Assembly (NCBI RefSeq): GCF_027359415.1
Contig: NZ_CP114780.1
Coordinates: 434,001 to 498,000 of the forward strand
From: Prochlorococcus marinus str. MIT 0918
GTDB taxonomy: Bacteria; Cyanobacteriota; Cyanobacteriia; PCC-6307; Cyanobiaceae
Length of the DNA: 64,000 nucleotides
Direction of reading: 5' to 3'
Below, piece by piece: positions 1-64,000 of this stretch. The translations under genes were made by a program, and so were the position numbers. Below the pieces are notes generated by a model, which saw nothing but the letters and a program-made list of their open reading frames with translations, was not told the DNA's origin and did not search any database. Position 1 is the stretch's first letter; every line of letters starts with the position of its first letter.

Positions 1-542
1 AGAATTATCAACTAGATTTTTCCCAGCAAAATATTTTAGATAAAGCATTACAAGGTATAGATACCTTAATTATTGCAACAGGTGCTAGACCTAATATAGA
101 TTTAACTGGACCTGCAAAGGTTGATGCATTAGGTGTTAAAAGACAAGTCTCTAGTTGTCAAAGAGTAGGTATAAAAAGAATAGTTTTAGTTAGTTCACTA
201 TGTGTAGGTAAAATACTTCACCCACTAAATCTTTTTGGATTTATATTATTATGGAAACAAGTAGGTGAAAATAGTGTGATTAATAGTAATATCGATTGGA
301 CAATTATTAGGCCAGGCGGACTAAATGAGAAAGAAAATGATTTAGATAAAGAAAATATTAACTATACAACTGAAGGAAATCAAGAGGAGGGGTCAATACC
401 AAGAAGATTAGTAGCAAAGACATGTATAGATGCATTAAAAAATACATCATCAATAAATAAGATCATTGAAATAACAAGTAATATAGAGAATAATAATATA
501 TCCTTTAAAAAAGCCATAGAAGGCTTTACTATAAAAAGATAA
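1..542 (+). CDS. Atypical SDR / NAD(P)-binding epimerase-like protein (5' partial)
   Basis: The frame is open to the left edge of the window, so the N-terminal nucleotide-binding glycine motif lies outside it. What remains (about 179 residues) has the second half of a Rossmann fold: a hydrophobic strand ending TLIIATGARP, a strand-plus-serine segment IVLVSSLCVG, and the DWTIIRPGGL segment typical of NmrA/Ycf39-like atypical short-chain dehydrogenases. These proteins bind NAD(P) and often have no known substrate; some act as photosystem assembly factors. A GTG at 276 lies in mid-domain and is not a real start. The specific role is unknown. Confidence 0.8.
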   Translation, partial: NYQLDFSQQNILDKALQGIDTLIIATGARPNIDLTGPAKVDALGVKRQVSSCQRVGIKRIVLVSSLCVGKILHPLNLFGFILLWKQVGENSVINSNIDWTIIRPGGLNEKENDLDKENINYTTEGNQEEGSIPRRLVAKTCIDALKNTSSINKIIEITSNIENNNISFKKAIEGFTIKR

Positions 543-554
543 TCATCATAAAGT

Positions 555-740
555 ATGAAAACAAATCCTAAAATAGATTCTCTACAACTTATGCTAACAG
601 ATTTAAGAACTAGGAATGAAGCTATACGCCACAAAGCAGCATTCAAAGGATGTCAACCAGAATTTCAATCGTTAGTTACTAAGCTAATCAAACAACTTGA
701 GGATGATCTGTCTACTGAAAAAAAATTAATTCGAGATTAA
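555..740 (+). CDS. Small conserved hypothetical protein (61 aa)
   Basis: This short frame starts with ATG 12 bases after the preceding stop and is probably co-transcribed with it. The product is soluble, mostly helical in appearance and charged at both ends, with no signal peptide, membrane segment or cysteine pair. Its compact, continuous placement between two genes argues that it is real; an opposite-strand frame overlapping it (380-646) has no family features. I do not recognise a function. Proteins of this size and style are common in marine picocyanobacteria. Confidence 0.6.
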   Translation: MKTNPKIDSLQLMLTDLRTRNEAIRHKAAFKGCQPEFQSLVTKLIKQLEDDLSTEKKLIRD

Positions 741-757
741 TAAAAAATCTAGATAAT

Positions 758-1645
758 TCATCCTAATTCAAGACATGCCAAACCATAGATCTCTTTCATG
801 GATATAGTTGGCTGCTCTCCTTTATACATTCTAACTGTATAAGATATGGGTTGAAAATTTAAATTAGTAAACAATATATTTGCATCTATATTGATGCCAG
901 GAGAGTCTACAAGAATTATTCCAGGAAATTGCTTTATAAGATTTTGCAGTAGAAAACATGCCAAATCATGATTGTCTGCAATAAGTGGGCCAATACGGTG
1001 GCCTCGGCCTTCTTTTAGAAGGCATGTACGGATTCGTCCAAAGCCTACACATATACCTGACTGATTAACTAAAGCAAGTACTTTCCCATCGGTATTAGAC
1101 AACCAATCAGAAAGAAAATGAGGACGAGGAGTATATTCTTTAGTAGAATCATATTTTTGAATTATATCTTGGGGTATTTGTGATCCTTCAAGTAATAAAT
1201 AATCGTTAATATTAATACTATAAGAATCTTTCAGATCAGGCTTAACTGTGCTATCAATTCTCCACCTAGTAGTTATTGAAGATGGCATAAAACCCCAAGT
1301 TTGATAATCAGTAATACGATCTGGAGCGGCCTCTATACCAAGACAATTTACATGCTTTAAATGGTTTATTATATGCTTCCATAATTGTAGTCCAAACCCT
1401 TTACCTCTAAATCTATCATCAACGATAAATAAGCCTACAAAACCATAATTTTGATTATATTTTATTCCTGCAATACATCCTATAACTTTAGAATTCAAAC
1501 AACCAACCCATAAGCCCTGTTTATCTGTATTACGATAAATATTTACATCTCCTAAACCTGGTGCAAAATTCTCTTTTATAGCGAGTTTAGTAATATAAGG
1601 AATATCATTATTAGTTAACGATCTTATCATAAAATTATTACTCAT
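758..1645 (-). CDS. GNAT family N-acetyltransferase
   Basis: This is a 295-residue protein, about twice the length of a single GNAT domain. The N-terminal half carries the acetyl-CoA binding motif A at about residues 72-90: a strand FVGLFIVDDRFRGKGFG followed by a helix, with the R-G-K-G-F-G pyrophosphate loop. The C-terminal half (from about residue 165) looks like a second, degenerate GNAT-type fold (LVNQSGICVGFGRIR). It probably transfers an acetyl group to a small molecule or protein amine, but the substrate cannot be read from the sequence. The gene is followed leftward by the small gene at 555 on the other strand and preceded closely by the membrane protein at 1650. Confidence 0.8.
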   Translation of the reverse strand: MSNNFMIRSLTNNDIPYITKLAIKENFAPGLGDVNIYRNTDKQGLWVGCLNSKVIGCIAGIKYNQNYGFVGLFIVDDRFRGKGFGLQLWKHIINHLKHVNCLGIEAAPDRITDYQTWGFMPSSITTRWRIDSTVKPDLKDSYSININDYLLLEGSQIPQDIIQKYDSTKEYTPRPHFLSDWLSNTDGKVLALVNQSGICVGFGRIRTCLLKEGRGHRIGPLIADNHDLACFLLQNLIKQFPGIILVDSPGINIDANILFTNLNFQPISYTVRMYKGEQPTISMKEIYGLACLELG

Positions 1646-1649
1646 AAAA

Positions 1650-1874
1650 CTAATTATTATCTGAGGAACTATAAATATAAGGTGCTAAAAATAGGAAAAG
1701 AAACCACCATATAGATATTAAAAAAACAAATAGAAGTCTTATAATCCAACTATTAGTGATTAAATATATAATAATAAGAACTAAAGTACCTGTTAATAAA
1801 ATCGACCAAGGCTGACACCATTTTGGTTTATAAGACCAAAAAGATGAAATTACTGGCTTAGTTTCTGACTCCAT
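1650..1874 (-). CDS. Small two-helix membrane protein (DUF6737-like)
   Basis: The 74-residue product begins with a short polar region and the motif KPKWCQPWSILLTG, then has two hydrophobic helices (about residues 24-42 and 46-68) and a polar tail. The tryptophan/cysteine-rich W-C-Q-P-W-S entry into the first helix is what I associate with a conserved cyanobacterial family of unknown function (DUF6737); that assignment is from memory. Its start codon overlaps the stop of the upstream PPC-glutaredoxin gene by one base, so the two are probably translationally coupled. The 4-base gap to the GNAT gene suggests a three-gene transcript. Confidence 0.7.
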   Translation of the reverse strand: MESETKPVISSFWSYKPKWCQPWSILLTGTLVLIIIYLITNSWIIRLLFVFLISIWWFLFLFLAPYIYSSSDNN

Positions 1875-2476
1875 TAAGAGAATTTTCCTGATGAATATAA
1901 TTCTTTAAACTCTTCATAGCCACCTATAAAATTATTATCTATAAATACTTGGGGAAATGTAGAGGAATCGCTTCTCTTACTTATTTCAATAAATTTATCA
2001 TCATCATTAACTTCAATTATATTATAAGTCAAATTGGTCGATTTGAGCATTCTAAGAAGGCGTGAAGACCACGGGCATTTAGGTAATGTAGCTATCTCTA
2101 AAACAAAAGAATTTTTATTAAATTGAGGTGGTTTCCTTTGAAAATTATAATCATTAGGGATACCAATAAGAAGATCTAATCCCTTATAGATTATAGCTCC
2201 TTCCTCTAGATGACCACCCCAAACTTTGCAATCTCCATCTGAAAAACTAATGTGCAAATGTACTTTATCTGGAGATATTGTTCCTATTAAGGTAATTACT
2301 TCTAAAATTTCTTCAAATATAGTAGGCGATTTCTTGCCAGGACATTGAATAGCAGCTTTTGATAAATCACCTATGACACCTATTATATGGCCTGAACAAT
2401 CGTTGTTTTTTGCAAAAGACAAAACTGATGTCTTCAGATCATCTCCAGGGGATAATCTTAACGAATGAGTTTCCAT
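1874..2476 (-). CDS. PPC (DUF296) domain fused to a glutaredoxin-like domain
   Basis: This 200-residue protein has two recognisable parts. Residues 1-107 match the PPC/DUF296 fold: SLRLSPGDDL at the start, then HLHISFSDGDCKVWGGHL, where the histidines and the G-G-H-L segment are family hallmarks. Residues 122-196 match glutaredoxin: a KCPWSSRLL active site with a single cysteine (CPWS, monothiol type), the TFPQVFIDNNFIGGYEE segment with the cis-proline, and the GG glutathione-binding element. Monothiol glutaredoxins usually handle iron-sulfur clusters or glutathionylated thiols. PPC proteins occur alone in bacteria and as DNA-binding AT-hook proteins in plants. The joint role is unknown. Confidence 0.85.
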   Translation of the reverse strand: METHSLRLSPGDDLKTSVLSFAKNNDCSGHIIGVIGDLSKAAIQCPGKKSPTIFEEILEVITLIGTISPDKVHLHISFSDGDCKVWGGHLEEGAIIYKGLDLLIGIPNDYNFQRKPPQFNKNSFVLEIATLPKCPWSSRLLRMLKSTNLTYNIIEVNDDDKFIEISKRSDSSTFPQVFIDNNFIGGYEEFKELYSSGKFS

Positions 2477-2530
2477 TATTTTTAGTATAGAAAAAACAAA
2501 TTAACTATTAATTCAGATTAACAAACTGCT

Positions 2531-2608
2531 TTATTCTTCTAAGCGGCGCACAATAAAATACATTGATATCAAAGAAGCAACGAAAACTAAAAGAAGGAAT
2601 GCAGTCAT
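2531..2608 (-). CDS. Candidate 25-residue single-helix membrane peptide
   Basis: An ATG-started frame of 25 codons plus TAA lies in the gap between the PPC-glutaredoxin gene and pgsA. The peptide has a 17-residue hydrophobic core (FLLLVFVASLISMYFIV) followed by R-R-L-E-E, the layout of the tiny thylakoid subunits (Pet, Psb, Psa, Ndh) of cyanobacteria. I cannot match it to a named subunit. No Shine-Dalgarno sequence is visible upstream, but many Prochlorococcus genes lack one. It could be chance in AT-rich DNA; the clean charge pattern (polar start, hydrophobic core, positive then negative end) favours a gene. Confidence 0.5.
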   Translation of the reverse strand: MTAFLLLVFVASLISMYFIVRRLEE

Positions 2609-2736
2609 TATTCAATTATTATCATTTTTATTTTTACACAGCAAGTGGGTAAAATCAATAAAATGTAAAGCAGCTATACATTTGATTTGCCAGTTAATTT
2701 ATAGCTCAGAAGAAATTAATTTGGATATAGATCTTA

Positions 2737-2742
2737 TATAAT
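2737..2742 (+). promoter_or_regulatory. Candidate -10 element for pgsA
   Basis: A perfect TATAAT lies about 52 bases before the preferred pgsA start at 2795. No good -35 hexamer is at standard spacing, which is common in Prochlorococcus promoters. AT-rich DNA makes chance matches frequent, so this is only a candidate. Confidence 0.35.
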
Positions 2743-2794
2743 AAGACAAATAAAACATTAATCAGTGTATTTACAGACTAAAGCTAAGTACAGA

Positions 2795-3322
2795 ATGCTA
2801 GCAAATAGAATAACACTAGCTAGATTTTTTCTTGCCATACCAATTTTAATTGCTTTAACTTTAGATAAAATCTTTATAGCCTGGTTGGTAATTTTGCTAG
2901 GAGGTATTCTTGACTGGTTAGATGGATTTTTTGCAAGAAAGGCAGATGGAGGAAATAAATGGGGGGCAATATTTGATCCTTTAGCAGACAAAATATTGTT
3001 ACTTGCTCCACTTATATGGTTATCAAAAATCGAAATAATACCTTTCTGGTCAGTTTGGATATTATTTAGTAGGGAGCTTTTAATAACCTCGTGGAGGCAA
3101 AACGATCATAAAGGGGGACCTGCATCTTTAAGTGGAAAGGCAAAAACTTTATTGCAATTTATATCCGTGATTTTTATATTATGGCCGCCTTTAATTATTA
3201 AAGATGAATATCTATTAATTATAAGAACTATCGGAATTATATTTTATTGGTTATCTTTATTATTGGCCTTATATTCAGCGTATAAATATTTCAGGCCTAA
3301 TTCAATATATCGTCAAGACTAA
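2795..3322 (+). CDS. pgsA: CDP-diacylglycerol-glycerol-3-phosphate 3-phosphatidyltransferase
   Basis: PgsA makes phosphatidylglycerol phosphate from CDP-diacylglycerol and glycerol 3-phosphate in the membrane; phosphatidylglycerol is essential for photosystem II. The CDP-alcohol phosphatidyltransferase signature D-x2-D-G-x2-A-R-x8-G-x3-D-x3-D is intact (from DWLDGFFARK, with IFDPLADK closing the motif). Several hydrophobic helices follow. An in-frame GTG exists at 2765, but the ATG at 2795 gives the usual start (MLANRITLARFFLA), so I chose it (175 residues). The 3' end overlaps the convergent SDR gene by 26 bases. Confidence 0.92.
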   Translation: MLANRITLARFFLAIPILIALTLDKIFIAWLVILLGGILDWLDGFFARKADGGNKWGAIFDPLADKILLLAPLIWLSKIEIIPFWSVWILFSRELLITSWRQNDHKGGPASLSGKAKTLLQFISVIFILWPPLIIKDEYLLIIRTIGIIFYWLSLLLALYSAYKYFRPNSIYRQD

Positions 3323-4208
3323 AATCTGGATTACTTTCCTTATTTAAACAATAATCATTTCTATAAAAATCAGCCAATCCTTCTTCAATACTAACTCTAG
3401 GCTCCCAATCAAGATCTTTTTTTATCAACGAAATATCGGTTAGAAAGTGATTAAGTCTTACAGGAAAAATTTTCCTCTCTTTCTTATTTAGTCCTGATGG
3501 GTCGAAGACTTTAAAAATCAATTCATTGGGATCCTTTCCACAAGCAATGGCACATATATTAATTAATCCTATAAAAGTAATACCTTCAGAATTTGAGCAA
3601 TTATAAATCTTATTAAGTGAAGAATTATTTTCTAAAGAAGATACAATTGCTTCTGCTAGATCAGAAACATGTCCTAGTTGCGTAATAGTATTTGCTTCTA
3701 ATGGTAAAGGGATAGGACGCGAATGAATTATTCGATCAAAAAACCATTTTTCTATAGGATTATAATTACCAGCACCATATATATACGTTGGTCTAAAGAT
3801 AGTAAAAGGAATATTAGATGAAGATAACCATTCTTCAGTTTTTGCCTTTCCTATGTGTCTACTATTAGGATCAATAGGGGAATTCTCCTGTAGGGGCCAT
3901 TTTTCAGTATCTTTATAGATTCCTGCTGAACTTAGATATATAAATCTGTGAGATGGGTGTCCTGTGTTTGCAATTACTTTTTCTGTTTCTTCACGAGACC
4001 TACCAGAAGTATCGATAATCACATCAAATCTGTTGCCTTTTAATTGTTCTAAGTCTTCAGTTTTCCTATCACCTTTGATGTGAGTAACTTTTGATGGTAA
4101 TGGGTTAAGACCTCTAGTAAATAATGTAATGTCATATCCTTTTAAAATTAATTTCTGAACAATTGCTTTCCCAACGAAGCGAGTGCCACCCATGACAAGA
4201 GTTTTCAT
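3297..4208 (-). CDS. NAD-dependent epimerase/dehydratase, CSP41-like SDR
   Basis: A 303-residue extended/atypical SDR. The N-terminus has the Rossmann motif VMGGTRFVGKAIV (G-x2-G-x2-G type) and a following acidic/basic strand; FIYLSSAGIYKD supplies the serine-tyrosine region, followed by TIFRPTYIYGAGNY. This pattern resembles cyanobacterial relatives of the chloroplast RNA-binding protein CSP41, which kept the SDR fold while gaining an RNA role. I infer a CSP41-like relative rather than a sugar epimerase, but the sequence alone does not settle this. Convergent with pgsA, divergent from hisA. Confidence 0.8.
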   Translation of the reverse strand: MKTLVMGGTRFVGKAIVQKLILKGYDITLFTRGLNPLPSKVTHIKGDRKTEDLEQLKGNRFDVIIDTSGRSREETEKVIANTGHPSHRFIYLSSAGIYKDTEKWPLQENSPIDPNSRHIGKAKTEEWLSSSNIPFTIFRPTYIYGAGNYNPIEKWFFDRIIHSRPIPLPLEANTITQLGHVSDLAEAIVSSLENNSSLNKIYNCSNSEGITFIGLINICAIACGKDPNELIFKVFDPSGLNKKERKIFPVRLNHFLTDISLIKKDLDWEPRVSIEEGLADFYRNDYCLNKESNPDFSLDDILN

Positions 4209-4302
4209 GGTGATAAAAAAACGAATATAACCATTGAAGCGTGTTAAGTGTTTGCTAAATCAAACCATTGAGATGGAAGATATATAAAGATAAGTTTTTA
4301 TA

Positions 4303-5073
4303 GTGATAGAGATTATTCCTGCCATCGATCTCTTAGGAGGTAAATGCGTAAGATTATTCCAAGGTGACTACTCAAAAGTAACTGAGTTTGAAAGTGATCC
4401 AGTTCAACAAGCATTGATATGGCAAAGGATGGGTGCCAGTAGATTGCATCTTGTTGATCTAGATGGAGCAAAAACAGGCAAGCCTGTCAATAATGAAACT
4501 ATCAAATCAATTAGAAAATCACTTTCTATCCCAATGCAAATTGGAGGAGGAATAAGAAGCGTAAAAAGAGCTGAGGAACTAATAGAAATAGGAGTTGATC
4601 AAGTAATCCTAGGAACAATAGCTATTGAGAACCAAGCCATGGCAATAGATTTGAGCAATAAACATCCCGATAAGATTATTATTGGTATTGACGCAAAGGA
4701 CGGCAAAGTTGTCACAAGAGGTTGGTTAAAAAAAAGTGAAACCAGTGCTAATGAATTAGTTCAAAGTTTTTCAAATACAAAAATATCTAGATTAATCTGT
4801 ACTGATATATCAAAAGACGGAACTTTAGAAGGTCCTAATTTGAATTTTCTTAGAGAAGTTGCTTCAGAATCAAAAGTTCCAATTATTGCATCAGGAGGTA
4901 TAGGATCAATTGGAGATATTATTTCACTAATCCCATTAGAGCAATGTGGGATATGTGGAGTAATAGTAGGTAGAGCACTCTATGAAGGTAAAATTAACCT
5001 TGAAGAAGCTATAGAAATGATGGCTAACCATGATATTCAAGATGTAAATTTCAAGAATGACTTTTATGCTTAA
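4303..5073 (+). CDS. hisA: Phosphoribosylformimino-5-aminoimidazole carboxamide ribotide isomerase
   Basis: HisA catalyses the Amadori rearrangement at the fourth step of histidine synthesis. The 256-residue TIM barrel has all expected elements: IPAIDLLGGKCVRLFQGDY with the catalytic aspartate, the first phosphate loop IGGGIRS, GIDAKDGKVVTRGW with the second catalytic aspartate, and IASGGIGS near the end. The start is GTG at 4303, giving the standard N-terminus MIEIIPAID. No other his genes are nearby, consistent with scattered amino-acid genes in these genomes. Confidence 0.97.
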   Translation: MIEIIPAIDLLGGKCVRLFQGDYSKVTEFESDPVQQALIWQRMGASRLHLVDLDGAKTGKPVNNETIKSIRKSLSIPMQIGGGIRSVKRAEELIEIGVDQVILGTIAIENQAMAIDLSNKHPDKIIIGIDAKDGKVVTRGWLKKSETSANELVQSFSNTKISRLICTDISKDGTLEGPNLNFLREVASESKVPIIASGGIGSIGDIISLIPLEQCGICGVIVGRALYEGKINLEEAIEMMANHDIQDVNFKNDFYA

Positions 5074-5169
5074 TCAAAAGCTTTAAAAACTTGCTGGTGA
5101 CTTAAAGGGTAAAAACAAAAAAGACTGGAAGAAAAGAAGAAAGTTAGTTAACTTTAAAATGTAAGCTAT

Positions 5170-6789
5170 TTGGACTGTAATTTGAAAGAGGGTGAACTCC
5201 AACAGATCCTACTTTTAGCTCCAGAGTTACTTGGTGAAAGCTTGTCACTGCAATTATCAAATGACAGTTTAAATATCGAAATTATTCGTGACAAGAAAAA
5301 ACTAACCCAAAATCCCAGTTTAATAATCTGGTCTCTAGAAAACATAGATAATATAACAAGTATAGAAATAACACGGCTTAAAGCAAGGTGGCGCCCATCT
5401 CCTCTTCTTGTAATCCTACCTAGCAATCCTAATATTGATACTTCAATAGCCTTAACATTTGAATGCGATGGTATTCTCCAAGATCCTGATATTGATTTGT
5501 TAAGAGATGCAATCTCAACCCTACTATCAGGAGGAAGAATAATACGACTAACGGGTCTTTCAAACCAAAAGCTAAGTAGCAAACCCACTCTTTTAAATAC
5601 TAGAACTTGGCTGTTAAACAACAGTTTCAAAGAAATAGACCTAGAATTATTTAGGTTAAATGAACTTTTAATTAAACCTTCTCATAACTTCCTAATTTTA
5701 TTAGCCATAAAAGGAAGACAACGAGAACTGAAAAGTGCTAAATCATTTCTAATTTGGTTTTGGTCACCTCTTAGTATCTCACTAGAAAGAAAAATAAATA
5801 AGGTAAATGCAACCAAGTATGCCACAAGCATAACAATTTCAGAAAAAAATTCTAAAGCAGTTTGGAAAGAGATCTTTAGCCGTATTCAAGATTCTATAAA
5901 CTCAGGGATAGACAATGCAACTGAAAGTTTATTTGCAATTGAAGGCTTAAACAAAGAAAAACAAATCGTTTTGCTAAGATCATTATTGCATGAGATTAAT
6001 GATTTATTCATTAAACTTCAAACAGAAAACTTACAAGACTCAAATAACTATTTAGATACATGGAATTCAATGCAAATCCATTTGAGGCAAATGGCTTTAA
6101 GAAAATTAACAGGTGGTTATCTAAGATTATTGTTAAATGATAACTTAATACAAGTAACAGATGAACTTATATCTAGAACTGAACTTACTGATATAGATGA
6201 GGATCTACCTAAAGCATCTCCTATGTTAGATTCAATAATTTCAAATAAGCCCCTATTAGTTGATGGGAAATTGTTACCGCCTGATGACCCAAGAGCGCTA
6301 ATTAAACTAGAAGAATTAATATCTAATTGGTTAATAAGAACAGGAGAGATTATAAGTTCAGAAATTATAAACGTCTGCTCTCAATGGCCAGAATTAAGAG
6401 ATTATCTTTTAACTCCAAGCTTATTCTCAACAAGGGAATTAGAGAGGCTTAGGAATACTCTTAACAGTCAGAAGAGATGGCAATATAATATTCAACGCCC
6501 TATACATCTCTATGAAAGCAAACGAAAATTTTACCAGCTAAATAATGGTAAAATCCAATCTATACTAGTTAATGAAACTAGGGATGTTGAATTAAGATCT
6601 TTAGGTTGGTGGCAAAAGCAAATAACTCTCTTAATAGAAGCAAGAGATGCCCTTGCTCCTCAACTGCAATCCTTTCTTAAGCATTTTGGAGATGTTATGG
6701 TTCTAATACTTACTAATGTTCTAGGACGTGCCATTGGCCTAGTTGGCAAAGGTATCATGCAAGGTATGGGAAGAACTATTTCAAGATAG
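5170..6789 (+). CDS. DUF3685 protein, Ycf55-like
   Basis: A 539-residue protein with an N-terminal segment (about residues 10-120) resembling a degenerate response-regulator receiver domain (LLLAPELLGESLSLQL, then SLIIWSLENID and LLVILPSNP), followed by a long, mostly helical, leucine-rich region ending in a hydrophobic stretch (VMVLILTNVLGRAIGLVG). This arrangement is that of the cyanobacterial/red-algal plastid Ycf55 family (DUF3685), whose function is unknown. The start is TTG at 5170; an ATG at 5159 is followed at once by a stop, so no ATG is available. A long opposite-strand open frame inside this gene is a shadow. Confidence 0.8.
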   Translation: MDCNLKEGELQQILLLAPELLGESLSLQLSNDSLNIEIIRDKKKLTQNPSLIIWSLENIDNITSIEITRLKARWRPSPLLVILPSNPNIDTSIALTFECDGILQDPDIDLLRDAISTLLSGGRIIRLTGLSNQKLSSKPTLLNTRTWLLNNSFKEIDLELFRLNELLIKPSHNFLILLAIKGRQRELKSAKSFLIWFWSPLSISLERKINKVNATKYATSITISEKNSKAVWKEIFSRIQDSINSGIDNATESLFAIEGLNKEKQIVLLRSLLHEINDLFIKLQTENLQDSNNYLDTWNSMQIHLRQMALRKLTGGYLRLLLNDNLIQVTDELISRTELTDIDEDLPKASPMLDSIISNKPLLVDGKLLPPDDPRALIKLEELISNWLIRTGEIISSEIINVCSQWPELRDYLLTPSLFSTRELERLRNTLNSQKRWQYNIQRPIHLYESKRKFYQLNNGKIQSILVNETRDVELRSLGWWQKQITLLIEARDALAPQLQSFLKHFGDVMVLILTNVLGRAIGLVGKGIMQGMGRTISR

Positions 6790-6850
6790 GAATTATTATT
6801 CTTATAACTGATAGAAACGGAATATATTAAAAAAGATCTATTTATTTTTA

Positions 6851-7405
6851 ATGTCTCAGTTTATAAAAAAAATATTTATTTTTATATCTGTTTTCTTATT
6901 GACTACGCAACCTGTTATAGCAGCAAGAGATACTGATAGTTTCGATGGTAATATTTACCCAATATATGCTGGCAATGGATCTCTAGTACCTCCTCAAAGT
7001 ACCTTAAGAGACTCAATTAAAAATAATAGAACTAGCGTAATTATTTTCTATCTTGATGATAGTTCTGCCAGTAAAATGTTTGCACCTGTCGTATCAGGAT
7101 TAAAATTACTTTGGACATCAACTATAGACCTAATACCTCTAACAATTGATGAGTTCCAAGAGAAAGAAAGTGATGACCCTTTAGATGAATCATATTATTG
7201 GCATGGCAATATACCTCAAGTAGTAGTCATTAATGGCAATGGTGAGGTATTACTAGATTCTGAAGGTCAAGTTTCATTAAAAGAAATAAATAAAGCTATA
7301 AGCAATGCTACAGGACTTGAACCTCCAGATTTTACTGTTTCTATAAAGAGCTTTAATGAATATAATAGTGATGCATCAAAAGATGGATATACAGATCCAA
7401 GGTGA
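6851..7405 (+). CDS. Thylakoid lumen thioredoxin-fold protein, photosystem I accumulation factor type
   Basis: A 184-residue exported protein: residues 1-24 form a signal peptide with a lysine pair, a hydrophobic core and an AxA-type cleavage site ending VIAA. The mature part starts RDTDSFDGNIYPIYAGNGSL and has a thioredoxin-like order (VIIFYLDDS strand, then IPQVVVINGNGEVLLDSEG with the cis-proline position) but no CxxC pair. I recognise this as the conserved cyanobacterial family usually labelled thylakoid membrane photosystem I accumulation factor; that label is recalled, not searched. It probably acts in the lumen during photosystem I biogenesis, not as a redox enzyme. Confidence 0.75.
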   Translation: MSQFIKKIFIFISVFLLTTQPVIAARDTDSFDGNIYPIYAGNGSLVPPQSTLRDSIKNNRTSVIIFYLDDSSASKMFAPVVSGLKLLWTSTIDLIPLTIDEFQEKESDDPLDESYYWHGNIPQVVVINGNGEVLLDSEGQVSLKEINKAISNATGLEPPDFTVSIKSFNEYNSDASKDGYTDPR

Positions 7406-7484
7406 TTTGTTTTAATAAGCTAATTTTATACTAAAAAAAACATTTTAATCTATCATATAAAATATTTGAATAAAGGTATTTTAA

Positions 7485-8636
7485 ATGAATATCATACTTT
7501 TTATAATAATTTCCTTTTTGTTTTTTGAATTTTTACATTACTCCAGAAAAATTTCACCTCTAAATTTAGAACCCTCTAATTGGAAAGTAATTAGTGAGCA
7601 AGGAAAAACAATTGTTAATGGCAAGATTAAAATTACAAATCCACATAAAAGAATGGAAGTTATGGTTCCTAAATTTGAATTAAAACCATTATTAATAGGT
7701 AACGGTAGATATCAAAATGTAACCATTGAAACTAACTTAAAACTAAGTGGTCAGGGTACAAATACTAACTATACAAATTATTGGCAAGCTAATATTGTAA
7801 AATCAAAATCTGCATCTGTTATTGATGTAGGTATTATTCTAGTTGATAATTCAAATGAACTTTCAGGCTTATGTAATATATGGATGGAAGTCAATTGGAT
7901 TAATTATGGTCCTTTTGGTCAAATTATAAGAAAAGATGGTTTTAATATACCTATAAAATACCCAGAAAAATTAACTCATAATAATGCTAATTTTAAAAAT
8001 TCAACTTATTTTTCTACATTGCCTATAAAAACTCATGTATTAGGTGTTTTAGATGATCCTTATAAGTTAATTAAAAATTATACTACTAATATAATTATGC
8101 CTGGAGATATAATAACTATTGGAGAAACTCCTTTATCTATAATGCAAGGTAGATATCATCATCCAAATAATATAAATACTACCTTATTATCAAGATCATT
8201 ATGTTACTTTTTTCATCCAACAAGTAGTCTAGCAACTGCTTGTGGCATGCAATCTCTAATCAATGAGGTTGGTCCGTCTAGGGTGATTATTGCTTGGATA
8301 ATTGGATCAGCATTTAAACTAATAAGAGTTAAAGGAATGTTTTATAGGCTTGCTGGAGAGCAAGCAAGACTTGTCGATGACATAACTGGCACAACTCCAC
8401 CCTATGATCAATCAATTGTGATGGGACCAAAAGATCCCTATGCTTTTTGCAAATATTTATACCAAGAGACTGGTTTAAATATTGCAATCGTCGACGTTAA
8501 TGACCTAGGAAAAGTTAAAATACTTGCTTCAAGTAAAAATGCAGATAGGTCCCTTATTAAGAAAGCATTAAAATCCAATCCAGCTGGTAACGCAGATGAA
8601 CAAACTCCATTGGTTCTCATTAGACCTTTAAAATAA
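7485..8636 (+). CDS. Conserved protein with F420-0:gamma-glutamyl ligase-like domain
   Basis: The 383-residue product starts with one hydrophobic helix (residues 2-16), then a beta-rich region (about 30-165), and a C-terminal domain (about 190-383) that resembles CofE-type gamma-glutamyl ligases: GDIITIGETPLSIMQGR near its start and LGKVKILASSKN towards its end. CofE adds glutamates to coenzyme F420, but the Prochlorococcus lineage is not known to make F420, so the domain presumably acts on another substrate or has lost activity. An N-terminal anchor places it at a membrane. The match to CofE is by motif impression and moderate. Confidence 0.65.
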   Translation: MNIILFIIISFLFFEFLHYSRKISPLNLEPSNWKVISEQGKTIVNGKIKITNPHKRMEVMVPKFELKPLLIGNGRYQNVTIETNLKLSGQGTNTNYTNYWQANIVKSKSASVIDVGIILVDNSNELSGLCNIWMEVNWINYGPFGQIIRKDGFNIPIKYPEKLTHNNANFKNSTYFSTLPIKTHVLGVLDDPYKLIKNYTTNIIMPGDIITIGETPLSIMQGRYHHPNNINTTLLSRSLCYFFHPTSSLATACGMQSLINEVGPSRVIIAWIIGSAFKLIRVKGMFYRLAGEQARLVDDITGTTPPYDQSIVMGPKDPYAFCKYLYQETGLNIAIVDVNDLGKVKILASSKNADRSLIKKALKSNPAGNADEQTPLVLIRPLK

Positions 8637-8738
8637 ATTAAGAGCTAATTTAAAAATAACTATATAGATTTAAAAGAAGACTTAATAGCAAAATTCATAA
8701 TAACTAGATAGATTTATAAGCAAGACTTTATTGCAACC

Positions 8739-9788
8739 TTGACAACTCTACTTGATCGCACTATTAAGGTTGATTATCTACAAATCAAACACCTATTTAA
8801 TAGCTCTTTACAAAACAAAGGTAATCTCTCAAGATTACTAAATTTAATGCTTTTAAAAAATTGGTTGGCCAGATTAGAAGGATATATGAATAATTATTCT
8901 GCTAAGAGGCAACCCTATTGTCTTGCTGCATTAGAAAAAGAAGTTTTAATATCAATCTTAATAATCCATCCAAACAATAGAAGAGGCAGTTGCTGGGCAA
9001 TTTCTATACCACTTGTCATTCAAGAACCAATATTTAATAGCCTAACAGATATAAAAAAAGCACTTCTTAAAGCAACCTTAGAAATAAAAGCTCAAGAGCT
9101 TGAAAATATTATTCTTAAATATCCTATAAAGTCCAATGAAGATATCTCAATAGCAAGAGAGTTAGGTTTTCAACCACTTAAAGTATATAGAACTTGGTCA
9201 GATAAATTAGACATATTTAAAGATAACTTAGGTTCTAAAAGTAATAATTATACTAATTCCCTAAAGTGGGAGTCCTTAAACAAAATAAATTCCGAAAGGG
9301 TTTGGAAACTTAAGATCTCCGGTGAGTCATTACATTATAGAGAAATAATTAATAGTCAACCTATAGATTATCTCAATCGCTTTAATAAATTAACAGGCAT
9401 TTTAATTTCTTCAAATGGATTCTATAAGAATGCAATAGCTGGAATAATTCAAAAAGAATATCCACTTGAAAAAACAACTTATCAAATAGTTAGAGATTTG
9501 GCTTGGGATTCAAGATTACAAAGTGAACTCCCAAAAATTTTAAATAAAATTTATTTATATAACAATGAAATCTTGATAGAAACAAATAGTAAGGATGAAA
9601 CATTAAACAATTTATTAGTTAATATAGGATTAATAGAAAAAGAAGAAAAACTTCTTTTGGGAAAAAGTAACTTAATCAGAAAATCGAAAAAGTCATATCG
9701 ATTACAAAAAGATAGTTGGGAGTCAGTGCTAGGCAATATTCAATCTCAGACGCCCCCCTTACCCTCTCCAACCCTCGATCAAAGATAA
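8739..9788 (+). CDS. Conserved hypothetical protein, possibly GNAT-related
   Basis: A 349-residue soluble protein with a TTG start at 8739; the first in-frame ATG lies well inside the protein. Alternating strand/helix segments such as ISILIIHPNNRRGSCWAISI and IARELGFQPLKVYRTW resemble the two halves of a GNAT acetyltransferase, but the acetyl-CoA loop (R/Q-x2-G-x-G/A) is not evident. I therefore treat the acetyltransferase idea as weak. It ends two bases before the ruvX start, so the two genes are almost certainly cotranscribed. Confidence 0.6.
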   Translation: MTTLLDRTIKVDYLQIKHLFNSSLQNKGNLSRLLNLMLLKNWLARLEGYMNNYSAKRQPYCLAALEKEVLISILIIHPNNRRGSCWAISIPLVIQEPIFNSLTDIKKALLKATLEIKAQELENIILKYPIKSNEDISIARELGFQPLKVYRTWSDKLDIFKDNLGSKSNNYTNSLKWESLNKINSERVWKLKISGESLHYREIINSQPIDYLNRFNKLTGILISSNGFYKNAIAGIIQKEYPLEKTTYQIVRDLAWDSRLQSELPKILNKIYLYNNEILIETNSKDETLNNLLVNIGLIEKEEKLLLGKSNLIRKSKKSYRLQKDSWESVLGNIQSQTPPLPSPTLDQR

Positions 9789-9790
9789 AA

Positions 9791-10240
9791 ATGTCAAGAC
9801 CTAAGCCTACTTCAATTCTTAGTATGGATATAGGAAGCAAAAGGATAGGCCTCGCAGGTTGTGATCCTCTTGGTATAACTGTTACAGAGCTTGTTCCAAT
9901 CCATAGAACTATATTTATAGAAGAACTTGAGATTATAAAAAACTATTGTTTTTCAAGAGCCATCAAAGGATTGGTCTTTGGATTACCTCTAGATGAAATG
10001 GGTCGGCTAACCACTCAAGCCTTATATTGCCAAAACTATGGAATAAAAATTGCAAAGAAACTTGCTTTACCATTAGCTTGGGTTAATGAACATAGCAGCA
10101 GCTGGGAAGCTGGGCAAAAGTACAACCTTCAAAATGATCGATCCGGAAAGCTTGATAGTGCTGCGGCCGCTCTATTACTTGAACAGTGGCTAAGAGAAGG
10201 TCCAGATCTTCAAGAAATAGGCTCTTCTCACTTCTCATAA
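9791..10240 (+). CDS. ruvX: Putative pre-16S rRNA nuclease / Holliday junction resolvase-like YqgF
   Basis: A 149-residue RNase H-like protein of the YqgF/RuvX family, involved in 16S rRNA 5' maturation. The SMDIGSKRIGLAG loop holds the first catalytic aspartate, VFGLPLDEMGR matches the family P-L-x3-G-R region, and KLDSAAAALLLEQWL provides the last acidic residue. The usual D-E-R-x-(S/T)-T segment reads NEHSSSWEA here, so the arginine is replaced. A longer in-frame extension upstream (from 9716) overlaps the preceding gene and lacks family similarity; ATG at 9791 gives the normal N-terminus. Confidence 0.88.
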   Translation: MSRPKPTSILSMDIGSKRIGLAGCDPLGITVTELVPIHRTIFIEELEIIKNYCFSRAIKGLVFGLPLDEMGRLTTQALYCQNYGIKIAKKLALPLAWVNEHSSSWEAGQKYNLQNDRSGKLDSAAAALLLEQWLREGPDLQEIGSSHFS

Positions 10241-10285
10241 AGAGAATTAAATACCTGTCAACAAATTAATCAAACATCAACAGCC

Positions 10286-10822
10286 ATGTCACACTCAAAC
10301 CTAACAAATAACAATGAAGTACCCACTCTTTTAATAACTGACAGCAAAGGAAATGAACTTCTCTGTTTTCTAGAGCAGGTTGTACCTATCAACAATGTTG
10401 AGTATGTATTACTAACTCCCGTTGATACACCAGTAACTCTTTTTCGATTAAGAGAAAGTTTAGATCCTGAATTGATTGAAACAATAGAAAAAAAAGAACC
10501 CATTCTTGAAATGGCTGATGTTGTACTACAAGAGTATGATTTGAGACTAATTAGATCAGCTGTTACACTCACTGTTACAGGAGAACTAGAGGAGCCAGAA
10601 CCTGAAGAATTAGAAGAAAAAGATTTTGATGAAGATTCTGAACTATATGAATTACTAGTTAACTTCAAACTGAAAGAAGAAGAGTATGGACTTTATATTC
10701 CTTTAGATCCATTTTTTGTTGTTGGAAAACTAATAGACGGTCAAGCTTCAGTTTTAGAAGGTGAGGAATTTGACAAGATTCAACCTTTAATTGAATCAGA
10801 ACTAGATAAAAGAGAATTCTAA
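10286..10822 (+). CDS. DUF3727 family protein
   Basis: A 178-residue acidic soluble protein. The N-terminal half (PTLLITDSKGNELLCFLEQ, then YVLLTPVDTPV) resembles the small DUF1292-like beta domain; a strongly acidic linker of glutamates and aspartates follows (about residues 92-115), then a second beta-rich half (YELLVNFKLKEEEYGLYIPLDP). This is the layout of the cyanobacterial and plastid DUF3727 family, of unknown function. It is abutted by the phosphatase gene, which begins at the very next base. The ruvX / DUF3727 / YqeG / proB order is one I recall from other cyanobacteria. Confidence 0.8.
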   Translation: MSHSNLTNNNEVPTLLITDSKGNELLCFLEQVVPINNVEYVLLTPVDTPVTLFRLRESLDPELIETIEKKEPILEMADVVLQEYDLRLIRSAVTLTVTGELEEPEPEELEEKDFDEDSELYELLVNFKLKEEEYGLYIPLDPFFVVGKLIDGQASVLEGEEFDKIQPLIESELDKREF

Positions 10823-11335
10823 ATGTTAATAAACACTGAAGTTCTCAAGGCAAAATGGAATACTGGCAAAGATATCAGAAAAATCTCATATAATGAGATA
10901 AAAGATAAAGGAATTAAGTTGCTTTTACTTGATGTAGATGGAACTCTTTTACCTAGAAATGAAATTAAAGTCCACCATTCTGTCTATCAATGGATTCAAG
11001 AAGCAAAGAGAAACTTTAAAATACATTTAATCAGTAATAATCCATCAAAAAGAAGGATTCAATCTATAGCAAAACAATTAAATGTAACCTTTACATATAA
11101 GGCCATAAAACCAAGAAAGAAAGCAATTGTTAAATCTATACAGCCCTTTAATTTCTACAATAAAGAGATAGCTATTATTGGTGATAGAATCTTTACTGAT
11201 ATACTTGTTGGTAATCGTTTAGGAATCTATACTATTCTAGTCAAGCCAATAGACTCAAATGGAAATGTTATTCAAGACAACAAAATGCAAATTATAGAAA
11301 ATAAAGTAGCTTCTATAATTGGGGCTTATAAATAA
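10823..11335 (+). CDS. YqeG family HAD IIIA-type phosphatase
   Basis: A 170-residue HAD-superfamily phosphatase. The nucleophile motif [11 protein letters not shown] (D-x-D-x-T) is intact, motif II serine is in [12 protein letters not shown], the lysine is in KPRKKAI, and motif III acidic residues are in [15 protein letters not shown]. It has no cap domain, as in the YqeG group. In mitochondria and yeast the relative Gep4 removes phosphate from phosphatidylglycerol phosphate, so this gene could supply the step after PgsA, encoded at 2795; that link is inference. It overlaps the proB start by one base. Confidence 0.85.
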
Positions 11336-12429
11336 TGACACTATGGACTATAAAAATTGGTACTAGTTTACTTAGAGGAACTAAAAATCTGAGAACAAAC
11401 ACAATAATAAATGAATATTGTAAATACATTGCTGAATCTAAAGATAAAGGTGATCAAATCATAATCGTATCAAGTGGAGCAGTAGGCCTAGGATGTACTA
11501 AACTAGGTTTTAAGGAGAGACCTAGTGATATTAATTCACTGCAAGCAGCAGCAGCAGTAGGTCAAGGCTATCTTATGTCGCTTTATGAAAGTGCTATGAG
11601 TAATCATGGGTATAATGTTGCACAAATACTTTTAACCAGGGAAGATTTTCAATCAAGAAAGAATTTTAATAATGCTTCATTAACAATTAAAAGACTTCTT
11701 GATTGGAAAATCTTACCAATAATCAATGAAAATGATTCTATATCAAATGAAGAATTAAAATATGGAGATAATGACACATTATCTGCATTAGTATCATCAG
11801 CAATTTGCGCAGATCAACTTATTTTACTAACTGATATAGATAAACTTTATTCATCTGATCCAAGAACTAATAAAGAAGCTAAACCAATAACTGATGTACA
11901 TAATTCTAAAGACTTAGTACAACTTAAAATTGATTCAACAAATTCAGGAAATTGGGGAACTGGTGGAATTAAAACCAAGCTCACTGCTGCTCAAATTTCT
12001 ACTAAAAATGGAATAACAGTTCACCTTGCAGACGGAAGAGATCCCTTAATACTTAAGAAAATTCTTAATGGTTCAAGAGGAGGAACTGTTTTCCATCCAA
12101 ATCCAAAACCTATGGGGACAAAGAAATGTTGGTTAGCTCATGCCTTACATTCGCAAGGCTCATTATATTTAGATGAAGGTGCTTTCAATGCTATAGAAAA
12201 CAAAGGTGCATCTCTTTTACTAGTTGGAATAAAACGAATAGAAGGAGAATTCAATGCGAATCAACCAGTAACAGTTTTTAATTTGGATGGACTCCAAGTT
12301 GCTAAGGGGATTAGTTCTTTAAGCAGTCAAGAAATAAGAGCTAAAATAAATAATCCTATAAGATCCAAACAATCACCTATTGTTATTCACAGAGATGTTT
12401 TAGTACTTACAAGTGAATTTATTTCTTGA
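11335..12429 (+). CDS. proB: Glutamate 5-kinase
   Basis: ProB phosphorylates glutamate at the first step of proline synthesis. The 364-residue protein has an N-terminal amino-acid kinase domain ([50 protein letters not shown]) and a C-terminal PUA domain (from about residue 270; [13 protein letters not shown], then [13 protein letters not shown]). Length and domain order match the bacterial two-domain form, in which PUA is thought to help proline feedback inhibition. Its ATG shares a base with the preceding stop codon (TAATG), indicating coupled translation. Confidence 0.97.
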
Positions 12430-12457
12430 AAATGACCTTTAATCATTCCTTACAGCC

Positions 12458-13495
12458 ATGAAATTTCTAGATATAATTAATATCCTTAAAAATGGAGAAT
12501 CAGGAGTTCTCGAATTTTCTATCTCAAATAATCCTCAAATTTATCAAGCTGCATCTTTAGAAAAAGCCACAGAGAGTCAAATAAGTTTTCTTGAAGAAGG
12601 AAGTTATTTACTTCAAGAGTTAAACAAAACAAATGCTTCAGCTTTAATACTTCCTAATAAAAAAGAGTTATCAAATAATATTACAAAGAGAAAAATAGCC
12701 TGGGTTACTGTTAAAGAGCCAAGAATTGCATTTGCTGAAATCTTAGAAATTATTTATCCTAAAATTATTCCTATTAAGGATATCCATAATTCTGCTATTA
12801 TTGGTACAAATGTAGATATAGGAGAACACGTATCAATAGGTGCAAATGTAACTATTGCATCTAATTGCAAGATAAATTCTGAAGTTATTATTCATCCTGG
12901 AGTAGTAATATACAATGATGTGACTATTGGCAGTGGTTCTGAATTGCATTCAAATTGTGTACTTCATCCACATACCAATATAGGTAAGAATTGTGTCATA
13001 CATTCACACGCTGTGATTGGGTCTGAAGGGTTTGGCTTTATACCTACAAGGAAAGGTTGGAGAAAGATGCCACAGACTGGAAAAGTAATTATTCAAAACA
13101 ATGTAGAAATTGGTTGTGGGACAACAGTTGACAGACCAGCTGTTGGAGAAACAGTTATAGGTGCAGGAACAAAAATTGATAATTTAGTACAAATCGGACA
13201 TGGCGTTGAAATAGGAAAAAACTGTGCCATGGCTGCTCAAGTAGGAATTGCAGGGGGTGCAAAAATTGGAGATGGAGTAATTTTGGCTGGTCAAGTTGGC
13301 GTAGGGAACAGAGTAAATGTAGGGGCAAATGTAATTGCTAGCTCTAAATGTGGTATTCATGCAGATATCGAAGCAGGTCAAATAATTAGTGGTTTTCCTG
13401 CTATGCCAAATAAACTATGGTTGAGATGTTCAGCAAATTTCAAAAGACTTCCAGAAATAGCTAAAGCAATTAGAAACCTCAATCGATCTAATTAA
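12458..13495 (+). CDS. lpxD: UDP-3-O-(3-hydroxyacyl)glucosamine N-acyltransferase
   Basis: LpxD adds the N-linked acyl chain in the third step of lipid A synthesis. The 345-residue protein has an N-terminal uridine-binding domain (to about residue 105) and a long left-handed beta-helix of hexapeptide repeats with isoleucine or valine every six residues. The family segments IHSHAVIGSEGFGF and IDNLVQIGHGVEIG, the latter with the catalytic histidine, are present. Prochlorococcus makes a simplified lipopolysaccharide, and the LptB and LptF/G genes at 35-37 kb serve its export. Confidence 0.95.
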   Translation: MKFLDIINILKNGESGVLEFSISNNPQIYQAASLEKATESQISFLEEGSYLLQELNKTNASALILPNKKELSNNITKRKIAWVTVKEPRIAFAEILEIIYPKIIPIKDIHNSAIIGTNVDIGEHVSIGANVTIASNCKINSEVIIHPGVVIYNDVTIGSGSELHSNCVLHPHTNIGKNCVIHSHAVIGSEGFGFIPTRKGWRKMPQTGKVIIQNNVEIGCGTTVDRPAVGETVIGAGTKIDNLVQIGHGVEIGKNCAMAAQVGIAGGAKIGDGVILAGQVGVGNRVNVGANVIASSKCGIHADIEAGQIISGFPAMPNKLWLRCSANFKRLPEIAKAIRNLNRSN

Positions 13496-13525
13496 ATTAA
13501 AATTAAAATAATTAAAAAAATATCT

Positions 13526-14614
13526 ATGACTAATTACAACATAACCTTACTTCCTGGTGATGGAATAGGTCCTGAAATAACAGAAGTTACAAAGTCTCTA
13601 CTAAATGCTGTTTGTAAAAGAAAAAACATCAATCTAAATTTTCAAGAAATGGCTTTTGGAGGGAATGCTATTGAGAAAGAAAATAATCCATTGCCTATTG
13701 AGACTCTTGAACAGTGCAAAAAAAGCGATGCAGTACTAATGGCAGCGATAGGAGATCCAAAATATGATGGAATTGCACGTGAGCTAAGACCTGAGACAGG
13801 TTTACTAAGACTAAGATCTGAACTAAAACTCTTTGCAAATATTCGACCAGTTAAAGTTTTTAATGCATTATTAGATGAAAGCTCTTTAAAAAAAGAGATA
13901 ATTAAAGAAGTAGACCTTGTTGTGGTCAGAGAATTAACAGGGGGGATTTATTTTGGTGAGCCAAAAGGAAGAATACAAACAAAAGAATTTGGCGAAAGAG
14001 CATTTAACACCATGAGTTATTCAACTAATGAAATAAATCGAATTGCAAAAATAGCCTTTGAATTAGCTAATGAAAGAAAGAAGAAACTCTGTTCTGTAGA
14101 TAAAGCAAATGTTTTAGATGTAAGTCAACTATGGAGAGAATGTGTAACTTCAATAGGTAACAATTACCAACAAGTTGAACTCAGTCATCAATATGTAGAT
14201 AATGCTGCAATGCAACTTGTTAGACAACCTAATCAATTTGATGTAATTCTTACAGGCAATCTTTTTGGTGATATTTTGAGCGATGAGGCTGCAATGCTTA
14301 CTGGTTCAATTGGAATGTTACCGTCAGCATCATTGGGAGAAGATGGTCCTGGATTATTCGAACCAGTGCATGGCTCAGCCCCTGATATTGCTGGAAAAAA
14401 CTTGGCAAATCCAATTGCAATGATACTTTCAGCAGCAATGATGCTTAGAATTGGGTTGAAAGAAATAGAAGCCGCTGAAAGCTTAGAAAAAGCAGTAAGC
14501 TCAGTCCTTTTGAAGGGTTTTAGAACTAATGATTTAACTAGTAAAAATCTAGATCAAAAAATCGGATGCCTTGAAATGGGCCAAAAAATACTAGATGAAT
14601 TACAAGAAATATAA
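13526..14614 (+). CDS. leuB: 3-isopropylmalate dehydrogenase
   Basis: LeuB oxidatively decarboxylates 3-isopropylmalate in leucine synthesis. The 362-residue protein is full length and has [11 protein letters not shown] at the start, [10 protein letters not shown] and the [12 protein letters not shown] substrate region, the catalytic tyrosine/lysine regions, and [25 protein letters not shown] with the metal-binding aspartates. The C-terminal [12 protein letters not shown] segment favours NAD use. The other leucine genes are not here; ilvD at 24671 provides a shared branched-chain step. Spacing to lpxD is 30 bases, so they may share a transcript. Confidence 0.97.
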
Positions 14615-14686
14615 ATAAACTGCCTAGAAGTATCAATTACACATACTATGACCTGCGAAAATCTATAGGAAATTTGCAACGCATAG

Positions 14687-15583
14687 ATGTCAAAGCGTCA
14701 TCCAGTAGTAGCTGTTACAGGTTCATCAGGAGCTGGTACAAGCACAGTCAAAAGAGCATTTGAACATATTTTTGCTAGAGAAGAAATAATACCTGCCGTA
14801 GTTGAAGGTGATAGTTATCACCGATTCGAAAGAACTCCCATGAAGCAAGCAATGGCTGATGCTCTTTCAAAAGGGGAAAATTTTTCGCATTTTGGTCCAG
14901 AAGCTAATTTATTCGACAAACTTGAAGAATTATTCAAAGCTTATGGAGAGACAGGTAGTGGAAACAAAAGATACTATCTGCATAGTCAAGAAGAAGCAGA
15001 TGAGCATAATTCAAGGCTTGGTACAAATCTTGGTCCAGGTCAATTCACACCTTGGGAAGAAATCCCTAAGGGAACTGATGTACTTTTTTATGAAGGACTT
15101 CATGGTGGTGTTGTAGGCGAAGAATATGACGTAGCATCATATGCAGATTTATTAGTAGGTGTAGTACCAATAACTAATCTTGAATGGATTCAAAAAATAC
15201 ACAGAGATAATGCAGAACGAGGATATTCAGCAGAAACAATAGTAGACACTATCCTTAGAAGAATGCCTGATTATATAAATCATATTTGCCCACAATTTAG
15301 TCGTACAGATATTAATTTTCAAAGGGTACCTACTATTGATACTTCTAACCCATTTATTTGTAGAAACATACCTACCCCAGATGAAAGTTTCGTAATTATT
15401 CATTTTCGTAAAGGAGCAAGAGAGAAATGGGGAATTGACTTTCAATACTTATTAGGAATGATACAAGACTCTTTTATGACAAGTCCAACTAGCATAGTTG
15501 TTAATGGTGGCAAAATGGGTTTTGCTATGGAACTTATTCTTACGCCAATTATTCATAGAATGATTGAAGAAAAAAAGAAATGA
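14687..15583 (+). CDS. prk: Phosphoribulokinase, class I (proteobacterial type)
   Basis: PRK makes ribulose 1,5-bisphosphate, the CO2 acceptor of the Calvin cycle. The 298-residue protein has the P-loop GSSGAGTSTVKRAF, the VVEGDSYHRFERTPMK substrate segment and FYEGLHGGVV, all close to the short class I enzymes of proteobacteria. It lacks the N-terminal cysteine region used for thioredoxin control in the longer (about 330 residue) class II enzymes of most cyanobacteria and plants. The class I form fits the form IA Rubisco of alpha-cyanobacteria and points to old horizontal transfer. Control is therefore likely by metabolites rather than disulfides; that is inference. Confidence 0.95.
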   Translation: MSKRHPVVAVTGSSGAGTSTVKRAFEHIFAREEIIPAVVEGDSYHRFERTPMKQAMADALSKGENFSHFGPEANLFDKLEELFKAYGETGSGNKRYYLHSQEEADEHNSRLGTNLGPGQFTPWEEIPKGTDVLFYEGLHGGVVGEEYDVASYADLLVGVVPITNLEWIQKIHRDNAERGYSAETIVDTILRRMPDYINHICPQFSRTDINFQRVPTIDTSNPFICRNIPTPDESFVIIHFRKGAREKWGIDFQYLLGMIQDSFMTSPTSIVVNGGKMGFAMELILTPIIHRMIEEKKK

Positions 15584-15678
15584 TGATTAAATTAAATAAT
15601 TTTCTATATAGTAGATTTAATACATAAAAGTAAATCAATATATTAAATAGATAGATTTTTTTATAGTTAAAATCATTA

Positions 15679-15716
15679 CATTAATAAAAAAACTAGAATT
15701 TTTGTTTTTATTAATG
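15679..15716. repeat. Perfect 12-bp inverted repeat in the prk-accD gap
   Basis: CATTAATAAAAA at 15679-15690 is exactly complementary to TTTTTATTAATG at 15705-15716, with a 14-base loop. It lies in a 244-base gap about 95 bases after prk and 110 before accD. The stem is almost all A-T, so it is weak as a terminator; it could instead be a dyad operator site or chance in AT-rich sequence. Confidence 0.5.
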
Positions 15717-15827
15717 AATCCAACTAAAAATGTTGAGAAGATTTCTTTGTATTGATAAGTAGTATTTCTATCCATTGAATTCATTATGAGATAAAGTTTA
15801 TCTATAAAATCAAAAGAATCACTAAAA

Positions 15828-16697
15828 GTGTCCTTATTCGATTGGTTCGCAGCAAGAAGGAAAGATCAGTTTGTTGGAAAAGTAATCCAAGAGACTGAAG
15901 AAAGTGATGGTTTATGGGGGAAATGCCCAGAATGCGGTCAAGTTGTATATAGGAAAGATCTAATCAAAAATGCAAATGTATGTAGCAACTGTGGTCACCA
16001 CAATAGAATTAATAGTGATGAAAGGATAGAGCTAATTGTAGATTCAAAAAGTTTCCAAGCTTTAGATAAAGACCTTACCCCTGTTGACCCTCTTGGGTTT
16101 AAAGACAGAAGGGCCTATGCAGATAGGCTTAGAGAAAGCCAGGCAAGTACTGGGATGAAAGATGGTGTTTTGACAGGAATGTGCAAAGTAGAAGGCATTC
16201 CAATGGCCCTAGCTGTAATGGACTTTAGGTTTATGGGAGGATCTATGGGGTCTGTTGTTGGAGAAAAAATTACCCGCCTTATTGAGAAAGCAACAGAAAA
16301 AAAATATCCTTTACTAATTGTTTGCGCTTCTGGAGGAGCAAGAATGCAAGAAGGTATGTTGAGCCTTATGCAAATGGCAAAAATTTCAGGTGCATTAGAA
16401 CGACACAGAGAAGCAGAGCTTCTCTATATGCCTTTACTTACTCATCCCACCACAGGAGGTGTAACTGCTAGCTTTGCCATGTTGGGGGACTTAATACTCG
16501 CTGAACCAAAAGCCCTGATAGGTTTTGCCGGTAGAAGAGTAATAGAACAAACATTAAGAGAGAAATTACCAGATAACTTTCAAACAGCAGAATATCTATT
16601 AGATCATGGTTTCGTAGATAAAATTGTTCCTAGAACTGAATTACGTAAAACTCTTGGAATATTGTTAAGATTACATGGAAGTAATGAATTAAATTAA
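15828..16697 (+). CDS. accD: Acetyl-CoA carboxylase carboxyltransferase subunit beta
   Basis: AccD pairs with AccA to move the carboxyl group from biotin to acetyl-CoA, the first step of fatty acid synthesis. The 289-residue protein has the N-terminal four-cysteine zinc ribbon (CPECGQ and CSNCGH, about residues 35-57) and the crotonase-like core with [10 protein letters not shown] and [15 protein letters not shown]. The start is GTG at 15828, giving the usual [12 protein letters not shown]. The gene is preceded by an AT-rich gap that probably holds its promoter. Confidence 0.97.
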
Positions 16698-16714
16698 CTC
16701 ATACAAATAGAAAA

Positions 16715-17098
16715 ATGAGATTTTATAATTTTTATAACCTACTTAATTTGATTATTATATTTAGTTTAATACTTTATTTGCCCAATAAAGTTATTGCAGG
16801 AGATACTCATCATTGGATTGAAGTGAAATCCACGCAAAATGGAAGGCAATGGTGGGATCAAAATAGTTTAGAAAAAACCAATGATAATTTAATATCTATT
16901 TTAAGCAGATATGAGCCAAGGAAATCATTTGATAATGAAAGTTATCAAGAAATATCTTATAATATGATAATCGATTGCTCAAAAAGATTATATAAAGATA
17001 AATCAGTTAATGGAATAAAACAAAAGGTAGAAAAATGGAATACTCCCCATGGAGATTCCCTAATTGATGAAACAATTAAATCAGCTTGCTCTCATTAA
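16715..17098 (+). CDS. Small secreted protein, surface-adhesin E-like
   Basis: A 127-residue protein with a signal peptide (residues 1-29; hydrophobic core LLNLIIIFSLILYLP, cleavage probably after VIAG). The mature part begins DTHHWIEVKS and has a tryptophan pair (GRQWWDQNSL) and two cysteines, in IIDCSKRLYKD and SACSH, that could form a disulfide. This pattern resembles the small beta-rich domain found in surface-adhesin E-like proteins; the resemblance is weak. It sits between accD and the MocA-type oxidoreductase with very short spacing and may be co-transcribed with them. Confidence 0.65.
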   Translation: MRFYNFYNLLNLIIIFSLILYLPNKVIAGDTHHWIEVKSTQNGRQWWDQNSLEKTNDNLISILSRYEPRKSFDNESYQEISYNMIIDCSKRLYKDKSVNGIKQKVEKWNTPHGDSLIDETIKSACSH

Positions 17099-17102
17099 AA
17101 GT

Positions 17103-18230
17103 ATGACCTTAGAAAAATCATATAAAGATCCTAACCAAAAAATTGGGGTTGCAATAGCAGGTTTAGGTTTTGGAGAAAAAGTCCATTTACCCTCCTTAAA
17201 AACAAATAAAGATTTTAAACCTATAGCACTTTGGCATCCTAGGAAAGAGAAGATAGATGAGGCATCTAATAAATATAATTTAAAAGGTTATAGTAATTGG
17301 CAGCATCTTATTAACGACCCTTCAATTCATGCAATCATTATTGCTACTCCACCAGAAGTTAGATATAAATTAGCGATTGAAGCACTTAATTCTAATAAAC
17401 ATCTTTTATTAGAAAAACCAATCGCTTTAAATAGAAAAGAAGCTTTAGAAATAGAAAAAAGTTCTCTTAAACGCAAACTATCTGTAGCTGTAAATTTTGA
17501 ATATAGAGCTGTTCCTCTCTTTATGCAAGCAAAGAAAATGATTGAAGAAGGAGCTATTGGAAAGCCATGGCTTATAAAGTATGATTGGTTAATGAGTAGT
17601 CGCGCTAATATAAATAGACCTTGGAATTGGTATTCAGAAACTGAAAAAGGAGGAGGAGTCATTGGTGCACTTGGTACACATTCTTTTGATTTATTAGAGT
17701 GGTTATTTGGAGAAATAACTTCTGTAAGTAGCTTTACATCTACATCAATTAAAGAAAGAAAGCATCCAGTAAATAATCTTATGAAATCAGTAACAAGTGA
17801 AGATATATGTATGGCTCATATGGAAATATGTGACATTGAATCACGTCAAATAGTTCCTGCTCAATTAACATTATCTGCAGTATCTAGAAATGGAAGAGGA
17901 TGTTGGATAGAAGTTTATGGAGAAGATGGAACATTAATATTAGGCAGTGATAATCAAACAGATTATGTACATGGATTTGGTTTATGGTTTGCAGAAAAAA
18001 ATAAAACTATAAATTCTATTCAGCCTAGTGAGGATTTTATATTTTCTAAAACCTGGGAAGATGGGCGTGTTGCTCCAGTAGCTAGAATTCAACAATGGTG
18101 GGGAGAAAGTATTATAAGACAAAAACCCGTTATACCAGGCATACATGAAGGCGTAGTCACTCAAAAGGTTGTTGACAAAATAATAGAATCATCCAAATCA
18201 GGGATGAAACTTAAAATTAATGATTTTTAA
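17103..18230 (+). CDS. Gfo/Idh/MocA family oxidoreductase
   Basis: A 375-residue NAD(P)-dependent oxidoreductase. It opens with the Rossmann motif VAIAGLGFGEKVHLPSL and contains the family signature HLLLEKPIAL (E-K-P), followed by the C-terminal alpha/beta domain (AVNFEYRAVPLF, GGGVIGALGTHSFDLLEWL with the conserved histidine-aspartate pair). Such enzymes act on sugars, inositols or bile-pigment-like substrates; the substrate here is not evident. The frame is open further upstream, but that part overlaps the preceding gene and has no family similarity, so I use ATG at 17103. Confidence 0.88.
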   Translation: MTLEKSYKDPNQKIGVAIAGLGFGEKVHLPSLKTNKDFKPIALWHPRKEKIDEASNKYNLKGYSNWQHLINDPSIHAIIIATPPEVRYKLAIEALNSNKHLLLEKPIALNRKEALEIEKSSLKRKLSVAVNFEYRAVPLFMQAKKMIEEGAIGKPWLIKYDWLMSSRANINRPWNWYSETEKGGGVIGALGTHSFDLLEWLFGEITSVSSFTSTSIKERKHPVNNLMKSVTSEDICMAHMEICDIESRQIVPAQLTLSAVSRNGRGCWIEVYGEDGTLILGSDNQTDYVHGFGLWFAEKNKTINSIQPSEDFIFSKTWEDGRVAPVARIQQWWGESIIRQKPVIPGIHEGVVTQKVVDKIIESSKSGMKLKINDF

Positions 18231-18354
18231 ATAACGCCCAAAATAAATAAAAACTACTATTAAAAGTAAGATTTTATACATGCAAATGAGTATTAAATAA
18301 AATCCTTCATAGCATTATCTGAAAAAATCTAACCTTAAAGATTTTCAATTACTA

Positions 18355-19422
18355 ATGCCTCTTAATTATTACAAAGAAGAATTAAAAAAAACTGCTGAAT
18401 CTCTAGCCAAGTCTGGGAAAGGCATACTAGCTGTAGATGAATCTACAAAAACTATTGGCAAAAGACTTGCATCAATCAATTTAGAAAACACTGAAACAAA
18501 TAGAAAGGCTTATAGAGGGATGCTTTTTACAACTCAAGGTCTTGGACAATATATAAGTGGTGCAATCTTATTTGAAGAGACTCTTTTTCAAACCCATTCT
18601 GACGGAGAGTTGATGGTAAAAAAGCTGGAAAAGCTTGGAATTATTCCTGGTATTAAAGTTGATAAGGGATTAAAACCATTAGCAGGCGGAGGCGATATAG
18701 AAACTTTCTGCTCAGGTTTAGATGGTCTAGTAGAAAGATCTTCTGACTATTACGCTCAGGGGGCTCGCTTTGCTAAATGGAGAGCAGTACTTCAGATTAC
18801 AAATAATGGTTGTCCTTCAAAATTATCAATCAAAGAAAATGCTTGGGGCTTAGCTCGCTATGCAAGATCTGTTCAAGAATCAGGTTTAGTCCCCATTATT
18901 GAACCAGAAATACTCATGGATGGTTCCCATGGAATTAATAAGACAGCAGCTATTCAAGAAGAAGTAATCAAAGAAGTATATATGGCCTGCAAGACAAATG
19001 GGGTTTATTTGGAAGGGACTTTGCTTAAACCTTCTATGACTATTGAAGGGGCGGAATGCCCAGAGAAATCCAATCCAAAGACAATAGCTGAGCAAACCAT
19101 TAGGACAATGGAAAGATCCGTTCCAGCTGCAGTACCTGGAATAGTTTTTTTATCAGGTGGATTAAGTGAAGAGGCAGCATCTGTATATTTAAACTTGATG
19201 AATAAAATAAAAAGAAAAGCTACTTGGAATATTGGTTTCTCTTATGGCAGAGCACTACAACACTCTTGTCTTAAAGCTTGGGATGGCAAAAACATAACCG
19301 CTGGTCAGAATGCTCTCTTAGCACGAGCTCAAGCAAATTCAGAAGCTTCAAAAGGGTGTTATTTAGAGGGTTCTCAACCGTCCTCCGATGAAGCTTTATT
19401 TGTTGCTGGATATAAGTATTGA
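18355..19422 (+). CDS. fda: Fructose-bisphosphate aldolase, class I (Schiff-base type)
   Basis: This enzyme interconverts fructose 1,6-bisphosphate with dihydroxyacetone phosphate and glyceraldehyde 3-phosphate through a lysine Schiff base. The 355-residue protein has the eukaryote-like N-terminus GKGILAVDESTKTIGKRL, then VLQITNNGCPSKL, LVPIIEPEILMDG and YLEGTLLKPSM, where E-G-T-L-L-K-P-S-M is the class I active-site signature with the lysine. FLSGGLSEEAA near the C-terminus is the phosphate-binding loop. It is followed directly by the unrelated class II aldolase gene. Gene symbol follows cyanobacterial usage as I recall it. Confidence 0.95.
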   Translation: MPLNYYKEELKKTAESLAKSGKGILAVDESTKTIGKRLASINLENTETNRKAYRGMLFTTQGLGQYISGAILFEETLFQTHSDGELMVKKLEKLGIIPGIKVDKGLKPLAGGGDIETFCSGLDGLVERSSDYYAQGARFAKWRAVLQITNNGCPSKLSIKENAWGLARYARSVQESGLVPIIEPEILMDGSHGINKTAAIQEEVIKEVYMACKTNGVYLEGTLLKPSMTIEGAECPEKSNPKTIAEQTIRTMERSVPAAVPGIVFLSGGLSEEAASVYLNLMNKIKRKATWNIGFSYGRALQHSCLKAWDGKNITAGQNALLARAQANSEASKGCYLEGSQPSSDEALFVAGYKY

Positions 19423-19510
19423 TTTATTTTCCATAAACTAAAAATAACTTTTACACAAACAAAGGTATTTTTGTCCCTTAATAGCGTGACATTTCATACC
19501 ATTATCTTCT

Positions 19511-19545
19511 AAAGTCCTGGTCCTTTGACCCAGGACTTTTTTCTT
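19511..19545 (+). terminator. Intrinsic terminator between the two aldolase genes
   Basis: AAAGTCCTGG (19511-19520) is perfectly complementary to CCAGGACTTT (19530-19539), with a 9-base loop and a T-rich tail immediately after. This is a strong Rho-independent terminator for rightward transcripts. It would end the class I aldolase message. It also sits only about 30 bases before the ATG of the class II gene, so a fba promoter upstream of it would have to read through it. Confidence 0.85.
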
Positions 19546-19572
19546 GGGCATCATGACTTCTCTGAGAAACCA

Positions 19573-20646
19573 ATGGCTCTTGTCCCGCTAAGACTCCTTC
19601 TTGACCATGCAGCTGAAAACGGCTATGGCATTCCTGCTTTCAATGTAAACAATCTTGAGCAAGTTCAGGCAATTATGGAAGCAGCGTCAGAAACTGACAG
19701 TCCAGTAATTCTTCAAGCATCAAGAGGTGCACGCAGTTATGCAGGTGAAATCTTCCTTCGACATCTAATCATTGCAGCAACAGAAACTTATCCAAATATC
19801 CCTGTTGTGATGCATCAAGATCATGGTAATGAACCATCAACATGTTATTCAGCTGCAATTAACGGCTTTACATCTGTAATGATGGATGGATCTCTTGAAG
19901 CAGATGCAAAAACCCCATCAAGTTATGAATATAATGTTGAAGTAACTAAAACAGTTGTTGATTTTGCTCATTCAGTTGGAGTTAGTGTAGAAGGTGAATT
20001 GGGTTGTCTTGGATCCTTAGAGACTGGTAAAGGTGAAGCTGAAGATGGACATGGGTTTGAAGGTGAACTATCTAAAGACATGTTGTTAACAGATCCAGCA
20101 GAAGCAGCGGACTTTGTAGCCAAAACCAAGGTTGATGCTCTTGCAATAGCAATAGGTACAAGCCATGGTGCTTACAAATTCACAAGAAAGCCAACAGGAG
20201 AAGTACTAGCTATTAGTAGAATTGCAGAAATTCATAAAGCACTTCCAAATACTCATTTGGTAATGCATGGCTCAAGTTCTGTTCCTCAAGAATGGTTAAA
20301 CATGATTAATAAATTTGGAGGGGAAATACCTGAAACATATGGTGTCCCTGTCGAAGAAATTCAAGAAGGTATTCGTAATGGGGTAAGAAAGGTAAACATT
20401 GACACTGATAATCGACTTGCATTTACTGCTGCTGTAAGAGAAGCTGCTGTGGCTGACCCTACTAATTTTGACCCAAGACATTTCAACAAACCTGCTCGTA
20501 AATATATGAAGCAAGTTTGTCTTGATCGCTATCAGCAGTTCTGGTGCGCAGGACAGGCCAGCAAAATCAAACAAGAAAGTATTAATTATTATGCTGGTCT
20601 TTATGCCAAAGGAACTCTAGACCCTAAGAAAGCAGTAACTGTATAA
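19573..20646 (+). CDS. fba: Fructose-bisphosphate aldolase, class II (Calvin cycle type)
   Basis: Zinc-dependent aldolase; in cyanobacteria this form also makes sedoheptulose 1,7-bisphosphate. The 357-residue protein starts [15 protein letters not shown] at ATG 19573. It has the metal ligands in [14 protein letters not shown] and [10 protein letters not shown], and ASVEGE-type [18 protein letters not shown]. An in-frame TTG 48 bases earlier lies inside the terminator hairpin and gives non-homologous residues, so I rejected it. It works with prk, glpX and rpe of this window in carbon fixation. The leader hairpin may regulate it by attenuation (inference). Confidence 0.96.
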
Positions 20647-20677
20647 ATCCAAATTATTTATTAGAGTCTTCAATCTC

Positions 20678-20709
20678 AAAAAAGAGGGGTTTTTCTCCCC
20701 TCTTTTTTT
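20678..20709. terminator. Bidirectional intrinsic terminator between fba and purQ
   Basis: AAAAAAGAGGGG (20678-20689) is complementary to CCCCTCTTTTTT (20697-20708), with a 7-base loop. The A and T runs on the two sides give a T tail in either direction, so it can end both the rightward fba message and the leftward purS-purQ message. It touches the purQ stop codon at 20708-20710. Confidence 0.88.
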
Positions 20710-21364
20710 ATGAGGATAATAAAGCTTGCAAAATACTTCTTCCATGAATACCACCTATTTTTTCATCACAAGCTCGTTCAGGATGAGGCATCATTCCTAA
20801 AACGTTTCCTTTTTTATTAGTAATTCCAGCTATTTCATCAAGAGAACCATTTAGATTATTTTTATACCTAATAGCAATTGAATCATCATCTTGAAGTTTT
20901 TTAAGTGTATCTTCATTACATTGATAACGACCTTCTCCATGAGCTATTGGCAAATAAATTAAATCATTTGGTTTAAACTTTACAAACCACTTTGTCCTAT
21001 TACTTGATACATATAAAGGCACATTATCACAAATAAAATGTAACTTCTTATTTCTAGTTAATGCACCAGGAAGAATACCAAGTTCAGTCAATATCTGAAA
21101 TCCATTACATATACCAAGAACTTTCCCTCCCCGATTTACAAAGTCAATTAAAGAAGATAATACAGGTGCAAAGCTTGCAATAGCTCCACACCTCAAATAA
21201 TCTCCATAACTGAATCCTCCAGGAAGTACAACTGCTTCAAGATCATTTAAATCCTTTGTTTCATGCCAAAGGAAACGTGTTTTCATTCCTAGACAACAAT
21301 CAGTAGCCCATAGGACATCCCTATCACAATTAGAACCAGGAAAGACAACAATGCCAATAGTCAT
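20708..21364 (-). CDS. purQ: Phosphoribosylformylglycinamidine synthase, glutaminase subunit
   Basis: PurQ supplies ammonia from glutamine for the fourth step of purine synthesis, working with PurL and PurS. The 218-residue class I glutamine amidotransferase has [13 protein letters not shown], the nucleophile cysteine in GICNGFQIL, and the histidine-glutamate pair in [11 protein letters not shown]. Its start overlaps the purS stop by 4 bases (ATGA), so the two are translationally coupled. PurL is not in this window. Confidence 0.97.
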
Positions 21365-21648
21365 TTGTTTAGTGTCTTATTTTCTGAGTCTTGATCTTTT
21401 GAATTGATATCCATAACCCAATTTTCTATAACTGGATTGGCTAGCAATCTATCGCTAAGTAACTCAATTTGACTCTTAGCATCTTCTAAATTAGTAGCTT
21501 CAATCTCAATATCAACAGACTTCCCTATTCTTAATTTAGAAAGTCCTTTAATACCAAGCCTTTTTGCCGCCGCTTTAGCCGCCTCGCCAGCAGGATCCAA
21601 GACAGAAGGACGAAGACTTACAAAAACATGTGCTTGAAAATTAGGCAC
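21361..21648 (-). CDS. purS: Phosphoribosylformylglycinamidine synthase subunit PurS
   Basis: PurS is the small structural subunit that joins PurL and PurQ and helps channel ammonia. The 95-residue protein has the usual fold markers: [18 protein letters not shown], then [19 protein letters not shown], and a C-terminal [14 protein letters not shown]. It is slightly longer than the typical 80-85 residues because of a polar tail. It starts with ATG and overlaps purQ by 4 bases. Confidence 0.95.
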
Positions 21649-21735
21649 TTAAATTAATTGTTTGAAATTTTTTAAATGATTTAAATTTAGTTGATATATT
21701 AGTTTTGGCCAGAAAGATATTTTTAAATTAATTGT

Positions 21736-21891
21736 TTAAGCAGATCTAAGCCCCCTTCCTAAACAGTCAAGGCAAGTATGGTAACAGTTTGGTGTGCTCT
21801 TCATATAGCCATTTCCTCCACAATGCATGCAAATAACTTTCTCATCTGTTACAGAACGATCTGGCAAAGTGACTTCTCTTCCTTTTTTCAT
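21736..21891 (-). CDS. Small DnaJ-type zinc-finger protein (51 aa)
   Basis: A 51-codon ATG frame in the purS-cobW gap. Two cysteine clusters are spaced like half of a DnaJ central zinc-binding domain: CMHCGGNG (residues 21-28) and CLDCLGRG (residues 40-47), each of the C-x2-C-x-G-x-G kind. That is enough to bind one zinc ion. Small stand-alone proteins of this kind act as folding helpers for particular partners in plants (BSD2 type), but whether this one does is unknown. The repeated, correctly spaced motifs make chance very unlikely. It has a hairpin in its leader and lies beside a CobW-type metal chaperone gene. Confidence 0.85.
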   Translation of the reverse strand: MKKGREVTLPDRSVTDEKVICMHCGGNGYMKSTPNCYHTCLDCLGRGLRSA

Positions 21892-21922
21892 TAAAAAACT
21901 AACTAAATTAGATTAAGGGAAT

Positions 21923-21969
21923 GGGGAATAAGAATAAAGAATTTGCTTATTTCCATTCTTAGATTCCCC
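21923..21969. repeat. Stem-loop upstream of the zinc-finger gene
   Basis: GGGGAAT (21923-21929) pairs with ATTCCCC (21963-21969), and AAGAAT (21930-21935) pairs with ATTCTT (21955-21960), with a 2-base bulge and a 19-base loop. It lies 32-78 bases before the start of the leftward zinc-finger gene. There is no T tail, so it is more likely a leader structure or operator dyad than a terminator. Confidence 0.5.
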
Positions 21970-21991
21970 TATTTAAAAAGGTTAGACAACA

Positions 21992-22041
21992 AAATAGTTA
22001 TATAAATTTCTATTTACTTATTTTTAAGTAAATAACTATTT
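21992..22041. repeat. Nested AT-rich inverted repeats at the end of the CobW gene
   Basis: The inner pair ATTTACTTA (22012-22020) / TAAGTAAAT (22025-22033) has a 4-base loop. The outer pair AAATAGTTAT (21992-22001) / ATAACTATTT (22032-22041) overlaps its end by two bases, so the two stems are alternatives at that point. The structure spans the stop codon at 22036-22038. It may help end the leftward cobW message, but stems are all A-T and there is no clear T tail. Confidence 0.4.
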
Positions 22042-23079
22042 AAAGAGATTTTGAAGCTTTTCGTCTAAACCTTCCTTAAGACTTAAAGCTACAAAATCAA
22101 AACCACTTTTTTTTGGCCTCCAAACATTTTCAGGAACCTTTTCAAACCATGAAGAGATTCTTGGCCCAACCATTTGAATCTGAAGAGGAACTGATTTATT
22201 AGGAACCCAAAACCTTCCTTTTAATCTAAGAATTTGGAAATCACCAGCAAGATCTAGCAAAAGTTCATTAATTTCTGATTGAATAAAATTTGCTTCCATA
22301 CGAATAGAACTACTAATAACAGAAAGATGCTGGTGATCGTCATGATCATCAATGAACATCTCATTCTTATCTAAAAATGATTCTCCAGAATTATTCTGAT
22401 TCATTCCCAAAATAAAAGCAGGATCTATTTTCCCATTAGCTATAGGAATAACAGTGGTACCTTCTCGCAAATGTTTTTCTATATTTTTTTTAATCCGTGA
22501 GACTGTATCTGAAGAAATTAAATCTGCTCTACTTAGCAAAACAATGTCTGCGTTTTCAAGTTGGTCTTCAAACAGTTCATTTATAGAAGTTAAATGATCA
22601 ATATTTTCATCGTCTTCATATTGTTTCTCTATAGCTTCGATATCTCCTACAGGACTCCCTTGAGATAAAGCCTCACCATCTACAACAGTCACTAAACTAT
22701 TTACAAAAACTTTTGAACGTATTTCAGGCCATTCAATGGCTTGAATCAATGGCTTTGGCAAAGCCAAACCACTTGTTTCAATAACAATCGAATCTATAGT
22801 TTCAGAACGAATTAATAATTTTTCCATAGTAGGCAAAAAATCATCTTGCACTGTGCAACACAAACATCCATTATTTAATTCAATTAACCTTCCCTCAATC
22901 TCTTCTTCTGGGCAAAATCCACAACTACGAATTAAATCACCATCTAGTCCAACACTCCCAAACTCATTAACAATTACCGCTATACGTTGCTTACTAGTTG
23001 TTAAAAGTTGACGCAGAAGTGTTGTCTTACCAGATCCAAGAAACCCTGTAATAATAGTAACAGGAAGGCGCTGAGACAT
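22036..23079 (-). CDS. CobW/G3E family GTPase, putative metal chaperone
   Basis: A 347-residue G3E P-loop GTPase. Walker A is GFLGSGKTTLL, the metal-binding C-x-C-C motif is in NNGCLCCTVQDD, and a histidine-aspartate cluster DDHDDHQH sits in the linker, suggesting zinc or cobalt handling. The C-terminal CobW domain (about residues 245-345) follows. These proteins insert or deliver metals such as zinc. An in-frame TTG lies 12 bases upstream, but ATG at 23079 is the better start. It begins 18 bases after the pentapeptide gene, so the two probably form an operon. Confidence 0.9.
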   Translation of the reverse strand: MSQRLPVTIITGFLGSGKTTLLRQLLTTSKQRIAVIVNEFGSVGLDGDLIRSCGFCPEEEIEGRLIELNNGCLCCTVQDDFLPTMEKLLIRSETIDSIVIETSGLALPKPLIQAIEWPEIRSKVFVNSLVTVVDGEALSQGSPVGDIEAIEKQYEDDENIDHLTSINELFEDQLENADIVLLSRADLISSDTVSRIKKNIEKHLREGTTVIPIANGKIDPAFILGMNQNNSGESFLDKNEMFIDDHDDHQHLSVISSSIRMEANFIQSEINELLLDLAGDFQILRLKGRFWVPNKSVPLQIQMVGPRISSWFEKVPENVWRPKKSGFDFVALSLKEGLDEKLQNLFK

Positions 23080-23097
23080 AGATTTAAACAATAATAC

Positions 23098-23610
23098 TTA
23101 GCAACCAAGACTGTAACTTGTTTCTATTCCAGTTGAAGAATTAGTACCACTTGCCATAGAGCAAAGTTGTTTTTGTTGAATACGGCTTAAGACAGCATCA
23201 GTAAAATCAGCACCATCAATTAAAGCATTATCAAAATTACTCTCCATTAATAATGCATTTGTAAAATTTGCATCAGTCAGATCAGAATCAACAAATTGAC
23301 TTGCATAAGCCAATGCATCTTTCAAATTGGCTCCATGGAAATTTGCACCATTTAATTTGCTATTGTTAAATACAGATCCAGTTAAATCCGATTCAGCAAA
23401 ATTAATACCTCTTAAATCATACTTTACAAATTCATACCCGCTTAAATCTTGTGCATGCATATCTTGACTAATATTGAGATCATCTTGATTTCTTATTTCA
23501 GGAGGCCTTTTAGCCCAAACCTCCTGAACATTTATAAAAACTGAAAGGAGAAGAGCAACTAATAGAAAAAAGGCTTTAAGACAAGATGAAAGAGAAAAAC
23601 TTTTAGCCAT
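23098..23610 (-). CDS. Exported pentapeptide-repeat protein
   Basis: A 170-residue protein with a signal peptide (residues 1-34; core AFFLLVALLLSVFINV, cleavage near VWA) and about fourteen pentapeptide repeats of the A-(D/N)-L/F-x-x kind (for example LNGANFHGANLKDA and LTDANFTNALLMESNF). Such proteins form a right-handed quadrilateral beta-helix; several sit in the thylakoid lumen of cyanobacteria and plants. Two cysteines near the C-terminus (QKQLCSMAS and SLGC) could form a disulfide cap. Its function is unknown. It is upstream of, and likely co-transcribed with, the CobW GTPase. Confidence 0.88.
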   Translation of the reverse strand: MAKSFSLSSCLKAFFLLVALLLSVFINVQEVWAKRPPEIRNQDDLNISQDMHAQDLSGYEFVKYDLRGINFAESDLTGSVFNNSKLNGANFHGANLKDALAYASQFVDSDLTDANFTNALLMESNFDNALIDGADFTDAVLSRIQQKQLCSMASGTNSSTGIETSYSLGC

Positions 23611-23681
23611 AGATACTAATTTAAAGCAAAAACGAGTAATTTATTTATTCACGTTATTGAAAATAACCAAAAAAACAAACC

Positions 23682-24299
23682 ATGCCAATGACACTTCATG
23701 TTGTAATTCCACCACACCCTCTAATTGGTCATTGGTTATCAATTCTTAGAATTGAGACTACTCCACCTGCTATTTATGCAACAGCAATAGAACAACTAGG
23801 GAAATGGCTAACTTATGAAGCTCTAAGAGACTGGCTTCCAAATAAAACTGAAAAAATCAGTACAAGTAATGGTGTAACTGACGGGGTAATAATCGAATCA
23901 AGCGTTCCTTTATTAATTATTCCATCCCTGCCAGGGGGGCTATTAATGTGGCAAGGAGCTAAAGAAATTCTTCCTAATGCATCCTTGTGTTTTGGTGGAG
24001 TACCTGATGAGATAGAAAATAATGCTGGTATTATTATTTATTGTGATCAAATAAACTCTGGCAAACTTCTCTTGCAAAAGCTAATCAAACTTAAAGAGCT
24101 TAACGTTGAATCAAGGAGAATAAGAATAATAACCCCCTTAGCTTCCAGTGATGGCTTAAAAGTAATAGGAGAATCATTCTCTGATCTCAAGATTTATTCC
24201 TCATGTATCGATTCAACAGTTAATGAAAATGGTGAAATAATTCCAGGAATAGGCATTCCTTCACTTCGACTTAATACAAGAATTACTTCCGCGCATTAG
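23682..24299 (+). CDS. Uracil phosphoribosyltransferase-like protein with altered PRPP loop
   Basis: The 205-residue protein resembles Upp: the N-terminus VVIPPHPLIGHWLSILR, then YEALRDWLP and the C-terminal GEIIPGIGIPSLRLN match family positions that bind uracil and the substrate phosphate. But the PRPP loop, normally like DPMLATGGSA, reads YCDQINSGKLLLQ, without the paired acidic residues and threonine-glycine-glycine. This suggests loss of catalysis or a changed role, such as a regulator. Marine cyanobacterial copies are usually named upp from overall similarity. The start is ATG 23682 or the ATG two codons later. Confidence 0.75.
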   Translation: MPMTLHVVIPPHPLIGHWLSILRIETTPPAIYATAIEQLGKWLTYEALRDWLPNKTEKISTSNGVTDGVIIESSVPLLIIPSLPGGLLMWQGAKEILPNASLCFGGVPDEIENNAGIIIYCDQINSGKLLLQKLIKLKELNVESRRIRIITPLASSDGLKVIGESFSDLKIYSSCIDSTVNENGEIIPGIGIPSLRLNTRITSAH

Positions 24300-24325
24300 A
24301 ATTATGAAAGGGAATTAAAAAATTT

Positions 24326-24625
24326 ATGGATCCATATCGAGAGTCAAGTGGGAGCAGCCTAGGTTCTCTTATAAGTGGAGCCATATTAGGTGCGGCAGGA
24401 CTTGCATGGTGGCTATTTTCTGAAGCTGAAAGAAGGCAACAAACAAGAAAGCAAAAAGCTATGCTTTATGCTCCCAGAATTCAAGACGGTTCTGAAGCTT
24501 TTGAAAATTCATCTTCACTAGCAGGTCAAGCTAAAAGTGAAAAATTAGAAGAACGTGTAGAAAAATTAAATGCTGCAATAGCAGACGTAAGGAAACAATT
24601 AGAAGATCTTGGAGAAAAAGACTGA
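24326..24625 (+). CDS. Small membrane-anchored coiled-coil protein (99 aa)
   Basis: The product has a glycine-rich hydrophobic helix (about residues 10-30, GSLISGAILGAAGLAWWLF), a basic linker, and a C-terminal amphipathic helix (about residues 70-96) with heptad leucines (LEERVEKLNAAIADVRKQL), suggesting a coiled coil. No enzymatic motif is present. It lies 26 bases after the UPRTase-like gene and 45 before ilvD, on the same strand. I recognise it only as a conserved hypothetical type. Confidence 0.7.
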   Translation: MDPYRESSGSSLGSLISGAILGAAGLAWWLFSEAERRQQTRKQKAMLYAPRIQDGSEAFENSSSLAGQAKSEKLEERVEKLNAAIADVRKQLEDLGEKD

Positions 24626-24670
24626 ATTAAATTTCTTAAAGAAAAATTTTCCCTTCACTTAAAATAATTA

Positions 24671-26335
24671 ATGCTTAGATCAAGTGCCATAACCCAAGGC
24701 ATTCAGCGCTCGCCGAATAGAGCAATGTTGCGCGCAGTTGGTTTTAAAGATGATGACTTCAACAAACCAATTATAGGTTTAGCAAATGGATATAGCACAA
24801 TCACACCTTGCAATATTGGACTAAACAACCTGGCTTTAAAAGCTGAAAAGGCTTTAAAAGATTATGGAAGTATGCCCCAAATTTTCGGGACAATTACTGT
24901 TAGTGATGGCATATCAATGGGTACCGAAGGGATGAAATACTCCTTAGTTTCTCGAGAGGTAATAGCTGATTCCATAGAGACAGCATGCAATGCCCAAAGT
25001 ATGGATGGGGTTTTAGCTATTGGAGGATGCGATAAAAACATGCCTGGAGCAATGCTAGCTATGGCAAGAATGAATATTCCATCAATATTTGTATACGGAG
25101 GAACAATAAAACCAGGAAAACTAAATGGAAAAGATTTAACCGTTGTTAGCGCATTTGAAGCAGTAGGGCAATTAACAAGTGGAAAAATCTCTAAAGAACA
25201 ATTATTTGAAGTTGAAAAAAATTGCATCCCTGGTGCAGGTAGTTGTGGGGGAATGTTTACTGCCAATACAATGTCCGCCGCAATTGAAGCTATGGGACTT
25301 AGCCTCCCAAATAGTTCTACGATGGCAGCTGAAGACCAAGAGAAAGTCTCAAGTACCGAGAAAAGTGCTTATGCCCTCGTTAATGCAATAAAAAAAGATA
25401 TACGCCCACTCGATTTATTAACAAAACAATCTTTTGAAAATGCTATAAGTGTTGTTATGGCTGTTGGAGGCTCAACTAATGCAGTCCTTCATCTTCTTGC
25501 TATTGCACATTCTGCAGGTGTTGAACTTTCCATTGATGACTTTGAAAGAATTAGACAAAAAGTTCCTGTAATTTGTGATTTAAAGCCTAGTGGAAGATAT
25601 GTAACTGTTGATCTTCACAAGGCTGGAGGGATACCTCAAGTCATGAAAATCCTTCTAGACGCAGGGTTATTGAATGGAGATTGCAAAACAATTGAAGATA
25701 AAACAATTCGAGAAGTACTTAAACAAATCCCATCTGAACCACCATCCAATCAAGATGTCATACGATCAATTAAGTCTCCTATTTATCAAAAGGGCCATTT
25801 AGCCATCCTTAAAGGAAATCTTGCTACTGAAGGATGTGTTGCAAAAATCAGTGGAATAAAAAATGCTGCTCTTACAGGTCCTGCAAAAGTCTTTGAAAGT
25901 GAAGAAGAATGCTTAGAGGCGATACTAAACAAACAAATAAACTCTGGAGATGTTGTTGTAATTAGAAATGAAGGCCCTGTTGGTGGTCCAGGAATGAGAG
26001 AGATGCTTGCACCAACTTCAGCAATAGTTGGTCAAGGCCTAGGTGAGAAAGTGGCTCTAATAACTGATGGAAGATTTAGTGGTGGCACATATGGTCTTGT
26101 TGTTGGTCATGTAGCTCCAGAAGCAGCGATAGGAGGAAATATTGCTCTCATTCAAAATGGTGACAGCATTACAGTAGATGCTAATCAAAAGGTAATCCAA
26201 CTTAACGTCAGTTCTGAAGAGCTTTCCAAAAGAAGAGATAATTGGAGCAAACCAAAACCTAAATACACTTCAGGAATTCTTGCAAAATATGCTCGTTTAG
26301 TTAGTAGTTCAAGTAAAGGGGCCGTCACAGATTAA
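24671..26335 (+). CDS. ilvD: Dihydroxy-acid dehydratase
   Basis: IlvD dehydrates dihydroxy acids in valine, isoleucine and leucine synthesis using an iron-sulfur cluster. The 554-residue protein is full length. The three cysteine regions are present: [22 protein letters not shown], and [28 protein letters not shown] and [21 protein letters not shown] are C-terminal family signatures. It supplies the branched-chain pathway that also includes leuB at 13526. Confidence 0.97.
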
Positions 26336-26350
26336 TTTTAACAATCACTT

Positions 26351-26752
26351 CTATTCCTCAACTACAAAACAAGATCTGAGTCTTCGACCTAATGCCTCAA
26401 GCAAGTGACCTTTTTCAGGCATCTGAGAACGTTTACCACTTGAAGAGTCCATCCATAAAGAATGCTTTCCTTGCCAAAGGATTGGTCTGTCAGGAAAAGA
26501 ATGCCAAGACAATGTGATGCTTAAATCTACACCGCTTTTATATATATCAACATCTAAATCGTTCTCTTCTAGACGTTTACCATCTTTATCCCTACAAACG
26601 ACTAGCAATATTAAATCAAAGTCATCTTGATCAGAAGTAAAGCTAAATTGTACAGATTTATCTACAACAGAAAACATAAAAGGTTTCATGCAGAAATCAC
26701 ATGCTTTAGCAACTTCAATTAAATAATTTTCTTTGGAATGACTAATAAACAC
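26351..26752 (-). CDS. Conserved hypothetical protein (133 aa)
   Basis: A soluble, beta-rich 133-residue protein with no signal peptide or membrane segment. Two cysteines close to the N-terminus (KACDFCMKPF, C-x2-C) might bind metal but have no second pair nearby. Other features are a WHSFPDRPILWQG segment and a basic C-terminal region RRLRSC. I do not recognise a family. It overlaps the CIA30 gene by 11 bases, so expression is likely coupled to it. Confidence 0.65.
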   Translation of the reverse strand: MFISHSKENYLIEVAKACDFCMKPFMFSVVDKSVQFSFTSDQDDFDLILLVVCRDKDGKRLEENDLDVDIYKSGVDLSITLSWHSFPDRPILWQGKHSLWMDSSSGKRSQMPEKGHLLEALGRRLRSCFVVEE

Positions 26753-27293
26753 TTAAAGAACTAAGTAAGATACGAAAAGGTCCGGCTTTAAATCCAGAGT
26801 TAAGCTTGCCAGCAGTTCCAAATTTTGAGTACAGAAGCTGAAATTGATAAACTGAATGAGAGCTAAATTTCAATGGTAATCGTATTGGGTTTGCCCTGAT
26901 TGATGGTTCAAGATTAACGAAAGGGATTTTTACAGAAGTCATTTCCTGTTTTTTCGTTTCAAACTCTGCAACCCATCGAAGGCCTCCAGAAAAAACTTCT
27001 GTAAAACGACTAACATTATCACTACAAGATATAGCTAACTTTAGAGTCCTACCTTGACCGTCTACTTGGAGTTTAATTCCATCATAAAGAGACAAATCCA
27101 ATGGTGGAGAAAACACTGGAGATCGACAACTTACAAACCCCCCATTCTCCTCTATTAGTTCTCCCTCAAGAGAAAGACCAGAATCATTGGTTTTGCATGT
27201 CGCTATGCTTGATCCACCCATGATCGTATCGTTTATAGAAATCCAATTTGAAAATTCGCTAGAGGTTCCTATTAATAATTTTTCTAAGGGCAT
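26742..27293 (-). CDS. CIA30 family (NADH dehydrogenase intermediate-associated) protein
   Basis: A 183-residue protein of the CIA30/galactose-binding fold group. The start WISINDTIMGGSSIATC is the N-D-x-V/I-M-G-G-x-S signature, followed by FVSCRSPVF and the beta-sandwich core (YDGIKLQVDGQGRTLKLAI). In mitochondria CIA30 (NDUFAF1) helps assemble complex I. In cyanobacteria, relatives such as Ycf39-associated proteins are linked to photosynthetic or NDH complexes; the exact client here is unknown. The gene overlaps the next one downstream by 11 bases. Confidence 0.82.
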   Translation of the reverse strand: MPLEKLLIGTSSEFSNWISINDTIMGGSSIATCKTNDSGLSLEGELIEENGGFVSCRSPVFSPPLDLSLYDGIKLQVDGQGRTLKLAISCSDNVSRFTEVFSGGLRWVAEFETKKQEMTSVKIPFVNLEPSIRANPIRLPLKFSSHSVYQFQLLYSKFGTAGKLNSGFKAGPFRILLSSLSVY

Positions 27294-27360
27294 TTAAAAT
27301 ATTTATCTAGAGTTAAAAGCTAAATCTAAAATTAAAGAAAAACAACTCAAGTAAATAGAT

Positions 27361-28074
27361 TCAAATCAACTCTGCAGCTTCCTCATCAGTAAGTATAAGT
27401 ATTTCAGATGAGGGTTTTATTAATTTTGCCGGAGTTCTTTCAAAAGACTCATTTGGATCTAACAATCTCTTTAAAGCGAATTTTTTTGATGCGCCACTAA
27501 CTAAAAATATAATTTTACTTGCCGCACTAATAACATTGGCAGTTAATGTTACACGTTCTTGCCCTTTCCCTCTCCCAACAGTTGCGTAAGAATCTAATTC
27601 ACGTAAAGCTTGCGTCCCAGGAAATAAGGATGCTGTATGGCCATCATCTCCTAAACCAAGAACAATCAAATCAAAGGAAGGAGGATTGCCAATGCAAATT
27701 TCTTTTATGAGATCAGAAAATTTGTTAGCACTATTCTCTGGCGAACCAAGTTCAATAGTGGGAATAGGATAAAAACAAGCTTTTGATCCAGGTCCTCCAG
27801 AAAGCAATGTTCTTTTAAGCATCAAAGCATTACTAGATTGATCAGAAGGCGAAACCCATCTTTCATCTCCCAAGAATATATCTACACAACTCCAAGGAAG
27901 GTTTACGTCTTTCAATAAATTATAGGTATCAAATGGAGTCGATCCACCAGAGAGTGCTAATTGAAAACGATCCTTCTTATTTAAAACAGAAACTATATTT
28001 TCAGTGATAATTTGTGAGGCTAATTGCGCTAAATCTTTTTGATTTTTAGCTCGTTGAACATTAAAAATAGTCAT
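27361..28074 (-). CDS. pgl: 6-phosphogluconolactonase
   Basis: Pgl hydrolyses 6-phosphogluconolactone in the oxidative pentose phosphate pathway. The 237-residue protein has LALSGGSTPFDTY at the N-terminus, VDIFLGDERWVSPSDQSSN, and the catalytic GLGDDGHTASLFPG region with the histidine, plus TLTANVISAASKIIFLVSG. It lies 6 bases downstream of gnd, the next enzyme of the same pathway, on the same strand. Together they supply NADPH at night in cyanobacteria. Confidence 0.96.
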   Translation of the reverse strand: MTIFNVQRAKNQKDLAQLASQIITENIVSVLNKKDRFQLALSGGSTPFDTYNLLKDVNLPWSCVDIFLGDERWVSPSDQSSNALMLKRTLLSGGPGSKACFYPIPTIELGSPENSANKFSDLIKEICIGNPPSFDLIVLGLGDDGHTASLFPGTQALRELDSYATVGRGKGQERVTLTANVISAASKIIFLVSGASKKFALKRLLDPNESFERTPAKLIKPSSEILILTDEEAAELI

Positions 28075-28080
28075 AGGCTT

Positions 28081-29499
28081 TTAATCGACCCATTCAGTAT
28101 GAAAAGAACCTGATTTATCAATACGTTCATATGTATGTGATCCGAAGCAGTCACGCATAGCCTGAACTAAATTCTGAGGCAAGCGAGAAGTTCTATAACT
28201 ATTTATATAATCAAGTGTACTGCTAAAACATGGAACTGGTATACCCGACTGTGCTGCTATAGAGACAACCTTAGTAAGCCCAGCTAATCGTTGTTGAATT
28301 TGACTTGCGAACCAAGGGTCAATTAAAAGGTTTGGCAATTCAGGATTTTGGTGATATGCATCTTGTATTCGATTTAAAAGTGTTGATCTAATAATGCAAC
28401 CTCCCTTCCAAATTTGAGCAATAGAAGTCATATTCAAGTTGTAATTGTATTCAAGAGAAGCCAAGCGCAATATCTCCATACCCTGGGCATAACTTGCAAT
28501 AGTAGATAAAACTACGGCATCCATAATTGGAGCCATTCCATCAGACAATGACCCTAGATCTGTTGTTTTAACATTAGGTTTACCTAAAATAGTTTCAGCT
28601 AATTCTCTTTGTTGCTTCATAGAACTCATCACACGACCATTAAGAGATGCATAGATAGTTGGCACAGATGCTCCCAACTGAAGAGCACTAACCACTGTCC
28701 ATAATCCTGTTCCTTTTTGCCCTGCTTTATCCATAATTTTTTCAACAAGATCAGATCCATCTTCAGGGTCTTTTGTTCTTAAACATATTTCTGTAATTTC
28801 AACAAGATAAGAAGACAATTCTTCTGTTTTATTCCAATTTTCAAAAACAGTTGATATTTCATCACAGGTCATCCCACAAACTCTTTTCATCAAGTCATAT
28901 CCTTCTGCAAGTATTTGCTCTATTCCATATTCAATTCCATTGTGGACAGTCTTTACAAAATGTCCAGAACCTCCAGGTCCTATATATGTAACACAAGGTC
29001 CATCTTCAACTTGAGCTGCCATTTTTGTTAAAAGACTTTCAATAGCTTGATATGAAACCTTTGTCCCACCTGGCATCATGCTAGGTCCTTCCAAAGCACC
29101 TTTTGCTCCTCCAGAAACACCCATTCCTATATAACCAAAGCTTTTACTCTCTAAGTCAGCCACTCTTCTTTCTGTATCAGAAAAAAGAGAATTTCCACCA
29201 TCAATCAACAAATCACCTTCTTCTAAAAAAGGAGAAATTTGATTGATCACTGCATCAGTTGCAGTACCTGCCTTAACCATCATCAAAATCCTCCTAGGCC
29301 GCTCTAATTGAGCTACAAAATCCCTAAGATCAATTGCACCAGATATGTTCTTACCAGCGCCTCTTCCATTTAAAAAAGCTTCTGTTTTGGAGTATGTTCG
29401 GTTATAAACAACGCTAGAGAAACCGTTCCTCTCAGCATTAAGAACAAGATTCTCACCCATGACACCAAGGCCTACCAAACCAAAATGTGCCTTTGTCAT
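28081..29499 (-). CDS. gnd: 6-phosphogluconate dehydrogenase (decarboxylating)
   Basis: Gnd oxidises and decarboxylates 6-phosphogluconate to ribulose 5-phosphate with NADP. The 472-residue protein has the NADP-binding GLVGLGVMGENLVLNAE, the substrate loop VSGGAKGALEGPSMMPGG, the catalytic lysine region GSGHFVKTVHNGIEYG, and ILAEGYDLM. The C-terminal HTERIDKSG-type end (SHTYERIDKSGSFHTEW) is intact. It is followed leftward by pgl. The glgC gene lies 167 bases upstream on the same strand. Confidence 0.97.
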   Translation of the reverse strand: MTKAHFGLVGLGVMGENLVLNAERNGFSSVVYNRTYSKTEAFLNGRGAGKNISGAIDLRDFVAQLERPRRILMMVKAGTATDAVINQISPFLEEGDLLIDGGNSLFSDTERRVADLESKSFGYIGMGVSGGAKGALEGPSMMPGGTKVSYQAIESLLTKMAAQVEDGPCVTYIGPGGSGHFVKTVHNGIEYGIEQILAEGYDLMKRVCGMTCDEISTVFENWNKTEELSSYLVEITEICLRTKDPEDGSDLVEKIMDKAGQKGTGLWTVVSALQLGASVPTIYASLNGRVMSSMKQQRELAETILGKPNVKTTDLGSLSDGMAPIMDAVVLSTIASYAQGMEILRLASLEYNYNLNMTSIAQIWKGGCIIRSTLLNRIQDAYHQNPELPNLLIDPWFASQIQQRLAGLTKVVSIAAQSGIPVPCFSSTLDYINSYRTSRLPQNLVQAMRDCFGSHTYERIDKSGSFHTEWVD

Positions 29500-29666
29500 T
29501 GATTAAAGAGTTAATTAACTTCGACAAGTGTGACTAAGGGTTTATAAATTTGCTTAGTTTTTTTGATGAATGTCAGGAATGACCCATGCTTAAATTTCTA
29601 TATATCCAAATTAAATATCGTTTATAAGTTGAGAAATTAACCTTTTTTCTTTTAAATATTTGAAAA

Positions 29667-30962
29667 TTAAATAATTGTTCCATCTAAAATACTCGCATTT
29701 TTAACAACAACAACAATTCCATTTCGTATATAAAAGCCCTGATCAGAACGATCAGCTTCTTCTACATTGTCCTTGTTTATTATTGTCACATTATCCCCAA
29801 TACGCGTATTTTTATCCAAAATTGCTCTTTTAACAGTAGTTCCTTGGCCCACTCCAAGAGGAATTCCCCCTCCTTTTCTTAAAGCAATTCTCTCTTCAGG
29901 AGATTCAAAGAAATCAGAACCCATTACTAGGGAATCTTGCAGTACAACATCGCTTTCGATTCTACTTCTAACACCTAAAACACAATGATGAATACTGCAG
30001 GATTTCAAGATCGAGCCTTCACCAATAATTGAATCTGTTATTTGAGCATCAACTAATTTAGAAGGAGGCAAATATCTTGGACGAGTATAAATAGGAAACT
30101 TTTCATCATAAAAACTAAATGGGGGCTTAGGTTGCTTAGTTAAGGCTAAGTTCGATTCATAAAACGCTCCAATAGTTCCTATATCCTCCCAATAATCATT
30201 AAAAACATAACTTTTAAGTACATCGCCTCTTCCTAATGATTCAGGAATAACTTCTTTTCCAAAGTCCTTATAAGAAGGATGTTTGTTCAAAAGGTCAAAA
30301 AGTGTAGAACGACTAAAAACATATATTCCCATTGAAGCAAGATATGGTTTCTCTTTAGCTGAATCCTTGCTTAAACCAAATCTTGAGGTGTCAACTGCCA
30401 TTGCCTTAAGAGTCTCCCCAGAGGGCTTTTCACTAAACTCTCTTATATTTCCATCTAGATCAGTTCTCATTAATCCAAATCCTTCAGCCTGTTGGGCATC
30501 CACTGGAAGTGCTGCAACTGTTAGATCTGCCCCTGTTTCACGATGATGCTTAACAAATAAACTATAATCCATTCTATATAGTTGATCGCCAGACAAAATC
30601 AAGTATTCATCTACATCCCATTCCTGAAAAAGCCACTGATACTTTCTTACTGCATCGGCTGTACCTTCAAACCATGAGGGACTTTCTGGAGTTTGTTGAG
30701 CTGCCAATACTTCTACAAAACCTTGGGCAAAAGGTGAGCTTAAATTATAGGTTTGGGCCAAGTGTCTATTAAGAGAAGCACTATTAAACTGGGTTAATAC
30801 ATACATCTTTGTGATGTTTGAATTAATGCAGTTACTTATAGGAATATCTATCAAGCGAAATTTACCAGCTAAAGGAACAGCTGGCTTAGCTCTCATTTTT
30901 GTTAAAGGGTAAAGTCGAGAACCTTTACCTCCCCCTAGGATAATAGCCAGTACTCTCTTCAT
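29667..30962 (-). CDS. glgC: Glucose-1-phosphate adenylyltransferase
   Basis: GlgC makes ADP-glucose, the committed step of glycogen synthesis. The 431-residue protein has the nucleotide loop [35 protein letters not shown] with the lysine, catalytic [15 protein letters not shown] in the substrate site, and a C-terminal left-handed beta-helix ([12 protein letters not shown] onward). I chose ATG at 30962, which gives the usual [12 protein letters not shown]; an in-frame start 24 bases earlier adds unrelated residues. In cyanobacteria it is activated by 3-phosphoglycerate. Confidence 0.97.
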
Positions 30963-31079
30963 GCCGACCTTAAATAGGCTTTGCAAACCTACTTTATGAT
31001 GGCCTAATAAATACGAGTCAATAGACAGTTAAGACAAGAGTTCTATGAATTAACACTTCAAGATGAGATAGTGCTACTG

Positions 31080-32384
31080 CTATTTATCCGAAACATCTAA
31101 GTTAAAAAGGGATTCAACCACCTTAAGAGCCTCTTTTCTTTGAGGACTTGGCTGAGGTGCTCTTAAATTTGTTACTGGAGTGTGAAGAATTTTGTTAATA
31201 ATTCCTTTACTTAAGGCTTCAACAACCTTTCTTTCTCTTGCTGAAAAATCAGGGCCCATTCTGCTTAAAGCTTTTTGAAGTTCTTCTTTTCGTATAGCTT
31301 CTAATCCAGATCTTAAACGATTAATTGTTGGGACTGCTTCCAAGCTAGCCCACCACTCTAAAAAAATACGTGATTCATCATCTATTAAACCTTGAGCTTC
31401 TAATGCCATCTCTTGGCGAGCTTCTTGATTGCGAGCAACTACTTCTTGCAAATCATCTACATCATGTGCCTCAAAACCAGAAACCTGAGAAACATCAGAA
31501 GCAATATTTCTTGGCACACCTATATCAATCAACCGCAATAGTTTTTCTCTTGTAAATTGTTTTAAACGGTCTGCATTAATTATTGGAGTATCAGAAGCTG
31601 TACTCGTAAAAAGCAAAGTAGAAGATTGCAGGCAATCATCAAGCTCATCCAAAAGTCCACATTTAACAGTTAAATCTGGGAAATCAGCCGCAAGTGATTG
31701 TGCTCGCTTCAAAGTTCTATTTATAAGAGTTAAATGTGAACAACCTTTCGACTGTAAATGTTGAAGCAACAAACGACTCATTCTTCCAGCTCCTACAACT
31801 GCAACTTCTTCAGTTTCAAGAGAAATAAGCTGATCCTTTCCAAGAGACTGGCCAAGCTTTAACTGGGCCAATTCAACTGCTGCAGAACTAATGGAAACGG
31901 CTCCAGTTCCAAGATTGGTTTCTGAGCGAACTCTCTTACCAGTACTAACAGCTTGTGTAAGCAATCTATTTAAAATTGGACCCAAGGAATTATGTTCTTG
32001 ACCAAGTCGTACCATTTTCTTGACTTGAGAAAGTATCTGACCTTCGCCAAGGACCAAACTATCGAGTCCACCTGCAACTCTCATCAAGTGATTTACTGCC
32101 TCATCTTGATTAAAATTAAACAAATGAGGACATAATTCATCTTTATTTAAACCTGAATGATTACTAAGAAAATCCTTTATTGCTGAAAAACCTAAATCTT
32201 GGTTTTTTACCAAAGCATATATTTCTAGCCTATTGCAAGTGCTTAAAATTGAGACTTCTAAGACTTGGTCATTAGCTTTTAATAAATTAAATGAATTTTC
32301 AATATGATCATCTGAAATACTAAGTTTCTCTCGGACTTCAACTGGGGCTGTCCGATGACTAAGACCGACGACAGCAATGTTCAT
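31080..32384 (-). CDS. hemA: Glutamyl-tRNA reductase
   Basis: HemA reduces glutamyl-tRNA to glutamate-1-semialdehyde, the first committed step for chlorophyll, haem and bilins. The 434-residue protein has the catalytic cysteine in SILSTCNRLEIYAL, GLDSLVLGEGQILSQVK, the NADPH site VAVVGAGRMSRLLL and a C-terminal dimerisation helix region. It feeds the pigment genes chlP (40506) and pcyA (56071) elsewhere in the window. It lies just downstream of glpX on the same strand, 34 bases apart, so the two may share a transcript. Confidence 0.97.
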   Translation of the reverse strand: MNIAVVGLSHRTAPVEVREKLSISDDHIENSFNLLKANDQVLEVSILSTCNRLEIYALVKNQDLGFSAIKDFLSNHSGLNKDELCPHLFNFNQDEAVNHLMRVAGGLDSLVLGEGQILSQVKKMVRLGQEHNSLGPILNRLLTQAVSTGKRVRSETNLGTGAVSISSAAVELAQLKLGQSLGKDQLISLETEEVAVVGAGRMSRLLLQHLQSKGCSHLTLINRTLKRAQSLAADFPDLTVKCGLLDELDDCLQSSTLLFTSTASDTPIINADRLKQFTREKLLRLIDIGVPRNIASDVSQVSGFEAHDVDDLQEVVARNQEARQEMALEAQGLIDDESRIFLEWWASLEAVPTINRLRSGLEAIRKEELQKALSRMGPDFSARERKVVEALSKGIINKILHTPVTNLRAPQPSPQRKEALKVVESLFNLDVSDK

Positions 32385-32418
32385 AAGTCAATTTAGCAAG
32401 TAAATAATATACAGACTC

Positions 32419-33423
32419 TTAGCTCAAAGCTATGCTCTTAGCCCCGTCTTTTATGTGAATTGTATTAGTAAATCTTGCAGTGCTATCAAGTGTACTTATT
32501 ACTAAACTGCTTGTACGAGTGCAGTCTTTTTCAAATTTAACTCCATTGAATAAAAGGCCATCAGTAATACCACTTCCAGCAAAAACAACATTTTCACCTG
32601 ATGCAAGCTCATTTGCCTCATAAATCTTGTCAACTTCTGTTATTCCCATTTCATTGAGGCGAGCAATATTACCCTCTTTTGTATAGTCAGCCCACTCTTT
32701 AGTCATTGCAATAGCAGGGTCATATATTAATTGTCCTTGAAAATGCCCCCCAAGAGCCCTCATTGCAGCGGCCGAGATAACACCCTCAGGAGCAGCACCA
32801 ATCCCCATTAAGCAATGAGTCCCAGTACCAGCAAAGCCACAAGCTATTGCTGCTTGAACATCTCCATCAGAAATTGGTTGAACTCTAGCTCCAGTAGAAC
32901 GAATTTCAGCAATTAAATCCTTATGCCTAGCTCTATCCATAACTACAATAGTCAATTCACTAACTGCCAAACCAAGACAGTCACTAAGAATGCTGATGTT
33001 TTTAGTAGCACTATTACGGATATCTACTTTGCCTTTAGCAGCAGGAGGAGCTGCTAATTTTTTCATATAAAAGTCTGGGGCATTAAATAATCCACCTCGG
33101 TCAGATGCTGCTAAAACAGCCATAGAACCTCTTTGATTGTTAGCACATAAATTCGTGCCTTCACATGGATCAACTGCAAAATCAACACCTGGTCCAGAGC
33201 CGCTACCCACTTCTTCACCTATGTAGAGCATTGGCGCTTCATCTCTCTCTCCTTCACCTATAACTATTCTTCCTTGCATTTCAATAGTTCCCATTCTTTT
33301 ACGCATAGCTTCAACAGCAGCAGCGTCTGCTTCATCTTTTTTACCTAACCCAGTAAGTTCGGCAGAGGCTATAGCTGCCTGTTCGACAACCTCGAGAATT
33401 TCTTGAATGAGAGTGCGGTCCAC
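32419..33423 (-). CDS. glpX: Bifunctional fructose-1,6- / sedoheptulose-1,7-bisphosphatase, class II
   Basis: This GlpX-type phosphatase serves the Calvin cycle by dephosphorylating both fructose and sedoheptulose bisphosphates. The 334-residue protein has [19 protein letters not shown] with metal-binding acidic residues, [15 protein letters not shown] (D-P-x-E-G-T), and [17 protein letters not shown]. As the class II form it lacks the regulatory cysteine loop of plant class I FBPase, although cyanobacterial enzymes of this type respond to redox and AMP. It faces rpe across a 209-base divergent gap. Confidence 0.96.
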
Positions 33424-33632
33424 TTTAGTTTTGGGAAATAAAGAAAGGGCTTAAGCAAAAGAACCCAGATAGGCAGGACTATAAATGATCGCCGAATATA
33501 TCCGATCAAAAAAGCATCCAAATAAGAGGGTTAATTATTAGCTGAATAAGGGACAACTTTATCAGTGGAGGGACAAAGAGAGAAAAAAATACAATTAATT
33601 TATAGAATCAAGAAGTAATTTTCAAAATATCG

Positions 33633-34301
33633 ATGAGCTCTAAATCACTTGTCATAGCGCCTTCGATCCTTTCTGCTGATTTTGCTCGGCTAGGAGAAGA
33701 GGTTGAAGCTATTGATAAAGCTGGTGCTGATTGGATCCATGTAGATGTCATGGATGGGCGATTTGTTCCAAATATAACTATTGGTCCATTAATTGTTGAA
33801 GCTCTGAGGCCAGTAACAAAAAAACCATTAGATGTACATCTGATGATTGTTGAACCTGAAAAATATGTAGAAGATTTTGCCAAAGCTGGGGCTGATCACA
33901 TTTACGTTCAAGTTGAAGCATGTCCTCACCTTCATAGAAACTTGGGTCAAATTAAAGATCTAGGTAAAAAAGCTGGTGCAGTACTAAATCCTGGTACAAA
34001 GCTAGATACACTTGAGTATTGCTTGGAATTATGTGATTTAGTCTTAATAATGAGCGTGAATCCAGGATTTGGAGGGCAAAGTTTTATTGAAAGTCAAGTA
34101 GATAAAATACGTGATCTACGTCATATGTGTAATGAACGTGGTTTAGACCCTTGGATAGAAGTTGATGGAGGAATTAAAGCAAACAATGCGTGGAAAGTTA
34201 TAGAAGCAGGTGCCAATGCAATTGTTAGTGGATCAGGTGTATTTAATGAACCTGATTATGCTAAAGCTATTGAGGGAATTCGTAACAGTAAAAAGCCATA
34301 G
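33633..34301 (+). CDS. rpe: Ribulose-phosphate 3-epimerase
   Basis: Rpe interconverts ribulose 5-phosphate and xylulose 5-phosphate in the Calvin and pentose phosphate pathways. The 222-residue TIM barrel has [30 protein letters not shown] with metal and catalytic residues, [24 protein letters not shown], and [12 protein letters not shown]. It is divergent from glpX and close to gnd and pgl, so three pathways that share pentose phosphates are grouped here. Confidence 0.97.
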
Positions 34302-34316
34302 ATAATAATATTTTTA

Positions 34317-35249
34317 TTATAGAAACCATCCATAGCTATGGAGTCCAACGCCAAGAAGATTGACTCCTATATAACAAATTAATATTACAAATAAACCTAT
34401 AACAGCAATAATTGCTGGCTTTCTCCCTTGCCAGCCTCTACTTAACCTGGTGTGTAGATAAGCTGCATAAATCAACCAAGAAATTAATGCCCAAGTTTCT
34501 TTTGGATCCCAACTCCACCAACTACCCCAAGCCTCGTTTGCCCAAACAGCACCACTAATAAGGCCAAATGTTAGAAGTAGAAAGCCAAAAGAAATTGTTC
34601 GATAACTTAAATTATCTATTTCCTCTGCATTAGAAAAATTAACTGGCGTTAAATTATCAATTTCAGGTAAAAACTTTCTGAATGATTTTTCCCGAAAGCC
34701 ACCTATTCCCATTGAATTAGTTCTAAGCTGAAGGCTGGTGTTTTTATTAGTAAGAAAAACTGCAAATGATAACAAGGAACCTAAAATTAACGCCGCATAA
34801 CTACACATAATCACACTTACATGCATAACCAACCAACTGGATTTAAGTGCAGGAACTAATGGAGATGATATTTTTAGCCCATCAGGCAAAGCAAAGCTTG
34901 CAAAAGCTATAGACAATAAAGATATTGGCGTCAATATTGCTTGAATTAATGGAGATGGCAAAACCCTTTCAATTAAAAGCTGAGTAAAAGTAAATCCCCA
35001 AGTCAAAAAGCATAGAGATTCATAAAGATTACTAATAGGGAAATGGCCAGACATCAACCATCGAAAAACCAATTGAGTAGCAAGTACAAAATTAGCCAAT
35101 GCGATTAAAACTCTTACTGAACTAGAACTAGAACCACTTGAAATTTTCCAGAATGCAATAGGAAGAGATATTAAAATCAAAAAGAATGCTAAAAGACCCA
35201 TTGCTATGGCTGGGTCTGCAAACGTTAAATCAAAAAGAGAAAAATTCAT
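34317..35249 (-). CDS. ccsA: Cytochrome c biogenesis protein CcsA (haem export/ligation)
   Basis: CcsA (ResC, plastid Ycf5) works with CcsB to move haem across the thylakoid membrane and attach it to apocytochromes c. The 310-residue protein has about eight transmembrane helices and the tryptophan-rich haem-handling motif [16 protein letters not shown], then [13 protein letters not shown] with a conserved histidine. An in-frame GTG is 18 bases upstream; ATG at 35249 gives the more usual MNFSLFD start. It is the third gene of a leftward lptB / permease / ccsA group. Confidence 0.93.
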
Positions 35250-35277
35250 AATAAATTCATGCTTCACAATTTAATTG

Positions 35278-36453
35278 CTAATCACCTGCTTTATATAGCA
35301 AATAAATACCACCAGAAAAAGAAATTAAAACTGGAGACCATGCTCCTACTAAAGGGCTTAAAGCCCCAGAAACTCCTAAAGAACTAAAAACAAAACTGAG
35401 AATATAATATATAAGTATTAATATAATACTCATTGCAAAGCCCTGACTTTGACTAGTTCTTTCATACGACTTACATGCAAGTGAACTTCCTATTAAACTA
35501 AAGACTATACAAGCCATAGGCAAAGTAAATTTTTCCTGAATACGTACTTTCATTCTCCTAGCTTCCTTTAAATTTCCTGACAATTCATATAATTTCTCAG
35601 CTTTAAGAGCATCAGAAAGTGTCATATAGTTTGCATCTTTTGGTATCTCGGCAATCTTATTTGGGCCAGAATCAAGTGGGTAAATATAATTCTCAAACCT
35701 AATAGATGTAAAACCTCCACTTGGTGAAATAGTAAGAATATTGCCATCTTGAAAATCCCATGTTGCATTAGGTTCATTCCAAAAACCTCTCTTGGCTACC
35801 AACATTTGCTTATATCCTAATCTCGAGAAATCTAATACTGTCACGTCTATCATTTCCTTATTTTGAAACTCCTTTGCATAAAACAAATGCGTCATACCAT
35901 CTACTGAATCATTTGATGAAGGATCAATTATTTTACCAAAGCGAGAATACATAATATCTGTAACATAATCAGAATGCATTGAGACTCCTAATCCTTTTCT
36001 TAAAGTTGCTTCTGCATTTTTATTCGAAGAAGGAACTATTAAGTCATTAAAAATAAATGTAATACCTGTCATTAATACACCTAAAACTAATGCGGAAGCT
36101 ATTATCCTTTTTGTAGATACCCCTATACTTTTTAAAGCTTTAATTTCGCTGTTAGATGATAATCGACTATATGTTAATAAAGTAGCCATAAGTATGGCCA
36201 TAGGAAAAGAAAGAACAAGAAAACTTGGAAGTTTAAACAAAAATACTTGTATAGCAAATTTCAATGAAAGACCTGACTCAACTATCTTTCTGACCAAATC
36301 AAACATCACACCAACAGAAAGAGATACTACAGTAAAAGCTGATATTGCAAAGAAGAATGGTGGTAATAATTCTCTAATAAGCCATCTATCTAGAAGAGGA
36401 ATTACCTTCCATTTAGAAGAAATAAATCTCTGATATTTATTTAAAAAGTTCAT
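35278..36453 (-). CDS. LptF/LptG family permease (YjgP/YjgQ)
   Basis: A 391-residue inner-membrane protein of the lipopolysaccharide-export permease family. It has helices near the N-terminus (LPPFFFAISAFTVVSLSVG), a periplasmic beta-jellyroll-like region (about residues 125-290), and C-terminal helices. Enteric bacteria have paired LptF and LptG; here only one such gene is present, followed directly by ccsA. It is preceded by lptB with 24 bases between. The upstream TTG in the same frame abuts lptB, but ATG at 36453 is preferred. Whether the partner is a homodimer or encoded elsewhere is unknown. Confidence 0.88.
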   Translation of the reverse strand: MNFLNKYQRFISSKWKVIPLLDRWLIRELLPPFFFAISAFTVVSLSVGVMFDLVRKIVESGLSLKFAIQVFLFKLPSFLVLSFPMAILMATLLTYSRLSSNSEIKALKSIGVSTKRIIASALVLGVLMTGITFIFNDLIVPSSNKNAEATLRKGLGVSMHSDYVTDIMYSRFGKIIDPSSNDSVDGMTHLFYAKEFQNKEMIDVTVLDFSRLGYKQMLVAKRGFWNEPNATWDFQDGNILTISPSGGFTSIRFENYIYPLDSGPNKIAEIPKDANYMTLSDALKAEKLYELSGNLKEARRMKVRIQEKFTLPMACIVFSLIGSSLACKSYERTSQSQGFAMSIILILIYYILSFVFSSLGVSGALSPLVGAWSPVLISFSGGIYLLYKAGD

Positions 36454-36477
36454 AAGAATTATGAAAAATGTATTCAA

Positions 36478-37206
36478 CTAAAGTTGAAATTCTTCACCAA
36501 GGTAATGAGCTCTCACTTGGGGGTTTATCGAAATTTCTGAGGAAGTTCCAGAAGCAAGTATTTTTCCATCACTGAGAATATAAGAACGGTCAGTAATGGC
36601 AAGTGTTTCTCTAACATTATGATCTGTAATCAATATTCCCATCCCTGCAATTCTCAAGTTTTGAATCAAATTCTGAAGATCTACTACTGCAATTGGATCA
36701 ACGCCTGCAAATGGTTCGTCCAATAACAAATATTTAGGTCCTGATCTCCCTAAAGCAAGTGCTCTAGCGACCTCGCAACGTCTTCTCTCACCTCCAGAGA
36801 GTTGATATCCAAAACGATCCAAAAAAGAAATAAGATTAAAATCATTTATTATCTGTTCTCTTCTAATTCTCCGATGAGAGGAATTAGAGAGACTTTGGGC
36901 AAGAGCAATATCAAGATTTTCTCTGACTGTAAGGTTTCTAAAGATACTTGCCTCTTGAGGAAGATAGCCAATCCCTAAACGAGCTCTATAGGTCATAGAT
37001 AAATTTGTTACCTGTTTTTCATCTAAAGCAACACTGCCAAAATCTGGAAAAAATTGACCTATAGAAAGATTAAAAGTAGTTGTTTTCCCAGCACCATTTG
37101 GGCCAAGAAGACCTACAACCTCACCTGGATTCACCTTTAAAGAAATATCCTTGACAAGGTCTTTCCCTTGTAGAGCTAATGAAACTTGATCAAGAATTAG
37201 GCTCAT
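36478..37206 (-). CDS. lptB: LPS export ABC transporter ATP-binding protein
   Basis: LptB powers lipopolysaccharide extraction from the inner membrane. The 242-residue protein has Walker A GLLGPNGAGKTTTF, the Q-loop LGIGYLPQEASIFRNLTVREN, signature QLSGGERRRCEVARAL, Walker B KYLLLDEPFAGVDP and the H-loop ILITDHNVRE, all close to the LptB subgroup. The D-H-N-V-R-E switch is characteristic. It is the first gene before the LptF/G permease, and lpxD at 12458 gives an earlier step of the same pathway. Confidence 0.94.
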   Translation of the reverse strand: MSLILDQVSLALQGKDLVKDISLKVNPGEVVGLLGPNGAGKTTTFNLSIGQFFPDFGSVALDEKQVTNLSMTYRARLGIGYLPQEASIFRNLTVRENLDIALAQSLSNSSHRRIRREQIINDFNLISFLDRFGYQLSGGERRRCEVARALALGRSGPKYLLLDEPFAGVDPIAVVDLQNLIQNLRIAGMGILITDHNVRETLAITDRSYILSDGKILASGTSSEISINPQVRAHYLGEEFQL

Positions 37207-37362
37207 GATTAAAAGTTTAATATGGCATTGAGTGTTTTAGTTAAATAAATTTAATTATCAGATTTATATATTAATACGAATAGTGAGCTTAATAGAAAAC
37301 ATACAAATTAAAAATATAGTTACTAGCTTAAATTATAATTATTCAAATAGTGAAAATAAATC

Positions 37363-37743
37363 TCATTTCATCATAAGCTTTGGCAATGGTGTATTATCTA
37401 AGCTCAAACCACTCTGCAGTAATTTTAATCGTATTTCAACAATGTTAGAAAACTGAATAAGGTCTAAACCTAGATCAGGCAAATTAGTTTTTTTGATTTT
37501 CCCCAAACCTTCACCGTACAATATAGTGGCTCCTGAGTAATTTTGATTAGATAAATGCACCTCTGCCACAGCGATTTGTAATATAGCTTGTATTGTTAAT
37601 CTTTCTTTACCATTTGTTTGATGCCATATTTCTTCAAAAACATCATGAGCTACATACCACTCTTGATTATTAAACAAATCAATAGCATGGTGAAAATTAC
37701 TATCTTTTTGAGATAACAAATCTTCTGATTTAGTAGAGTTCAT
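37363..37743 (-). CDS. DUF309 family protein
   Basis: A 126-residue helical protein of the DUF309 family. It has the typical region FNNQEWYVAHDVFEEIW, containing the H-D-x-x-E-x-x-W motif that is the family hallmark, followed by IQAILQIAVAEVHL with the second conserved helix. The biochemical role of DUF309 is not established. It begins on the base immediately after the typA stop, on the same strand, so it is likely translationally coupled to typA. A 156-base AT-rich stretch separates it from lptB. Confidence 0.85.
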   Translation of the reverse strand: MNSTKSEDLLSQKDSNFHHAIDLFNNQEWYVAHDVFEEIWHQTNGKERLTIQAILQIAVAEVHLSNQNYSGATILYGEGLGKIKKTNLPDLGLDLIQFSNIVEIRLKLLQSGLSLDNTPLPKLMMK

Positions 37744-39546
37744 TTAACGTTTAACTTTCTTTTTATCTTTTAGTTTCCTTAACCTTATAGATTCAGGTGT
37801 AACTTCTAACATTTCACCAGGACCTATATATTCTAAAGCCCTTTCTAGTGTTATTTCTATTGGTGACTGTAAAGTATCAAGTTCTTCAGCTCCAGCGGAG
37901 CGCATATTAGTTAGTTGCTTTGTCTTACATATATTAATTTCTAAGTCTTGAGGTCTATTATGTTCACCAATGATCATTCCTTTATAAACCTTTGTTCCAG
38001 GGGATATAAAAAATTGACCACGGTCTTCAGCATTTTTTAGCGAATAAAAAGTAGAGACGCCTTCTTCAAAAGAAATTAAAACTCCATTCCTTCGAGCCTC
38101 AAATTCTCCTAACTTAGGTCTATATTCAAAAAATGAATGGCTCATTATCCCCTCTCCTCTTGTTGCTCTTATAAATTCTCCTCTAAAGCCAATTAAACCT
38201 CTTGATGGAATTAAAAATTCTAATTGTGTTCTTCCATCATTTGTATTTAGCATATTCTGCATTTCACTTTTTCTAGTGCCAAGTTTTTCTATACATGTTC
38301 CTACTGATTCTTCAGGAACATCTAAAACTAAAGTCTCTAATGGTTCACAAAGTTGTTCATCGATTGTTCGGAAAATAACCTGTGGTTGAGATACTTGGAA
38401 TTCATAACCTTCTCTTCTCATAGTCTCAATTAAAATCCCTAAATGCAATTCTCCTCGGCCACATACAGCAAATCGATCTGGAGAGTCTGTTTCTTCAACA
38501 CGTAAAGCAACATTAGTAAGTAATTCTTTAAATAACCTTTCTCGTAATTGCCTACTAGTAACAAACTTACCTTCTTTGCCTGCAAAAGGAGAATCATTCA
38601 CAACAAATGTCATCTGCAATGTTGGTTCATCAACTTTAATTAGTGGTAAAGCCTTGGGTTCATCAGGACAAGCTATAGTCTCACCAATATTTACATCATC
38701 AAAACCAGAAACTGCAACAATATTACCTGCGTAAGCTTCATTTATATCTATTCTCTGTAGTCCTTCAAAACCCATTAATTTACTAATTCTTCCTTGTTTA
38801 ACTTTGCCATCTTCTTTTATTAAAGATGCTCTTTGGCCTGATTTAATAACGCCATTATGAACTCTCCCAATAATAATTCTTCCAAGAAAATCAGAATAAT
38901 CTAAAGAAGTAATTTGCAATTGCAAAGGTTTATTTTGATCTCCAATTGGAGGTGGAACATGACGAATTATAGAATCAAAAAGAGGTTTCATATTTTCACT
39001 ATCGGTTGCCATATCAGGCTTTGCAAATCCTCCTAATCCACTTCCAAATAAATAAGGGAAATCACACTGATCATCATCAGCACCCAATTCTAGAAAAAGA
39101 TCTAAAACCTTATCTACAGCCTCTTCAGGATCGACTCTGGCTCTATCAATCTTATTTACAAAGACAATAGGCCTAAGACCTTGTTCAAGTGCTTTTTTAA
39201 GTACAAATCTAGTTTGGGGCATAGGTCCTTCATTAGCATCAACAATCAACAAACAACCATCAACCATGCCTAATACTCTTTCAACTTCCCCCCCAAAATC
39301 TGCATGTCCTGGAGTATCAACAATATTTATCCTTGTTTCATTATAAGTAATTGCAGTGTTTTTTGAAAGTATAGTAATACCTCTTTCACGTTCTAAATCA
39401 TTAGAATCCATAACACAAGTTGGCACAAACTCGTTATCTCTAAATATTCCTGATTGATTAAGTAAGGCATCTACAAGCGTTGTTTTTCCATGATCTACAT
39501 GCGCAACGATTGCAATATTCCTTAGAGATTGTTGATTAGAAATCAT
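37744..39546 (-). CDS. typA: GTP-binding protein TypA/BipA
   Basis: TypA/BipA is a ribosome-binding translational GTPase that helps 50S assembly and stress adaptation. The 600-residue protein has G1 [15 protein letters not shown], the switch G3 [12 protein letters not shown]4 [12 protein letters not shown]-like beta-barrel domains, and the BipA-specific C-terminal domain ([15 protein letters not shown]). Length and domain order are standard. It heads a two-gene unit with the DUF309 gene. Confidence 0.97.
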
Positions 39547-39635
39547 GAAAATAGATTCTACCTAAGAAATTTAAAGGTAATAAAAAGCATCGAGTCAAAA
39601 CAATATCTCAAAATGAGTAATTTTATTAAAAAAGC

Positions 39636-40394
39636 CTATTTTGATTTAGAGTTTTTTTCTATTCGCATCCTCTTGTTAGCTGGTTCAAACTGCTCTAAAG
39701 CTTCAACTGTTCCTTCAAACCTCCAATGCCAAGGCTCATAACTGACTCCCTGAGAATTCCCCTTTGGGAAAGATAAAACAAAATGAAATCGGGCAGCATT
39801 CCTTTGAAGCCATACAAAAGCAGGAGTATTTTCAAATTCAACTTCAAAATCTGTATATCTCATCGTTCCATCTCCAAGATCAATTGCATAACCAGTACTA
39901 TGCTCTGAGTAACCTGGCGGTGCAGAAACTTCTGCTCTTTCAATAGCAATTTGATTTCGTACTGATTTATTTTCATAAAAAATATCTCTTTGCAAATCTA
40001 TAGATCTGTAACCACTTAATAAAACCAACTGAATTCCTTCTGCTGCTGCTGCAGAACTCATTTTGGATAAGGCTTTGTAAGTATCTCTATGAACAAGTAA
40101 TCCTGGATAGGCAGTTACTAAATCTGTTAGGGAAGCTTCTGGATAGGGGAAATGTCCTAACAAAAGACCATCAAATGAAGAACTACCTATTAATTCATTT
40201 TCTTGAAAAGGTTGTGATGATTTCTGAAATGATAAATATTTATAAGTAAGAAAAACAGAAAAGACGGTTAAGAAAATAAAACCAAACAAAAAAGACCTCA
40301 ACCATTTAGAAGAGACCCGTCTTAAAGACTGAGACCTTCTGGCAAGAGGGATCTCATCGTTAGTACTACCTCCAGGTCCTCCTAGTTTGGTCAC
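39636..40394 (-). CDS. Membrane-anchored VanY-type D-alanyl-D-alanine carboxypeptidase
   Basis: A 252-residue M15B-type peptidase acting on peptidoglycan stem peptides in the periplasm. The N-terminus is cytosolic and basic, followed by a single anchor (about residues 36-54, FGFIFLTVFSVFLTY). The catalytic domain has LLSGYRSIDLQ, the zinc ligands in PGYSEHSTGYAIDLGDG (S-x-H-x6-D), and YEPWHWRFEG with the final W-H-W. The start is GTG at 40394. A second M15 peptidase of the VanX type lies at 45867. Confidence 0.9.
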   Translation of the reverse strand: MTKLGGPGGSTNDEIPLARRSQSLRRVSSKWLRSFLFGFIFLTVFSVFLTYKYLSFQKSSQPFQENELIGSSSFDGLLLGHFPYPEASLTDLVTAYPGLLVHRDTYKALSKMSSAAAAEGIQLVLLSGYRSIDLQRDIFYENKSVRNQIAIERAEVSAPPGYSEHSTGYAIDLGDGTMRYTDFEVEFENTPAFVWLQRNAARFHFVLSFPKGNSQGVSYEPWHWRFEGTVEALEQFEPANKRMRIEKNSKSK

Positions 40395-40505
40395 AAAAAG
40401 AAAGCCAAAACTTATTTCGATCGTAACGGTCTTAGCTAACTACTTCATACAGTAATTCTTCTTGATGTAGGTTTTTAAATAAGACAATAAAAAATTAAAC
40501 TGAAA

Positions 40506-41846
40506 ATGTTGCGTGTTGCAGTCATCGGTGGAGGCCCAAGTGGTTCCTGTGCAGCTGAAATCCTTGCTAAAGCAGGAATCAATACATGGATCTTTGAACG
40601 GAAACTAGATAATGCTAAACCTTGTGGAGGTGCCATACCCTTATGCATGGTTTCTGAATTTGATCTGCCTGATTCAATAATTGATCGTAAAGTCAGAAAT
40701 ATGAGAATGATTTCCCCATCAAATCGGGAAGTTGATATTAGTTTAGATAAAGTTTATGGAAAAACTGAAAATGAATATATAGGAATGTGCAGAAGAGAAG
40801 TAATGGATGCATTTATGCGAAATCGTGCAGCTGAATTAGGAGCAAATTTAGTGAATGGATTAGTTACTAAAATAGAAACTGGTGTTAATCGCCAAGGGCC
40901 ATATCAACTTATTTATTCTGATTATTCTGGGGGTGGTTCTAAAGGTGAAACCAAAAAACTAGAAGTAGATATAATTATTGGTGCAGATGGAGCTAATAGC
41001 CGAGTTGCTAAAGCTATGGATGCAGGTGATTACAACGTAGCAATAGCTTTTCAAGAAAGAATCAAGCTACCAGAAAAAGAAATGGGTTATTACGAAGACC
41101 TAGCTGAAATGTATGTTGGAACAGACGTTTCTCCTGATTTCTATGGTTGGGTATTCCCAAAATATGACCATGTAGCAGTGGGGACAGGAACAATGCAAAA
41201 GAATCAAGCACTAATTAAAGATTTACAAGAAGGAGTAAGGGAACGTGCAATGAAAAGATTAGTTAATGGAGAAGTTATAAAAGTAGAAGCGCATCCAATA
41301 CCAGAACATCCAAGGCCTAGGCGTGTTGTAGGTAGAATGGCTTTAGTAGGTGATGCAGCAGGTTATGTCACAAAAAGTTCCGGAGAAGGTATATATTTTG
41401 CAGCTAAAAGTGGAAGAATGTGCGCAGAAGAAATTGTAGAAGCAAGCCAGGGAGGAAAAAGAGTTCCTAGCGAAGATGATTTAAAAATATATATAAAGAA
41501 ATGGGATAAAAAATATGGTGCTACATATAAGGTTCTAGAAATACTTCAAAACATCTTTTATTCTAATGATGGAGCTCGTGAGGCATTTGTTGAAATGTGC
41601 GATGACATTGATGTACAACGACTAACTTTCGATAGCTATCTATATAAAACAGTTGTAGCGATGAAACCTCTTCAACAGCTAAAGCTCACATTTATGACTT
41701 TAGGCTCTGTTTTAAGAGGCAGAGCACTTGCACCTAAAAGCTACAAACCTGTACCCAGTGCTGTTAGAGGAGAAGAAGAAGTTAATAAAATGTTAGAGGT
41801 TAGTACAATCAAAGGAGGTATTAAAGTAGGCAACAAATCAAAATAA
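40506..41846 (+). CDS. chlP: Geranylgeranyl diphosphate / chlorophyll geranylgeranyl reductase
   Basis: ChlP reduces the geranylgeranyl chain to phytyl for chlorophyll and tocopherol. The 446-residue flavoprotein has the FAD motif VAVIGGGPSGSCAAEIL, the substrate region PCGGAIPLCM, IIGADGANSRVAKAM, and ALVGDAAGYVTKSSGEGIYFA. It matches the cyanobacterial enzymes in length. It starts with ATG at 40506 and converges on glyS, whose stop is 16 bases away. Confidence 0.96.
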   Translation: MLRVAVIGGGPSGSCAAEILAKAGINTWIFERKLDNAKPCGGAIPLCMVSEFDLPDSIIDRKVRNMRMISPSNREVDISLDKVYGKTENEYIGMCRREVMDAFMRNRAAELGANLVNGLVTKIETGVNRQGPYQLIYSDYSGGGSKGETKKLEVDIIIGADGANSRVAKAMDAGDYNVAIAFQERIKLPEKEMGYYEDLAEMYVGTDVSPDFYGWVFPKYDHVAVGTGTMQKNQALIKDLQEGVRERAMKRLVNGEVIKVEAHPIPEHPRPRRVVGRMALVGDAAGYVTKSSGEGIYFAAKSGRMCAEEIVEASQGGKRVPSEDDLKIYIKKWDKKYGATYKVLEILQNIFYSNDGAREAFVEMCDDIDVQRLTFDSYLYKTVVAMKPLQQLKLTFMTLGSVLRGRALAPKSYKPVPSAVRGEEEVNKMLEVSTIKGGIKVGNKSK

Positions 41847-41861
41847 ATAATTTCACCTTAA

Positions 41862-44027
41862 TTATTGAACTATTAAATTAAAATCAGCTATTTGCTGAGC
41901 TTGATTAACTAATATCGATAGTAGATTTAACCTATTTTTACGAACATCCTCATTATCAGTCATAACCATAACACTCTGATCCCCATCAAAGAATTGAGAT
42001 AAAACATTGGATCCAGAAGCTAAGCCATTAGCTAATTTTTCATATTTATCAGGAGATGAGCTTTTGGCTATCGGTTCAAGAGCTTTAATTATTTCCAACA
42101 TAGCTCTCTCAGAATCTTTTTCAAACAAATTCGGGTCTACAAAATTATCACAGCTAACTACATTAGATGGCAATGTACTCTTTGTAGCTAATTTAGAAGC
42201 TCTGTTAACAACCAATTGAACACCTACTAATGACTTTCCTTTTCTCATCTGAGTTAACAATGAAAGTCTATTCAAAACATCTATTGGGTCTTTCATTAGT
42301 CGTTCTATAGAGACTGTCTCCCCTGCCACAGATTGAACAAGATCAATATCAAAACCAAATTCTTCTAAAAGAGCTATTATTCTTTGATGAAAAAAAGCTA
42401 ACAAATCATTAAATAAATTTTCAGTGTTGATCTTGAAATCCGGGAAAAGTTCTATCCAGTATTTTGTAGAAGTAAAGATTAAATCAAATAAATTAATTTG
42501 CCATTTTTGATTCCAAGTAATTTGCAAAATAGCATTTCCAGCTCTGCGCAAAGCATACGGATCTGAAGAACCAGTTGGCCTTTCACCTTTTGAAAAAATA
42601 CTCAAAAGCAGTTCTAATCTATCCAATAAGGCAAGTGCTGAGCCAGCAGCTGACTCTGGTAATTTATCGCCATATCCTCGTGGCAAATAATGCTCCATTA
42701 CAGCCAATGCAACATCCTTAGACTTCCCCTCTGCAAGCAGATATTTGCCTCCCATAACACCTTGAAGTTCTGGAAATTCTCCAACCATCTGACTAACAAG
42801 ATCATGCTTAGAAAAATAAGCAGCTTGTCTCAAATGAGAAAAATTAACATCTGAAATTTTAAATTTACTTTCAAAAAGATCGACAAGCCATTCGATCCTT
42901 TTTACACGATCAAACAATGACCCTAATCCATCAGCAAATGTTACTTTTTTTAATTGATCTCTACGCACTGAACTAGTCGAGGACAAATCAGTATTTATAA
43001 AGAATTTTGCATCTGCAAATCGTGCCTTTAAAACTCGTTCATTTCCTTCTCTAATTATTTTATTTGATTTAGGCAACCCATTTGAAATGCAAAGAAAAGT
43101 AGGGGTTAAGATTTCTTTTGCATCTAATGCAAGTGGATTCATTACTGCATTTTTACGATATACAGGAATATATCGTTGATGCACTTGCATTACTGTACTT
43201 AAAACTTCTTGAGGGAGTTCTAAAAAAGACTTATCAAATCCCCCCTGAATTAATGACGGTGACTCAACTAGATCAGTAAGTTCATTTATTAGCGTATTAC
43301 TCAAATTAACTTCACAATTATTTGCTAGAGAATATTCTTGTACTATTTTTTGTATGAATTTTGATCTTTCCTTTCTATCTACAATTACTCCTACCTTACG
43401 CATCTTAGAAGAATAATCTTCCGATGAATTAATAGTTACTAATTCCTTAAAAAGCCTATGACCTCTACTAATTCGACCAGAAAAAACTTTAGGATCTGAA
43501 TCTGGAAGACTAATAGATATTTCTCTTTCATCAATAAGAGCGACAATCCATCTTATAGGACGTGAAAATCGTATATCACCTACACCCCAACGCATAAAAC
43601 GCCTACCTTGAATATTATTAATCCATTTAGGTATCAATTGAGCAAGTAAATCAAAAGCAGTTTCTCCTTTTTTAATTGTTTTTCCAAATACAAATGCACC
43701 TTTAGAAGTTTCCTTGATTACTAAATCAGTAACAGAGATTCCATATCTTTTGGCAAAGCCAATAGCAGAAACTGTTGGAGCACCATTTTCAAATGCTCTC
43801 GAAGCTGGTGGACCTTTCCGTTCTTCAATTAGATCATTAGAGTGATCAGCTAAATTATTTATGCATACTAAAAGTCTTCTTGGCGTACTAGAGCATTTAA
43901 TTTCTTGAAATTCAATACGATGCTCCTGAAGATCATTACGAACTAACTCTTCAAGCTGAGGAACAACCAATCTAGCAAAATCCGCAGGAAGTTCTTCAGT
44001 GCCAATTTCAAGTAAGAAGTTAGACAC
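41862..44027 (-). CDS. glyS: Glycine-tRNA ligase beta subunit
   Basis: GlyS is the tRNA-binding subunit of the two-subunit glycyl-tRNA synthetase; the catalytic alpha subunit GlyQ is not in this window. The 721-residue protein has the N-terminal LLEIGTEELPADFARLVVPQ, the ERKGPPASRAF segment, GVGDIRFSRPIRWIVAL, and DPYALRRAGNAIL towards the C-terminus; all are family hallmarks. It starts with GTG at 44027, divergent from sir across an 88-base gap. Confidence 0.96.
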   Translation of the reverse strand: MSNFLLEIGTEELPADFARLVVPQLEELVRNDLQEHRIEFQEIKCSSTPRRLLVCINNLADHSNDLIEERKGPPASRAFENGAPTVSAIGFAKRYGISVTDLVIKETSKGAFVFGKTIKKGETAFDLLAQLIPKWINNIQGRRFMRWGVGDIRFSRPIRWIVALIDEREISISLPDSDPKVFSGRISRGHRLFKELVTINSSEDYSSKMRKVGVIVDRKERSKFIQKIVQEYSLANNCEVNLSNTLINELTDLVESPSLIQGGFDKSFLELPQEVLSTVMQVHQRYIPVYRKNAVMNPLALDAKEILTPTFLCISNGLPKSNKIIREGNERVLKARFADAKFFINTDLSSTSSVRRDQLKKVTFADGLGSLFDRVKRIEWLVDLFESKFKISDVNFSHLRQAAYFSKHDLVSQMVGEFPELQGVMGGKYLLAEGKSKDVALAVMEHYLPRGYGDKLPESAAGSALALLDRLELLLSIFSKGERPTGSSDPYALRRAGNAILQITWNQKWQINLFDLIFTSTKYWIELFPDFKINTENLFNDLLAFFHQRIIALLEEFGFDIDLVQSVAGETVSIERLMKDPIDVLNRLSLLTQMRKGKSLVGVQLVVNRASKLATKSTLPSNVVSCDNFVDPNLFEKDSERAMLEIIKALEPIAKSSSPDKYEKLANGLASGSNVLSQFFDGDQSVMVMTDNEDVRKNRLNLLSILVNQAQQIADFNLIVQ

Positions 44028-44115
44028 AAAAATAAAAATTGTTCAACATCACTTTCTTGAAGATACAATTAAAAAGTATGATTGTAAGAGGTTAACTGGT
44101 TAAAAAAACCAATTC

Positions 44116-45912
44116 GTGACAACTAAAGGAGCTAAAACGAATAATCCTAATGATCTAGATCTTTTCCCCTGTATTGCTAATGGGGAAAATCACTCTAAAT
44201 TTGAAGATTTTAAAGAGAATAGTCAGTTTCTAAAAGAACCTCTAAAGTCAGAACTTGAAAACTCAAACTCATATTTCTCAAATGATGCGGTTCAGTTATT
44301 GAAATTTCACGGAAGTTACCAACAAGATAATAGAGAGAATAGAAAGAAAGGATTAGAAAAAGATTGGCAAATGATGCTTCGCCTTCGAAGTCCCGGAGGT
44401 TATATACCTGGCCCTCTATTTATTGCATTAGATGACTTAGCTGAACGACTTGGGAATAAAACATTACGAGCTACAACAAGACAAGCTTTTCAAATGCATG
44501 GAATCAGAAAAGAAAATCTAAAAGAGGTTATCAATACTATTATTAAATCAATGGGATCCACTCTTGCTGCATGTGGTGACATTAATAGGAACGTGATGGC
44601 GCCTGCAGCACCATTTAACAATAATGGATATCCTACAGCCCGTAAATTGGCAAATGAGATAGCAGACTTATTAACCCCAGTAGCTGCAGAAGGAACTTAC
44701 CTTGAGTTATGGGCTAATGGAAATCAAAAATATAAAATTTCTCATTCACCAAAAGTTAAAAGTATTAGAAAAAAACAATATAAAAAAGGCTTATTCAGTG
44801 GAGCAAAAAATGAACCTCTTTACGGAGCAACATATCTGCCAAGAAAGTTTAAATGTGCCGTTACTGTCTCAGGAGATAACTCTGTTGATCTTTTGACGCA
44901 TGACATAGGATTAGTTGTCTTTACTAAAAAAAATGGCACCTTAAAAGGCTGTAATGTCTATGTCGGAGGAGGGATGGGGCGAATGCATAACAATGAAACT
45001 ACATTTGCTCGCATTGCTGATCCTCTTGGTTACGTAAATAGTGAGAATATTTTAAGCTTGATTCAATCAATCTTGGCTTTTCAAAGAGATTATGGGAACA
45101 GAAAGCTAAGAAAAAATGCTCGCATGAAATATTTAATTCATACCAAAGGTATTAAATGGTTTAGAGAAAAACTTATCGAAGAATATTTTAAAAATGAAAT
45201 TCTACAACCTAAACCTGAATTGCCAACAGAGCTAAAAGATTATCTAGGTTGGAACAAACAAGATAAAGATCTTTGGTTTGTTGGGATCCCTCTTTTATCA
45301 GGTCGACTTAGTGGAATTATTAAGTCAAAGATAAGGTTTCTAGTTGAAAAGTATCAATTAGAAGTACGCCTCACACCTAATCAAGATATATTGCTTTGTA
45401 ATATAGGTAATTTCCAACGTTCCTCTATTGATCAGGAATTACAATCGGTAGGATTAAATCGCGTACCATCAGTCAATAGCATTGCAAAACATGCTATAGC
45501 TTGTCCAGCACTTCCTTTATGTGGACTAGCCATAACAGAAGCTGAACGTTTTCTTCCACAAATAATCAGTAGAATAGAAAAACAACTTCAAAATCTAGGT
45601 ATTAATCGATCAATTTTGTTAAGAATGACAGGGTGCCCAAATGGATGTGCTAGGCCATATATGGCTGAATTGGCCTTAGTAGGAAGTGGTTCTAATCAAT
45701 ATCAACTTTGGCTAGGTGGAAGTCCAAACTTACAACGGTTGGCAAAACCTTTTCTTCAGAAAATGCATCTAGACCAACTAGAAGTAACTTTAGAACCATT
45801 ATTTCTTCAATGGAAAGAAGTTTCTAGCCATTGTAGTTTTGGTGACTACATTTATAGTTTAAAAGATCAAGAAATTAATGAATTACTTTCACAAGTGTCA
45901 ACTGCACCATAA
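44116..45912 (+). CDS. sir: Ferredoxin-dependent sulfite reductase
   Basis: Sir reduces sulfite to sulfide with electrons from ferredoxin and a coupled sirohaem-[4Fe-4S] centre. The 598-residue protein has LRATTRQAFQMHGI, NVMAPAAPF, and the cluster ligands ACPALPLCGLA (C-x5-C) and TGCPNGCARPYMAE (C-x3-C). The N-P-N type loops and length favour sulfite over nitrite reductase, but these are related families. The start is GTG at 44116. The 3' end overlaps the convergent VanX-like gene by 46 bases. Confidence 0.92.
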   Translation: MTTKGAKTNNPNDLDLFPCIANGENHSKFEDFKENSQFLKEPLKSELENSNSYFSNDAVQLLKFHGSYQQDNRENRKKGLEKDWQMMLRLRSPGGYIPGPLFIALDDLAERLGNKTLRATTRQAFQMHGIRKENLKEVINTIIKSMGSTLAACGDINRNVMAPAAPFNNNGYPTARKLANEIADLLTPVAAEGTYLELWANGNQKYKISHSPKVKSIRKKQYKKGLFSGAKNEPLYGATYLPRKFKCAVTVSGDNSVDLLTHDIGLVVFTKKNGTLKGCNVYVGGGMGRMHNNETTFARIADPLGYVNSENILSLIQSILAFQRDYGNRKLRKNARMKYLIHTKGIKWFREKLIEEYFKNEILQPKPELPTELKDYLGWNKQDKDLWFVGIPLLSGRLSGIIKSKIRFLVEKYQLEVRLTPNQDILLCNIGNFQRSSIDQELQSVGLNRVPSVNSIAKHAIACPALPLCGLAITEAERFLPQIISRIEKQLQNLGINRSILLRMTGCPNGCARPYMAELALVGSGSNQYQLWLGGSPNLQRLAKPFLQKMHLDQLEVTLEPLFLQWKEVSSHCSFGDYIYSLKDQEINELLSQVSTAP

Positions 45913-46601
45913 AAACATTCTTTAAATTGTTTACCCCATGCCCAAAGCTGATCTCCAAAACTAAAATGCCACCATTCATTAGGGTGTTGTACGAACCCAG
46001 CCTCTTGCATAACATTTTTCAAAAGACTTCTCCTAGCATGCCATAAATACTCATTAAAAGATTGATCATGATTTTTAGTTTTAGAGTAATAATCTGGAGT
46101 TGAAACTGATCCCATAAAATCTATTTCCCCTCCCATATCTAAGGGATTGCCATTACTCAATGCAAGCGTTAAATCTACAGCAGCTCCAGTACTATGCGGT
46201 GGTGGCATAGAAGAGTCCATACATGGCAATGCCCAAAATTTGTTAACGGAGTCAATAACTTCGATTATTTCTGGATTTTCAGAGCCTAAATTTCTATTAA
46301 TCCCACGTGCAATACATTCTTGATTTATTGAATATTCATACATAAACTTTTGAACTCTAATTGGTCGCCAAGCATCAAAGATAGCAAGTCGATATTTATT
46401 ATGTGACTGTTTTAAAAATCCTTGAGCTGCAAGTAAACGTTTTGCAACTTCTTCTCTTAACATCCAAGGGGAATCTAAAGTCCCATATGGAGCTCCTAGA
46501 GATTGATAGCAATGAGGTTCTAGTCGATAAAGTTCTAATGGTAAAGTAACTAGTTCTTCACTGGAATGTTTTATGAGTACTTTTTGCCATGGTCTTAACA
46601 C
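45867..46601 (-). CDS. D-alanyl-D-alanine dipeptidase, VanX/DdpX-like
   Basis: A 244-residue M15D zinc peptidase that splits D-Ala-D-Ala. Conserved segments are IFDAWRPIRVQKFMYE, the ligand motif PPPHSTGAAVDLTLA (S-x-H-x6-D here as H-S-T-G-A-A-V-D) and NEWWHFSFGDQLWAW with the catalytic glutamate and zinc histidine. No signal peptide is visible, so it is probably cytosolic, where it could recycle cell-wall D-Ala-D-Ala rather than confer vancomycin resistance. It ends inside the sir coding region on the opposite strand. Confidence 0.9.
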   Translation of the reverse strand: MLRPWQKVLIKHSSEELVTLPLELYRLEPHCYQSLGAPYGTLDSPWMLREEVAKRLLAAQGFLKQSHNKYRLAIFDAWRPIRVQKFMYEYSINQECIARGINRNLGSENPEIIEVIDSVNKFWALPCMDSSMPPPHSTGAAVDLTLALSNGNPLDMGGEIDFMGSVSTPDYYSKTKNHDQSFNEYLWHARRSLLKNVMQEAGFVQHPNEWWHFSFGDQLWAWGKQFKECFYGAVDTCESNSLIS

Positions 46602-46710
46602 TTAAACAATCCTTTTTTTGGTAGTAGAAAAAATAAAAAACGTCTTTTATAATTATGTTATAACCTTTATATAATCAATCGGTTTACAAGATTTACCTTT
46701 TAAAAACATT

Positions 46711-49251
46711 TTAATTAAGTTGTGTCATAAACATTAGTCTTTTCCAATGATCTTTCAACATCTTTTTGAGTAAAACATGATGATTTAATTCAGGGTCATT
46801 CTTCAATATTCTAGATGCTTCATTTCTAGCAGACTCAAGAATAGTTTCATCATCAACTAAGTTTGCCAATGCAAAATCAGGAAGGCCTGATTGTTTTGTT
46901 CCTAAGACTTGCCCAGGCCCTCTTAAACGCAAATCAATCTCTGAAATATCAAAGCCATTATTTGAATTAACTAACACTTCTAGCCTACTTCTTGATGTAG
47001 TAGTTGAAATTCCATCAATCAATACGCATTGAGAAGCATTAGTTCCTCTACCTACTCTCCCACGCAATTGATGTAATTGAGCCAATCCAAAACGATCAGC
47101 ATGATCTATTACCATAACAGTTGCATCAGCTACATCTACACCAACCTCAATCACAGTAGTTGATACAAGTATCTCGATCTGTTTCTCTGCAAATCTTTGT
47201 ATAGTAGATTTCTTCTCAACGCTTGGCATACGTCCATGCAATAAGCCAACTTTATATTGAGGGAATATATCAGTAGACAACTCATGATAAGTATCTATTG
47301 CTGAACGCAATCTCAGCTTTTCAGAGTCTTCAACTAATGGCAGAACAAAATAGGCTTGAAGTCCATTCGCAACTTGATCTCTTATTATTTGATATGCCTG
47401 GTCTCTTTCATTATTGGAAATTAAGATAGTTTTAACTGGTGTTCTTCCGGGAGGTAATTCATTGATTTGACTAACATCCAAATCTCCATATAAAGATAAT
47501 GCAAGGGTTCTTGGTATTGGTGTAGCAGTCATTGTCAATAAATGAGGGTGTAGTCCTTTGTTTAGTAAAAGGTTTCTTTGATTAACTCCAAAACGATGTT
47601 GTTCATCTACCACGACAAGACCTAATCGCTGAAAAGATACAGCGCTTTCAATAAGTGCATGTGTTCCTACAAGAATCTTTAAATTACCTGTTTCCAAATC
47701 AGTATAAATTCGTTTTCTATCTGAAGCAGACGTAGATCCTGTCAGTAACTCAACAGTTACATGCAATTGAGGTAGCCATTTGCAAAGATTTAGATAATGC
47801 TGTTGAGCAAGAACCTCAGTAGGCGCCATTAATGCACCTTGCCATCCTGAATCAATAGCAATTAAAAGAGCAGCAATGGCAACAACTGTTTTTCCACTAC
47901 CTACATCTCCTTGCAATAATCGAGACATAGGTTGTTCCATAGCAATATCAGCCTCAATTTGATTTAGAACTTGATATTGAGATTTAGTTAATTCAAACGG
48001 CAAAAGAGTAAAAAATTTGGAAGCCAAATCAGAACATCCTTTTTTCAACGACAATATTGGAGCTTTACAGTTTTGAAGTTCTAATCGGCGTTTTATTAAG
48101 CCAAGTTGTAAAAAAAGAAACTCATCAAAAACCAATCTTCTTTTTGCTTCTTTTAGAGAATCCTTGTTACTAGGTCTATGAATTTCTCTAATAGCATCGC
48201 CTTTTTTCAGTAAAGATAATAATTGCCTACTTTCATCATTTAATGGCTCTGGCCAGACTGATGTTACAGGAAGAACTAACTGAACAAAACTTCTAAAACG
48301 ATCTGGTGTTAAACCATCTGTTAAAGAATAGATTGGTAGTAATCTACCTATACTTTTTGATTTAACTAAAGAATATTGACTTTCAAGAATCTCAATCAAA
48401 GGATCATTTAAAGTTTTGCCATAACCATTCGATTTAACTAAACCACTTACAGCTACAATTGTTCCTTTAGCAAAACTTGTCTCTTGTTTTTTGAGAAAGT
48501 ATCTATTACTAAATCTTCTGCCTATAAAAAATCTTGTCACCTTAATACGACCAGTTATGTCCTCAAGATGTAACTCAAGAACAGATAAATTTTTATTTCT
48601 AGGACTTGTATAAGAGTTAGCACGTCTTATTGTCGCAACAATAGTTGCTGTTTCACCTGATTCTAGGAAAGCTATTCTTTTAAGGGAAGAATAATCGACA
48701 TAGTCTCTTGGGTAATATAAAAGAAGATCCCTTACCTCAATGATTCCTAAATTTTCAAAGCACTTAGCATATTTTTCACCAATCCCTTTTAGTTTTAGTA
48801 TAGGTGTGTCTAGTGTAACTTGATCATCAGTTTTATTATAAGGTTGTTTAATATTTTCATTCGCATTAGATAATCTCAAATTTGGAGGTTTAAATGGTGT
48901 TATAACGTTCTGATGTTGCCTTCCTAAAGAATATAAGCATTTTCTTGTATCAATAACTAACCTACGTCTTTTAGAAATCTCACTGGATGGATACGCAATA
49001 AAAGATTGAGCAAAGAGAATAAGTTTCTTTTTAATATCCCTTTTTAAAAGTGGCGAGTCAAAAGATTCAATTTCTCGAGAGATGAACGTATGAAAATGCT
49101 CATTTCTACCTTGTATATTTTTAAATCCATTCTCAGCTTCAATTGTTAAAGCCTTTTGGATGAGATTAATCCAGTCCTTTAGCTCCTTAACATTTTCATT
49201 TAAGTTTCCTTCTTCAATTTCGTGAGGTCTTCCTGAGTATTCTTCGACCAC
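46711..49251 (-). CDS. recG: ATP-dependent DNA helicase RecG
   Basis: RecG remodels stalled replication forks and Holliday junctions. The 846-residue protein has an N-terminal extension, a wedge OB domain (about residues 145-330; LYYPRDYVDYSS), then helicase motifs LLQGDVGSGKTVVA, VVDEQHRFGV and TMTATPIPRTLAL, and VIEVGVDVADATVMVI plus QLHQLRGRVGRG. The start is GTG at 49251, inside the last 52 bases of the upstream gene; no other start is nearby, so I keep it. The long N-terminal region is usual in cyanobacteria. Confidence 0.95.
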   Translation of the reverse strand: MVEEYSGRPHEIEEGNLNENVKELKDWINLIQKALTIEAENGFKNIQGRNEHFHTFISREIESFDSPLLKRDIKKKLILFAQSFIAYPSSEISKRRRLVIDTRKCLYSLGRQHQNVITPFKPPNLRLSNANENIKQPYNKTDDQVTLDTPILKLKGIGEKYAKCFENLGIIEVRDLLLYYPRDYVDYSSLKRIAFLESGETATIVATIRRANSYTSPRNKNLSVLELHLEDITGRIKVTRFFIGRRFSNRYFLKKQETSFAKGTIVAVSGLVKSNGYGKTLNDPLIEILESQYSLVKSKSIGRLLPIYSLTDGLTPDRFRSFVQLVLPVTSVWPEPLNDESRQLLSLLKKGDAIREIHRPSNKDSLKEAKRRLVFDEFLFLQLGLIKRRLELQNCKAPILSLKKGCSDLASKFFTLLPFELTKSQYQVLNQIEADIAMEQPMSRLLQGDVGSGKTVVAIAALLIAIDSGWQGALMAPTEVLAQQHYLNLCKWLPQLHVTVELLTGSTSASDRKRIYTDLETGNLKILVGTHALIESAVSFQRLGLVVVDEQHRFGVNQRNLLLNKGLHPHLLTMTATPIPRTLALSLYGDLDVSQINELPPGRTPVKTILISNNERDQAYQIIRDQVANGLQAYFVLPLVEDSEKLRLRSAIDTYHELSTDIFPQYKVGLLHGRMPSVEKKSTIQRFAEKQIEILVSTTVIEVGVDVADATVMVIDHADRFGLAQLHQLRGRVGRGTNASQCVLIDGISTTTSRSRLEVLVNSNNGFDISEIDLRLRGPGQVLGTKQSGLPDFALANLVDDETILESARNEASRILKNDPELNHHVLLKKMLKDHWKRLMFMTQLN

Positions 49252-50480
49252 TGTTCTCTAAAATCATTGGCTAAAGCTCTATTTTGCCAATATCGCTGTT
49301 GTTTCACCATTTTAAGCAGATTATTTCTTTGTTGTGCAATAGTTTGTCTACATTGTTTTAACCTTAAATGATCAAATTCTAATTCTGATAAGCGAACAAG
49401 TAAACAACTGATATCTATCTCATTACCAAGAGAGTTGGAAACTGGTAATTGAATTTTTAATATGTTTGAAGGAGAGTTGCCAAAGTTAACCTGACCAGAG
49501 ATAGCAGCATCTAAAAGGTTTGTTGGTACAAAACTATTAATCAAACCTACCTTTATTAGTTCTAAATTGATTAGATGAGATAAATTACGTAAACGTCTGA
49601 TCAATGCTGTTTCAATTGAAAAAGTCCATTTAGTAAGCCCCTCTGGATCATTAGGTAAAGAGTTGTAGTCAAATATTTTTTCTTTTATTTTAATATCTTT
49701 AACCTTATCTGTTTCTTCTATATTAGATTTCAAAGAACTTATTCTTGAGGAAACAACTTCTCCTGCCATTGCAAACAAGGATCTCAAAGATACCAAATCT
49801 TTTTTTTCAATATTAATCTCATTAAGTTCATCCTTAATTTCGCCAATATTCAAAATTTCTTCATCCAAAGCCTCTTCACTGTTTTTTGCTTTATCCAATT
49901 TCTGATTGCTCTGATTTCTATTTATCAAAAAATCATTAAAACCATTCTGACTAAAGGCCTCATTTATTGAGAGAGAATTAATATTATAAGATTTTAAAGG
50001 GTAATCCCAACTTTTTAAGTCAAGGAAGTTTTCAGTTGGAAGTTTTTGACTAACATCAAGAGAAGAGATTTGATTTCCTAATATTTTAGGGTTATCATCC
50101 TTAAGTTCCAATTCATAATCTTTGATCTGTAAATCTTCTTCTTCTCTATTAAAGCTTTCCCTTTCTAAATCATTAGAAAATCTAATAAGATTATCAATAG
50201 TAAGTTCAGTGACGCACTCATGTAATAACTGGTCTATTTTTTTTTGAAAGGAAACTCTTGAATCTAAAATAGATAAACTTTTAAGATCATTTTTATTATC
50301 TAAAATAAGTTTAAATATCGCATCTCTTACAGAATCAGATAAGATTTCTCGTACAACTTTCAGATAAATTGCATTAATTTTATAGATATCTAATTTTAAT
50401 TCACCTGATTTTAAAAGCAGCAGCCTTAGTTGCTTTCTAGGGTCATAGTCTGATTGAGTATAAATATGATTCGAAGTCAA
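49200..50480 (-). CDS. Conserved hypothetical protein between tsf and recG (coiled-coil rich)
   Basis: A 426-residue soluble protein rich in lysine, glutamate and leucine, with predicted helices and an asparagine-rich middle (about residues 130-230). The N-terminal section begins YDPRKQLRLLLLKSGEL; the C-terminal section ends with a basic helical stretch (KQCRQTIAQQRNNLLKMVKQ). I do not recognise a family. TTG at 50480, four bases after the tsf stop, is the most sensible start; another in-frame TTG at 50516 lies within tsf. It overlaps recG by 52 bases, so the three genes probably share one transcript. Confidence 0.7.
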   Translation of the reverse strand: MTSNHIYTQSDYDPRKQLRLLLLKSGELKLDIYKINAIYLKVVREILSDSVRDAIFKLILDNKNDLKSLSILDSRVSFQKKIDQLLHECVTELTIDNLIRFSNDLERESFNREEEDLQIKDYELELKDDNPKILGNQISSLDVSQKLPTENFLDLKSWDYPLKSYNINSLSINEAFSQNGFNDFLINRNQSNQKLDKAKNSEEALDEEILNIGEIKDELNEINIEKKDLVSLRSLFAMAGEVVSSRISSLKSNIEETDKVKDIKIKEKIFDYNSLPNDPEGLTKWTFSIETALIRRLRNLSHLINLELIKVGLINSFVPTNLLDAAISGQVNFGNSPSNILKIQLPVSNSLGNEIDISCLLVRLSELEFDHLRLKQCRQTIAQQRNNLLKMVKQQRYWQNRALANDFREQWSKNTQEDLTKLKKET

Positions 50481-50484
50481 AGTA

Positions 50485-51138
50485 TTACGAAGACATAGAA
50501 GCAACTTCCGCTGCAAAATCCATTTCTTTCACTTCTATACCCTCACCAAGAGTATATCTTGTGAATCTACGTATTTTTACATTCTCACCAATTTGACCAG
50601 CAACTTGCTTTACAAGTTGTTCAACAGTGATTGAACTGTCACGAATAAATGGTTGTTCCATTAAAGCTAATTCTTTTAATCTTTTACCAATCCTCCCCTC
50701 AACTATCTTAGCCTTTATTTGTTCTGGTTTACCTGACAAATCATCTCTTCCCATTTCTATTAACTTTTCCTTTTCAACAATATCATTAGGGATCTCATCA
50801 ACAGTTACATATTCAATATTAGGACAAGCAGCAACTTGCATAGCAACATCTTTTAAAAGACCTTGAAACAATTCGCCACGAGCAACAAAATCAGTTTCAC
50901 AATTAAGTTCTAATAAAACCCCAACTCTTGCACCTGTATGTATATAACTTCCTATAGCTCCCTCAGCAGCTATTCTTCCTGATTTTTTTTCTGCACTTGA
51001 TATTCCTTTTTGCCTTAACCATTCAATTGCCTTGGTCATATCAGCATTATTTTCTGCCAATGCTTTTTTACAATCCATCATACCCGCACCAGTCTTATCT
51101 CTAAGATCTTTTACAAGTTTTGCTGTTATGCCTGACAT
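50485..51138 (-). CDS. tsf: Translation elongation factor Ts
   Basis: EF-Ts exchanges GDP for GTP on EF-Tu. The 217-residue protein has the N-terminal UBA-like domain ([20 protein letters not shown]) and the core signature [13 protein letters not shown]. It is shorter than the E. coli protein, as usual in cyanobacteria, which lack part of the second core subdomain. It follows rpsB by 85 bases on the same strand, the normal bacterial order, and its expression is probably tied to that of rpsB. Confidence 0.97.
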
Positions 51139-51223
51139 TTTTTTAATGAAAAGATTTTAAAGTTTCCTTATTATTTAAGGTATTAGTTGAAAGGTAAAGA
51201 AAAAATTACTAAAACAATTTAAT

Positions 51224-51940
51224 TCACGAATATTTTTGCCTTCCACGCTGTTCATTGGCACCATGTCTTCCTTCATTAATTGCATCAGCAATTCTTCCTA
51301 GTACAAGCTGTACAGAACGTACAGCGTCATCATTACAAGGAATTGGAACTTCGCATAGATCGGGATCGCAATTAGTATCAAGCATTGATACTAAAGGTAT
51401 ATCTAGCTTCCTAGCTTCTAAAACAGCATTAGTTTCTCTTCTCTGATCTACCAAAATAACAACATCAGGTAATCTCTTCATTCCTTTTAAGCCTCCAAGA
51501 TATTTTTGCAACCTTTCTAACTCATGCCTTAAAACTGAAGCCTCTTTTTTTGGTCTCATAGCAATAGCACCACTGGACTCCATCCTCTCTAAGTCCTTTA
51601 GCCTATCAATTCGAGCCTTCATCGTTGTCCAATTAGTAAGCATTCCTCCTAACCAACGTTGATTAACATAAGAAGCACCACATCTTAGAGCTTCTTGAGC
51701 AACGACTTCAGATGCTTGCTTTTTAGTGCCAACAAATAAAAATCTTTTACCACTTCTAGCGGCATTTCTAGTCCATTTATATGCAGTATTCATACACACT
51801 GCTGTCTTTACCAGATCAATTATGTGTACTCCATTTCTCGCGCAATAGATATAGCGAGACATTTTGGGATTCCATCGACGTGTCTGGTGTCCAAAATGAG
51901 CACCAGCTTCCATCATCTCTGAAAGAGTTACAACAGCCAT
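51224..51940 (-). CDS. rpsB: 30S ribosomal protein S2
   Basis: S2 is a late-joining protein of the small ribosomal subunit. The 238-residue protein starts [20 protein letters not shown] and has [30 protein letters not shown] and [14 protein letters not shown] signatures. ATG at 51940 is the normal start; in-frame upstream codons (to 51985) fall in the leader and encode residues unlike S2. The leader carries a predicted pseudoknot described separately. In E. coli, S2 represses rpsB-tsf through its leader; a similar control is plausible here. Confidence 0.97.
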
Positions 51941-51952
51941 TTGATTTAGAGG

Positions 51953-52036
51953 TTTCGGGTTAGCCTCCACCTGAATGGGATACAAAAACTCTTTAAAAAA
52001 ACTTAAAAAGTTTGATCACCCGAAACAGTTCAGGTG
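51953..52036 (-). promoter_or_regulatory. Predicted H-type pseudoknot in the rpsB 5' leader
   Basis: In the leftward transcript, CACCTGAA (52036-52029) can pair with TTCAGGTG (51975-51968), and TTTCGGGT (52025-52018) can pair with ACCCGAAA (51960-51953). The order is 1-2-1'-2', so the helices interlock as an H-type pseudoknot of 16 base pairs. A small AAACTT/AAGTTT hairpin with a three-base loop (51999-52013) lies in the long loop. The purine-rich GGAGG lies in the loop between 1' and 2', and the structure ends 12 bases before the rpsB ATG. A role in autoregulation by S2 is inference. Confidence 0.78.
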
Positions 52037-52077
52037 TGCGGAGATTATTTACCTAACCAATTTACCAAAAGATGAAA

Positions 52078-53010
52078 TCAAATGATGTTTTTTAATGTTG
52101 CTTCTCTAAAAATCTCTCTTACTCCTATGAGATTAAGTGGAATGCGAAGAAATTCCATTGCCAAGCCTGAATATCCATTTCGTATTAATAATTTTAATAA
52201 AGGCCTAAGAGTAACAACATTTAATAGTCCCCCTAAAGTCAAAGCCTCCCATAAAATTCGATGAAATAAAGTAAATTGAATAATAAAACGTACTCTTGTA
52301 GTGGGATGTTTTATATAAAAAACAATCGCCATTTTGGCCCTCTCTCTTTCAACATTTATTAATCTAGGTATTTGAGTTAGTTTTAAAGCTGGATGCCAAT
52401 GATAACCAACTGCATTTGGACATTTAATCAACTCAGTACCCATTTGCCTTAATCGTTCTCCCAACTCTAAATCTTCCCATCCATAAAGCTTAAAAGCTGG
52501 ATCAAAAAGACCTGAATTTTCCAAAACCTCTTTATCAATACCTACATTTCCAGTCGCAAAGTAAGCCCAAGAAATGTCACTTAATTTATGTTTTTCCGAA
52601 GTTGGATCATCAAAATTAGATGTGTTGATAACTGATCCATAAGTAAAGCAAAGCCGATTACCTTTCTTCTGCCAAGCCTTTGTGAGAGCAGAGGAATGGC
52701 TTATAAGAAAATTATCTGTAACTACTAAATCACTATCAATAAAAACGATTACATCTCCTTTTGAGTTTTGTACTCCATTATTTCTTCCTATTCCTGGCCC
52801 AGAATGTTTTTGCTCTATTAAATGAACATGAGTCAATTTATGGGGATTTAATTGAATCCAAGAGATTGTGCCATCTGTAGAACCATCATCAACAACAATT
52901 ACTTCATATCCTTTAAAATCATTACAGGTTCTTTGATTCTCAAGAGCTAACAAACATTTCTTAAGAATTGGCAGGCGGTTATATGTTGGAATTACGACGC
53001 TTATAAACAT
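52078..53010 (-). CDS. Glycosyltransferase family 2
   Basis: A 310-residue GT-A glycosyltransferase. It has FISVVIPTYNRLPIL, the nucleotide site VIVVDDGSTDGT, the metal-binding VFIDSDLVVTD (D-x-D), and GWEDLELGERLRQMG with the E-D catalytic-type motif. It ends in a less conserved hydrophobic region that may associate with a membrane. The donor and acceptor are unknown; a role in cell-surface polysaccharide or lipopolysaccharide decoration is likely. ATG at 53010 is preferred; another in-frame ATG is 9 bases upstream. Confidence 0.88.
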   Translation of the reverse strand: MFISVVIPTYNRLPILKKCLLALENQRTCNDFKGYEVIVVDDGSTDGTISWIQLNPHKLTHVHLIEQKHSGPGIGRNNGVQNSKGDVIVFIDSDLVVTDNFLISHSSALTKAWQKKGNRLCFTYGSVINTSNFDDPTSEKHKLSDISWAYFATGNVGIDKEVLENSGLFDPAFKLYGWEDLELGERLRQMGTELIKCPNAVGYHWHPALKLTQIPRLINVERERAKMAIVFYIKHPTTRVRFIIQFTLFHRILWEALTLGGLLNVVTLRPLLKLLIRNGYSGLAMEFLRIPLNLIGVREIFREATLKNII

Positions 53011-53109
53011 CCCAAACATCTCAATATTTCTGAAAACCAGTTGAAAAATTGCTTGAAAAATTTTCCATCTTGATTTGCTTCAGAGTCTAAAGAATTATAA
53101 GCGGAAAAA

Positions 53110-53259
53110 TTAATCAGCGGCTCCTCCATTGTTTGCTGTTCCTGTGACACCATTACCTGCACCTGATCCATCTGACCTAAGCTTACGTTTTTTAAACTTT
53201 CGGGCATAAGCTCGATTTCTTTCTTGTTTTTCTTTCTTGAGATTTCTTCGTTTAGACAT
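53110..53259 (-). CDS. Small highly basic protein (49 aa)
   Basis: An ATG frame of 49 codons plus stop that lies in the gap between the glycosyltransferase and devA. The first thirty residues are mostly lysine and arginine (MSKRRNLKKEKQERN, then ARKFKKRKLR), and the tail is glycine-, alanine- and asparagine-rich without charge. This suggests an RNA- or ribosome-binding role, but I know no family name. Another frame covering the same DNA (53001-53207, leftward) has no such pattern, so I take this one as the real gene. Confidence rests on composition and clean ends. Confidence 0.75.
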   Translation of the reverse strand: MSKRRNLKKEKQERNRAYARKFKKRKLRSDGSGAGNGVTGTANNGGAAD

Positions 53260-53288
53260 AATTTTTAAAATCGTTTTATATATACACC

Positions 53289-53999
53289 CTACTCAAGAAC
53301 AGGCAGCAATTTCCCATCTTCCATTTTTAAAAGACGATCTGCTACATCTAATATCCTTGGATCATGGGTAACCATTAAGACTGAACAATCCTGTTCAATA
53401 GCTAGTCGCTTTAATAATGAAACAATTTCTCTACCAGTAACGCTATCTAAAGCAGAAGTTGGTTCATCCGCAAGCAATAACTTTGGACATGCAGATAACG
53501 CTCTTGCTATTGCTACTCTTTGCTTCTGACCACCTGAAAGATCTTGTGGGAGCTTATCTCTTTGATTTTCTAATCCAACTGCTGCCAACCATTCTCTAGC
53601 TTGTTGTCTTCTTTCTCTATATGAAAGACTTTTTAATAAGTCTGATCCCATCTGAACATTTTGTTCTGCGGTAAGACATCTAAGAAGATTATGCCCTTGA
53701 AAAATCATCCCAATATTTTTTCTTAGAATTTGACGGGTCTTTCTATTGGAACCACAAAGCTGATGACCAAAAACAGATAACTTCCCTTTTTCAACCTTGC
53801 GAAGAGCTCCAATAAGAGTAAGCAAAGTAGTTTTTCCGCAACCTGACGGGCCTGTCAAGAGAACGACTTCTCCTGGGGATATTGTCATGGAAATCGAATA
53901 AAGAACTTGCTTCCTTGTCAATCCACGGCCATACCAATGACTTAATCCATCAATATTTACAGTTGAAATATTATCTTGTGATTTATTTGATGTTTTCAC
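53289..53999 (-). CDS. devA: ABC transporter ATP-binding protein, DevA family
   Basis: A 236-residue ABC ATPase of the MacB/LolD-like DevA group. Walker A is LTGPSGCGKTTLL, the signature DLSGGQKQRVAIARAL, Walker B KLLLADEPTSALD, and the switch VLMVTHDPRILD. In filamentous cyanobacteria DevBCA exports heterocyst glycolipids with TolC; Prochlorococcus makes no heterocysts, so here the exported substrate must differ. It starts with GTG at 53999 and follows devC with a 12-base gap. Confidence 0.9.
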   Translation of the reverse strand: MKTSNKSQDNISTVNIDGLSHWYGRGLTRKQVLYSISMTISPGEVVLLTGPSGCGKTTLLTLIGALRKVEKGKLSVFGHQLCGSNRKTRQILRKNIGMIFQGHNLLRCLTAEQNVQMGSDLLKSLSYRERRQQAREWLAAVGLENQRDKLPQDLSGGQKQRVAIARALSACPKLLLADEPTSALDSVTGREIVSLLKRLAIEQDCSVLMVTHDPRILDVADRLLKMEDGKLLPVLE

Positions 54000-54011
54000 A
54001 CTATTAATTAA

Positions 54012-55184
54012 TCAAAAAATCTCAGCAGGATCAGCATCTATTAATCTTCTCATAGCGATGGAAGCAGAAACCATACACATGAAAACAATCAAAAAGAATA
54101 CAAGAAAAGCTCTTTGAGGGTCCATTAATACAGGTAATTTTGTTGAACTTCTTACTAGATAATATAAAGCCTGGCCAGAGATATATGCTGGAACATATCC
54201 CATAACAGCTAACAAGATCCCTTCTCTTGCAACAACTCCAAATAAAGTTTTAAGTCTGTATCCCATTGCCATTAATGTGGCATATTCAGCCAAGTGATCA
54301 CTAACATCGCTATATAAAATTTGATATACAATTACACTTCCAACAATAAAACCCATTGCAGCTCCTAATGTAAAAATAAAGCCTATAGAGGTACTAGTTC
54401 TCCAATAATTCTTTTCAAACTCTATAAATTCTTCTCTTGTAAAAACTTTGACATCATTAGGCAAACTTGCTTTTAATGATTTTAGAACTTCCATAATATC
54501 AGCACTAGATGATAGACGAATAAGACCAATCTCAATACTTCCAGGGGGAGTGCTTGGTAATAACTTAAGAAAAGTTTCTCTACTTGTAATTAAATTTCCA
54601 TCAGCTCCAAACGAAGGCCCAAGACTAACTAATCCAGCAACTCGTACCCTCTTACCAGCTAATTCAGTTTCGACAACCCGTCCTTTTTTAAACCATTCAG
54701 CAACAGGTCCAAATTCATCTCTTGATCTAACATCAAACAAAACTCGTCCAGAATTTTTTAATTTTTGTGCTTTCTTAGCAAAGCCTGAATCCAATAACAA
54801 AGGAGAAGAAGGTTCAAAGCCCAGAGTAAGAATAGATCTAGTAGCAAGGGTTTTAGGGTTTCTCCATAATAAAAAATTCCAGTTAACAGGGGTAGTTCCG
54901 ATTACATCTTTGTGAGCCATTGCCTGCACAAGTCTTCGTCTAGGAAAACCACTCATGCTTATTGAACTCATAGAACGAGGACTCATTAACACCAAATCCG
55001 CATCAAACAACTTATGAACAGTCACACTTGCATCAAAAAGACCATCACGAAAACCCAATTGCATAAACATAAGAATTCCTGCGAAGCTAATTCCTGCTAT
55101 TGCAACTAATAAGCGAAGAGGTTGTCGCGTTAGCAATAACCATGCCAAAGGAATTCTTCGATACTTCCAAAAATCAATTTTCAC
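54012..55184 (-). CDS. devC: ABC transporter permease, DevC family
   Basis: A 390-residue permease with an N-terminal helix (LVAIAGISFAGILMFMQLGF), a large periplasmic domain (about residues 45-255) and three C-terminal helices (VGSVIVYQILYSDVSDHL, and YVPAYISGQALYYL). This is the type VII/MacB-like FtsX fold that drives a periplasmic adaptor rather than carrying substrate through the membrane. It overlaps devB by one base and devA follows 12 bases later, so the set forms one operon. Confidence 0.9.
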   Translation of the reverse strand: MKIDFWKYRRIPLAWLLLTRQPLRLLVAIAGISFAGILMFMQLGFRDGLFDASVTVHKLFDADLVLMSPRSMSSISMSGFPRRRLVQAMAHKDVIGTTPVNWNFLLWRNPKTLATRSILTLGFEPSSPLLLDSGFAKKAQKLKNSGRVLFDVRSRDEFGPVAEWFKKGRVVETELAGKRVRVAGLVSLGPSFGADGNLITSRETFLKLLPSTPPGSIEIGLIRLSSSADIMEVLKSLKASLPNDVKVFTREEFIEFEKNYWRTSTSIGFIFTLGAAMGFIVGSVIVYQILYSDVSDHLAEYATLMAMGYRLKTLFGVVAREGILLAVMGYVPAYISGQALYYLVRSSTKLPVLMDPQRAFLVFFLIVFMCMVSASIAMRRLIDADPAEIF

Positions 55185-56074
55185 TATGGTTTAAATCGAG
55201 CGATTACTTTCATTCCTGTAAAGCTTTTTACCTTTACTGATGATTCACTTTCAAGCTTAATTCTGACTTCAACTACTCTTGCATCTGCATCCCCTGTAGG
55301 ATCAGTAGAAATAACTTTTCTCTGGCTTATTTGGGGGCTAATTTGCTTTACAAAACCTTTAAGAGTGCCACTAAAGCCACCATTTTCACTAGTTAAAGAA
55401 ACAATTTGACCAATTCTTATTCTATTTATATCTGATTCATAAACCTCAATAATTGCTTCCATAATTTGACTAGAGCCTACTTGCAAAACACCTTCTGAAT
55501 TAGGTCTTTCCCCTTCTCTAGAATTAATTTTTAAAACTATTCCATCTATAGGGCTTTTTAAATCACTATCAAGTAAATCAACTTTAAGCGCATTAATTTC
55601 AGCAATAATTTCTTTTTTCTTGCCTAACAATTCCAATAGAAAATCTTTTTTCTCATCTAAGAGAACTTCAGGGGATCCACCTTTAGAAACTAAATTCCTA
55701 TACCTTGAGACCTCTCTCTCTTGTGAAACTATTTTTTGAGTAAGTATATTTAAGCGTGCCTGTCTAATTTCTAGATCTGCAAGAATACTAGATTTGTTAT
55801 CAAATACAGCAAGAATTTGACCTTTAATGACCTCATCTCCTTCATTTACTAATAATTTCTTAATTCTAGGAGTTCCTCCTAATCCACTGATTGGAGCTGC
55901 AAGCATTCTTATGTCTCCTGATGGTGATAATTGCCCTAATGCTGCAACAGCTTCAAGAGTTCTAACTATAGGTGGATCAGGTAAATTATTTAATTCTGGT
56001 TCTCTTTGTCTTGTTATAACAAAGAAAAAACTTATTAACGAAAGTCCAATTCCAGAATAAAAAAAGTATTTCAA
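55184..56074 (-). CDS. devB: HlyD-type membrane fusion protein, DevB family
   Basis: A 296-residue periplasmic adaptor with an N-terminal anchor (residues 2-20), a lipoyl-like half (VNEGDEVIKGQILAVFDN), a short helical hairpin (about residues 100-155), and the second lipoyl half SDLKSPIDGIVLKINSREGE. It probably links DevC to an outer-membrane TolC-type channel encoded elsewhere. It overlaps pcyA by 4 bases (ATGA), so translation of the exporter is coupled to the bilin reductase gene upstream. Confidence 0.9.
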   Translation of the reverse strand: MKYFFYSGIGLSLISFFFVITRQREPELNNLPDPPIVRTLEAVAALGQLSPSGDIRMLAAPISGLGGTPRIKKLLVNEGDEVIKGQILAVFDNKSSILADLEIRQARLNILTQKIVSQEREVSRYRNLVSKGGSPEVLLDEKKDFLLELLGKKKEIIAEINALKVDLLDSDLKSPIDGIVLKINSREGERPNSEGVLQVGSSQIMEAIIEVYESDINRIRIGQIVSLTSENGGFSGTLKGFVKQISPQISQRKVISTDPTGDADARVVEVRIKLESESSVKVKSFTGMKVIARFKP

Positions 56075-56793
56075 TTTTCTTCTTTTGAAAAACCAGTTGG
56101 AATATCGAAAAGGACCATTTCGATATATTGATTAGCCCAATTAGGACTAAAAGTTTTGGCTAAAACGTTTCGAGTTTTATCGTTACGTTTTTGTTGTTTA
56201 CAATAATACATCTGTGCTTCATATCTTTCAATCGTAGATTTTGAATTAATAGCTTGAGGATTAATCAAAGCAGAATAACTAGTAACTATTGTTAGAAATT
56301 GATCTACAACATCTAAAAAAAGATCAGTTTCTTGAGAGTTTATTGGACGTATAAATAAAACATGCGAAGAAAAAATATCACCCCAATCTGGCAACTTCCT
56401 AACTATTTTAAAATCAGGAAATTCTATTTGATTTAATTGGTATTCAATTATGTCTGGAAGATTACTTCTTACTGGAGACAAATCTACAATCGCAGCAGAG
56501 ACTCCTTCTGGAACAACTACAATATCAACTCCAAAAATGGGTAGATCAAAGGTAGGCTCAGGAAAAAATACAGAATGAAGAATTTCTAAAGAAGAACCTA
56601 TTACTGCTGTTTCCAAATGTAATTTACGAAACCCCCTTGCTCTATTTAATTCATTAACAATAAACAAATCATCTCCACCCAATTTGCCATAAATATTTCT
56701 CAACTCAGGTTTAAGCTCCAATGGCTCAAAACCTTTTAAGCCCTTAGCTCTTTCCCTAATTCGATCTGCTATTGACTCGATAAAGGAATTCAG
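56071..56793 (-). CDS. pcyA: Phycocyanobilin:ferredoxin oxidoreductase, uncertain non-canonical start
   Basis: PcyA reduces biliverdin to phycocyanobilin with ferredoxin. Catalytic positions known from the Synechocystis enzyme are kept: KLHLETA (His74, Glu76), EILHSVFFPEP (His88), FGVDIVVVP (Asp105) and KRNDKTRNVL (the Asn-Asp-Lys trio). Homology extends upstream of the first usable TTG (56721), through FIESIADRIRERAKGL, back to a CTG at 56793, with an in-frame stop 12 bases beyond. No ATG, GTG or TTG is available there. I give the frame from that CTG (240 residues). The start may instead be ATT or ATC nearby. Confidence 0.88.
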   Translation of the reverse strand: MNSFIESIADRIRERAKGLKGFEPLELKPELRNIYGKLGGDDLFIVNELNRARGFRKLHLETAVIGSSLEILHSVFFPEPTFDLPIFGVDIVVVPEGVSAAIVDLSPVRSNLPDIIEYQLNQIEFPDFKIVRKLPDWGDIFSSHVLFIRPINSQETDLFLDVVDQFLTIVTSYSALINPQAINSKSTIERYEAQMYYCKQQKRNDKTRNVLAKTFSPNWANQYIEMVLFDIPTGFSKEEN

Positions 56794-56931
56794 AGGAAAT
56801 AATTATATAAACAATTACACAACACTATGCGAAAAAGGATCACAATGGAACTTTAATTACAGACTCTGGAAAATTCACTCCAAGCCCCAAATACTCATCA
56901 TTTAGTCCTTCGAAACAAGACGAGCTTAGTA

Positions 56932-58131
56932 ATGGCTCAAATGCCTGATTCACCTCTAACTTGTCTAGATTTATGGTGCAAAGCTGGTAGTTTCTATGAA
57001 AAAGAAGGTGAAGAGGGGTTAGCGCATTTTTTAGAGCATATGGTTTTTAAAGGCAGTAGCAAACTAAAAGAAGGCGAATTTGATAAACAGATAGAAGCAT
57101 TAGGGGGAAGCAGTAATGCTGCAACTGGTTTTGATGATGTCCATTATTACGTTCTGGTTCCACCTGAAAATGTAATCACAGCAATCGATCTTTTAACAAA
57201 CCTTGTCTTAAATCCTGCTCTTGACAAAACTGCATATTCTTTAGAAAGACAAGTTGTACTGGAAGAAATTGCACAACATAAAGACCAACCAGAAGAACAA
57301 GTTTTTCAATGTCTTCTAAAAAATTGCTGGGGGAGCCATGCTTATGGACGATCAATATTAGGACTTGAAAAAACTCTTTTGGCAAGCAGTCCCAATGAAA
57401 TGAGTGAATTCCATAAAAGACAATATCAAACTTCAAATATGGCTATATCTATTGCAGGGGTTATTCCTGAAAATATTCTTGAAATCTTAGAAAAAAGTGA
57501 CCTCACAAGAATCAATTATCACTCTATTCTTAATCCATTAGAAAATAAGATATCCAATCTTATATTCAAAACTGGTAGAAAAGAAATCGAAATCCCAAGA
57601 TTAGAATCAGTACGTTTAACAATTGCTTGGCCTTTATCACCTGCAAAAGATCAAATGATGATTATGGGGGCAGATATCGTTACATCTTTATTAGCAGAAG
57701 GTCGTAATAGTATTTTCATAAAACGGTTACGAGAAGAATTACAAATAGTTGAGTCGATATATATGGATATAACAGCTCTAGAGCAAGGTGGTCTTTATAT
57801 TTTAGAAGTTTGTTGTTTAGAAGAAAATATTAATGCCGTTGAGAGTGAAATCCAGTTAATACTTCGAAACTATCTATGCAATGAAGTTACAAGTAAAGAA
57901 CTAATGCGTGCTAAGAAATTAGTAACAAATAGTTTGTGTTTTAGTTTAGAGTTGCCATCACAGATAGCAGCTATAGCAGGCTCTCAAGTCCTTTGGAACA
58001 GACATCAGCAATTATTGGAACCATTAAAATATATTGACAGTTGGAATGCTAATAACATAAAAGATTTAATATTTAAGCAGCTTCAATTAGAAAATAGTTT
58101 TACATTAATATCAAGGCCAGTTAATAAATGA
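56932..58131 (+). CDS. M16 zinc metallopeptidase (active-site subunit), N-terminus uncertain
   Basis: A 399-residue insulinase/processing-peptidase-like protein. The zinc motif H-x2-E-H is intact in LAHFLEHMVFKG and the downstream glutamate is in VVLEEIAQHKDQ. The ATG at 56932 begins inside the first beta strand; upstream codons back to a TAA at 56854-56856 encode THHLVLRNKTSLVMAQMPDS, matching the family N-terminus. An in-frame ATG with a good ribosome site at 56845 is cut off by that TAA after three codons. Its stop overlaps the next gene by 4 bases. Confidence 0.88.
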   Translation: MAQMPDSPLTCLDLWCKAGSFYEKEGEEGLAHFLEHMVFKGSSKLKEGEFDKQIEALGGSSNAATGFDDVHYYVLVPPENVITAIDLLTNLVLNPALDKTAYSLERQVVLEEIAQHKDQPEEQVFQCLLKNCWGSHAYGRSILGLEKTLLASSPNEMSEFHKRQYQTSNMAISIAGVIPENILEILEKSDLTRINYHSILNPLENKISNLIFKTGRKEIEIPRLESVRLTIAWPLSPAKDQMMIMGADIVTSLLAEGRNSIFIKRLREELQIVESIYMDITALEQGGLYILEVCCLEENINAVESEIQLILRNYLCNEVTSKELMRAKKLVTNSLCFSLELPSQIAAIAGSQVLWNRHQQLLEPLKYIDSWNANNIKDLIFKQLQLENSFTLISRPVNK

Positions 58132-59402
58132 AATCATTAAAAGTAATTTTAAACCCTTGCAAATCTCCAGGGATATTATCCATAAAACTTTGGATTAGAG
58201 AAGGAAGTAGAGCAGATCCTTTTAAGAAAAAAGGGATACATTATCTACTTAGTACATTATTAACCAGGGGGTGTGGTCCATACAATTCAACCACTATAGC
58301 TGATGTTGTAGAAGGGAACGGTGCTGTTCTTTTATCAGAAACTTACGAAGATGGAATAATGATAAGCATGAAATGTATGACAAAAAGCAGCTCTTACCTA
58401 TTGCCAATACTTAAATGGATGATTATAGAGCCTTTGATAGAAGTTAATCATATGAATTTAGAAAGGAAATTATTAATCCAAACAATCAATAGGAATAAAG
58501 AGAATTCTTTTCATATAGCGTTTAATCAATGGAAAAAAATATCTTATGGCAACCATCCTTATAGTCATGATATTTTAGGTGTATCTGAAGATCTTAAGGG
58601 TATAACAAGAGAAGATCTACTTGAACTATCAAAGATGCTACGGTCTAGAAAAAAAGTATTAGTAGCTTCAGGTTCACTTCCTAACAATATTTTAGATGAG
58701 TTTTCTAATATTTCTAAGGATAGTTTATCAACTAATAAAAACTATTCAAATAATTACATCAAACCACTAATAAAAAAATCTTCGAATAACGATTCTATTA
58801 TATATAACTTTGAGAATACAGGTCAGATAATAATACTTTTAGGAACAACAACCATACCCCATTCTCATGAAAATGATTTAATACTAAGACTCCTTAATTG
58901 TCATTTAGGAATAGGAATGTCAAGTGTACTTTTTAAGATGCTTAGAGAAAAGAATGGATTGGCTTATGATGTTGGTATTTATCATCCTATAAGAGAGTAT
59001 GAGGCGCCATTTTTAATTCATGCATCAACAACAAAAGAAAAAGGATTAACAACACTTAAAATCCTAATTGAATGTTGGTTGAATACATTAAAAAACAAGA
59101 TTTCCCATGATGAATTAGAATTAGCAAAAGCTAAGTACCGAGGGAATATGGCACATAATTCACAAACTATAAGCCAGAAAGCAGATAGAAAAGCGCATTT
59201 ACTAGGCATAAATATGTATGAAGATCATGATATTAATTCACTCTTAAAGATTAATCAAATTACTAGAGAAGATATTATTGAAATTGCAAATCTTTATCTA
59301 AAGAGCCCTAAGATTAGCCTATCTGGGCCTCAATCATCAATAGAAAAGTTAAAGGAATATTGGATAAATTATTTTATAAATAATAAAACAAGTATTTATT
59401 AA
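58128..59402 (+). CDS. M16 peptidase-like protein lacking the zinc site (partner subunit)
   Basis: A 424-residue M16-family protein. At the place of H-x2-E-H it has GIHYLLSTLLTRG, so the zinc-binding glutamate and second histidine are gone. It keeps the substrate-binding end REKNGLAYDVGIYH (R/Y pair region) and the family fold (YNSTTIADVVEGNGAVL). Together with the active upstream gene, overlapping it by 4 bases, it forms the classic catalytic plus non-catalytic pair, like mitochondrial processing peptidase alpha/beta. The cellular substrate is unknown. Confidence 0.88.
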   Translation: MKSLKVILNPCKSPGILSIKLWIREGSRADPFKKKGIHYLLSTLLTRGCGPYNSTTIADVVEGNGAVLLSETYEDGIMISMKCMTKSSSYLLPILKWMIIEPLIEVNHMNLERKLLIQTINRNKENSFHIAFNQWKKISYGNHPYSHDILGVSEDLKGITREDLLELSKMLRSRKKVLVASGSLPNNILDEFSNISKDSLSTNKNYSNNYIKPLIKKSSNNDSIIYNFENTGQIIILLGTTTIPHSHENDLILRLLNCHLGIGMSSVLFKMLREKNGLAYDVGIYHPIREYEAPFLIHASTTKEKGLTTLKILIECWLNTLKNKISHDELELAKAKYRGNMAHNSQTISQKADRKAHLLGINMYEDHDINSLLKINQITREDIIEIANLYLKSPKISLSGPQSSIEKLKEYWINYFINNKTSIY

Positions 59403-59411
59403 AGATTTTTT

Positions 59412-60107
59412 CTAAAGGAAACCAATTATATCTAAATATCTATCATCAACTTCTATAACATCAAAATTTTTGAACTTATAGAGATATAATTGACTTTTAA
59501 TTTCATTAACAGTAAAAGCTGCTTTTAATGATGCTAAAAAATCCCTGCTAAGAATCGCTGGAGCATCAGGCATATACTTCTTTTGTAAAGAGATTGCTTC
59601 TTGATAAGAATCAGGTCTACGTAAATCTCGATGAAAATGAATGCTTCCTTTTTTAGAGATATTCATTAAACAATCCCAAAATATTTTAGGATCGTGAATA
59701 TGGTGAATAAGACTATTGCTAACTACGACATCAGCACATTTTAAAAGCCCATTTGTACCTTTAGCAATTGATGAAATATTTACTTTTCTATAAGACAAGC
59801 CTTCCAACAATGAAGCTTTTGGATTTAGATTCTTTCTTCTTCTTGCAAAATTAAGCATCTCCTGAGAATCATCAACACCAATAACATTTGCCTTTGGCCA
59901 CCTACAAGCTATTTTTTCAGAGATTTGACCAGGACCACATCCAAGATCAATCATTAAAACACTTGAATCTAAAGTTTTTCTAAATTTATTTATACATTTC
60001 TCAACAGCCCCCAAAAATTTCTCATTAACTTCTGAAAAGTCATTTTCTGCATAAGCCTGCACCTGAAAGAGGTCCTGCATCAACTCTGGCTCTGTAACAC
60101 GTTGCAC
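59412..60107 (-). CDS. Class I SAM-dependent methyltransferase
   Basis: A 231-residue methyltransferase with motif I VLMIDLGCGPGQISEKI, the acidic residue of the second strand in VIGVDDSQEML, motif IV ADVVVSNSLIHHIHD and FHRDLRRPDS. The H-H-I-H-D segment is common in this group. The substrate is unknown. The N-terminal EPELMQDLFQVQAYAENDF looks conserved in marine cyanobacteria. The start is GTG at 60107; an in-frame ATG at 60080 is possible. It is divergent from nrdJ with a 112-base shared gap. Confidence 0.82.
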   Translation of the reverse strand: MQRVTEPELMQDLFQVQAYAENDFSEVNEKFLGAVEKCINKFRKTLDSSVLMIDLGCGPGQISEKIACRWPKANVIGVDDSQEMLNFARRRKNLNPKASLLEGLSYRKVNISSIAKGTNGLLKCADVVVSNSLIHHIHDPKIFWDCLMNISKKGSIHFHRDLRRPDSYQEAISLQKKYMPDAPAILSRDFLASLKAAFTVNEIKSQLYLYKFKNFDVIEVDDRYLDIIGFL

Positions 60108-60133
60108 AATAAATTGCGGATATCACTTGTTTT

Positions 60134-60139
60134 TATAAT
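60134..60139 (+). promoter_or_regulatory. Candidate -10 element for nrdJ
   Basis: A perfect TATAAT in the 112-base divergent gap would place a transcript start about 75 bases before the nrdJ codon. An 8-base palindrome CGCTAGCG lies in the resulting leader at 60175-60182. No standard -35 is clear. The gap is too short for a full cobalamin riboswitch. Confidence 0.45.
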
Positions 60140-60219
60140 AGACACTGTCACTGGTGGTAAAAATTAGTTGCTTGCGCTAGCGATGGGGTTAGTGTGCTTA
60201 ATACTTACAGAAAAAGATT

Positions 60220-62556
60220 TTGTCCTTAGCAACTAGCAAACAAGACATTGGTGCTTCGTATTCATCAACAGAGGGAGCAAGTAAAGATTTTCCTAAAAGT
60301 GCTCCTGCTGCAAATCCTGTCTTTTATAGGACTTATAGCCGAAAAACACCTTTAGGTCGTGAAAGCTGGGAACAAGTAAGTACAAGAAATCTTGAGGGAC
60401 TAGTTCAACTAGGAAGCTTAACTAAAAGCGAAGTTGATCTAATGCAAAGAATGCAATCAGAAAAGAAAGCTCTACCTTCAGGAAGATGGTTATGGATTGG
60501 TGGAACAGATTGGATTAATAAAGAAAAAAATTTTTCAGGGGCATATAATTGCACATCAACAAATCTCATTGACTGGGAAGCATTTGCCCTAATGATGGAT
60601 TTGGCAATGATGGGCTGCGGAACAGGTGCGATTATTGAACCTCATTTAATCAATCAATTACCAATTATTCTTAATCGAATCCAAATAAATTCTGTATCTA
60701 ACATAGGAATTACAAAAGATAGTCTGCGTCAGGAACATACAACTAAAACAATAAACAAGAACACTGTTTCTATAAAAGTTGGTGATAGCCGCAGAGGTTG
60801 GGTGGAAAGCTATCGAACCCTCTTAGAATTGAGCAGTGATCCTCAATTCAATGGAAATACAGTTGAGGTAAACATAGATCTAACAGATGTAAGGCCAGCA
60901 GGTGAATCACTTAAAGGGTTTGGTGGAATGGCTAATCCAGTGAAATTAAAAGACTTATACCCTCGAGTTGCAGACATTCTCACTAAAGGCATAGGCAGGC
61001 AACTAACTTCAGTTGAATGCTGTTTACTTATAGATGAAGCAGCAGTGACAATTGTTGCAGGAAATATTAGAAGAAGTGCAGGCATGCGCCAATTCTCTTC
61101 TAATGATTTTCTAGCTTCATCTGCTAAAGAAAATTTGTGGCAACAAGATTCGAATGGAAATTGGAGAATTGATCCAGAAAGGGATGCCCTTCGAATGGCT
61201 AATCACACGCGCGTGTATCACAGCCGTCCTTCTCTTAAAGAAATAAATGATGCCGTAACAAAACAATTTCATTCTGGAGAAGGTGCTATCCAATTTGCTC
61301 CTGAAGCAATAGCTAGATCAAACGCTGATCTTTTAACTACAAAAAAACTAAAAGATCAATTCATCAAAATCTATTGCGAAGAAGGTAAAGCAGAATCATC
61401 AAAATGGTTACAAAACACCTTTGGTCCTATTGAGCCATATGAATTAGAACATCGCCTTGGCAGATATGGACTCAACCCATGTGGAGAGATTCTTGGAGCA
61501 GATTTTCATTGCAACCTTGCAGAAGTCCATCTAAATCAAATAAATCCTTCTGACAAAGAAGGACAAACTAATGCATTCAAAGCAGCAGCTCTTTCAGTTG
61601 CATGCCTATTAAATCACCGATTTGAAATTGATCGCTATAGAAAAAGTAGACAATTAGACCCAATAGTTGGTGTTAGCTTTACAGGTTTATTTGATTTCTT
61701 TGTTCACGCGTTTGGAACCCCATGGCTTAAATGGTGGGAGCAAGGTCGACCTGATTCAAAAGAAGGGCAGGAGTTTAAAATTAAAGAAAAAGAATATTTA
61801 AAAAGTTGGAAAGATGTTGTCAACCAAACAGTTTGGGAATATTGCGACAAACATAACTTACGTAGACCAAATAGATGTACAACTGTTCAACCTGCAGGAA
61901 CTAAAAGCTTATTAACTGGAGCAGCTCCAGGATGGCATCCACCAAAAGCTCAAAGATTTATAAGAAGAATTACTTTTAGAAAATCTGATCCTGTAGCAAT
62001 GGCATGTATGGATTATGGCTACACCATTGTTCCATCTCAATCAGATAAAGATGATCAAGGCAGACTGCTAGATGATCCATTCGATCCAAGATGTACAGAG
62101 TGGCTTGTTGAAATACCAACAGAAGTTAGCTGGGCCAATATCCCTGGAGCAGATGAAATAGAGATAAACAACTTCTCGGCTCTCGCACAATTCGATTTCT
62201 ATATGCAAGTTCAAACTTTTTATACTGAACATAATACTTCTGCAACTATAGAATTTCGTGAAAATGAAATAGAGGAGCTTTCCGAAGCAATTTTTAAAAC
62301 AATAGATAACAATAACGGATATATATCTGCCGCTTTACTTGCGAGATTTGATGCAAATGCGACATTCCCAAGGCTTCCTTTTGAACCAATAGACGAAAAA
62401 ACCTTTAATGAACTTCAATCTGAAGTTCTAAAAAGGCGAGTATCTAAGAATTTCTTTGATTCTCTAAGTCTCTATGACCAAGGTGAATTAACTGAAGCAG
62501 GTCCTGCAGGTTGTGATTCTGATAAATGCTTACTACCTTTATCTAAACCTCAATAG
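60220..62556 (+). CDS. nrdJ: Adenosylcobalamin-dependent ribonucleoside-triphosphate reductase, class II
   Basis: NrdJ makes deoxyribonucleoside triphosphates with a radical from adenosylcobalamin. The 778-residue monomeric form has the active-site cysteines in GAYNCTSTNLI and LNPCGEILGA, the allosteric and finger-loop regions, IVAGNIRRSAGM, and the C-terminal redox pair in GPAGCDSDKCLLP (C-x4-C). The start is TTG at 60220. Using this iron-free, oxygen-indifferent enzyme fits the marine lineage, which makes its own (pseudo)cobalamin. Confidence 0.95.
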   Translation: MSLATSKQDIGASYSSTEGASKDFPKSAPAANPVFYRTYSRKTPLGRESWEQVSTRNLEGLVQLGSLTKSEVDLMQRMQSEKKALPSGRWLWIGGTDWINKEKNFSGAYNCTSTNLIDWEAFALMMDLAMMGCGTGAIIEPHLINQLPIILNRIQINSVSNIGITKDSLRQEHTTKTINKNTVSIKVGDSRRGWVESYRTLLELSSDPQFNGNTVEVNIDLTDVRPAGESLKGFGGMANPVKLKDLYPRVADILTKGIGRQLTSVECCLLIDEAAVTIVAGNIRRSAGMRQFSSNDFLASSAKENLWQQDSNGNWRIDPERDALRMANHTRVYHSRPSLKEINDAVTKQFHSGEGAIQFAPEAIARSNADLLTTKKLKDQFIKIYCEEGKAESSKWLQNTFGPIEPYELEHRLGRYGLNPCGEILGADFHCNLAEVHLNQINPSDKEGQTNAFKAAALSVACLLNHRFEIDRYRKSRQLDPIVGVSFTGLFDFFVHAFGTPWLKWWEQGRPDSKEGQEFKIKEKEYLKSWKDVVNQTVWEYCDKHNLRRPNRCTTVQPAGTKSLLTGAAPGWHPPKAQRFIRRITFRKSDPVAMACMDYGYTIVPSQSDKDDQGRLLDDPFDPRCTEWLVEIPTEVSWANIPGADEIEINNFSALAQFDFYMQVQTFYTEHNTSATIEFRENEIEELSEAIFKTIDNNNGYISAALLARFDANATFPRLPFEPIDEKTFNELQSEVLKRRVSKNFFDSLSLYDQGELTEAGPAGCDSDKCLLPLSKPQ

Positions 62557-62764
62557 TAATAATCATATTAACAACTGCAGAAAGTCGAAAAAGTTTATTT
62601 TACCATTGATAATTATATTTACCAACAAAGGAGGTTTATCAAGTCTATTTGAAATTCATAAGAGAATATATATGTAGTTAGTTATAAAAAGCAGAAATTA
62701 CGATGGCAAATCACCGATAAATAGCTAATGGTAGAGAAAGGACAATATTAATTCAGTAAAAAAG

Positions 62765-63019
62765 ATGACAACTACTCATAAACAAGTGGAAATTCTAAGT
62801 AAAAGCACTAATGACGCAATTATTGATCAACTAAGAGCTTGCAATACTAAAGATGAAATCTTGGCCTTTGAAAGATGGTTTGACAAAACAGTCAATGCAG
62901 GACCGCTTTACGCAGTTATATGCCAATTGCTTAGAAATAGATCAATATCTAGGAGCACAGCTTCAAAATGGTTTGAAACCTTGCTCCAAAATAGAGATGA
63001 AAGAATAGAAAAAGGTTAA
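62765..63019 (+). CDS. Small conserved hypothetical protein (84 aa)
   Basis: An ATG-started soluble protein of 84 residues, helical in appearance, with a central aromatic segment AFERWFDKTVNAG and a charged C-terminus. No signal peptide, membrane segment or metal motif is present. It sits alone in its strand context after nrdJ with a 208-base gap in which I see no gene. I recognise only that proteins like this occur in Prochlorococcus; the role is unknown. Confidence 0.6.
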   Translation: MTTTHKQVEILSKSTNDAIIDQLRACNTKDEILAFERWFDKTVNAGPLYAVICQLLRNRSISRSTASKWFETLLQNRDERIEKG

Positions 63020-63091
63020 AAACTATATAGAAATTCTTTTTCTAGCAGATTGATAATTTAAGAATACCCTCTTGTGAATCCTTATCCTTGC

Positions 63092-63286
63092 TTAAAAAGG
63101 GAAGGGTCCAGAGGCTCCGGTTGAAGAAGTAAATCCAGTTAAAGCCCAAATACCGAAAGAAAACAATCCACATCCTATGAAAAACATCAAATGAGAAATA
63201 TAACGGACCTTCTCTTTCTCTGATATCTCTCCTGACATAGGCAGATCGCCTAAAAATCGTGATTGATCACTCTTTGTACTAGCCAT
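63092..63286 (-). CDS. Small single-helix membrane protein (64 aa)
   Basis: The ATG at 63286 gives a 64-residue protein: a polar, charged N-terminal half (SRFLGDLPMSGEISEKEKVR), one hydrophobic helix (about residues 32-50, ISHLMFFIGCGLFSFGIWAL), and a short glycine/phenylalanine-rich end. Size and shape resemble small thylakoid proteins, but the helix lacks the E-x-x-N-G-R-x-A-M chlorophyll-binding motif of high-light-inducible proteins. An upstream in-frame extension to 63331 has no such features. No family is recognised. Confidence 0.65.
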   Translation of the reverse strand: MASTKSDQSRFLGDLPMSGEISEKEKVRYISHLMFFIGCGLFSFGIWALTGFTSSTGASGPFPF

Positions 63287-63614
63287 GAAAACTTGTTTAT
63301 TCGTAAGGATTATGACACAAGGATCAATCAAAATGCATTAATTATTTTGCCTTGTTACGCAGAGAAATCAATAAGTCAAGGACTTTATCCTTTAAAACTA
63401 GGATTCATGCCGTTCTCCTGCGGAAAAATACTTTGCATAGATATTTTGAGAATAGGTAAATCTAAAGATTGCAAAAGCCTAAAGACCTAGTTTTAAAAAA
63501 CTAAATCTTATAATCAAGTCTATAATGCTTAACTGGTTATAATTTGAATCTGCAAGAAAGACAACTAAAAATTTTATTATTTAAAAAGATATAATTAATA
63601 TATATTTTGAATAA
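63287..63614. other. Gene-free gap with three candidate -10 boxes
   Basis: These 328 bases between the small membrane protein and pstB, both leftward, hold no convincing gene. In the right-hand part there are three rightward TATAAT hexamers (63509-63514, 63521-63526, 63538-63543) and a perfect TAGTTTT/AAAACTA palindrome (63488-63503). A rightward transcript from there would run antisense to pstB. AT-rich DNA makes such hexamers common, so this is only a candidate. Confidence 0.4.
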
Positions 63615-64000
63615 TTAACCAAATTTCCCTGATATATAATCTTTTGTAGCCTTTTGAACTGGAGCATTAAATATCTTTTTTGTTTCGCCAAATTCTACCA
63701 AATATCCAACTTTCCCATCATGAGAACCTTCTTTCTTAGAAGCATTGAAGAATGCTGTCATATCACTAACTCTTAAAGCCTGTTGCATATTATGCGTAAC
63801 AATAATAATTGTATATTTCTTTTTAAGTTCATGAATAGTTTCTTCGATTTTTATTGTAGATATAGGATCTAAAGCTGAACAAGGTTCATCCATTAAAATT
63901 ACATCTGGCTCTATTGCAATTGTCCTAGCAATACATAATCTTTGCTGTTGGCCTCCTGATAATGAGTATCCACTTTCTTTCAATTTATCTTTACATTCAT
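63615..64000 (-). CDS. pstB: Phosphate ABC transporter ATP-binding protein (5' partial)
   Basis: PstB energises high-affinity phosphate uptake. Only the C-terminal part is in the window; the frame stays open to the right edge. It has the signature [20 protein letters not shown], Walker [17 protein letters not shown], and the H-loop [18 protein letters not shown]; the D-E-P-C-S-A-L-D-P form is typical of PstB. The end [16 protein letters not shown] also matches. The Walker A motif lies outside the window. Confidence 0.92.

Follow-up and report, generated by a model that had tools for sequence, protein, structure and literature searches.

Where does translation begin in two adjacent, divergently transcribed genes that have no ATG, GTG, or TTG where their conserved N-termini begin? 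Both lie in the window (the whole stretch of 64,000 nucleotides analyzed here), which belongs to a genome represented by a single contig of 1,789,313 bases. One is pcyA, coding for phycocyanobilin:ferredoxin oxidoreductase (56071 to 56793, reverse strand, from the CTG and including the stop codon; PRK02816, PF05996), and the other codes for an M16 peptidase of the catalytic type with the motif HxxEH (56866 to 58131, forward strand, delimited in the same way; PF00675, PF05193). A second M16-family gene, with an ATG start, lies directly downstream of the latter (58128 to 59402, forward strand). The initial annotation had offered two options, a start at a non-AUG codon and a fault in the local sequence. 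Comparison with related genomes supports the former well, and conserved initiation at CUG in both genes is quite probably the best explanation.

The product of pcyA reached 317.1 bits against the NCBIfam equivalog model PRK02816 (cut-off, 206) and 216.5 bits against PF05996. The PRK02816 alignment begins at the residue encoded by the CTG at 56791 to 56793 (reverse strand), the inferred start codon, and the best match among solved PcyA structures (chain 2d1e, of Synechocystis) also aligns from this leucine, residue 4 of the stop-to-stop open reading frame (ORF), confirming the earlier claim that homology reaches CTG 56793. The CTG is preceded by TTA TTT CCT and, before these, by an in-frame TAA (56805 to 56803, reverse strand), and the first canonical codon downstream is a TTG at 56721; the upstream stop and the CTG are indeed separated by no ATG, GTG, or TTG.

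The M16 product scored 110.4 bits with PF00675 (cut-off, 22.3) and 61.5 bits with PF05193, and its HxxEH motif reads HFLEH. Its frame runs from a TAA (56854 to 56856) to the putative start codon CTG (56866 to 56868, forward strand) and on to the first canonical codon, the ATG at 56932, so the observation that this CTG alone lies in the homologous stretch between TAA and ATG was also correct. The initial annotation did not mention an in-frame ATG just before the TAA, which forms a three-codon ORF closed by that stop (ATG GAA CTT TAA, 56845 to 56856, forward strand).

A search with pcyA returned as named relatives two Prochlorococcus single-cell genomes with 55 to 56% identity. Fourteen genomes of the genus were searched for this gene, and eight of them carried both genes together. 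In these eight, no ATG, GTG, or TTG ever precedes the conserved N-terminus of the M16 product, while pcyA always has CTG at the same residue and an in-frame canonical start upstream (an ATG) in G001 only. The same layout thus recurs outside this genome, in seven more members of the genus as well as in further genera, and since these other assemblies share it (M16 in 8/8 and pcyA in 7/8 within the genus), a sequencing or assembly error, the second option of the initial annotation, is excluded, with a probability that we put at virtually nil.

For the wider family, M16 sequences were aligned from 71 genomes, namely, the best-ranked 70 of the 184 with an M16 match (a few extra ones included) plus G013. 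Leaving out G022, G103, G183, G066, G097, G190, and G036, all of which have a canonical codon before HxxEH, gave the set of 64 used for counting. An M16 gene was considered to lack a canonical start when no ATG, GTG, or TTG occurred up to the codon aligned with residue 13 of the query, a rule of our own under which G153 (GTG) and G100 (TTG) count as canonical, and G005, G008, and G013, with a TTG three codons past the limit, as noncanonical. By this rule a canonical start is absent from 24 of the 64 genomes, and CTG is found in the stretch in all 24, versus 31 of the 40 others (Fisher p 0.02, kinship ignored). The counts for pcyA cover 61 genomes, three of the 64 (G025, G046, and G111) having no pcyA in the stretch. 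Eleven of them have no canonical start, and all 11 have CTG at the same residue, versus 6 of the 50 others (Fisher p 3e-8, kinship likewise ignored). Four of these six belong to the same four-genus clade, within which the CTG is present in 15 of 15 genomes. The CTG is, therefore, invariant in both genes wherever a canonical start is missing. That ribosomes begin at this codon, and how a CUG would be picked, we infer from such patterns.

An alternative is that both genes are translated from canonical codons farther downstream, as shorter proteins starting at ATG 56932 and TTG 56721, and such codons do exist in this genome. Of the 11 genomes with no canonical pcyA codon upstream, five have as their first one a TTG located 18 codons past the CTG, and in G005, G008, and G013 the M16 CTG is followed 12 codons later by a TTG, so that in these three the argument rests on the CTG and the coding signal. 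However, the first canonical codon moves from genome to genome (4 to 42 codons past the CTG among the 11 pcyA genes, and 3 to 49 codons past the limit of our rule among the M16 genes without a canonical start), while the CTG stays in place. In three genomes (G001, G002, and G012) the M16 gene offers no canonical codon until right after the catalytic HxxEH, and a protein starting there would be deprived of its active site. The stretch that would be lost is, moreover, under purifying selection in frame. Just after the CTG, pN/pS was 0.47 in the M16 gene (21 codons; bootstrap, 0.30 to 0.67) and 0.35 in pcyA (17 codons; bootstrap, 0.22 to 0.59), against 0.33 and 0.32, respectively, in the remainder of each gene and 0.90 to 1.16 when the same stretches were read in shifted frames. 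To judge by these values, the sequence following the CTG evolves as in-frame coding sequence in both genes, and we consider downstream starts very unlikely.

The codon itself, beyond the leucine that it encodes, is under selection in both genes. The genus alignment of M16 contains 24 columns in which all residues are leucine; the start column is CTG in eight of eight genomes, while in each of the other 23 CTG is used by at most one of the eight. The same holds for pcyA, with 12 such columns, CTG in 8/8 at the start and in at most 1/8 at the other 11. In the two genes CTG makes up only 3.7 to 10.3% of the leucine codons of the genus. Across the 51 genomes that have the intergenic block described below, the M16 CTG forms an island of conservation (0.88, versus 0.58 for the flanking codons before it and 0.56 for those after it). 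ATT, ATC, and ATA were also considered as start codons, and none of them was invariant in the N-terminal stretches of the genus genomes.

Some features count against a CUG start. G001 retains its in-frame pcyA ATG, and many M16 orthologs have an open frame from the upstream ATG. Most orthologs with that open frame nevertheless have CTG as codon 8. This codon is TTG in G110 (frame open) and in G028 and G104 (frame closed), and ATG in G084, replacements that in single genomes are as expected for a start position. The place of the CTG is taken by CAA in G131, CAG in G020, and ATA in G031, and all three have a canonical codon open upstream. On the tree of the 64 genomes, built by a quick method and with 21 of its 61 inner branches weak (drawn open), the state without a canonical M16 start changes 13 times, at least eight of these changes being forced by well-supported branches; the upstream frame has been closed repeatedly. 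We propose that the M16 protein is translated from the CUG at 56866, which lies 21 nucleotides after the conserved ATG and would probably be used across much of the picocyanobacterial family; with such use, the upstream ATG frame could close many times without loss of the gene.

The closed frame upstream of the M16 gene is itself conserved. In the genus, three codons separate the stop from the CTG, mostly in the arrangement ATG GAA CTT TGA NNN NNN ACT CTG, with TAA instead of TGA here, and ATG-NNN-CTT-TGA-NNN-NNN-NNN-CTG is found in other genera as well. A stop between the ATG and the M16 sequence could be read through, either with TGA decoded as cysteine or tryptophan or by selenocysteine insertion. 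Among relatives, TGA does alternate with TGC, TGT, and TGG at the stop codon position, and a tRNA-Sec model scored just above its cut-off in two of six genomes, G191 and G086, both with TGA there. Yet the stop in this genome is a TAA, tandem stops occur in G119 (TGA TAG) and G028 (TGA TAA), the ATG is replaced by ATA in G119, G138, and G153, and codons 5 to 7, which would be translated, are unconserved (0.58). The tRNA-Sec model was negative in this genome and exceeded its cut-off in 5 of 14 control genomes; selB was above its cut-off in none of the six genomes, as opposed to 2 of the 14 controls. With a TAA here and selB in 0/6, a selenoprotein or programmed UGA readthrough was rejected, and we regard readthrough of any kind as extremely unlikely.

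A more substantial competitor, although in our opinion still improbable, is a leader mini-ORF with reinitiation, in which a tripeptide would be made from the upstream ATG, terminated at the TGA or TAA, and translation restarted at the CUG 9 nucleotides on, so that the CUG would serve as the M16 start through coupling only. The pattern ATG-NNN-NNN-stop is kept at the same place in all eight genus genomes and in other genera, a Shine-Dalgarno-like AAGGA precedes the ATG in six of the eight, and the spacing from stop to CTG is fixed at 9 nucleotides. On the other hand, ATA replaces the ATG in G119 and G138 while the stop and the CTG are retained, in G058 the stop comes already at codon 2, and G016 and G025 have no clear block. 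Besides, the conserved DNA may be a promoter, and we saw no equally kept mini-ORF before pcyA. The DNA in question is a conserved block of 22 nucleotides between the two genes (56835 to 56856; family consensus, AAGGATCAGAATGGGACTTTGA), delimited by a profile built on the 51 of the 64 genomes with a block score of at least 13 (13 were below) and of unproven role. It is more conserved than the coding sequence following the CTG, and arms of similar length flank a central AGAATG. The block may be either a mini-ORF that, on termination, supplies the CUG with ribosomes or promoter DNA common to both genes, for which it could form a shared core acting in both directions. The idea of a genome-wide motif was rejected: the block had no second close copy, and three further matches with two to three mismatches were found, versus three control matches. 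Bidirectional promoters of divergent bacterial genes, as treated in part of PMC12825309, likewise have a short conserved block between divergent starts, although for the present block such a role is a guess.

Direct initiation at the CUG of pcyA, at 56793, would have a different history. A canonical codon is found upstream in 50 of the 61 genomes, and in 19 of those the first one lies exactly 11 codons before the CTG position. All eight genomes of the genus have a GTG-TTG (ATG-TTG in G005) 32 nucleotides upstream of the CTG (31 in G003), out of frame. The shift to CUG probably took place in one four-genus clade, once an earlier canonical start, some 11 codons upstream, had been closed or had fallen out of frame. 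A -1 frameshift from this older start was considered and dropped, since the slip site varies (G013) while the CTG is invariant.

As for how a CUG could be chosen, short or nearly absent leaders and a pair of pyrimidines before the codon are the likely context. Two pyrimidines directly precede the CTG in all 11 pcyA genes without a canonical start and in all eight M16 genes of the genus; outside the genus the M16 pair is not universal, the CTG being preceded by ACA in G016 and CAT in G129. A passage of PMC5622118 suggests that a dipyrimidine at -1/-2 matters for initiation in cyanobacteria. A TATAAT hexamer, a possible -10 element, lies 8 nucleotides before the pcyA CTG (56802 to 56807, reverse strand) and reads CATAAT in six of the other seven genus genomes. 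It would place the start of the mRNA at the codon itself, which is no more than suggestive of a leaderless transcript. In Prochlorococcus MED4, 6 to 8% of primary transcription starts fall within 10 nucleotides of the translation start, according to a passage of PMC5607370. A scan with the sigma-70 consensus detected no promoter-like site at this locus, the TATAAT hexamer included. RNA structure over the two starts was likewise considered and rejected (z values of 1.0 and -1.6), and a lax RNA-family search of positions 55900 to 57400 produced a single chance-level match below the cut-off (CRISPR-DR25, E 3.4), far from the starts. Both proteins would carry an ordinary formylmethionine N-terminus, delivered by the normal initiator tRNA. 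An unusual initiator tRNA was rejected as an explanation because the anticodon stem is the ordinary one, which also counts against a CUG start. A bolder extension, tentative and on balance doubtful, is that both mRNAs start a few bases from the CUG, are driven by one shared promoter core, and are translated efficiently without a Shine-Dalgarno sequence by a ribosome that accepts CUG far better than that of Escherichia coli, the weak codon having been kept as an ancient device for setting how much of the bilin reductase and of the processing-type peptidase is made.

A conserved noncanonical start has a bacterial precedent in infC, which starts at AUU and is autoregulated by IF3; the codon is different, and no link of the IF3 type is known for our gene pair. 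CUG itself accounts for 0.024% of initiation codons in bacteria (PMC11497404, PMC9845219), and a reconstruction of start codons, part of PMC5622118, covered about 69,000 ancestral starts and reported four switches to CUG. It is described in PMC11497404, in the part that concerns us, as a nearly useless bacterial start, and work cited there gives its yield as 0.86% of that of AUG, a value that speaks against a CUG start. Like the rare bacterial genes that do begin with CUG, those studied here have no AUG, GUG, or UUG and have a CUG where the N-terminus of the homologous protein lies; unlike them, they retain this codon in several genera, and they are two neighbors that diverge from each other. 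A passage of PMC9845219 deals with non-AUG starts in chloroplasts, e.g., the GUG of psbC, reports lower transcript levels with CUG, and calls CUG a negligible bacterial start. The psbC case resembles ours in its related translation machinery and evolutionarily kept weak start codon, but that codon is GUG and not CUG. Among titles and abstracts of the openly licensed literature we found no paper on CUG starts of these two genes, which speaks only weakly for novelty. The arrangement most likely reflects conserved initiation at CUG in both neighbors, a very rare but known phenomenon in a new form. If true, with the start retained in over two dozen genomes and in a pair of neighboring genes, CUG would be a standing solution for some bacterial ribosomes, and the N-termini of both proteins, when called from canonical codons, would be wrong, to the point that M16 would lose its active site in three genomes. 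The pair would also provide a direct test bed for initiation in cyanobacteria.

We looked for further cases in two ways. In the window, a loose rule applied to the 64 ORFs that could be matched to parts of G001 or G002 flagged 12, and of the 10 besides the pair, the nine that were read looked like conserved leaders, chance extensions, or another frame. In the tenth (18313 to 19422) the G001 match begins at a canonical codon in both genomes. The second screen set 264 kb of G000 against 280 kb of G001 and selected, from 172 orthologous ORFs, those with at least eight aligned codons before both first canonical starts. Seven of the 172 passed, and M16 alone had a shared CTG; pcyA is outside this list because G001 has an ATG. 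The ORFs at 435874, 444241, and 473636 showed no upstream coding continuity when compared with G001 and G002, 473636 having a strongly conserved leader. At 487110, 537190, and 610336, the stretch ends in an ATG common to G000 and G001, with 5/11, 7/9, and 5/17 identical residues before it, respectively. CUG starts thus look rare in this genome, and it is improbable that two neighboring ones have nothing to do with each other.

The gene at 537190 to 538278 (contig 1 of G000, L176-L177, outside the window) is, we assume, that of a Pcb-like chlorophyll-binding protein, and the similarity before its shared first ATG probably reflects a conserved leader. Within the 64-kb window, no known RNA element matched Rfam at the gathering score. 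This includes a segment at 40410 to 40480 (reverse strand), before and at the 5' end of the ORF of a VanY-type carboxypeptidase (39636 to 40439). G001 and G002 show strong conservation of this segment, with AAGACCGTTACGATCGAA as part of the conserved sequence. The frame through it is closed in G002, and the segment is possibly a regulatory element or a small RNA. The window also codes, at 1874 to 2500 (reverse strand), for a protein in which a PCC domain (PF03479) is combined with a glutaredoxin domain (PF00462).
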